Of a DNA stretch of 32,640 bases, positions 1 through 32,640 are shown piece by piece. The notes under the pieces were generated by a model. It had not been told where the DNA came from. It saw only the letters and a list, made by a program, of their open reading frames with translations, and made no database searches. How positions within the stretch are numbered: position 1 is the first letter of the stretch; the number at the start of each line of letters is the position of its first letter. Both the position numbers and the translations under genes were made by a program. Source of the DNA: Deltaproteobacteria bacterium (GTDB taxonomy: Bacteria > Myxococcota_A > Polyangia > Haliangiales > Haliangiaceae); the NCBI GenBank assembly GCA_005887925.1, contig VBLP01000358.1, positions 6,688 through 39,327 of the forward strand, given 5' to 3'.

Positions 1-817
1 TCGTGCGGACGAGGACGTCCATGGGCGTCGCCCCCGAGAACGGACCGTCGCCCGCGAGGATCGCGTAGAGCGTCGCGCCCATCGCGAAGACGTCGGCGGG
101 CTTCTTCACGCGCTTGGCGTCGGACGCCTGCTCCGGGGCCATGTAGCCCGGCGTGCCCATCACCGCGCCGACCTGCGTCTCACCCTCCATCGTCACGATG
201 TCGCGCACCGACGGGTGCCCCGAGCCGTCCTCGTCGAGCACGCGCGCCACGCCCCAGTCGAGCACGTAGACCTCGCCGAAGTCGCCCAGCATGATGTTGG
301 TCGGCTTGATGTCGCGGTGGATCACGCCGTGCTCGTGGGCGAACTCGATCGCGAGGCAGACATCGACGAACGCCCGCAGCAGCGGCCGCAGCGACCCGCC
401 GAGCAGCTGGAACAGCGTCGTGCCCGCGAGCCGCTTCATCGTGAAGTACGGCCGGCCGTCGGCGTCGCGGCCGAGCTCGTGGACCGGCACGATCCCCGGA
501 TGCTGCAGCCGCGCCTGGATCTTGGCCTCGCGCAGAAACCGGGTCTCCGCGTCCACGCCCGGATCCGCCCAGCGCATGCGCTTGATCGCGACCTCGCGGC
601 CGATGTGCTCGTCGTGGGCCAGCACCACCTCGCCCATCCCGCCGCGGCCCAGCAGCTCTCCGATCGCATAGCCGTCGAGCGCGATCGGCGGCGCATCGTC
701 GTCCTCCGGTGGCAAGCCCGTCGAACCGCCGGTACAGGTCGCCGGCGCCCGCGACGCGGCGGCGTCATCGGTCAGGCCGGCATCGGTCAGGCGGTCCCGT
801 GGATCCTTCGACCTCAT
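1..817 (-). CDS. Ser/Thr protein kinase, C-terminal part beyond the window
   Basis: Hanks-type serine/threonine kinase, reading leftward off the window edge; 272 codons are present. Seen: glycine loop GRGGMGEV at about residues 57-64, ATP-binding Lys79 in EVAIKRM, catalytic HRDIKPTN at 167-174, the metal-binding motif as DWG (187-189) instead of DFG, and an activation-segment end [10 protein letters not shown]. The first ~45 residues are polar and unstructured-looking. DWG variants occur in active bacterial kinases, so activity is not excluded. The ATG at 817 was chosen because the reading frame and coding-like composition begin there; GGGGA directly precedes it, closer than an ideal ribosome site. 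Kinases of this family often carry a membrane segment and sensor after the catalytic domain; that part is not visible. Substrate unknown. It is divergent from the 1106 gene, with 288 bp between them. Confidence 0.93.
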
Positions 818-949
818 TCCCCGATGGTAACGCTTGCCCGGCAGAACGCACGTTCGCCGCGCACCGGCCGGCAGTCCTTGCCGCGCGACACGAGGTCGGC
901 GGGCACCTGCGTCGCACCCGGTCGCGAGCGCGCCGCGCACGGCCGGCAA

Positions 950-1021
950 CAATTGCTGATCATGAATGTCATAATCTCCATTCCCGGTCATCAATTGCAT
1001 TTCTTATCTGAGTGCTATATT
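950..1021 (+). promoter_or_regulatory. AT-rich control region with paired CAATTGC repeats and a weak promoter
   Basis: The 288-bp divergent gap (818-1105) contains an AT-rich island, unlike the surrounding DNA. CAATTGC occurs twice, at 950-956 and 992-998, exactly 42 bp (about four helical turns) apart, with a TGATCA palindrome at 957-962 between them. TTGCAT (995-1000) and TATATT (1016-1021) could be -35/-10 elements for the 1106 gene, but the spacer is only 15 bp. The rest of the gap shows nothing else recognisable. Regulatory role is inferred. Confidence 0.35.
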
Positions 1022-1105
1022 TTTCAGCGATGGAAAGGACGTCGCGGGTGGATAGCGTTGTCATCGTGATGTCTTCCAGCGACAACCAACAAGGCCAGAG
1101 ACACC

Positions 1106-3244
1106 ATGCCTGACAACACCACTCATGTTCCGGTCGAGCGTCTGAACTTCAAGGCGCTCCTACTTGCCAATCCCAATCACTTCGGGACGCTCAAGAACAC
1201 CAAGTTCCCGGCCGCCGCGGACGTCCAGGGCAATACCAGCTTCGAGGCCGTCACCTGCGTCGGCTATAACTCCGAGCTCCACCGGATCGAGGCCACGGTG
1301 CAGCTCAAGCAGTCGGCGGGCTACCTCGGCGACCTGTGCTCGCTCGGCACGCAGGAGTACGTGCGGTTCTTCGCCTCGTTCGACAACGGCGCGACGTGGA
1401 CCGACGCGGGGATGAGCTCGTTCACCGCGCACGATCTCCCGCGGCCGCAGCCGATCATGCACGCGGTCGGCGTCGGGTTCAACGCCGGCATCGTGCTCTG
1501 CGTCGCGGCGAAGCAGACGTTCAAGATCCGCGCGATCCTGTCGTGGAACAACCCGCCGACCGCGGGGGACCCGGGCTTCACGCCGATCTGGGGCAACGTC
1601 ACCGACGTCACCGCGCGGCGCACCCCGATCAACCTCATCAAGCTGCCGCCGAAGATCGACCTGCCCAAGCTGGTGGTCGCGTCCGGCGTGTCGCCGGCCA
1701 CGCTGTCGGCTGCCGCGACCGCGACGATCGACACGTCCCCCGCGGCGCTGGCCAAGGCGTATGCGGACAAGGGCGTCCCGCAGCACCGCTACCTGTATCC
1801 GCAGATCGCGACGGCGCTCGCGAAGCATCCGCCGGCGGGCGCGGCGATCGGCAGCGAGCTGGTCAACCTGGTGCCGCAGGTCAACCTCGCCGAGCTGATC
1901 AAGCTGATCCAGGCGCAGCAGGGCAACGTGACGTTCGAGCGGCTGGATTGCATCGGCTACGAGGCCGCGGACGGCATGCTCGCCGGCGTGTTCACGCTGC
2001 GGCTCGCCAACGGCTACAGCGGCGGACCGTGCACGCCGGGCAGCCTCGAGCACGTGGCATTCTTCATCGACTGGCACGACGGCACGGGCTTCCACTTCGC
2101 CGGTGCCACCGCGACGCGCGTCCACGACGGCGCCGACATCCCGGGCGATGGCGTGCGCTACGAGGTGCGGGTGCCGCTCGATGCCTCGCACCACCAGAAG
2201 CTGTGCAGCGCGGGGCCGGCGCTCGCCCACGTCCGCGCGATCCTGTCGTGGAACCAGCCGGTCCCGACCAACAACCCGAACTACGTCCCGGTGTGGGGCA
2301 ACCGGCAGGACGCCGAGATCCAGCTCGAGCCAGGTCAGTCGGTGCCGGGCACCCAGGTGGTCCCGATCCTGAGCGCGGTCGGCGACATCTCGGTCGCGCA
2401 CATCGACGCCAACGGCCTGATCCAGAACGGAACGGCGCTCCACACCGGCCTGGGCTTCGACGACGCGCCGTTCGGCGGCCGGATCACGCTCGCCGGAAAG
2501 ATCGTCAACGGCGGCAACGCGACGAAGTACCGCATCATGCGGCGGCTCGCGGGAGTCGGCGGCTTCGTGCCGCTGACCAACGAGCCGGCCGGGCTCACCC
2601 TGTCGATCACGACGTACAACGCGATCACCGGCGTGCAGACCCAGGACGTCGTGTTCCACGCCGACGCCGAGGGCTACTACACGTACCAGGACTACAGCTC
2701 GTCGCACTTCGTCGAGGGCAACCTCCTGAGCGTCTGGTTCTCGAACGCCGGTGAGGACGCGCACACCTTCGAGGTGCGGCTCGACGTCTCGACCGACGGC
2801 AACCCCGCGCACGACATCCACAGCAACACGGTGCACGTGAAGGTCGACAACCAGGCGCCGGTGGCAACGCTGACGGTCGACAACGGCGCCGACGGAGAGT
2901 GCGCCGACTACGACAAGGGCCAGACGGTGACCGGCACGTTCACCGCGACGGACAGCAACATCAGCTCCTACGGCTTCTCGATCCTGCCGCCCAACCCGGC
3001 CAACGGCGCGGTGGTGCACCCGCTGGCGGCGCCCGCGTCGGCGACGGATCTGCCGCAGGTCCACCCGTCGCTCGCGGATCCCGGCATCGCGGCCGGCTTC
3101 TACAAGATCGACACCACGCCGATGAAGCCGTGCGGCTACGCGCTCGTGCTCGGCGTCTGGGATCGCACCAACGTCGACAGCGGCCGGACGTCACACTACG
3201 CGCAGGCCTCGATCGGGTTCTGCGTCCGCCAGCCGGCGCACTGA
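1106..3244 (+). CDS. 712-aa protein of unknown function with a duplicated three-Cys domain
   Basis: Function not recognised. The protein has no signal peptide or membrane segment. Two ~130-residue repeats are evident: residues ~44-172 and ~274-407. Each starts with a VTCVGY / LDCIGY-like strand, continues with a GY-x-G-x-L/P-C segment and an aromatic FFxSFDNG / FFIDWHDG segment, and ends in RAILSWN...P-x-WGN. Three cysteines match between copies: 51, 78, 132 against 282, 309, 367. Residues ~410-712 are beta-rich and resemble Ig-like folds (for example KVDNQAPVATLTVDNGAD, as seen in bacterial adhesive proteins). A low-complexity Ala/Pro linker joins the repeats. The start is preceded by AAGG about 11 bp upstream. 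It is a single gene, divergent from a kinase. Export by a non-Sec route or a cytoplasmic location are both possible. Confidence 0.85.
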   Translation: MPDNTTHVPVERLNFKALLLANPNHFGTLKNTKFPAAADVQGNTSFEAVTCVGYNSELHRIEATVQLKQSAGYLGDLCSLGTQEYVRFFASFDNGATWTDAGMSSFTAHDLPRPQPIMHAVGVGFNAGIVLCVAAKQTFKIRAILSWNNPPTAGDPGFTPIWGNVTDVTARRTPINLIKLPPKIDLPKLVVASGVSPATLSAAATATIDTSPAALAKAYADKGVPQHRYLYPQIATALAKHPPAGAAIGSELVNLVPQVNLAELIKLIQAQQGNVTFERLDCIGYEAADGMLAGVFTLRLANGYSGGPCTPGSLEHVAFFIDWHDGTGFHFAGATATRVHDGADIPGDGVRYEVRVPLDASHHQKLCSAGPALAHVRAILSWNQPVPTNNPNYVPVWGNRQDAEIQLEPGQSVPGTQVVPILSAVGDISVAHIDANGLIQNGTALHTGLGFDDAPFGGRITLAGKIVNGGNATKYRIMRRLAGVGGFVPLTNEPAGLTLSITTYNAITGVQTQDVVFHADAEGYYTYQDYSSSHFVEGNLLSVWFSNAGEDAHTFEVRLDVSTDGNPAHDIHSNTVHVKVDNQAPVATLTVDNGADGECADYDKGQTVTGTFTATDSNISSYGFSILPPNPANGAVVHPLAAPASATDLPQVHPSLADPGIAAGFYKIDTTPMKPCGYALVLGVWDRTNVDSGRTSHYAQASIGFCVRQPAH

Positions 3245-3598
3245 CGGCGGTATCGAGCCGCAGTCGACGGCGCGCGCTATCGGGCCGGATCCGAAGTTCC
3301 CGCAGTGGGTCCCGCGGCGATGCCGGTCGCGGCGATCACCGAGATCACCCATCACGATCACCAGGCGGCGCAATCGCAGAAAACGACAACCGATCTGTAC
3401 GCGCATCCGCGAGGCAGCCCTCATGAGGACCCGCGATCGGGGAATCGTCGCGCACGGAGCGCATCGCTCGACGGTAAGGATGACTTCCGCGCCGCGGCTG
3501 ACGTACGATGTGTCGATTGATTCTGCGTATGTGGTACTGACCTGCTGAGGGCGTGGCGCGAGCTGCCGCGCGACGGCGGGAATCAACAGGAGATCGAG
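3245..3598. other. Intergenic region without a recognised gene
   Basis: The 354 bases between the 712-aa protein and the lipoprotein at 3599 hold no reading frame with convincing codon bias on either strand. Composition is slightly less GC-rich towards 3360-3420 and 3510-3545. No clear hairpin with a T-run and no strong promoter were seen. The 3-prime end carries the ribosome-binding site of the next gene (AGGAGA, 3588-3593). Confidence 0.6.
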
Positions 3599-4318
3599 AT
3601 GAAGATACTGTGTCATGTCATGGCCGGCCTGATCTTGATTGCGTGCGGAGGCAGCGACGGGCCGAACTTCGGACCGGAGACCGATCCGACCCCGGCGCAG
3701 CAGGCGGCGATCTCGTCGACCGCGCAGGACCTCGCCCTGATGGCGATGGCCGATGCGCAGGGCCAGGCCGCCGGAGGGGCCGCCATCGGGTTCGCGTTCG
3801 GCGCGCAGGCGCTGATCGCCAACGGCACCGCGGCGAGCCTGTCGCCCGGCCTGCCCGGCGCCGCGCAGATCGCGCCTGCGATCGCGGCGCTGCGCCAGGC
3901 CCAGCTGGTCGACTGCGAGGTGATCACCTCGAACAGCATCGTGTGGAATCACTGCACGGACCCCGACGGCGGCTTCACGATCGACGGCATGATGAGCTGG
4001 AGCCCCGGTCACGTCGACATCGACCTCCAGCTCGCCGGCAGCGCCCAGGGCCTCCAGTTCGCCTCGTCGCTCAAGGGCTCGGTGACCGCCACGTCATCGT
4101 CGATCAAGGCCGACATGACGATCTCCGCGACCGTGACCGGCAACGGCAACAACGCCAGCGAGACCCTCCGCACGCAGGTCGACGTCGAGCTCACCAGCGG
4201 CTGCATCTCGAGCGGCACGCTGACGATCACGGCGACCGGCTCCGGGACCGGCTCGCGCAATGCCGCGCTCCAGGTGATCTGGACCGGCTGCAACGCGTTC
4301 CGCGTCCGCAACGCCTGA
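3599..4318 (+). CDS. Lipoprotein of unknown function
   Basis: A 239-aa predicted lipoprotein. The N-terminus has a short hydrophobic stretch ending in a lipobox LIAC (Cys16), followed by GGSDG, so it should be cleaved by signal peptidase II and anchored in a membrane; there is no Asp at +2. Residues ~25-100 are Ala/Gln-rich and helical (AQGQAAGGAAIGFAFGAQA); residues ~105-235 are Thr/Ser-rich beta strands with Cys at 103, 119 and near the end (SGCISSG, WTGCNAF), which may form disulfides. AGGAGA at 3588-3593, 5 bp before the ATG, is a good ribosome site and fixes the start. It converges on the 4340 gene with only 21 bp between stops. No family was recognised. Confidence 0.85.
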   Translation: MKILCHVMAGLILIACGGSDGPNFGPETDPTPAQQAAISSTAQDLALMAMADAQGQAAGGAAIGFAFGAQALIANGTAASLSPGLPGAAQIAPAIAALRQAQLVDCEVITSNSIVWNHCTDPDGGFTIDGMMSWSPGHVDIDLQLAGSAQGLQFASSLKGSVTATSSSIKADMTISATVTGNGNNASETLRTQVDVELTSGCISSGTLTITATGSGTGSRNAALQVIWTGCNAFRVRNA

Positions 4319-4339
4319 CGCTCGAGCGGCTACGGGCGG

Positions 4340-4894
4340 CTACGCGCCGGTCTGCTGGCAGATCGCCAGCGCCCGGTTGATGTACGCCGAGCACGTGGCG
4401 TTCGGCAGATCGGGCGATCCGGCGCCGGGTGCGCCGTAGCTGAAGTACCCCGACTGGGTGAGGCTCGGAGCGAGCCCCAGGCTGAGCGACATCGTGCAGC
4501 TCAGGTGATCGTAGCCCCCGGTTCCCGTCGCGTTGTTGCAATCCAGGAGCGTGGTCATCGAGGTTGGAGGGTTGCCGCTGACCGACACCGAGATCTCGCA
4601 GTTCCTCATGACCGGACCGCCGTTGTAGATCGGCAACGTGTCGAGCACCCCTTTCGGGATCTGGCACCGCCAGCCCATCGATGGGGGGCCCGGGTTCTGC
4701 GAGGTCGGGTTGCCGTCGCTGTAGGTCACGGTGATCGTGCTGGTCGGCGGGGGCGGCTGCGGCGGCAGATCCTCGCCGCTGCCGCTGCCGGTCAGGTTCG
4801 AAGCCGTCTCGCTGGTCATCCGGCTCGGGTCACTGGTGCAGCCGGCGAGCGCGGCGAGCGCGGCCGCGGCTGCGAACATGGTTAGCTTGGTCAT
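4340..4894 (-). CDS. Small lipoprotein of unknown function
   Basis: A 184-aa predicted lipoprotein, second gene of a two-gene leftward operon (26 bp after the 5445-4921 gene). The signal is MTKLTMFAAAAALAALAGC with lipobox LAGC, Cys19 becoming the lipidated residue. A Pro-rich linker (LPPQPPPP) follows at about residues 44-51, then a Ser/Thr/Gly-rich domain with several Cys (WRCQIP, RNCEIS, LLDCNN, LSCTMS, ATCSAY, AICQQT). The frame is open further upstream, but AAGGAG (4901-4906) 6 bp before this ATG, and the lipoprotein signal itself, decide the start. No family recognised; the even cysteine count fits a disulfide-bonded periplasmic or surface domain. Confidence 0.85.
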   Translation of the reverse strand: MTKLTMFAAAAALAALAGCTSDPSRMTSETASNLTGSGSGEDLPPQPPPPTSTITVTYSDGNPTSQNPGPPSMGWRCQIPKGVLDTLPIYNGGPVMRNCEISVSVSGNPPTSMTTLLDCNNATGTGGYDHLSCTMSLSLGLAPSLTQSGYFSYGAPGAGSPDLPNATCSAYINRALAICQQTGA

Positions 4895-4920
4895 CTTGGT
4901 CTCCTTGGACGTCCGTGCGC

Positions 4921-5445
4921 TCAGCGCGCCGCCGGATCGAGGTTCGGGTTGAGTCGCGGCATGTCCTCGTTGGCCGGCTTGGGCGCCGGCGGCGGGGGCG
5001 GTGGCCCCGGTGGCGGCATCGCGCCGCCGCCGCCCGGGTTCGCCGGCTTGGGCAGCGCGCCGATCGCGCCGCAATACAGCTCGTTGGGGTTCGTCGCGCA
5101 CTGACAGTAGAGCTGGGACATCGTCCACCACACCCACACCATCGACTGCGTCACGACGAGGGCCTGCGCGAGGCACTGGGTCGACTTCCAGCCGTTGGCG
5201 TTGCACACCTGATACAGCTGGCCCACCTGCGCCATGAGTCCGACGACCGCGCCGCCTACCTGGGCGATCAGATTTGCGCAGTTCGGCACGGCGAGGTTCG
5301 TGTTCGTGGCAGCGCCCGAGCCGGCGAACACCTCGGTGGCGGTCGCCGGCTCGATGGGTGCGGCCCGGGCGGCGGGGTCGCCGGCGGTGAGTGTGAGCGC
5401 GACGGCGCTGCACAAGATCCAGATCGCGATTCGTCGGATGCGCAT
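4921..5445 (-). CDS. Secreted protein with Pro-rich tail, unknown function
   Basis: A 174-aa predicted exported protein and first gene of the operon with the 4894-4340 lipoprotein. MRIRRIAIWILCSAVALTLT followed by AGDPAARAAP is a Sec signal with a likely cleavage after ARA. The mature part has a Cys-containing helical segment (NCANLIAQVGGAVVGLMAQV, QVCNANGWKSTQC, QLYCQCATNP, LYCGAIG) and a C-terminal Gly/Pro-rich tail (PPPGPPPPPPAPKPANED). The frame is open upstream to 5646, but that extension is Arg-rich and unlike a protein; AAGGAG at 5451-5456 with a 5-bp spacer fixes the start at 5445. Function not recognised. Shared operon, export and cysteine content suggest it works with the downstream lipoprotein at the cell envelope. 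Confidence 0.82.
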   Translation of the reverse strand: MRIRRIAIWILCSAVALTLTAGDPAARAAPIEPATATEVFAGSGAATNTNLAVPNCANLIAQVGGAVVGLMAQVGQLYQVCNANGWKSTQCLAQALVVTQSMVWVWWTMSQLYCQCATNPNELYCGAIGALPKPANPGGGGAMPPPGPPPPPPAPKPANEDMPRLNPNLDPAAR

Positions 5446-5648
5446 GGCTGCTCCTTTCGATGTGGTCGGTTCGTGACCGCGAACCGGCACAGCAAGGGTC
5501 GCGCCACGCGCGCGGACGCGGCGCAGTGCGAGGCGCACGCGCGGAAACGCGTTCCGCGCCGGACACGTGTTGCACGCCGGCAAGGGTCGGCCGTGCAGGT
5601 GTTGCATCGCTGCAGCACCGCCGTCCGGCACCGCGCCGAGTATCAAGC

Positions 5649-5667
5649 GCGGCCCGACACCGGCCGC
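5649..5667 (-). terminator. Possible hairpin terminator after clpA
   Basis: A 6-bp GC-only stem (GCGGCC / GGCCGC) with a 7-nt loop lies 20 bp past the clpA stop on its coding strand. There is no T-run after it, so an intrinsic terminator is only a possibility. The remainder of the 241-bp gap to the 5445 gene shows two GTGTTGCA copies (5567-5574 and 5599-5606) and the palindrome ACACGTGT (5563-5570), but no gene. Confidence 0.3.
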
Positions 5668-5686
5668 TCGACGAATCGCCGGCTGC

Positions 5687-7966
5687 TCAGTTCGCCGGGT
5701 CGTCCTTGGCCGGTTCGCAGGCGATGTCGATCGCGCCGTCCTTGACGTCGATGCGCGCGACGCCGCCGCTGGCGAGCTTGCCGAACAGGATCTCGTTGGC
5801 GAGCGGCGCCTTGAGCGTGGACTGGACCAGCCGCGCCATCGGCCGGGCGCCCATCGCCTTGTCGTAGCCGTGCTCGACGAACCAGTCGATCGCGGCGGGG
5901 CTGACCTCGAGCTGGACCTTCTTCTCGGCGAGCTGGCCGTCGAGCTCGTCGAGGAACTTGCGCGCGACCTTGCGGATCACCTCGACGGGCAGGGCGTCGA
6001 ACATGACGGTGGCGTCGAGCCGGTTGCGGAACTCGGGGGTGAACACGCGCTCGAGCGCCTTCTTGCCGGACTTGGGGTCGCCGATCGAATCGCCGAAGCC
6101 GCCGAAAAATCCGATCGACCCGGCGGCCATCTCGCGGCTGCCCGCGTTGCTCGACATGATCAGGATGACGTTCTTGAAGTCGCTCTTGCGGCCGTTGTTG
6201 TCGGTCAGGGTCGCGTGGTCCATGACCTGGAGCAGGATGTTGTAGATGTCGGGGTGCGCCTTCTCGATCTCGTCGAGCAGGACCACCGAGTACGGGTGCT
6301 TGTTGATCGCGTCGGTGAGCTGGCCGCCCTGATCGAAGCCGACGTAGCCGGGCGGCGCGCCGATCAGCCGCGACACGGTGTGCTTCTCCATGTACTCGGA
6401 CATGTCGAACCGGATGAACTCGACGCCGAGCACGGCGGCGAGCTGCTTGGCGAGCTCGGTCTTGCCGACTCCCGTCGGCCCGGCGAACAGGAAGCAGCCG
6501 GTCGGCTTCTGGGGGTTGCCCAGGCCCGCGCGCGACAGCTTGATCACGGTGGCGAGCTGCTCGATCGCCTTGTCCTGGCCGAAGATCATGCGCCTGAGGT
6601 CGCCCTCGAGGTCGGCGAGCTTCTTCTTGTCGGCCGATGACACCGAACGGGTCGGGATCCGGGCGATCTTGGCGACGACCTCCTCGATCAGCGCGGGGCG
6701 GATCTCCTCGGGGCGCTGCTCGGGGAGCATCAGCCGGACCCGCGCGCCGGCCTCGTCGATCACGTCGATCGCCTTGTCGGGCAGGTGCGCGCCGCTGATG
6801 TGGCGCGCCGACAGCTCGACCGCCGATTCGATCGCCGCGTCGGTGTACTTGACCTGGTGGTGCTCCTCGTAGCGGGGCCGCAGGCCCTTGAGGATGTCGA
6901 TCGCCTCGGGCACGGTCGGCTCGCCGATGTCGATGCGCTGGAACCGCCGCGACAGCGCGCGGTCGCGCTCGAACGCCTGGCGATAGTCCTTGAACGTGGT
7001 CGAGCCGATGCACTTGAGCTCGCCGTTGGACAGCGGCGGCTTGAGGATGTTGGCGGCGTCCATCGTCCCGCCGCTGGTCGCGCCGGCGCCGATGATGTTG
7101 TGGATCTCGTCGATGAACAGGATCGACTTGGGATCGCCGATCAGGACCTTGAGCACGGCCTTGAGCCGCTCCTCGAAGTCGCCGCGGTAGCGCGTGCCGG
7201 CGAGCACCGCGGTCATGTCGAGCGAGTAGACCCGCGCGTCGAGCAGCGGCTGGGGCACCTTGCCGTCGACGATGCGCAGCGCGAGGCCCTCGGCCAGCGC
7301 GGTCTTGCCGACGCCGGGCTCGCCGATCAGGAGCGGGTTGTTCTTGCGGCGCCGCGACAGCACCTGGATCATGCGCTCGAGCTCGTCGGCGCGGCCGATC
7401 AGCGGGTCGATCTTGCCGTCGCGCGCGCGCTGGGTGAGGTCCTGGCAGAAGCTCTCGAGCGGGTTGGACACCCGCTGGTCCTCGCCGTCCTCCTCGACGC
7501 CGTGCGCGCGCGGCACGACCGGCTCGCCGGACTCGACCTTGGACACGCCGTGCGAGATGTAGTTGATGACGTCGAACCGCGACACGCCCTGCTTCTCGAG
7601 CAGGTAGACCGCGTGCGAGTCGCGCTCGCGGAACATCGACGCGATCACGTTGCCGGTGGTCATCTGCTGGCGGCCCGCGGCCTGGACGTGCATCGCCGCG
7701 CGCTGCAGCACGCGCTGGAACGCCAGGGTCTGGTCCGGCCCGCTGTCCTCGCCCTCGGGCAGCTCGTCGACCTCCTCCTCGAGGAAGCGCTCGAGGTCGC
7801 CGCGCAGCTTGTCGACGTTGCCGCCGCACTTGACGACGATGTCGATGCCGCTGGGATCGTCGAGGATCGACAGCAGCAGGTGCTCGAGGGTCAGGTACTC
7901 GTGGCGCCGGCTGCGCACGTCGTCGACGGCGCGCTGCAGGGTGGCTTGGAGCTCGGGAGAAAGCAT
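5687..7966 (-). CDS. clpA: ATP-dependent Clp protease ATP-binding subunit ClpA
   Basis: 759-aa AAA+ unfoldase, the usual length for ClpA. It forms hexamers that unfold substrates and thread them into ClpP. Order: N-terminal double Clp-N domain (1-145), first AAA+ module with Walker A GEPGVGKT (215-222) and Walker [10 protein letters not shown] (282-290), second module with GPTGVGKT (496-503) and [10 protein letters not shown] (561-570), then an IGF tripeptide (618-620) in the loop that docks ClpP, and a C-terminal D2-small domain. No ClpB-type long middle domain is present, which supports ClpA over ClpB; pairing with clpS supports ClpA over ClpC. It starts 18 bp after clpS, with GAGG 7 bp upstream of the ATG, so both are one operon. 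clpP is not in the window. Confidence 0.98.
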
Positions 7967-7984
7967 GCGGTACCTCGTCTCACG

Positions 7985-8341
7985 TCAGTCGGTCGGCTCG
8001 ATCGAGAGCTGGAGCGGGAACTGCTGCGCCTTGGCCAGGTGCATGGTCTTGGTCACCTTGGTCTCGGCGACCTCGAAAGTGTAGACGCCCGCAACCCCGA
8101 TGCCGTGGTTGTGGACGTGGCTCATGATCGAGACCGCGTCGCTCTCGTTCTTGTGGAACACGGTCTGCAGCACCCACACCACGAACTCGCGCGTGGTGTA
8201 GTCGTCGTTGTGCAAGAGGACCTTGTACATCGGAGGCTTCTTGGTGCGCGTGCGATCCTCGAGCACCAGCCCGGTCTGGCGTTCGCCGTCTCGCCGGGGC
8301 GGTGCAGGCGGTTTCTTGTCGTCCGACAGCCGGATCACCAT
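7985..8341 (-). CDS. clpS: ClpS adaptor protein
   Basis: 118-aa adaptor that binds N-degron substrates (proteins with large hydrophobic N-terminal residues) and hands them to ClpA. The flexible N-terminal tail (~35 residues, Lys/Pro/Arg-rich) is followed by the ClpS core with the hallmark MYKVLLHNDDYTTREFVV, whose NDD segment helps form the N-degron pocket, and the helix ending in HVHNHGIGVAGVYTFEVAET. First gene of the clpS-clpA operon. Start detail: GGAGG lies only 1 bp before the ATG at 8341 but 4 bp before an in-frame GTG at 8338, so translation may begin at the GTG, removing one residue. It is divergent from the M20 peptidase, with 196 bp between starts. Confidence 0.97.
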   Translation of the reverse strand: MVIRLSDDKKPPAPPRRDGERQTGLVLEDRTRTKKPPMYKVLLHNDDYTTREFVVWVLQTVFHKNESDAVSIMSHVHNHGIGVAGVYTFEVAETKVTKTMHLAKAQQFPLQLSIEPTD

Positions 8342-8537
8342 GCCTCCAATAGTACGAGAGCCCGTGCGAGTGTGTAGCGCCAGGGGCCGCGCGTTGCAGC
8401 CCGCAATTTCGGGCAGGTTTCGCGGAGTTCAGCCCCATGATGCGCATCTTTCGGGGCCGGGGGCACAGCCGCGCGTGCCATCCCCGGCCAGCGGCCGACC
8501 GATAGATCCTCCCCGCGATCGCAAGTAGAGTGCCGCC

Positions 8538-9900
8538 ATGCCCGCCTCCGACAGCACCACCGCGTGGGTCACCGACCTGTTCCAGTCGTCGGTCGTCCCG
8601 ACCCTCGTCGACTACATCAAGATCCCCAACAAGTCGGTGATGTTCGACCCCGACTGGCGGGCGCACGGCTACATGGACCAGGCGGTCGATCTGTTCGCCG
8701 GCTGGGCGCGCCGCCACCTGCCGGCCGGCGCGACCCTCGAGGTCGTCCGGCTCGGCGAGCGCACGCCGGTGATCTTCATCGACGTCCCCGCGACCGGCGG
8801 CCGCGCGGGCGACACCGTGCTGCTCTACGGCCACCTCGACAAGCAGCCCGAGATGGCCGGATGGCGCGAGGGGCTCGGACCGTGGACCCCGGTGATCGAG
8901 GGCGACAAGCTGTTCGGCCGCGGCAGCGCCGACGACGGCTACGCGATGTTCGCATCGCTCGCCGCGATCAACGCGCTGCGCCGAGACAACATCCCGCACG
9001 CCCGCTGCGTCGTGCTGATCGAGGCCTGCGAGGAGAGCGGCAGCCTCGACCTGCCGGCCTACATCGAGCACCTCGCGCCGCGCATCGGCCAGCTGTCCCT
9101 GGTGATCTGCCTCGACTCGGGCTGCGCCAACTACGACCAGCTGTGGGTGACGACGTCGCTGCGCGGCCTGGTGATCGGCACGCTCGAGGTCTCGCTCCTG
9201 ACCGAGGGCGTCCACTCGGGCGACGGCACCGGCGTGATCGCGGCGAGCGAGCGCGTCGCGCGCCTCCTGATCGACCGGCTCGAGGACAGCCACACCGGCC
9301 AGATCAAGCTCGCCGCGCTGGCCACCGAGATCCCGCGGCAGCGCATCGTGCAGGCCGAGCGCACCGCCCAGGTCATCGGCGACGACACGTTCAGCAAGTT
9401 CCCGCTCCAGCCCGGCGTCCAGCCGGTCCACGGGCGCCGACGGCTGGCCGCCGATCGGCAACGCCGGCAACGTGCTGCGGCCGTACACCCGGCTCAAGCT
9501 GTCGATCCGGATCCCGCCGCGCATCGATCCGGAGGCGGCGGCCGAGGCCGTCAAGCAGCTGCTCGAGAAGGATCCGCCCTACGGCGCCCGGGTCAGCTTC
9601 GGCGACGCGAACCTCAGCGCGGGCTGGGACGCCCCCGAGATGGCGCCGTGGCTCGAGGCCGCGCTCGACGCCGCCTCGCAGCGCCACTTCGGCAAGCCGG
9701 CGATGTACATGGGCGAGGGCGGCACGATCCCGTTCATGTACATGCTGGGCGCGCGGTTCCCCAGGGCGCAGTTCTGCATCACCGGCGTGCTCGGCCCCGG
9801 CTCCAACGCGCACGGCCCCAACGAGTTCCTCCACGTGCCGACCGCGCGCAGGCTCACCCTGTGCGTCGCCGACGTGCTCGGCGAGCACGCCAGGCAGTAG
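8538..9900 (+). pseudogene. M20-family metallopeptidase, frameshifted
   Basis: Zinc-dependent M20 exopeptidase/dipeptidase, about 450 residues, split between two frames. Frame 1 runs from ATG 8538 to ~9430; the rest (from about HGADGWPP) is one frame over, to the TAG at 9898-9900. Metal and catalytic residues are visible: YGHLDKQ (His and Asp ligands), GRGSADDG (bridging Asp), EACEESGS (catalytic Glu pair), CLDSG (Asp) and, after the break, SNAHGPNE (His). Removing one G from GGG at 9432-9434 restores the frame. From memory of the family, a stretch of about 20 residues (LNRTWRP-type) normally sits just here and is absent, so the lesion may be a deletion, not one inserted base. Either sequence error or true inactivation. 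No signal peptide, so cytoplasmic. Weak ribosome site. Confidence 0.85.
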
Positions 9901-9997
9901 CACCGCGCGTCGCACCGCTCGGCTCCTGGCGAGGCATAGCTGCCGCGGACCCGGGCGGTGCCGCCGGCTCATCATCCACACGGATTTCACGCACTGG

Positions 9998-10087
9998 ATG
10001 GATTCGCGCGAGGCCGCCGCGGGCGAGTTCCGTCGCTTCGATCTGGTCAGCACCTACAGCAACATCAGCGCGTACTCGAAGCAGTAG
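9998..10087 (+). CDS. Possible 29-aa ORF or remnant of a larger gene
   Basis: An ATG at 9998 opens a short frame ending in TAG at 10085-10087. The peptide is hydrophilic at first (MDSREAAAGEFRRFDLV) and ends in STYSNISAYSKQ. Its codons have the strong G/C third-position bias of real genes here (TTC, CTG, GTC, AGC, ACC, TAC, AAC, ATC), and the bias extends several codons upstream of the ATG (ACG-GAT-TTC-ACG-CAC-TGG), where no start codon is available. No ribosome site precedes the ATG. It therefore may be the 3-prime remnant of a decayed gene as much as a real small protein. It lies between the broken M20 gene and the M23 gene, ending 28 bp before the latter's stop. Confidence 0.35.
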   Translation: MDSREAAAGEFRRFDLVSTYSNISAYSKQ

Positions 10088-10115
10088 CGAGCCTCGCCCG
10101 GCGCCGCGCGCGGTC

Positions 10116-11102
10116 TCACGACGCCGGCTTGCGGCCGTGCTCGCGGGGGCGCTCGGCCAGCGAGCGCGGCGGCACGGCGATCGTCGAGCGGACCAGGAAC
10201 GGCGCGGGATCGACGTAGTGGGTGTCGGTGATGTCGCCGTGCATGCCCGGGTGCGCCGGGACCTCGAGCGCGAAGTGGAGGTGCGGCACGGACGAGAACA
10301 CGGCGGTCGCGCCGAGCGTGCCGAGGTACTGGCCCGCAGCGACGCGATCGCCGACGTGGACCTCGGCGACGTCGTCCATGTGCATGTAGGAGGTCAGCGT
10401 GCCGTCGTCGTGCTCGATCCGGACGTAGCGGCCGCTGCGGCCGTCGAGGCCGAGCTCGCTGAGCTCGACGCGGACCACGGTGCCGGCCGCGACCGTGACG
10501 ATCGGCCGGCCGCGCGGACCGTCGAGGTCGACGCCGCAGTGACCTGCGCCGCACTCGGGTCGCTCGATGCCGTCGCGGTGCGCGCCGAAGTGCCGGCTCG
10601 CCTGGTCCGGCATCAGCTCGGCGCTGCCGGTCACCGGGTGGGTCCACGCGCGCAGCGACGGGAACAGCTCGTCGAGCCGCATCGCGCCGCGCACCGGGAC
10701 CTCGTAGCGGGTCTCGAGCTCGGTCTCGACGGTGACCAGCCGCGGCGGCACCTGCTCGTGCTCCGCGCCGGCGACCCGCAGCACGACCGGCTCGGACGCG
10801 ACGGCGAGGTCGACGTTGAGCAGCGACGCCGGCGGCGGCGGTGCCATCTCGCCCCACGTCCACTGGCCGATCACGATCGCGACGAGCAGCGAGCCGGCCA
10901 CCGCGCCGCCGAGCGCACGGACCAGGCGCGGCGTCGGCGGCGTCGGCAGGAAATCGAGCGCGGTCGACCGCTGGACGAGCACGTCGCGATCCTCGAAACA
11001 CGCGGAATGCCACAGCTCGATGGCGCCCGCGACGTTGACGAACGGGCGCCCCTCGTGCAATGCGACCGCGCCTCCACATCGCGGACACAGTCCGGCCACC
11101 AT
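10116..11102 (-). CDS. Membrane-anchored M23 (LytM) peptidase with CCHC N-terminal motif
   Basis: 328-aa protein of the M23 metallopeptidase family, which cleave peptide cross-links in cell-wall peptidoglycan or, when degenerate, activate amidases. Residues 6-35 have C-x2-C-x22-H-x2-C (CPRCGG...WHSACF), resembling a zinc-binding half-LIM or ribbon. A single membrane segment spans ~60-80 (RALGGAVAGSLLVAIVIGQW). The extracytoplasmic C-terminal domain has HCGVD (His188, Asp192), SYMHM (His241) and PHLHF (His274, His276), i.e. all catalytic zinc ligands, so it is probably active. Topology would be zinc motif inside, peptidase outside. The frame is open to 11201, but the ATG at 11102 has GGTGG 4 bp upstream and begins the recognisable protein. 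Single gene, convergent with the M20 locus. Confidence 0.88.
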   Translation of the reverse strand: MVAGLCPRCGGAVALHEGRPFVNVAGAIELWHSACFEDRDVLVQRSTALDFLPTPPTPRLVRALGGAVAGSLLVAIVIGQWTWGEMAPPPPASLLNVDLAVASEPVVLRVAGAEHEQVPPRLVTVETELETRYEVPVRGAMRLDELFPSLRAWTHPVTGSAELMPDQASRHFGAHRDGIERPECGAGHCGVDLDGPRGRPIVTVAAGTVVRVELSELGLDGRSGRYVRIEHDDGTLTSYMHMDDVAEVHVGDRVAAGQYLGTLGATAVFSSVPHLHFALEVPAHPGMHGDITDTHYVDPAPFLVRSTIAVPPRSLAERPREHGRKPAS

Positions 11103-11589
11103 GCGTCCACCGTAACGCAAGACGCTGGTGAGATCTCTCGACAATTCCAGGATTCCAGCTGTGGCAATGCGCCTACACGCACCGAGACCGACGAAGTTCA
11201 TCCAGGCTGTGATTCACGCAGTCCGGTGCAACCCATGCGCACGAGGATCACGCGCGCGTACGAAGCCTCCGCAGCCTCGGGCAGCGCACCGCGGCGGCCC
11301 GACGCCGCGCACGACATGCGCGACTCGCCGGCCGGGCAACGCATCTTTGCGCATCCGGGTGATCATCAGTGCTGATTCATGACCACTGCGGAGCCGATGT
11401 ATGGAGCAGGGCGAGTTTCGGGAGTGGGCCCTTCCGCAGCGGCGCCGATCGGCATACCGTGGCGCGCGATGTTCCGCGTTTGAGTCCAGCCCGGGCCCGG
11501 CGTATCCAGGGCCCAACACCGCCAGTGATGGCGCGACAGGTGATGCCGGTCTGGCCCCGTGCCCTCCGGATGCACCGTCTGGAGGAGCC
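11103..11589. other. Intergenic region without a recognised gene
   Basis: 487 bases between the divergent M23 peptidase and the flavoprotein operon. Both strands have open frames, but none has a start site with coding-like composition. Two palindromic GGGCCC hexamers (11493-11498 and 11509-11514) with a 10-nt spacer can form a hairpin ~75 bp before the operon start. The 3-prime end carries GGAGGAG (11581-11587) for the next gene. A promoter for the operon should lie here but none was convincing. Confidence 0.55.
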
Positions 11590-12708
11590 ATGACCTTCGA
11601 TCACGAAAAGCTCATCGAACCCATCGCGGCGGTCGCCGCCGCCAACGCCGCCAGCGTCGATGCCGGCCAGTTCCCCACCGAGACGATGCGCGCGCTCGGC
11701 GAGGCCGGCCTGCTCGGCCTGATCAGCGCCGCCGAGGTCGGCGGCCGGGGCCTCGGCCTGCCGGCCGCCGCGGCGGTGGTCGAGCGGCTCGCGCGCGAGT
11801 GCGGGTCGACCGCGATGGTCCTGTGCATGCACTACTGCGCGACCGCCGTGATCGAGGAGCTCGGTCCGCGCGACGTCCGCACCGCGATCGCGGCGGGCAA
11901 GCACCTCACCACGCTCGCGCTGTCGGAGGTCGGCTCGCGCAGCCAGTTCTGGGTGCCGATGTCGACCGCGACTCTCGACGGCAACGACGTCATCCTCACC
12001 GCGCGCAAGAGCTTTGCGACCTCGGCCCACAACGCCGACAGCTACGTGTGGTCGAGCAAGCCGATGACGGGCGGCGAGCTGTCGACCCTGTGGCTGGTGC
12101 CGCGCACGACCGCCGGGGTGCGGGTCGCCGAGGCGGGCTTCGACGGCCTGGGGCTGCGCGGCAACGACTCGACCGCGATCACCGCCGAGAACGCGCGGAT
12201 CCCGGCCACCGCCCGGCTCGGCGAGGACGGCGGCGGGTTCGGGATCATGATGGGCACGGTGCTGCCGTGGTTCAACGTGCTGGCGTCGTCGGTGTCGATC
12301 GGCCTGATGGAGGCCGCGGTCGAGCGGACCTGCGCGCACGCCGCCGGGACCAAGCTGCAGCACGCCGGCACCGCGATCGCCGAGCTGCCGACGGTGCGCG
12401 CCTACATCGCGCGGATGCGGATCAAGACCGACCAGAACAAGGCGCTGCTCGCCGACACGCTCGCCGCGATCACCGGCAAGCGGGCCGACACGCTGGTGCG
12501 CGTGCTCGAGAGCAAGGCGTCCGCCGGCGAGGCCGCCGCGGAGGTCACCGATCTCGCGATGCGCGTGTGCGGCGGCGTGGCGTTCCGCAAGGAGGTCGGC
12601 GTCGAGCGGATCTTCCGCGACGCGCGCGCGGCCCAGGTGATGAGCCCGACCACCGACATCCTCTACGACTTCCTCGGCAAGGCCGTGTGCGGCCTGCCGC
12701 TGTTCTGA
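11590..12708 (+). CDS. Acyl-CoA dehydrogenase-fold flavoprotein
   Basis: 372-aa protein with the acyl-CoA dehydrogenase fold: N-terminal helices (1-110), a middle beta domain with the FAD-contacting ALSEVGSRS segment (~118-126) and a C-terminal four-helix domain (~215-365). Members oxidise acyl thioesters with FAD, but the fold also includes flavin-dependent monooxygenases and N-hydroxylases. The usual catalytic Glu motif near the C-terminus (YEG-type) is not seen; the equivalent stretch reads QVMSPTTDILYDFLGKA, as in the oxygenase-like branch. Dehydrogenase activity is therefore uncertain. The frame is open upstream to 11401, but GGAGGAG directly before the ATG at 11590 fixes the start. First gene of an operon; the next gene begins 2 bp after its stop. 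Confidence 0.9.
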   Translation: MTFDHEKLIEPIAAVAAANAASVDAGQFPTETMRALGEAGLLGLISAAEVGGRGLGLPAAAAVVERLARECGSTAMVLCMHYCATAVIEELGPRDVRTAIAAGKHLTTLALSEVGSRSQFWVPMSTATLDGNDVILTARKSFATSAHNADSYVWSSKPMTGGELSTLWLVPRTTAGVRVAEAGFDGLGLRGNDSTAITAENARIPATARLGEDGGGFGIMMGTVLPWFNVLASSVSIGLMEAAVERTCAHAAGTKLQHAGTAIAELPTVRAYIARMRIKTDQNKALLADTLAAITGKRADTLVRVLESKASAGEAAAEVTDLAMRVCGGVAFRKEVGVERIFRDARAAQVMSPTTDILYDFLGKAVCGLPLF

Positions 12709-12710
12709 CC

Positions 12711-13550
12711 ATGAGCGAGCTCGTCCTCGGCGCCGTTGCCTACGACGCGAAGGTCGTGACGATCTGGGAGGGCTTCAAGGCCTACTTCAACGCGCACGGC
12801 CTGGCGTTCGACTTCGTCCTGTACTCCAACTACGAGCGCCAGGTCGCGGCGCACCTGCGCGGCGACATCGACGTGGCGTGGAACTCGCCGCTGGCGTGGG
12901 TCGACACCAGGCGCGCGGCGCCCGACCGCGCGAAGGCGATCGCGATGCGCGACACCGACCGCGATCTGACGAGCGTGGTGCTGGTGCGCGCCGACGGTGC
13001 CGCGGCCTCGGCCGGCCGGATCGAGACGGTCGCCGACCTCCGCCGGGTCGCGGTCGGCGCGCTCGACTCCCCGCAGGCGACGCTGATCCCGCTGCTCGCG
13101 CTCGCCGAGGCCGGCGTCGGCCGCGGCGTCGAGGCGGTCTGCCACGACGTGCTGGTCGGCAAGCACGGCGATCACATCGGCGGCGAGCGCGACGCGGTCA
13201 AGGCGCTGCTCGCCGGCACGGTCGATGCCGCGTGCGTGATCGACGGCAACCGGCTCGCGTTCGCGCGCGAGGGGCTGTTCGCGCCCGGCCAGCTGCGCGT
13301 GCTGCTGCAGACCGGACCGTACGACCACTGCAACTTCACCGTCCTCGCCGAGACGCCCGCGACCGACGTGCTCCGCGAGCTCCTGCTCGCGATGTCGTAC
13401 GACGATCCTGCCGTGCGCCCGCTGCTCGACATGGAGGGCCTGACGCGCTGGCTGCCCGGCCGGACCTCGGGCTACGCGCTGCTCGAGCGCGCCGTGGGAG
13501 AAACCGAGCCCGGACGCGGCGTGCCCGCGCCGTTCACGCGCGCGCGATGA
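12711..13550 (+). CDS. PhnD/SsuA-type substrate-binding protein lacking a signal peptide
   Basis: 279-aa protein with the periplasmic-binding fold of the PhnD family, whose usual members deliver phosphonate, phosphite or related anions to ABC transporters. Supporting segments: FDFVLYSNYERQVAAHLRG, IDVAWNSPLAW, AMRDTDRDLTSVVLV, DSPQATLIP, GKHGDHIGGERDAV and LPGRTSGYALL. It begins MSELVLGAVAYDAK with no signal sequence or lipobox, and no ABC permease or ATPase gene is nearby, so it probably acts in the cytoplasm as an enzyme subunit or ligand-binding protein instead of a transporter part. It starts 2 bp after the flavoprotein stop and overlaps the next start by 4 bp (ATGA), indicating translational coupling. 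Ligand unknown. Confidence 0.87.
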   Translation: MSELVLGAVAYDAKVVTIWEGFKAYFNAHGLAFDFVLYSNYERQVAAHLRGDIDVAWNSPLAWVDTRRAAPDRAKAIAMRDTDRDLTSVVLVRADGAAASAGRIETVADLRRVAVGALDSPQATLIPLLALAEAGVGRGVEAVCHDVLVGKHGDHIGGERDAVKALLAGTVDAACVIDGNRLAFAREGLFAPGQLRVLLQTGPYDHCNFTVLAETPATDVLRELLLAMSYDDPAVRPLLDMEGLTRWLPGRTSGYALLERAVGETEPGRGVPAPFTRAR

Positions 13551-14680
13551 TCGATCTCGGCGATCTCGGCCTCGACGAGGGCGCGCACCTCTTGATCAAG
13601 CGCGCGCTCGCGCGCGACGGCCGCGCGACCGTGTCGGGCACCTCGCCCAGCCTCGCGATCGATGTGCCCGCGTGGTGTCGCGCCCGCGGCCACGCGATCG
13701 AGGCGGTCTCCGGCGGCTTCGCGATCACCGCCGGGCCGGATCGCTGGCGCGGCGCCGAGCGCGCCGGCGGCGACGTGCCGGTCGCGGACCCGCCGCCGCG
13801 CTGGGGCCTGGCCGCGCGCGGTGCGCTGGTCGAGATCGGCGCCCCCGAGCTCGATCTCCCGCTCGCGATCTGGGCCGACGAGGCCGCCCGACTGTACAGC
13901 CAGGCCGCCGCCGCGCAGTGGGATCCGGCGACCGCGATCCCATGGGACGCGCCGATCGATCACCCCGACGAGGTCGAGGACGCCGTCGTCCAGGTCATGA
14001 CGTACCTGATCGAGAACGAGACCGCGGCGCTGCTGGTCCCGGTGCGCTTCCTCGGCAGGCTCCATCCCCACTTCCGCGAGGTCATGCAGCTGCTGGCGAT
14101 CCAGGCGGCCGACGAGGCCCGCCACATCGAGGTGTTCACCCGGCGCGCCCGCCTGCGCCGCCGCGAGCTCGGGCTGTCGACCGCGAGCGGTCAGGCCTCG
14201 CTCGCGACCTTGTTCGACGAGCCGGACTTCGCGATCGCGAGCTTTCTGCTCGCCGTGCTCGGCGAGGGCAGCTTCCTGGCGCTCCTGTGGTTCCTCCGCG
14301 ACCACGGCCCGGACGCCTGCACGCGCGAGGTCGCCCGGCTCGCCGCGCAGGACGATGCGCGCCACGTCGCATTCGGACTGGCGCACCTCGCACACCAGCT
14401 CGCCCGCGAGCCCGCGCTGCGCGATCGGCTGGTCGCCGCGATCGAGCGCCGGCACGCCGCGCTCGCCCACACCGCCGGCCTCAACGAGGAGGTGTTCGAC
14501 GCGCTGGTCCTGCTCGCCGCAGGCGGCTGGGAGCCGGCGGCGCTGCGCCGCGGCCACGCCGCCGTGATCGCGCTGGTGCGCGAGATGGACGACGGCCGCC
14601 GCCTCCGCCTCGGCCGGCTCGGGTTCGTCCGCGACGACGCCGCCCGGCTGTCGGCGCTTCACACCCGCAACTTCATGTGA
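13547..14680 (+). CDS. TusA-like domain fused to di-iron ferritin-like domain
   Basis: 377-aa, third gene of the operon, overlapping the PhnD-like gene by ATGA. Residues ~1-65 resemble TusA/SirA sulfur-carrier domains, especially LAIDVPAWCRARGHAIEAVSG (continuing into a beta strand), but the CPxP cysteine of true TusA is absent; Cys44 in PAWCR is the only cysteine there. Residues ~105-300 form a ferritin-like four-helix bundle with iron ligands ENE (156-158), DEARHIE (E190, H193), GEG (E240) and DDARH (D270, H273), the pattern of di-iron carboxylate oxidases. Likely role: O2- or metal-dependent oxidation linked to the flavoprotein and binding protein encoded upstream; substrate unknown. Cytoplasmic. 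The last ~80 residues are helical and unassigned. Converges on the 15977-14688 gene with 7 bp between stops. Confidence 0.85.
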   Translation: MIDLGDLGLDEGAHLLIKRALARDGRATVSGTSPSLAIDVPAWCRARGHAIEAVSGGFAITAGPDRWRGAERAGGDVPVADPPPRWGLAARGALVEIGAPELDLPLAIWADEAARLYSQAAAAQWDPATAIPWDAPIDHPDEVEDAVVQVMTYLIENETAALLVPVRFLGRLHPHFREVMQLLAIQAADEARHIEVFTRRARLRRRELGLSTASGQASLATLFDEPDFAIASFLLAVLGEGSFLALLWFLRDHGPDACTREVARLAAQDDARHVAFGLAHLAHQLAREPALRDRLVAAIERRHAALAHTAGLNEEVFDALVLLAAGGWEPAALRRGHAAVIALVREMDDGRRLRLGRLGFVRDDAARLSALHTRNFM

Positions 14681-14687
14681 CGCGCGG

Positions 14688-15977
14688 CTACGCCTTCTTC
14701 TTTCGCATGATGACCAGGTGGTTGGCGTTGTGCTTGTCGTAGTAGCCGAAGCGGAACGCGAGGTCGCGCCTGGGCTCGGCCTCGAACTCGACGCGCCAGT
14801 CCCTGGCGACCGAACCGCCGGCCTGGATGTGCGGGCCGACGAACACGCCGTAGGTCTCGTACTCGAAGCCGGCGGGCTTGCCCCACTTGGGCGCGACGCC
14901 GGTGGCGTCGGACACCATCCAGGTCACGTGGCTGGTGAGGTAGTCGCGCATGACCGAGAACGAGTCCCATGACAGGAGGTAGCTCGCGGCCTTGGTCATG
15001 CCGGCGATCGTGCCCTTGGCCTCGAGGTGCTTGAGCACGCGCGGATCGGCCTTGAGGTGCTCGTTGTCGAGGTTCTGCTGGATGTGGCGATAGACCTGGA
15101 CCCGGCCGCCCGGCCTGCGGAACTGGACCTCGGCGTTGGCGAAGATCCGGTTGCGGACGTTGGGCCGCGCCTTGTCGGGCGTCGGGGCGGCGGCGACCTC
15201 GGCGTCGTCGAGGTAGTGGATCGCGCCGTTGGGCTCGATGCGGAAGTAGCGCAGCCCGACGACCTCGTAGCCGTGGATCTTGAGGGCCGAGAGGCCGAAG
15301 ATCAGCTGGGTCGGCAGCGAGCCCTCGCGCATCGCGTCGATCATGTTGATCGTGTTGCTGAAGTTGACGCGGTAGAGGAACTTGAGCTCGTACTGGACCT
15401 TCTTGAGCGCGCGGTCGAGCTCGCCGCCCTTGAGGTGCGCGAGGTCGCGCGGATCGCCGGCCGGCTCGAGCGACAGCGTGGTGATCTCGTCGGCGTCGGG
15501 GAACACGGTGAGCGCGGTCGACAGATCGCCGCCGGCGAACGGATAGACGACCTTGCGGGGGATGTCGCGCGGTACGTGCTCGGCGAAGAAGCTGCGCGCC
15601 GGGCTGACCCACTGGGCCAGGTAGTCGCGCTGCGCCTGCTTGATGACGTCGCAGTGGCCGGCGAGCAGCCTGGTGTCGAAGCCCTCGGGCGGCGGCAGGT
15701 CGCCGCACGCGCCGACCGAGATCAGCGCGCGCGCCTCGGCGGTGAAGTCGTGGCCGCCGGCGGTGGGCGGATCGGCCGGCCGGGCCGACTCGCCCTTGGT
15801 GTCGGGCTTGATGTCCGGCGACCTGACCTCGGTGAGCTTCGCGCCCGGAGTCCCGGCAACCGCCGGCGGCGTGGTCTGCGGCGCGTTCGATGCGGCGGCG
15901 CGGGCCCTGGCGGGATCGTTGCCGTGACACGCGACCGCCATCACGGCGGGCGCAGCGAGCAGGAATAGACGGAGCAT
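14688..15977 (-). CDS. Lipoprotein of unknown function
   Basis: 429-aa predicted lipoprotein: MLRLFLLAAPAVMAVAC with lipobox AVAC (Cys17), then a ~60-residue Ala/Pro/Thr linker. The rest is a folded domain without a recognised family: ALISVGACGDLPPPEGFD (~97), FFAEHVPRDIPRKVVYPFAG (~150), LKKVQYELKFLYRVNFSNTI (~215), LPTQLIFGLSALKIHGYEVV (~240), and a C-terminal beta-rich part ending FGYYDKHNANHLVIMRKKKA. Many paired charged and aromatic residues suggest a globular periplasmic protein. The frame opens at 16010, but the lipoprotein signal and AGG 5 bp upstream favour the ATG at 15977. It starts 43 bp after the PDZ lipoprotein gene, so the two are probably co-transcribed. Confidence 0.85.
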   Translation of the reverse strand: MLRLFLLAAPAVMAVACHGNDPARARAAASNAPQTTPPAVAGTPGAKLTEVRSPDIKPDTKGESARPADPPTAGGHDFTAEARALISVGACGDLPPPEGFDTRLLAGHCDVIKQAQRDYLAQWVSPARSFFAEHVPRDIPRKVVYPFAGGDLSTALTVFPDADEITTLSLEPAGDPRDLAHLKGGELDRALKKVQYELKFLYRVNFSNTINMIDAMREGSLPTQLIFGLSALKIHGYEVVGLRYFRIEPNGAIHYLDDAEVAAAPTPDKARPNVRNRIFANAEVQFRRPGGRVQVYRHIQQNLDNEHLKADPRVLKHLEAKGTIAGMTKAASYLLSWDSFSVMRDYLTSHVTWMVSDATGVAPKWGKPAGFEYETYGVFVGPHIQAGGSVARDWRVEFEAEPRRDLAFRFGYYDKHNANHLVIMRKKKA

Positions 15978-16020
15978 GAGACCTGCATCATGCAACGAAG
16001 TCCCCCCCAAGGCTATTCAC

Positions 16021-17106
16021 TCAGCGCTCTGCGAACTGGAGCACCGCCTCGGTGCCGCCGCGCCGGACGGTGACCGTGGTCTCGCCGCGCGAATGTGCGA
16101 TCCAGTCGGCGAGCATCTTACGAGAAGTCACGACCCGGCCGGCCATGGCGACGATGACGTCCCCGGCGTCGAGGCCGAGCTCGCGCACCGCGGCGCCGAG
16201 CCGGAGGCCGGTGACGCTGCCGCTGGCGACGGCGGGCACGGGCCGGCCGGTATCGAGGATGGCGGACAGCTCGCTCGCCAGCGAGGCCACGCGGTAGCGG
16301 GTGCCGTCGCTGCACACGATGACGGTGGCGCCGGTGCCGGACGCCGGGCAGGCGAACGCGGCGGGCGGCGCGCGCGGCCCGGGCTCGTCGGCCCACGCGA
16401 GCAAGCTGCGCGCCGCGGCGGCGAGGTCACCGTCGCCCGGATCGGTCATCCGGACGACGAGCTGGCCGGGCGCGGTGCGCGCGGCGTGGACCCGGGCGGC
16501 GATCGCGGCGGTCGCGGGCTCGTGGCCGAGCCGGGTGATCTGCTCGGCGATCGCGCGCGCGACCGGATCGGCGTCGCCCGGAACGTCGATCGCGACCCAG
16601 GCGTCGAACGGCTCGGGCTGCGCGGCGGCGAGCACGTGGACGTCGCCGAGCACGGCGGCGGCGATCGGCGACGCCAGGAGGTAGGGCCGCGCCCGCGCGA
16701 ACCGCGGGTCGTCGAGCCCCCCGGTCGCGGCCGGTCCGGCGCCGAGCGTGGCGATCCACAGTCCGGGCGCGCGCTGGCTCAGGGCCGGGCAGCGCGGCGG
16801 GCGGGGCAGCGCGGCGATCACGGTGACGTTGCCGGCGCGATCGAGGGTGGCGGCGACCGCGTCGCTCGCGACGGCGGCATCGACCACGCAGCCCAGCGAG
16901 CTCGGCCAGCGCACCGCCGCCGCATCGAGCACGGCGCGGAGCCGAGGGTGCGACAGCGCCCGACCGTCGGCGGCGACCACGGCGACCGCATCGGCCGGCA
17001 GGCCGGCGAGCACGCGCTCGCGCGCGGTGGGGCCCTGGCGATGGCACGCGGCCGCGACCGCGAGGCCGACCGCGAGGCCGATCGAGATGCGTGCGCCGAT
17101 CACCAT
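16021..17106 (-). CDS. Lipoprotein with C-terminal PDZ domain
   Basis: 361-aa predicted lipoprotein: MVIGARISIGLAVGLAVAAAC with lipobox AAAC (Cys21). A central Ala/Asp/Pro-rich region (~25-280) has no recognised family and contains three Cys beyond the lipid-bearing one. Residues ~290-361 form a PDZ domain: GSVTGLRLGAAVRELGLDAG, then DVIVAMAGRVVTSRKMLADW and a final strand TVTVRRGGTEAVLQF; this is the type-II-secretion/HtrA-like bacterial PDZ pattern, used for binding peptide tails. No protease domain is present, so it is probably a scaffold or substrate-binding envelope protein. First gene of a leftward pair. Start ATG at 17106 has a weak ribosome site; the next codon is GTG. Divergent from the CoA-binding gene by 119 bp. 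Confidence 0.82.
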   Translation of the reverse strand: MVIGARISIGLAVGLAVAAACHRQGPTARERVLAGLPADAVAVVAADGRALSHPRLRAVLDAAAVRWPSSLGCVVDAAVASDAVAATLDRAGNVTVIAALPRPPRCPALSQRAPGLWIATLGAGPAATGGLDDPRFARARPYLLASPIAAAVLGDVHVLAAAQPEPFDAWVAIDVPGDADPVARAIAEQITRLGHEPATAAIAARVHAARTAPGQLVVRMTDPGDGDLAAAARSLLAWADEPGPRAPPAAFACPASGTGATVIVCSDGTRYRVASLASELSAILDTGRPVPAVASGSVTGLRLGAAVRELGLDAGDVIVAMAGRVVTSRKMLADWIAHSRGETTVTVRRGGTEAVLQFAER

Positions 17107-17225
17107 GGCGATGTGATCATGCGCGATCTCGCCGGCGCCGGGGCCAAAAGCCGCCCCGCCATGAGCGAAACCTAACGACCTGGGCGCGCGGCTGCGGCGA
17201 GGAGCCGGCGCGCTATGGTCGGGCC

Positions 17226-17666
17226 ATGGCGACGACCACCGATGGCACGCTTCGCGAGATCCTGATGACGTCGCCGACGATCGCGGTGCTCGGCATCCAC
17301 CGCGAGCCGGAGAAGGCGGCGTTCTACGTGCCGGAGTACCTGCACGACGAGGGCTACCGGATCATCGGCGTCAATCCGCACTTCCAGGGCGAGGAGGTGT
17401 TCGGCGAGCCGGTCCGGGCCACGCTGGCCGAGATCGCCGAGCCGGTCGATCTGGTCGACGTGTTCCGCCGCGCCGAGCAGATCCCCGAGCACGTCGAGGA
17501 CATCCTGGCGATGAAGCCCCGGCCCCGGGCCGTCTGGTTCCAGCTCGGCATCCGCAACGACGAGGTGGCGCGCATCCTCCAGGCTGCGGGGATCACGGTG
17601 GTGCAGAACCGCTGCACGCTCGCCGATCATCAGCGTCTGGGTCTCGGCGCGCCCGCTCGCAAATAG
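17226..17666 (+). CDS. CoA-binding domain protein (YccU-like)
   Basis: 146-aa single-domain protein of the CoA_binding_2 family, a Rossmann fold related to the CoA-binding part of succinyl-CoA ligase. Seen: first strand and loop TIAVLGIHREPEKAAFYV (~18-35), YRIIGVNPHF, DLVDVFRRAEQIPEHVEDIL, AVWFQLGIRNDEVARILQAA and the C-terminal VVQNRCTLADHQRLG, which matches the family signature at the nucleotide site. Cytoplasmic; the family binds CoA but its biological role is mostly unknown. The frame is open to 17091; the ATG at 17226 is chosen because the upstream part is Arg-rich and unlike the family, whose members are ~140 residues. Ribosome site is weak (GGTCGGG). Confidence 0.9.
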   Translation: MATTTDGTLREILMTSPTIAVLGIHREPEKAAFYVPEYLHDEGYRIIGVNPHFQGEEVFGEPVRATLAEIAEPVDLVDVFRRAEQIPEHVEDILAMKPRPRAVWFQLGIRNDEVARILQAAGITVVQNRCTLADHQRLGLGAPARK

Positions 17667-17759
17667 CGCGCAGTCCGCGCGGCGGCGCACGCAGGCACGG
17701 CCGATCAGCTGCGATTCCAGGGCCTTGCGCTTGGCGCGCGTGATGCAGCATCGACGATC

Positions 17760-18011
17760 ATGCTCGATTCGCAAACCGCCAAAGGCCTGATCAAGCCGCA
17801 CATGCCCGTGGTGTGCTCGAACAACGGCCAGTTCGCGGTGGTCGATCACCTCGAGGGCCGCGACTTCATCAAGCTCGCCAAGGACGCGACCGGCCAGCAC
17901 CACTACATCCCGCTGGCGTGGGTCACGTCGGTCGATGACAAGGTCCACGTCGACCGTCCGGGCACCCAGGCGATGCGCGACTGGACGACCTCGCCGACCG
18001 CGCGATCCTGA
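17760..18011 (+). CDS. DUF2171-type small protein
   Basis: 83-aa protein matching the DUF2171 pattern: an early HMPVVCSNNGQFAVVDHLEG segment followed by DFIKLAKDATGQHHYIPLAW and VTSVDDKVHVDRPGTQAMRDW. The family consists of short PRC-barrel-like proteins whose role is not established; they are often found with stress-response genes. No signal peptide. It forms a likely two-gene operon with the 18023 gene, whose ribosome site overlaps this gene's stop codon. The 93-bp gap before it has no further feature. Confidence 0.85.
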   Translation: MLDSQTAKGLIKPHMPVVCSNNGQFAVVDHLEGRDFIKLAKDATGQHHYIPLAWVTSVDDKVHVDRPGTQAMRDWTTSPTARS

Positions 18012-18022
18012 GGAGTCCTGCC

Positions 18023-18283
18023 GTGAGTGCTGTACTGCAATGGAAGATCGAGAACACGACCGACGCGACCCGCGGCCAGCCGCTCGCGGCGCGCGTGCTC
18101 GCCCGCAAGGTCGAGCTCGAGGACGCGCTCGCTGACTGCAGCCCGCACGAGCGGGTGCAGCGCACCGCGATCGAGACCGCGCTGGCCGCGGTGTACCTGC
18201 TGATGACCGGCGACCTGGCGCATCCCCCCGATGTCATCGCCCGCGCCCTGAGCGACTGGCTGGAGCGCAACAAGCACCTCTGA
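18023..18283 (+). CDS. Small helical protein of unknown function
   Basis: 86-aa protein, not recognised. It starts with GTG; AGGAG at 18011-18015, 7 bp upstream and overlapping the stop of the DUF2171 gene, supports this start and translational coupling. The sequence is mostly amphipathic helix (ARVLARKVELEDALADC, RTAIETALAAVYLLMTGDLA, DVIARALSDWLERNKHL). One Cys (DCSPHERVQ). No signal peptide or membrane segment. Its pairing with DUF2171 suggests a shared, probably stress-related, context but this is only inferred from position. Confidence 0.8.
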   Translation: MSAVLQWKIENTTDATRGQPLAARVLARKVELEDALADCSPHERVQRTAIETALAAVYLLMTGDLAHPPDVIARALSDWLERNKHL

Positions 18284-18322
18284 GCCGGCACCCGGTCGTC
18301 GACGGGGAGCCACAACCGGCTC
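18282..18322 (+). terminator. Possible two-tier hairpin after the small-protein operon
   Basis: GAGCCGG (18282-18288, beginning inside the stop codon) pairs with CCGGCTC (18316-18322), and inside it CCCG pairs with CGGG around GTCGTCGA. No T-run follows, so function as an intrinsic terminator is uncertain. Confidence 0.35.
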
Positions 18323-18411
18323 GTCGCGCGCACAGGTAGGCCCACGATCGCCGGCCGGGAGTGAGGGCGGCGTGAGCCCCCGCACAGCCCCAAGATTTGG
18401 CCACCAGGGAA

Positions 18412-18455
18412 TTGGCGCGAATCATTACAGTGCGATATTCCATCGCACTGTAATG
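18412..18455 (+). promoter_or_regulatory. Perfect 14-bp inverted repeat over candidate promoter and start codon
   Basis: CATTACAGTGCGAT (18423-18436) and ATCGCACTGTAATG (18442-18455) are exact reverse complements separated by ATTCC. The right arm ends with the ATG of the outer-membrane-type gene. TTGGCG (18412-18417) and GATATT (18434-18439), 16 bp apart, resemble -35/-10 boxes and the dyad is centred on the -10 element. There is no Shine-Dalgarno sequence before the ATG, which fits a near-leaderless transcript. The dyad could be a repressor operator or, if transcribed from further upstream, a hairpin hiding the start codon. Confidence 0.6.
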
Positions 18456-19337
18456 CTAGCGAAGACATCCACGATCACGGGGGTCGTGATCGGCATGAGC
18501 TTGTTCGCCGCGCGCGCGCACGCTCAGCCCGACCCTGACTCCGAGGCCAAGCCATCTGTGTCGGCCACCGCCGGCACGGAGGGCACTGCTCAGCTGACGC
18601 TGCCGACCGGCAGGCTGCTGGTCAACACCGTCGTCGGGGTCGGTCTGTCGACCGGCGCGGCGTTCAAGCAGATCTCGCTCAGCCCCGACATCTGGTACGG
18701 AGCCACGCCGGACATCACGGTCGGCCTCGTCCACAGCTCGGTCGGCTCCACCGGCTTCATCGGCGGCGGCATCGGGCTGGGCGGCCCGTCGCTGTGCTTG
18801 ACCGGCGCCGACAATGGCTGCCCGGACCTCTATCCCGGCTTCGGGCTCGACGCCCGCTACAAGCTCACGACCGGCATGCTGTCGTGGGCGGCCGACGCCG
18901 GCGTCTACCTGCGCCACATCTCCGATCCGCTCCTCCTCGCCGTCAAGCTCGGCGCCGTCGGCCGCTGGCAGTCGGGCCTGCTCGCGGTCGAGCTCGACCC
19001 CAACCTGTTCATCGGCGTGACCAATCGCTCGGTGAGCACGATGGTCGGCGGCGTGACGGTCGACGCCACCCTCAACGGCGACTACCTCAGCCTGCCGGTG
19101 ACCGCGCTGTACACCGTCACGCCGATGATCACGGCGTCGGTGCAGAGCGGCATCCTGCTGCCGCTCGAGAACACCGGCGATGGCTACACGGTCCCGCTCT
19201 CGGTCGCCGGTCATTACCAGGTGAACCCGACCCTCAACGTCAGCCTGGCGTTCAGCCTGCTCAAGCTCATCGGTGGCGGCTCGGGGAGCGGGGCCGACCT
19301 GCGGTCGTTGACCCTCGGAGGGACCTATGCGTTCTAG
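18453..19337 (+). CDS. Outer-membrane beta-barrel-like protein
   Basis: 294-aa predicted exported protein. MLAKTSTITGVVIGMSLFAA followed by RAHAQPDP is a Sec signal with cleavage after AHA (residue 24). The mature part is rich in alternating beta strands (LLVNTVVGVGLSTGAAFKQI, DIWYGATPDITVGLVHSSVG, SVAGHYQVNPTLNVSLAFSL) and ends in aromatic Phe (LTLGGTYAF), typical of outer-membrane barrels. A Cys pair (SLCLTGADNGCPD) probably sits in a surface loop. An in-frame GTG at 18372 with GAGGG upstream would add 27 residues before the signal; the ATG at 18453 is preferred because the signal begins there. It overlaps the OmpA-like lipoprotein gene by 11 bp, so the two are co-expressed. Specific function not recognised. 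Confidence 0.82.
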   Translation: MLAKTSTITGVVIGMSLFAARAHAQPDPDSEAKPSVSATAGTEGTAQLTLPTGRLLVNTVVGVGLSTGAAFKQISLSPDIWYGATPDITVGLVHSSVGSTGFIGGGIGLGGPSLCLTGADNGCPDLYPGFGLDARYKLTTGMLSWAADAGVYLRHISDPLLLAVKLGAVGRWQSGLLAVELDPNLFIGVTNRSVSTMVGGVTVDATLNGDYLSLPVTALYTVTPMITASVQSGILLPLENTGDGYTVPLSVAGHYQVNPTLNVSLAFSLLKLIGGGSGSGADLRSLTLGGTYAF

Positions 19338-19932
19338 CGCGTTGATCGTACTTGCGTTGGCTGGGTCGCTCACCGCGTGTGGCGCCCAGAACAAGGGCGC
19401 CTGCTCTCCGGTGAGCAGCTGGTCGGCCCCGGTGGTTCAATGCGGCGGCGCGTCGGCGGCGGCCGCGTCGGCCTCCGCGCCCGAGGTCGCCGTCGCAACC
19501 AAGCCGTCCCCGGAGCCCGAGCCGGAGGTGGTCAAGCCGGGCAAGCCCGAGCCCGAGCCCGAGCCCGAGAAGCCACCGCCGCCTCCGCCGCCCAAGGCCG
19601 AGCTCAAGCGCGACCGGATCGATGTGCAGGAGACCGTGGAGTTCGAGGCCGACTCGGCGGTGCTGACCGACGGCTCGAAGCAGGTGCTCAACGACATCGC
19701 GAGCATGCTGGCCGACCATCCCGAGATCAAGAAGGTCACGATCGAGGATCGCGCGGAGACGACGGTGCCCAAGAAGCGCCAGGCCAAGCTGTCTCAGGAG
19801 CGGGCCAACGCCGTGAAGACCTACCTGGTCAGCAAGGGCGTCGCGGGCAAGCGGCTGGCGACCAAGGGGCTCGGCGCCGCCAAGGGCAAGACCGCACAGG
19901 TCAACTTCAAGATCACCCAGCGCGGCAAGTAG
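19327..19932 (+). CDS. OmpA-like lipoprotein with Pro/Glu linker
   Basis: 201-aa predicted lipoprotein: MRSSALIVLALAGSLTAC with lipobox LTAC (Cys18). Residues ~56-92 are a rigid PEPEPE / PPPPPPP linker of the kind that spans periplasm or cell wall. The C-terminal ~100 residues look like an OmpA domain: VQETVEFEADSAVLTDGSKQ, an LADHPEIKKVTIEDRAE strand, LSQERANAVKTYLVSKGV and KRLATKGLGAAKGKTAQV. The usual peptidoglycan-binding GHTD motif is replaced by EDRAETTVPKKR, although the downstream Arg of SQERA is kept, so peptidoglycan binding may be altered. GGAGGG 4 bp before the ATG is a strong ribosome site. It overlaps the barrel gene by 11 bp and probably tethers that complex to the wall. Confidence 0.87.
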   Translation: MRSSALIVLALAGSLTACGAQNKGACSPVSSWSAPVVQCGGASAAAASASAPEVAVATKPSPEPEPEVVKPGKPEPEPEPEKPPPPPPPKAELKRDRIDVQETVEFEADSAVLTDGSKQVLNDIASMLADHPEIKKVTIEDRAETTVPKKRQAKLSQERANAVKTYLVSKGVAGKRLATKGLGAAKGKTAQVNFKITQRGK

Positions 19933-19959
19933 CCGCGACGGTAGCGCGGCAAGTAGCCG
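19919..19959 (+). repeat. 17-bp direct repeat over the stop codon
   Basis: AGCGCGGCAAGTAGCCG occurs at 19919-19935 and again at 19943-19959, a 24-bp period. The first copy encodes the last codons and stop of the OmpA-like gene; the second lies just after it. It looks like a small tandem duplication without visible effect on the protein. Confidence 0.8.
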
Positions 19960-20007
19960 GCCCGATCCGGCATCGCGATCGGCGGCGGCGCCTGGTAAGA
20001 ACCGGCC

Positions 20008-23327
<3,320 letters not shown>

Positions 23328-23331
<4 letters not shown>

Positions 23332-25046
23332 TCGGCGAGCGCGACGACGAGCTCGACGCGTCGCTCGCGATGCACGACGAGCTGATCGCGCGCCGCGGTG
23401 TCGAGATCTGGATCGGCGCCGAGCCGACGTTCACCCGCGCCGATTCGCTCGAGCCGGCGTGGACCAGCGCGCCGTGCGGCGACGACAAGCTCGCTCGCGC
23501 CCACGCCCTGGCCTGCGAGCTCGCCGCGCAGCTGCCCGGCGCCGCGGTGGCGCGCGTGGTCGGCCGGCAGTTCCCCGACGAGGACGAACCGCGGTTCGCG
23601 TTCGGCGTGCGGTGGCGCGACGCCGGCGACGGACCGGCGACGACCTGCGCCGCGACCGCCGCGCCCCAACCTCCCCCGAGCGACACCGGCGACGATCGCT
23701 GGCTCACCGTCACGCCAGACCCCGGTGTCGTCGAGGTCAACATGGCGCCGTGCGCGTCGCTGTGCTCGTTCGCCGACCAGGCGCGCCGGATCTGGCGCGC
23801 CGCGCGCGCGGCCGGGCTGTCCGCCACCCGTCACCGCTACAACGGCGATCTCGCCGATGCCGGTGGCGGCGGTCAGCTCTCGCTCGGCGGCGCGCGCCCC
23901 GAGTCCAGCCCGTTCGTGCGCTATCCGCACGTCCTGCCCGCGCTGATCCGCTACGTCAACAACCACCCGTCGCTGTCGTACTGGTTCGCCAACGAGTGCG
24001 CCGGTTCAGCGTCGCAGGGCCCCCGGCCCGACGAGGGCACCCGCGAGCGCTGGGACGAGCTCGGCGTCGCGCTGGCCTGGCTCGAGCAGCTCGCCGATCG
24101 CGGCGCGCTGCCGCCCGAGCAGCTGTGGAGCGCGCTCGGCTCGCTCCTGGTCGACGCGTCGGGCAACTCGCATCGCTCCGAGATCAACGTCGAGAAGCTG
24201 TGGAACCCCCACATCCCGCGGCACGGCGCGCGCCACGGCCGCATGGGCATCGCCGAGCTCCGCTCGATCCGCATGCCGGAGCGGCCGGCGATGCTCGCCG
24301 CCCTCGCCGCGCTGTTCCGCTCGGTGGTCGCGCGCCTGGTGGTCTCGGACTACCGCGAGCCGCTGATCGACTGGCACGACGAGCTCCACGATCGCTTCGC
24401 GCTGCCCGCCGCGCTGTCGCGCGATCTCCGGCTCGTGCTGGGTGATCTCGACGAGCACGGCCTCGGCGTGCCGGCCCAGCTGCGCGGCGAGCTGTCGGCG
24501 TGGCGCTCGCCGGGCATCGCGTGCCGGCTCGGCGATGCCACGCTGACCCTGCGCCCGGCGCTCGAGTTCTGGCCGCTGGTCGGCGACGTCGCGTCGCAGG
24601 AGCGCGCCGGCGCGCGGATCGTCGACGCATCGACCCAGCGCTGGGAGCTGTCGATCGACGGCCCCGGCCCCGATCGCGTCGCGGTGTCGTGCGGCGGAGG
24701 CGCCGCCAGCGCGCCGCGCTGGGCCCACCTGCACGCGCTGGGCGACGGCGTCCGCGCGATCGGCGTGCGGCGGCGGATCTACCAGCCGATGATCGGCTTC
24801 CACCCCGGCCTGCCGGCGGCCGATCCGCTCGTCGTCGAGTGGGCGTGGGCCGGCCGCGCCCAGCGCATCGAGCTGTGGTCGTGGCGGCCGGGCGGCGGCG
24901 CCTACGCCGGGCTGCCGCGCGACGAGGCCGAGGCGATCGCCCGCCGCCAGGAGCGGATCGCGGTCGCGACCCGCGACGGCGACGTCATCGCGCCGTCGCA
25001 CTGGCGCGAGCATCGCCCGTTCACGATCGACCTGCGCCGCGCCTGA
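23328..25046 (+). CDS. Second DUF2126-family protein
   Basis: 572-aa protein, paralogous to the C-terminal part of its upstream neighbour: it begins near RRGVEIWIGAEPTFTRADSL and shares the order TPDPGVVEVNMAPCAS, GGGGQLSLGGARPESSPFVR, HPSLSYWFA, DASGNSHRSEINVEKLWNP, AELRSIRMPERPAMLAAL and a C-terminal beta region ending TIDLRRA. It lacks the transglutaminase domain. The GTG at 23328 overlaps the previous stop by 4 bp (GTGA), indicating coupled translation; no separate ribosome site is needed. DUF2126 has no proven activity; by association it acts with the transglutaminase, ATP-grasp and alpha-E proteins of this locus. Its TGA is immediately followed by the reverse stop of the convergent gene, with no base between. 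Confidence 0.9.
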
Positions 25047-27430
25047 TCACTCCATGTCGATCGACCGGAACGCGCCGTGCTCGTCGAGCTGCGTCCCCCA
25101 CACCTTGTGCGACGCCTGGTGCTGCGACATGCCGAAGCTGAGGTTGCCGCCGATCCCCGGATCGAAGTCGCGGATCGCCTCGAACGCGTCGATCAGCTTC
25201 TCGGTGTCGATGTCGCGGCCGGCGCGGCGCACGCCCTCGGCGAACAGCTGGCCGACGATGTAGCCCTCGAGCGACACGAAGTCGGGGTGCTGATCGGGGT
25301 GGAACTTCTTGAGCGCGTCGCGATAGCGCAGGACGCCGGTCGCGCCCGATTCGTAGTGCGGAACGACCTGGGTGACGATGACGCCCTGCGCGTAGGACCG
25401 GCCGAGCTCGAGCAGCTCCTCGGACAGCGCGTTGCTGCCGACGAACGACACGTTGAGCAGCATCGCTTCGATCTTGCGGTCGCGGATCTTCTGGATGAAC
25501 CGCGCAGCGGCCTTGTAGGTCGCGACCATGATGATCGCCCTGACCGGGTGGCGCGGGTGGTAGAGCTCGTTGCCGACTCGCACCGTCGCGCTGTGGTACT
25601 CGGCGATCTTGTTCACCGCGTCGTCGACGTTGAGCGTGTTGCGGTCGTAGCCGACGCGCAGCACCGCGTCATCGCGCCCGTGCCTGCGCAGCATATTGGT
25701 CGCGCCCTCGAAACCGGCGTCGCCGTAGCTGTCGTTCTGGGCGAACACGACTATGACGCGGTCGGGGACCTTCTTGACGTCGAGCAGGTAGTTGACCATC
25801 CTGGCGGTCTCTTCCTCGTAGCTCGCCCGGTAGTTGAGCACGTAGCGATCCGGCGGGTCGCGGCGCAGGATCCCCGAGCCGGTGAACGCGCCGAAGACTC
25901 CTGCACGTTGGCGAGCGCGCGCGATCCCTCGTAGCCGTCGTCGAGCGCGAGCAGCTTGACGCGCCGGCCGTGGATCCCGCCGGCCTCGTTGATCGCGGCG
26001 AACGCGGTCTCGAGCCCGAGCTTCATGCGGTTGCCGAGCTCGCGCGAGGCGCCCGAGAACGCCGCGCTCATCCCGAGCGTGATCGCGTCGCCGGTCACGC
26101 CGCGCACGATGGCCAGGGGCGCCTCGGGCTGCGGCGGGCTGATCGGCAGCGCCGCGACCGCCGCGCCGGCCGCCGCGTGCTTCGAGTCCTCCGCCACCTC
26201 GGGGCCGCGGCCGCGGATCAGCGCGAACGCGCCGATCGAGACCGCCGCGACCACAGCAGCGCCGGCGACGAGCAGCACGCGCATCCGGTTCGATATCGGG
26301 AATGCGGCCGGCCGGGGCAGGTTGTCGCTGGAGAACCCAAGCCCCGAGCCCGAGTTGGCGACCGAGTTCACGGCGACCGGCGTGTCGAACGTGGTGTTCC
26401 CCGACGGGGTCAGCCGCGGATCGCGCAGCGCCGGCAGGGTCGACCCCGGCCCGCCGCCCCTGAGCTGGGCATCAATGATCTGGCGGATCCGCGCCCGCTC
26501 GTCGCCGAACATCTCGGCGACCGCGGTGCCGACATCGCGGTCGCGGCTCGGGGTCATGTTCTGGGTCATGTAGAGCTCGAGATCGGCGCGCAGCGCCTCG
26601 GCGGTCGGATAGCGATCCTCGGGCCGGTGCGCCATCGCCTTCACGCAGATCTGCTGCAGCATGGCCGGCACTTCGGGGGGCAGCTGCGGCACGTCGGCGT
26701 TGCGCCGCAGGATCTCGGCCTCGCTGAGCCCACCCCAGATGTGCTTGCTGGCCAGGATCTCCCACAGCATCACGCCGACCGAGTAGATGTCGGCGCGGCG
26801 ATCGACGCTGCCTCCGGCGATCTGCTCGGGCGCCATGTAGCGCGCCTTGCCCTTGAGCACGCCGACCCGCGTCTGGGTCGCGGAATCGAGGACCTTCGCG
26901 ATCCCGAAGTCGACCAGCTTGACCTGACCGTCGTAGGTGATGAGGATGTTGCTCGGCGTGACGTCGCGATGCACGGTCGCGATCGGCGTGTCGTCGTAGT
27001 CCGCCAGCTCGTGCGCGTAGTGCAGCCCCGACAGCACGCGCGACAGCATCTGGATCTGCATGCCGAGCGGAAACAGCTTGCTGGCCTGGCGCGAGCGGCG
27101 CACCCGCTCGAAGGTCTGGCCTTCGAGATACTCCATCGCGAGGTAGTACCGCCCGTGGTCCTCGCCGACGTCGTAGGTCTGGACGACGTTGGGATGATTG
27201 AGCCGGGCCGCCAGGCGCGCCTCCTCGAGGAACATCCGGCGAAAGTCGTCATCCTCCGCGAGATCGCGCCGCAGCAGCTTGATGACGACGAGTTTCTGAA
27301 AGCCCCCCAGCCCGCCCTGCGTCACCGTCAGATTGATCTCGGACATTCCGCCGCGCCCGATCTCGGCGAGGAAGCGATACTTGCCGAACGATTCGTACGA
27401 GGCGTAACTCTTGTCCGACGCTATGGGCAT
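25047..27430 (-). pseudogene. Ser/Thr kinase fused to branched-chain-amino-acid-type receptor, frameshifted
   Basis: Frame 1 (27430 to ~25898): Ser/Thr kinase domain with GRGGMSEI (25-32), Lys51 (VVIKLL), HRDVTPSN (154-161), DFG (174-176) and YMAPEQ; a Pro/Ser linker; a membrane segment ~383-404 (RMRVLLVAGAAVVAAVSIGA); then an extracytoplasmic Peripla_BP_6 domain from ~440 (GDAITLGMSAAFSGASRELG), broken after ALANVQE. Frame 2 continues with VFGAFTGSGILRRDPPDRYV to the TGA at 25047. Together this is a transmembrane kinase whose external domain is an amino-acid-receptor fold, a plausible ligand-gated kinase. At the break about 30 residues typical of the family (the region before GAFTG) seem absent, so a deletion or assembly loss is likelier than one wrong base. 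GGAAGGGG precedes the ATG by ~8 bp. Confidence 0.83.
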
Positions 27431-27850
27431 TCCCGAGCCCCTTCCGCTGCAAGGATTGTCGTGCTCGTCCTACAAGTATTTAATCTGGGACGAATGCGGG
27501 ACCCGATTCAAGATCTAGGTGCGCACGCCGATCGGTAAGGTCGCCTGATTGTCACGAATCGATCTGACAAGCTGCCTTCCAAATGGCGACCAGCGTGTGA
27601 TTCGACTCACGCGAGCGCGCCCCCTCCCGGGGCATCGCGCCCCGGCTAGCGCCGCGATCCACGCGCTGATCCTCGGATTTTTCCGCTGAAGCCGCACGGG
27701 AGTGCGCGCACCATGTAGGTGCCCACCGCAAATATGGAACGTCTGGACGTGAGCCACCCCGATCGGTGCGGCAGCTCGATCGGCGCGAGCCCACGTGATG
27801 TTGTCGATTCCCAGCTTCCACACGCCGCAGGCTCGATACCCATGGAGCCG
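27431..27850. other. Intergenic region with gene-end remnant and hairpin
   Basis: The 420 bases hold no intact gene. An AT-rich patch (27475-27486) upstream of the kinase start may be part of its promoter. CCGGGGC / GCCCCGG (27627-27645, 5-nt loop) forms a hairpin without a T-run. At 27797-27843 lies an imperfect copy of the 3-prime end of the adjacent secreted-protein gene. Confidence 0.6.
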
Positions 27851-27916
27851 CTACTGCGTGCCGATGTGAATGTTGTCGATCCCGAGCTTCCAGACGCCCA
27901 GGCTCGGATACCCATA
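27797..27916 (-). repeat. Imperfect 47-bp direct repeat of a gene end
   Basis: 27869-27915 inside the secreted-protein gene and 27797-27843 just after its stop share about 40 of 47 positions with a 72-bp offset. Translated, the gene reads GYPSLGVWKLGIDNI and the downstream copy GYRACGVWKLGIDNI, in a frame kept by one insertion and one deletion that cancel. The downstream copy is therefore a remnant of a paralogous or duplicated C-terminus. Confidence 0.75.
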
Positions 27917-28549
27917 GCCCGGCTTCCAGTAGCCGAATCCGACGAGATCGATCTGGTGCATGAAGGTGGCCCACTCGGCGTCGGTCCCCGGCGTGCCGTC
28001 GCCGCGCGTGAACACCCAGCCCTTGGGGATCGTCGGCGATCGCGCATCGACCGCGAAGTCGTAGTGCTTCCAGCCGTTGGGCGCGCGCGGCATGTCGGGC
28101 AGGCTGTAGGTCGCCTCGAACGCCACCGCGTCGGTCGCCGCATCCCAGCTCACCAGCTGCAGGGTCACCGTGCGGTCCTGGGTCCACGAGCCGGCTTGCT
28201 CGACCTCGAGGTCGGCCCCGACATGATTGATGTTGTTCGCGTAGTAATCGCCGACGAACACGCTGTCTCGCTTCGCGTCGTCGTTGACGCCCGGCTGGTA
28301 CCGCGTCGAGGCCGTCGACCACGTCGGCACCGCGCTGCCGACCTCGCCGTAGAGATAGCCTCCGGGGTGTCCGCCGGTCGTCTCGATGATCCGGGGCTCT
28401 GCGGAATTCGTCGTCAGTATCCAGTGGCCGACATCCAGCGTGCCGGCCTCGTAGGTCTCGGTGAATGACGTGTCGGCATTCGCAGTAGCGCCGACGAGCG
28501 CGAGCGCCAGCGCGATGCCGACGCACACGCGACAAGCTTGTACCAGCAT
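27851..28549 (-). CDS. Secreted protein, probable beta-sandwich, unknown function
   Basis: 232-aa predicted exported protein. MLVQACRVCVGIALALALVG followed by ATANADTSFTE is a Sec signal with cleavage after ANA (~25). The mature part is beta-rich with many Trp, Tyr and Asp/Asn: ETYEAGTLDVGHWILTTNSA, GGYLYGEVGSAVPTWSTAS, NNINHVGADLEVEQAGSWTQ, DFAVDARSPTIPKGWVFTRG and a final strand LGVWKLGIDNIHIGTQ. This resembles concanavalin/laminin-like or PEP-CTERM-associated sandwich domains, but no C-terminal sorting signal is present and no family is assigned. The frame is open upstream to 29380; AAAGGAG at 28557-28563, 8 bp before the ATG, decides the start. Divergent from the ATP-grasp gene. Confidence 0.83.
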   Translation of the reverse strand: MLVQACRVCVGIALALALVGATANADTSFTETYEAGTLDVGHWILTTNSAEPRIIETTGGHPGGYLYGEVGSAVPTWSTASTRYQPGVNDDAKRDSVFVGDYYANNINHVGADLEVEQAGSWTQDRTVTLQLVSWDAATDAVAFEATYSLPDMPRAPNGWKHYDFAVDARSPTIPKGWVFTRGDGTPGTDAEWATFMHQIDLVGFGYWKPGYGYPSLGVWKLGIDNIHIGTQ

Positions 28550-28735
28550 CTCGGGTCTCCTTTCATGACCACTCGATGCAAGTCCTCGACCGGCAGCGCC
28601 AGGATCCTCTCGACAGCCAACCACGTAGCCGCGTCCCTCGGCGCCTCGCGCCCGCCGGCAGGCCGGTCCGCGCCGCGCGCCGCGATCACCGTCGCGCGGC
28701 CTGATCTTCGTCGTGGTTTTCGTTACGATGCCGTG

Positions 28736-30161
28736 ATGATGCAGAGCCAGTCCCAGTCCCAGGGACCGCTCACCGGACTGTTCGACCGCTACCCCGCGCT
28801 CGCCGGCACCTACGACGAGATGTTCGACGCCAGCGGCGCGGCGCGACCACCGTTCGCGCGGGTCGCCGCGCTGCTCGCCCGGCTCGCGCCCGACGAGCTC
28901 GCCCGATCGCAGGCGCTCGCCGAGACCGCGCTGCTCCAGCAGGGCGTGACGTTCTCGGTCTACGGCGACGCGCGCGGCACCGAGAAGATCTTTCCGTTCT
29001 GCCTCCTGCCGCGGCTGATCGCGGCCGACGACTTTCGCCACCTCGAGCGCGGCCTCGCGCAGCGCCTGCGCGCGCTGGGCATGTTCCTCGACGACATCTA
29101 CGGCGACCAGCGGATCCTCGCCGCCGGCATCGTGCCGCCCGAGATGGTGCTCGACGCCGCCGGGTACCGGCCGAGCCTGCGCGGGCTCAAGCCGCCGGGC
29201 GGCGTCCGCATCCACATCGCCGGCGTCGACCTGATCCGCGACCCCGACGGCACGTGGCGCGTGCTCGAGGACAACCTGCGCACGCCGTCGGGCGTGTCGT
29301 ACGTCGTCGAGAACCGCCTGATCAGCAAGCGGATGTTCCCGCGCCTGTTCGACGCCGCCCGCGTCCACCGCGTCGATCACTACCCGACCCGGCTCGCCGA
29401 GACCCTGCGCTCGGTCTCGCCGGCCGACGCGAGCGCCGACTGCAACGCCGTCGTGCTAACCCCGGGCCCCTGACCTGTTTGTCGACGGCAACAAGGTGTA
29501 CTGCCGGACCACGCGCGGCCCGCGGCGCGTCGACGTGATCTACCGCCGCACCGACGAGGCGTTCCTCGATCCCGAGGCGTTCCGGCCCGACAGCGTGCTC
29601 GGCGTGCCCGGCCTGATGCGGGCCTACGCCGCCGGCAACGTCGCGCTCGCCAACGCGCCCGGCAACGGCATCGCCGACGACAAGGCGGTCTATCCCTTCG
29701 TACCCGACATGATCGAGTTCTACCTCTCGGAGCAGCCGATCCTCGAGCAGGTCCCGACCTACGTGTGCCTGTTCGACGACGATCGCAAGTACGTGCTCGA
29801 CCACCTCGACGAGATGGTCGTCAAGGCCGTCGACGAGGCCGGCGGCTACGGCATGCTGATGGGCCCGCAGTCGACCGCGGAGGAGCGCGACGAGTTCCGC
29901 CGCCGGATCAGCGCCGAGCCGCGGCGCTACATCGCCCAGCACCGCGTCGAGCTGTCGAGCTGTCCGACCTGGATCGCCGAGCGCGGCGCGATCGAGCCCC
30001 GCCGCGTCGATCTGCGGCCCTACATCCTGACCTCGCGCGAGGGCCCCTGGGTCCTGCCCGGCGGGCTGACCCGGGTCGCGCTCAAGCGCGGCAGCTACGT
30101 CGTCAACTCGTCGCAGGGCGGCGGCAGCAAGGACACCTGGGTCATGAAGGACGCCGGATGA
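28736..30161 (+). pseudogene. Circularly permuted ATP-grasp protein, frameshifted
   Basis: About 475 residues in two frames; member of the circularly permuted ATP-grasp family (COG2308-type), predicted to ligate an amine to a carboxylate using ATP. Frame 1: GTYDEMFDASGAARPPFARV, QQGVTFSVYGDARGTEKIFP, RALGMFLDDIYGDQRIL, RIHIAGVDLIRDPDGTWRVL, NLRTPSGVSYVVENR, ending VVLTPG then a TGA at 29471. Frame 2 resumes at [94 protein letters not shown]. The family has ~24 conserved residues (a YNSAYFEH-type stretch) between these parts, absent here. It overlaps the alpha-E gene by ATGA, so the operon layout is normal. Start: second of GTG-ATG-ATG codons; no clear ribosome site. Confidence 0.88.
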
Positions 30162-31144
30162 TCTCGCGCGTCGCCGATCACTGCTTCTGGTTCGGTCGCT
30201 ACATCGAGCGCTCCGAATCCACCGCCCGCATGCTCGCCGCCTCGGTCTCGCTCGCGCTCGACGCCGAGCTGCCGCCCGCGCAGGTCTGGCGCCCGATCAT
30301 CGTGGTGTCCGGCGAGGAGTCGCGGTTCGCCAGCCGGGTCGCGGCCGGCGACGACGATCATCCCGCGTGGGGAGACGGCGAGGCCGTCCAGCGCTTCATG
30401 GTGTGGGACGACGACAGCAACGTCTCGCTCGCGCACTCGATCCACGGCATGCGGTGGAACGCGCGCTCGATCCGCGAGGTCCTCTCGCACGAGGCCTGGG
30501 AAGCCGTCAACGAGCTCCACCTCTGGATCGGCGGCGACGCCGCCCAGGCCAGCTACGCCCACCACCGCGACGCGTTCTACCAGCACATCCGGCGCGCCAC
30601 CCAGCTCGCCCTCGGCCTCCTGCGCTCGACCATGCTCCACGACGAGCCGCTCGACTTCGTCTGGCTCGGCGTCCTGCTCGAGCGCGTCAACCAGACCGCG
30701 CGCATGCTCGACGTCCATCACCACGCGTTCACCCAGATGTCGCGCCGCCACGAGGTCATCGAGACCGCGCTCTGGCTGTCGCTGCTCCGCGCGCTGTCCG
30801 GCAGCGAGGCCTACCTCAAGCGCGCCGCCGGCCGGGTCAGCTCCGAGGGCGTCGCCCGCTTCCTCGTCTCCGAGCCCGCCTTCCCGCGCTCGATCGCCTA
30901 CTGCGTCCACTCCGCCTATAGCCGCCTGTGCGACATCCGCCCGCCCGACGCGCACGACCTGCCCGGCGGCGTCGCGCTCGAGCGCCTCCGCGTCCTCGAC
31001 ACCTGGGTCGCCGCGCGCCGCAGCGACCCGCTCGACGGCACCGTCGTCCACGACGTCCTGACCCACGTCGTCGACGAGGTCCACGCCATCTGCGACACCC
31101 TCGGCCGCGAGCTCCTCGGCGCCCCACCCTCCTCCGCCGGCTGA
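30158..31144 (+). CDS. Alpha-E domain protein
   Basis: 328-aa all-helical protein of the alpha-E family (COG2307-type). Typical start [20 protein letters not shown] (residues 1-20), followed by [29 protein letters not shown] (~98), [20 protein letters not shown] (~165), [20 protein letters not shown] (~215) and [19 protein letters not shown] (~245). The family nearly always follows a circularly permuted ATP-grasp gene and is predicted to work with it in peptide synthesis; no activity is proven. ATG overlaps the ATP-grasp stop (ATGA). No signal peptide. Last gene of the operon; a possible terminator lies ~120 bp downstream. Confidence 0.95.
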
Positions 31145-31506
31145 ACCGGCAAGCGCGCCGCGCGACAACCACCTGATCCAACAGGGGACATCAAAAGGGA
31201 CCTCGGGAGATCGCGCGACCGGCTTGATGACCAACCCATGGCAATAGACCAAGCTGCGGAGGCGGGTTGCTCACAACCCTGCACTTCGAGCGGGCGCTCC
31301 TTTTTGGGAATGATTCTTTTTTGATTTCGGAGAATCGGCGATAGGACATCAGCTGCTGGTGGACGACGCTCATCCTGCCTGTGCGACTCGGCTCCCACGT
31401 GCTGGGACACGGGATCCGAGGCCGCGAGCCATGGCTGCCCAACCGAGCGCCCGGTTCGCCCTTGCTGGGCGGGCAGTGCTCAACCAGCTGCCGCCTTCCT
31501 GCGCGT
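31145..31506. other. Lower-GC intergenic region between convergent genes
   Basis: The 362 bases have visibly more A/T than the rest of the window, especially 31180-31350. Open frames on both strands lack the G/C third-position bias of real genes here and match nothing recognised. It contains the hairpins described at 31264-31305 and an inverted repeat GATTCT / AGAATC (31312-31317, 31331-31336). The composition change suggests inserted or decaying DNA, but no transposase or terminal repeat was identified. Confidence 0.5.
31264..31305 (+). terminator. Possible terminator after the alpha-E gene
   Basis: GGGTTG-CTCA-CAACCC (31264-31279) is a 6-bp stem with a 4-nt loop; a second short stem GAGC-GGGC-GCTC (31288-31299) is followed by CTTTTT (31300-31305). 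The second hairpin with its T-run has intrinsic-terminator form, though the stem is short. Confidence 0.45.
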
Positions 31507-32055
31507 TCAATCCACTGATCGCACAAAAGACCCTGTGCTACTTTCAGGGTGGAGATCTGCAATCGCGGGACGCTGGGATACGCGTGCGGTTGCTTGCGGC
31601 CGCTTGGGGCCGTCGTAGTCGTCGAAGATGCGGCGGTGATGGGTGTACGACCAGGGGTCGTCGCGGGTGTAGTAGGCCTCGACCCAGGCGAGCAGGGAGG
31701 GGAGCATGCGCTCCTGGTCGGCGGGATCGGCGTACTTGTGCGGTTCCCAGGGCCGCCGGCGGTTGTTGGCGAGGCACGCGGCGAGGCCGGGGTTCATGAA
31801 CACGAGCTCGGGCTGGGCAGCGAGCGCGGCCTGGATCAGGTCGCCGTAACAGCCCTCGACGACCCAGGCGTCGTGCGCGGCGAGGAACGCGGCGAGGTCG
31901 GCGCGTACCTGCTCGACCGGCCGGGCCACGGCGATCTTGCGTAGCTCCCACACGATACCGTCGAGCTCGAGCAGCGCCACGCCGGTCTCGGCGACGAGGC
32001 GAGCGGCGTAGGTCGACTTGCCCGAGCCCGAGTTGCCCATGATCGCGACGCGCAT
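31507..32055 (-). CDS. P-loop NTPase, adenylate-kinase-like (FlaR-like)
   Basis: 182-aa P-loop kinase-like protein. Walker A GNSGSGKST (7-15) follows the first strand MRVAIM; next LLELDGIVWELRKIAV, RADLAAFLAAHDAWVVEGCY (strand and helix of the NMP-binding region), LVFMNPGLAACLANNRR (lid-like Arg-rich segment) and RMLPSLLAWVEAYYTRDDPW. This is the pattern of FlaR/AAA_18-type small-molecule kinases of unknown substrate. Family members usually end soon after DDYDGPKR; here ~30 further residues (ARVSQRPAIADLHPESSTGS...) read into lower-GC DNA and look foreign, so the original C-terminus may have been replaced. The frame is open upstream, but the ATG at 32055 begins the fold. It probably follows the reductase gene in one transcript. 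Confidence 0.85.
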   Translation of the reverse strand: MRVAIMGNSGSGKSTYAARLVAETGVALLELDGIVWELRKIAVARPVEQVRADLAAFLAAHDAWVVEGCYGDLIQAALAAQPELVFMNPGLAACLANNRRRPWEPHKYADPADQERMLPSLLAWVEAYYTRDDPWSYTHHRRIFDDYDGPKRPQATARVSQRPAIADLHPESSTGSFVRSVD

Positions 32056-32081
32056 CGCCGGATTACAGCACGAACAGCGGA

Positions 32082-32213
32082 TCATCGCGGCGGTGAGCGC
32101 ATCAGCTCGATGCCGATGTCCTTGCCCTCGGCGCGCTTGATCGAGGCCATCATGAGGTCGATCTGAGAGGCCACGGTGCCATCGAGATCGATGCCCGCGC
32201 TCGATCCGATCGA
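32082..32213 (-). other. Short coding-like stretch with a DxDGT motif
   Basis: Immediately after the stop of the reductase gene, in the same frame, 43 codons read SIGSSAGIDLDGTVASQIDL then MMASIKRAEGKDIGIELM and a stop at 32082. GIDLDGTV matches HAD-family motif I. No start codon is available except the internal ATG-ATG, which would exclude the motif. Likely a gene remnant; a chance reading is possible. Confidence 0.3.
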
Positions 32214-32640
32214 TCAGCGCACGCGGTACCTGATGTGCGTCACGCCGGGCGCCTCGATCACGCGGACCTGCTCGAGCTTGCGCTCGGCACTGCCGAGGCG
32301 GTCGAACAGCCGCTCTCCGGCCTTGAGCAAGAGCGGCACGATCGAAACGTTGACCTCGTCGACGAGCCCGGCCGCGAGGTACTGCTGCGCGATGCTCGCG
32401 CCACCGGCGATGACGACATCCTTGCCGGCGGCGGCAGCGCGGGCCTGGGCAAGCGCCGGTGCGATGCCGTCGGTGACGAACGTGAACGTCGTGCCGCCCT
32501 GCATGACGAGCGGCGGCCGCGGATGATGCGTGATCACGAACACCGGCACGTGATACGGCGGGTTGTCGCCCCACCAGCCGGTCCACGGCGGATCATCGCG
32601 CCACGGACCGGGATAGCCGCCGAACATGTTGCGCCCCATG
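32214..32640 (-). CDS. Dihydrofolate-reductase-like (RibD C-terminal) protein, N-terminus beyond the window
   Basis: 142 codons of a RibD_C / dihydrofolate-reductase-like protein. Seen: MGRNMFGGYPGPW, WWGDNPPYHVPVFVITHHPR, TTFTFVTDGIAPALAQARAA, the NADPH-contacting strand and loop DVVIAGGASIAQQYLAAGLV, DEVNVSIVPLLLKAGERLF and the terminal VRVIEAPGVTHIRYRVR. These are stand-alone NADPH-dependent reductases, often annotated as dihydrofolate reductase family; true substrate is usually unknown. Homologues have ~40-60 residues before MGRNMF, so the gene almost certainly starts to the right of the window. First visible gene of a leftward unit with the P-loop kinase. Confidence 0.9.
   Translation of the reverse strand, partial: MGRNMFGGYPGPWRDDPPWTGWWGDNPPYHVPVFVITHHPRPPLVMQGGTTFTFVTDGIAPALAQARAAAAGKDVVIAGGASIAQQYLAAGLVDEVNVSIVPLLLKAGERLFDRLGSAERKLEQVRVIEAPGVTHIRYRVR

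Follow-up and report, generated by a model that had tools for sequence, protein, structure and literature searches.

The three-gene cassette and its proteins

The window, meaning the whole stretch of DNA analysed here (32,640 nt from a Deltaproteobacteria bacterium of the Haliangiaceae; GCA_005887925.1, contig VBLP01000358.1, 6,688-39,327 forward), carries a cassette of three touching or overlapping genes at 11590-14680 on the forward strand (Table 1). A gap of 2 bp separates genes 1 and 2, and genes 2 and 3 overlap by 4 bp, coordinates that confirm a preliminary description of the three as one unit. That description made its case depend on the three families being adjacent elsewhere, and a neighbourhood search found all three genes clustered together at 78 of the 80 related loci, which come from several phyla; the clustering is not chance. 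Gene order differs at locus L019 and the gaps are larger at a few loci. Gene 2 is also present in all three plasmid records with gene 1 at E<1e-60, and one genome (G047) has gene 3 without genes 1 and 2 and without SelD.

No sigma-70 promoter, riboswitch, other Rfam RNA or tRNA was found in the window, and a single weak terminator-like site falls within gene 3. A small upstream gene common to the loci was considered and rejected, as the short ORFs appear to be spurious reading frames, and a role as a defence system was rejected for want of a PADLOC match.

Table 1. Features of the cassette, in window positions.
Feature	Position	Strand	Evidence
GGAGG Shine-Dalgarno-like site	11581..11585	+	4 nt 5' of gene 1 start codon; read in sequence
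Gene 1, acyl-CoA-dehydrogenase-fold flavoprotein, 372 aa, Rv1679/FadE16 relative	11590..12708	+	profile searches, alignment
Phe228, at isovaleryl-CoA-dehydrogenase-type catalytic Glu position	12271..12273	+	alignment
Ser352, at catalytic-Glu position of ordinary acyl-CoA dehydrogenases	12643..12645	+	alignment
Gene 2, cytoplasmic PhnD/PtxB-fold binding protein, 279 aa, Rv1680-like	12711..13550	+	profile searches, model, Foldseek
H152-G-D-H155...E159-R160 motif, predicted ligand pocket of gene 2	13164..13190	+	conservation
D205-H206-C207 motif of gene 2, where ABC-type binding proteins have D-Y	13323..13331	+	conservation
Gene 3, TusA-like domain fused to ferritin-like di-iron (AurF/VlmB/ADO-type) oxidase, 377 aa	13547..14680	+	profile searches, model, Foldseek
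TusA-like N-terminal domain, residues 1-62, without CPxP Cys	13547..13732	+	Pfam matches in family, model fold
Di-iron helical bundle, residues 141-306: E156/E158, E190xxH193, E240, D270xxH273	13967..14464	+	invariant ligands, Foldseek

Gene 1 matches the Pfam ACAD N, M and C domains, and scores 389.3 bits against NF049984 (the Rv1679/FadE16 family), under the curated cut-off of 600 bits. The catalytic Glu is absent at both the YEGT-type and the isovaleryl-type positions: residue 352 is A, S or G in 43/43 family members (S352 in the window protein), and Phe228 is invariant in 43/43. The flavoprotein had been described as lacking the dehydrogenase Glu, and this holds throughout the family.

Gene 2 matches PF12974 (Phosphonate-bd, 1.2e-25) and meets the PhnD fold in Foldseek searches (PhnD/PtxB, E 1e-17 to 1e-19); the nearest solved folds bind phosphite, phosphonate, arsenite and arsenate. 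It scores 222.2 bits against NF049985 (Rv1680 family, SBP-like), under the curated cut-off of 400 bits, and 51 bits against TIGR04553, a putative selenate SBP. The first beta strand of its model begins at residue 4, and sampled family members begin only a few residues ahead of this conserved strand, which leaves no space for a signal peptide. No ABC permease or ATPase genes adjoin gene 2 in the window. With neither an export signal nor such neighbours, gene 2 falls outside the ABC-type phosphonate-binding proteins (PhnD/TIGR01098), and its first reading, as a PhnD-fold protein without export signal or transporter partners, stands. The motif of the predicted ligand pocket (H152 to R160) is invariant in form I, including that of Miltoncostaea, and altered in Rv1680-type proteins. 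Selenocysteine in the cassette was considered on account of TGA flags in gene 2 matches of other genomes and was rejected, there being no in-frame TGA within the aligned protein in five genomes inspected, except one beyond the protein end.

Gene 3 is modelled as a beta-alpha-beta-alpha-beta-beta N-domain (TusA fold) followed by a helical bundle. Pfam TusA (PF01206) is matched by 34 of 46 family members (best 6.2e-6) and Pfam AurF by 45 of 46, the window protein staying under the AurF cut-off (20.6 vs 29.6 bits). There is no conserved CPxP Cys column in the TusA domain, only C44 (38/46 members). In the bundle, E156, E158, E190, H193, E240 and H273 are invariant in 46/46 members, and residue 270 is Glu in 45/46 and Asp in the window protein. 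Gene 3 has the six carboxylate/His ligand set of ferritin-like di-iron oxidases, a predicted iron site, and Foldseek of the bundle leads to aldehyde-deformylating oxygenase and VlmB. The proposed union of a sulfur-carrier-like fold lacking the CPxP Cys with a complete di-iron site is borne out by these ligands and by the family-wide TusA comparison of the N-terminal part.

Association with selenium genes

At 20 of 80 loci, selA, selB, selD or selU lies within the 8 kb flanks of the cassette, with such neighbours occurring in Variovorax, Pseudacidovorax, Hydrogenophaga, Ideonella, Methyloversatilis, Azoarcus and Peristeroidobacter, and several loci have the order selA-cassette-selB. No sel genes were found in the examined flank at the other 60 loci, nor near the cassette in the window itself. 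A sel-gene neighbourhood occurs independently in the actinobacterium Miltoncostaea, and the binding protein there is 58% identical to gene 2 with the same pocket signature except K14R. The Miltoncostaea cluster also holds sugar-transferase-like genes. A further 'selB' neighbour in Nitrosomonas (L061), suggested by crude clustering, was rejected since that genome has no SelB match; the pair in question resembles cysN/cysD by length and arrangement. As read from their sequences, some Nitrosomonas flanks contain sulfate-assimilation-like genes.

In counts that include related, non-independent genomes, genes 2 and 3 occur together in 32 of 193 Polyangia genomes, with SelD in 32/32, and the pair occurs in 0/80 SelD-less Polyangia genomes (Fisher 5e-9; 18/18 genera at genus level, p 1.5e-5); outside Polyangia, SelD is present in 48 of 50 cassette genomes, a set whose loci were picked as cassette-bearing, and SelB is present in one of the remaining two; and among 250 Burkholderiales genomes SelD accompanies a gene 3 match in 5/5. 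Because SelD occurs in many genomes (58% of the Polyangia sample and 72% of the Burkholderiales sample), co-occurrence alone is moderate evidence. Judged from these genomic comparisons, the link of the cassette to selenium is well supported.

Sec-type SelD and SelB are both present in the window's genome. SelB is missing from about half of the 50 cassette genomes, and SelU is found in the majority of these. This pattern puts the function at SelD, the point that the two routes share; the cassette follows SelD and not one single selenium use. Membership of a Sec-formate dehydrogenase system only was rejected on the same counts. The putative selenate ABC importer (TIGR04553) was tried as an obligate partner and dropped, being not enriched in cassette genomes (9/42 vs 9/38). 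One genome that is 96% complete (G065) has the cassette and Cys-SelD and neither SelB nor SelU, which fits a third use of selenium at least as well as a supply role.

The TusA-di-iron protein is replaced by a radical-SAM protein (Rv1681/MoeX) in actinobacteria and in two genomes of myxobacteria, and the window's genome has no match to the radical-SAM family, NF049973, at E<=1e-40. No selenium context was seen at the Mycolicibacterium and Rhodococcus Rv1679-Rv1681-type loci, one genome (G192) has Rv1679/1680-type relatives and no SelD match, and M. tuberculosis is not known to have SelD. Literature matches for Rv1681/MoeX concern tuberculosis diagnosis or vaccines.

Possible roles of the cassette

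The cassette probably encodes enzymes, so far undescribed as a set, that help cells to acquire or process selenium. Sequence, fold and conserved clustering uphold the cytoplasmic flavin/di-iron system around a PhnD-fold protein that was first proposed, but the organosulfur or organophosphorus ligand proposed with it finds no support of its own, as the comparative evidence points to selenium. Neither the selenium link nor the kinship with Rv1679 and Rv1680 was part of that proposal.

I give about an even chance to the three genes being one functional unit tied to selenium, with the role of a cytoplasmic, oxygen-using selenium-supply module for SelD. In the scheme I infer, for ligand, chemistry, step order and protein contacts as well as for action upstream rather than downstream of SelD, the PhnD-fold protein would bind a small selenium compound (an oxyanion or organoselenium), the flavoprotein and the di-iron oxidase would oxidise or otherwise degrade it, and the TusA-like domain would be a docking or transfer part from which selenium passes to selenophosphate synthetase (SelD). 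The exchange of di-iron oxidase and radical-SAM protein suggests a third step in which a C-H or C-Se bond is attacked by radical or oxygen-activating chemistry, with or without O2. Possible, though doubtful, is a dedicated selenium-acquisition system in which a selenium-selective cytoplasmic binding protein would feed a flavin/di-iron (or flavin/radical-SAM) pair and TusA-like delivery to SelD would follow, splitting selenium from sulfur.

The cassette might instead consume the selenophosphate made by SelD and turn it into a selenium metabolite or cofactor, by analogy with SenA/SenB in the making of selenoneine. This would give the same SelD co-occurrence and the same sel neighbourhood, and it draws on G065, on the sugar-transferase-like genes of Miltoncostaea, and on the resemblance of flavoprotein, oxidase and binding-fold protein to a small biosynthetic set; enzymes with a binding-protein fold are known (MqnA, THI5). 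However, the great majority of cassette genomes also carry Sec or SeU machinery, orphan SelD with the cassette is rare and comes mostly from incomplete assemblies, and the selA/selB-flanked position fits a general Sec-pathway role, so that I consider such a third use rather unlikely. Distinctly unlikely is an oxidative pathway independent of selenium, acting on a small compound of sulfur, phosphorus or arsenic, its link to selenium being only indirect, through lifestyle or horizontally transferred islands. The ligands of the solved folds nearest gene 2, the Rv1679-Rv1681-type relatives without selenium context and the sulfate-assimilation-like genes read at some Nitrosomonas loci are consistent with it, but repeated insertion beside sel genes in several unrelated lineages and the lack of a complete cassette in the 80 SelD-less Polyangia genomes are hard to explain by chance.

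Protection is very improbable as the role: in aerobic selenium users, the set would oxidise or trap reduced selenium (selenide, methylselenol) that is toxic or oxygen-labile. In its favour, family precedent gives the di-iron oxidase an oxygen requirement, and many carriers come from groups usually regarded as aerobic; yet protection explains neither the radical-SAM replacement nor the substrate-binding fold.

Selenium supply to SelD would bear on the open question of how bacteria keep trace selenium apart from the abundant sulfur and bring it to SelD, and a three-gene set that tracks SelD across phyla, and is embedded in selA-selB operons, offers a candidate that can be tested directly. One recent study states that there is no known dedicated selenium transporter in any organism and that its own deletions revealed none (PMC11097638); in Methanococcus, selenium depletion raises tusAD transcripts by 4.5 log2 (PMC11097638).

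Comparison with known systems

I found no published description of the three-gene set in the literature searched, in keeping with the preliminary statement that no characterised pathway has it, and the searched passages of five selenium-genomics texts (PMC5322559, PMC5029168, PMC2432076, PMC9312934, PMC13188914) do not mention it. Gene 1 shares its whole fold with short-chain acyl-CoA dehydrogenases, from which it differs in having no catalytic Glu at either known position, and with the ACAD-fold variants 3-sulfinopropanoyl-CoA desulfinase, SfnB and DszC; it scores far under every named equivalog cut-off. Gene 2 has the fold and general cleft of PhnD/PtxB/HtxB, the AioX/ArrX oxyanion-binding proteins and TIGR04553, but unlike them has no signal peptide or adjacent transporter genes, and the STS ligand motif is replaced by DSPQ and DY by DHC. 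Gene 3 has the ferritin-like bundle with E, ExxH, E and E/DxxH ligands of AurF/VlmB N-oxygenases, aldehyde-deformylating oxygenase and R2lox, whereas its fusion to a TusA-like domain sets it apart.

A SirA/TusA-like protein has been linked to SelD before (PMC2432076). As far as the searched passages of PMC2432076 and PMC5322559 go, YedF/SirA-like selenium proteins, with YedE, resemble the cassette in that a TusA/SirA-like domain is linked to SelD across several selenium uses; their partner domain is DsrE-like or DUF3343 instead of a di-iron oxidase, and neither a flavoprotein nor a binding protein is described alongside them.

The closest relatives are Rv1678-Rv1681 of Mycobacterium tuberculosis (NF049986, NF049984, NF049985, NF049973), families that are named but uncharacterised. 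Rv1679 and Rv1680 are the nearest NCBIfam families of genes 1 and 2, and the pair stands side by side in actinobacterial relatives; Rv1680-type proteins differ from gene 2 at pocket residues 155, 160 and 180, and the third partner is the radical-SAM protein (Rv1681/MoeX) where the cassette has its TusA-di-iron fusion. The cassette offers a first comparative clue to these tuberculosis genes and displays an exchange of di-iron oxidase and radical-SAM protein while the rest of the gene set stays constant. An Rv1679/Rv1680 pair with a third enzyme is a known kind of cluster, itself without assigned function, and the cassette is a variant of it.

A conserved three-gene cassette

The preliminary description had reported a closely spaced unit at 11590-14680 encoding a flavoprotein (gene 1), a PhnD-fold binding protein (gene 2) and a TusA-di-iron fusion (gene 3), and I find this cassette in the window as described (see table). 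That the three families belong together is borne out by their gene neighbourhoods. Searching 84,980 species genomes yielded 178 relatives of gene 3, and all three families occur together in 78 of the 80 loci built on the best 80 of these 178. Gene order is constant in nearly all (in L019 gene 3 comes first), a few loci have larger intergenic gaps, and the proteins are 52-81% identical to those of the window across Myxococcota, Proteobacteria, Planctomycetota, Acidobacteria and others.

Features of the window
Feature	Position	Strand	Remark
gene 1	11590-12708	+	
gene 2	12711-13550	+	+2 bp after gene 1
gene 3	13547-14680	+	-4 bp relative to gene 2
GGAGG site	4 nt 5' of gene 1 ATG	+	
M20-type peptidase gene	8538-9900	+	apparently split: N-terminal part to about 9440, apparent C-terminal part 9472-9900
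DUF2126 protein	20008-23331	+	full putative amidoligase fused to transglutaminase-like domain
Ser/Thr protein kinase	25754-27430	-	one protein: kinase domain, then periplasmic-binding-protein-like domain

The cassette's neighbours in the window are peptidases of the M20 and M23 types, genes that are uncharacterised and, on my own reading, ClpA/ClpS-like genes; none of them offers a selenium clue. Because the two parts of the M20 peptidase read in different frames, a frameshift or sequencing error is likely near 9440-9470.

Association with selenophosphate synthetase

In beta-proteobacteria, clustering of the flanking genes, which were called only crudely, places selA 5' and selB 3' of the cassette. 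In 20 of the 80 loci a direct search finds at least one of selA, selB, selD and selU in the flank, along with genes that I read as formate dehydrogenase, FdhE and FdhD.

Co-occurrence was examined by searching whole genomes of 193 Polyangia, 50 cassette carriers reached through the loci and 250 Burkholderiales; these genomes are not independent of one another, and many are metagenome assemblies. Among the Polyangia, selenophosphate synthetase (SelD) is present in 113 genomes, including all 32 that hold both gene 2 and gene 3, and this pair occurs in none of the 80 SelD-less genomes. SelD is found in 48 of the 50 cassette genomes; of the two without it, one has SelB and one is a partial assembly of 1.5 Mb. 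In Burkholderiales, SelD occurs in 179 genomes and a gene 3 match in five (one, in G326, a fragment with a stop), all five with SelD. Since SelD is widespread, the neighbourhood evidence weighs as much as co-occurrence. SelB is absent from about half of the 50 cassette genomes, and most of those without it have the selenouridine synthase SelU; thus the cassette follows SelD, the element common to all selenium uses, and not one selenium use. The one clear exception among Polyangia, genome G047, has no SelD, SelB or SelU match and carries an orphan TusA-di-iron gene (L099, 5099-6295) without genes 1 and 2.

The window's own genome encodes SelB and a SelD with an in-frame TGA at the catalytic position. 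In Nitrosomonas (G197, G204, G215, G225 and others), alongside SelU and the cassette, the SelD match lies in frames of ~730 aa, the size expected of published NADH-dehydrogenase-SelD fusions (PMC4561486), whose oxidoreductase is predicted in PMC2432076 to make the SelD substrate.

An exchangeable third partner

The nearest named relatives of genes 1 and 2 lie in an M. tuberculosis cluster for which NCBIfam gives names (Rv1679, Rv1680, the radical-SAM protein Rv1681 and the membrane protein Rv1678) and no function. Among plasmid records, both genes are found in the same three actinobacteria (Mycolicibacterium, Rhodococcus and Miltoncostaea), where they adjoin each other; a radical-SAM protein adjoins them in Mycolicibacterium and shares their cluster in Miltoncostaea. 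The radical-SAM family occurs in only 2 of the 193 Polyangia genomes, both among the four with gene 2 and without gene 3. My conclusion is that the third partner can be exchanged. Two further loci (L095 in G178, L096 in G187) hold a gene 2 relative, with LR in place of the HC motif, in genomes without gene 3 or an Rv1681-type radical SAM.

The Miltoncostaea gene 2 homologue, 58% identical to the window's, keeps the pocket residues of the TusA-di-iron form save K14R, and its gene shares a cluster with selB-selA-selD. In Mycolicibacterium and Rhodococcus, the proteins depart from the window's at positions 155, 160 and 180. On these grounds, a gene 2 pocket linked to selenium is a reasonable hypothesis. 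The large selenium cluster on the Miltoncostaea oceani plasmid (L088, 521-14844), which includes those sel genes, also encodes DoxX, CMD, the Rv1681-like radical SAM, the flavoprotein, the binding protein, DUF2515, an arsenosugar-type glycosyltransferase domain (TIGR04282-like) and a second radical SAM/SPASM protein.

Proposed role and related systems

Gene 1 matches all three Pfam acyl-CoA-dehydrogenase domains; in an alignment of 43 relatives, the catalytic-Glu position holds Ala, Ser or Gly, while an invariant Phe occupies the alternative Glu position. Gene 2 has the PhnD fold (Pfam; confident predicted model, pLDDT 93) and no signal peptide, since the fold starts at residue 4. Gene 3, also confidently modelled (pLDDT 92), joins a TusA-like N-terminal part (Pfam TusA match in 34 of 46 family members) to a ferritin-like oxidase part (Pfam AurF match in 45 of 46). 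Its iron ligands are invariant in 46 aligned members apart from position 270 (window 14354-14356), which is Asp in the window protein and Glu in the other 45.

I propose that, in the cytoplasm, a small selenium compound is held by the gene 2 protein and oxidised by the gene 1 and gene 3 proteins, with the TusA-like domain passing selenium on or docking the complex; the ligand, the electron flow and the direction relative to SelD are what I infer. The main rival places the cassette downstream of SelD as a third selenium use, and a 96% complete genome, G065, with the cassette and a Cys-SelD and without SelB or SelU, would fit it. The cassette there (L109, L106) is complete, making this a candidate case of an orphan SelD using the cassette. 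Published work links a SirA/TusA-like protein to SelD (PMC2432076); in Methanococcus, tusAD is induced under selenium depletion and a dedicated selenium transporter could not be identified (PMC11097638).

The TusA-like domain of gene 3 differs from TusA in lacking the CPxP cysteine, and Foldseek matches the gene 3 model to aldehyde-deformylating oxygenase and VlmB. The closest solved structures to gene 2 are PhnD, PtxB, HtxB, AioX and ArrX, which share its fold and whose ligands are phosphonate, phosphite, hypophosphite, arsenite and arsenate.
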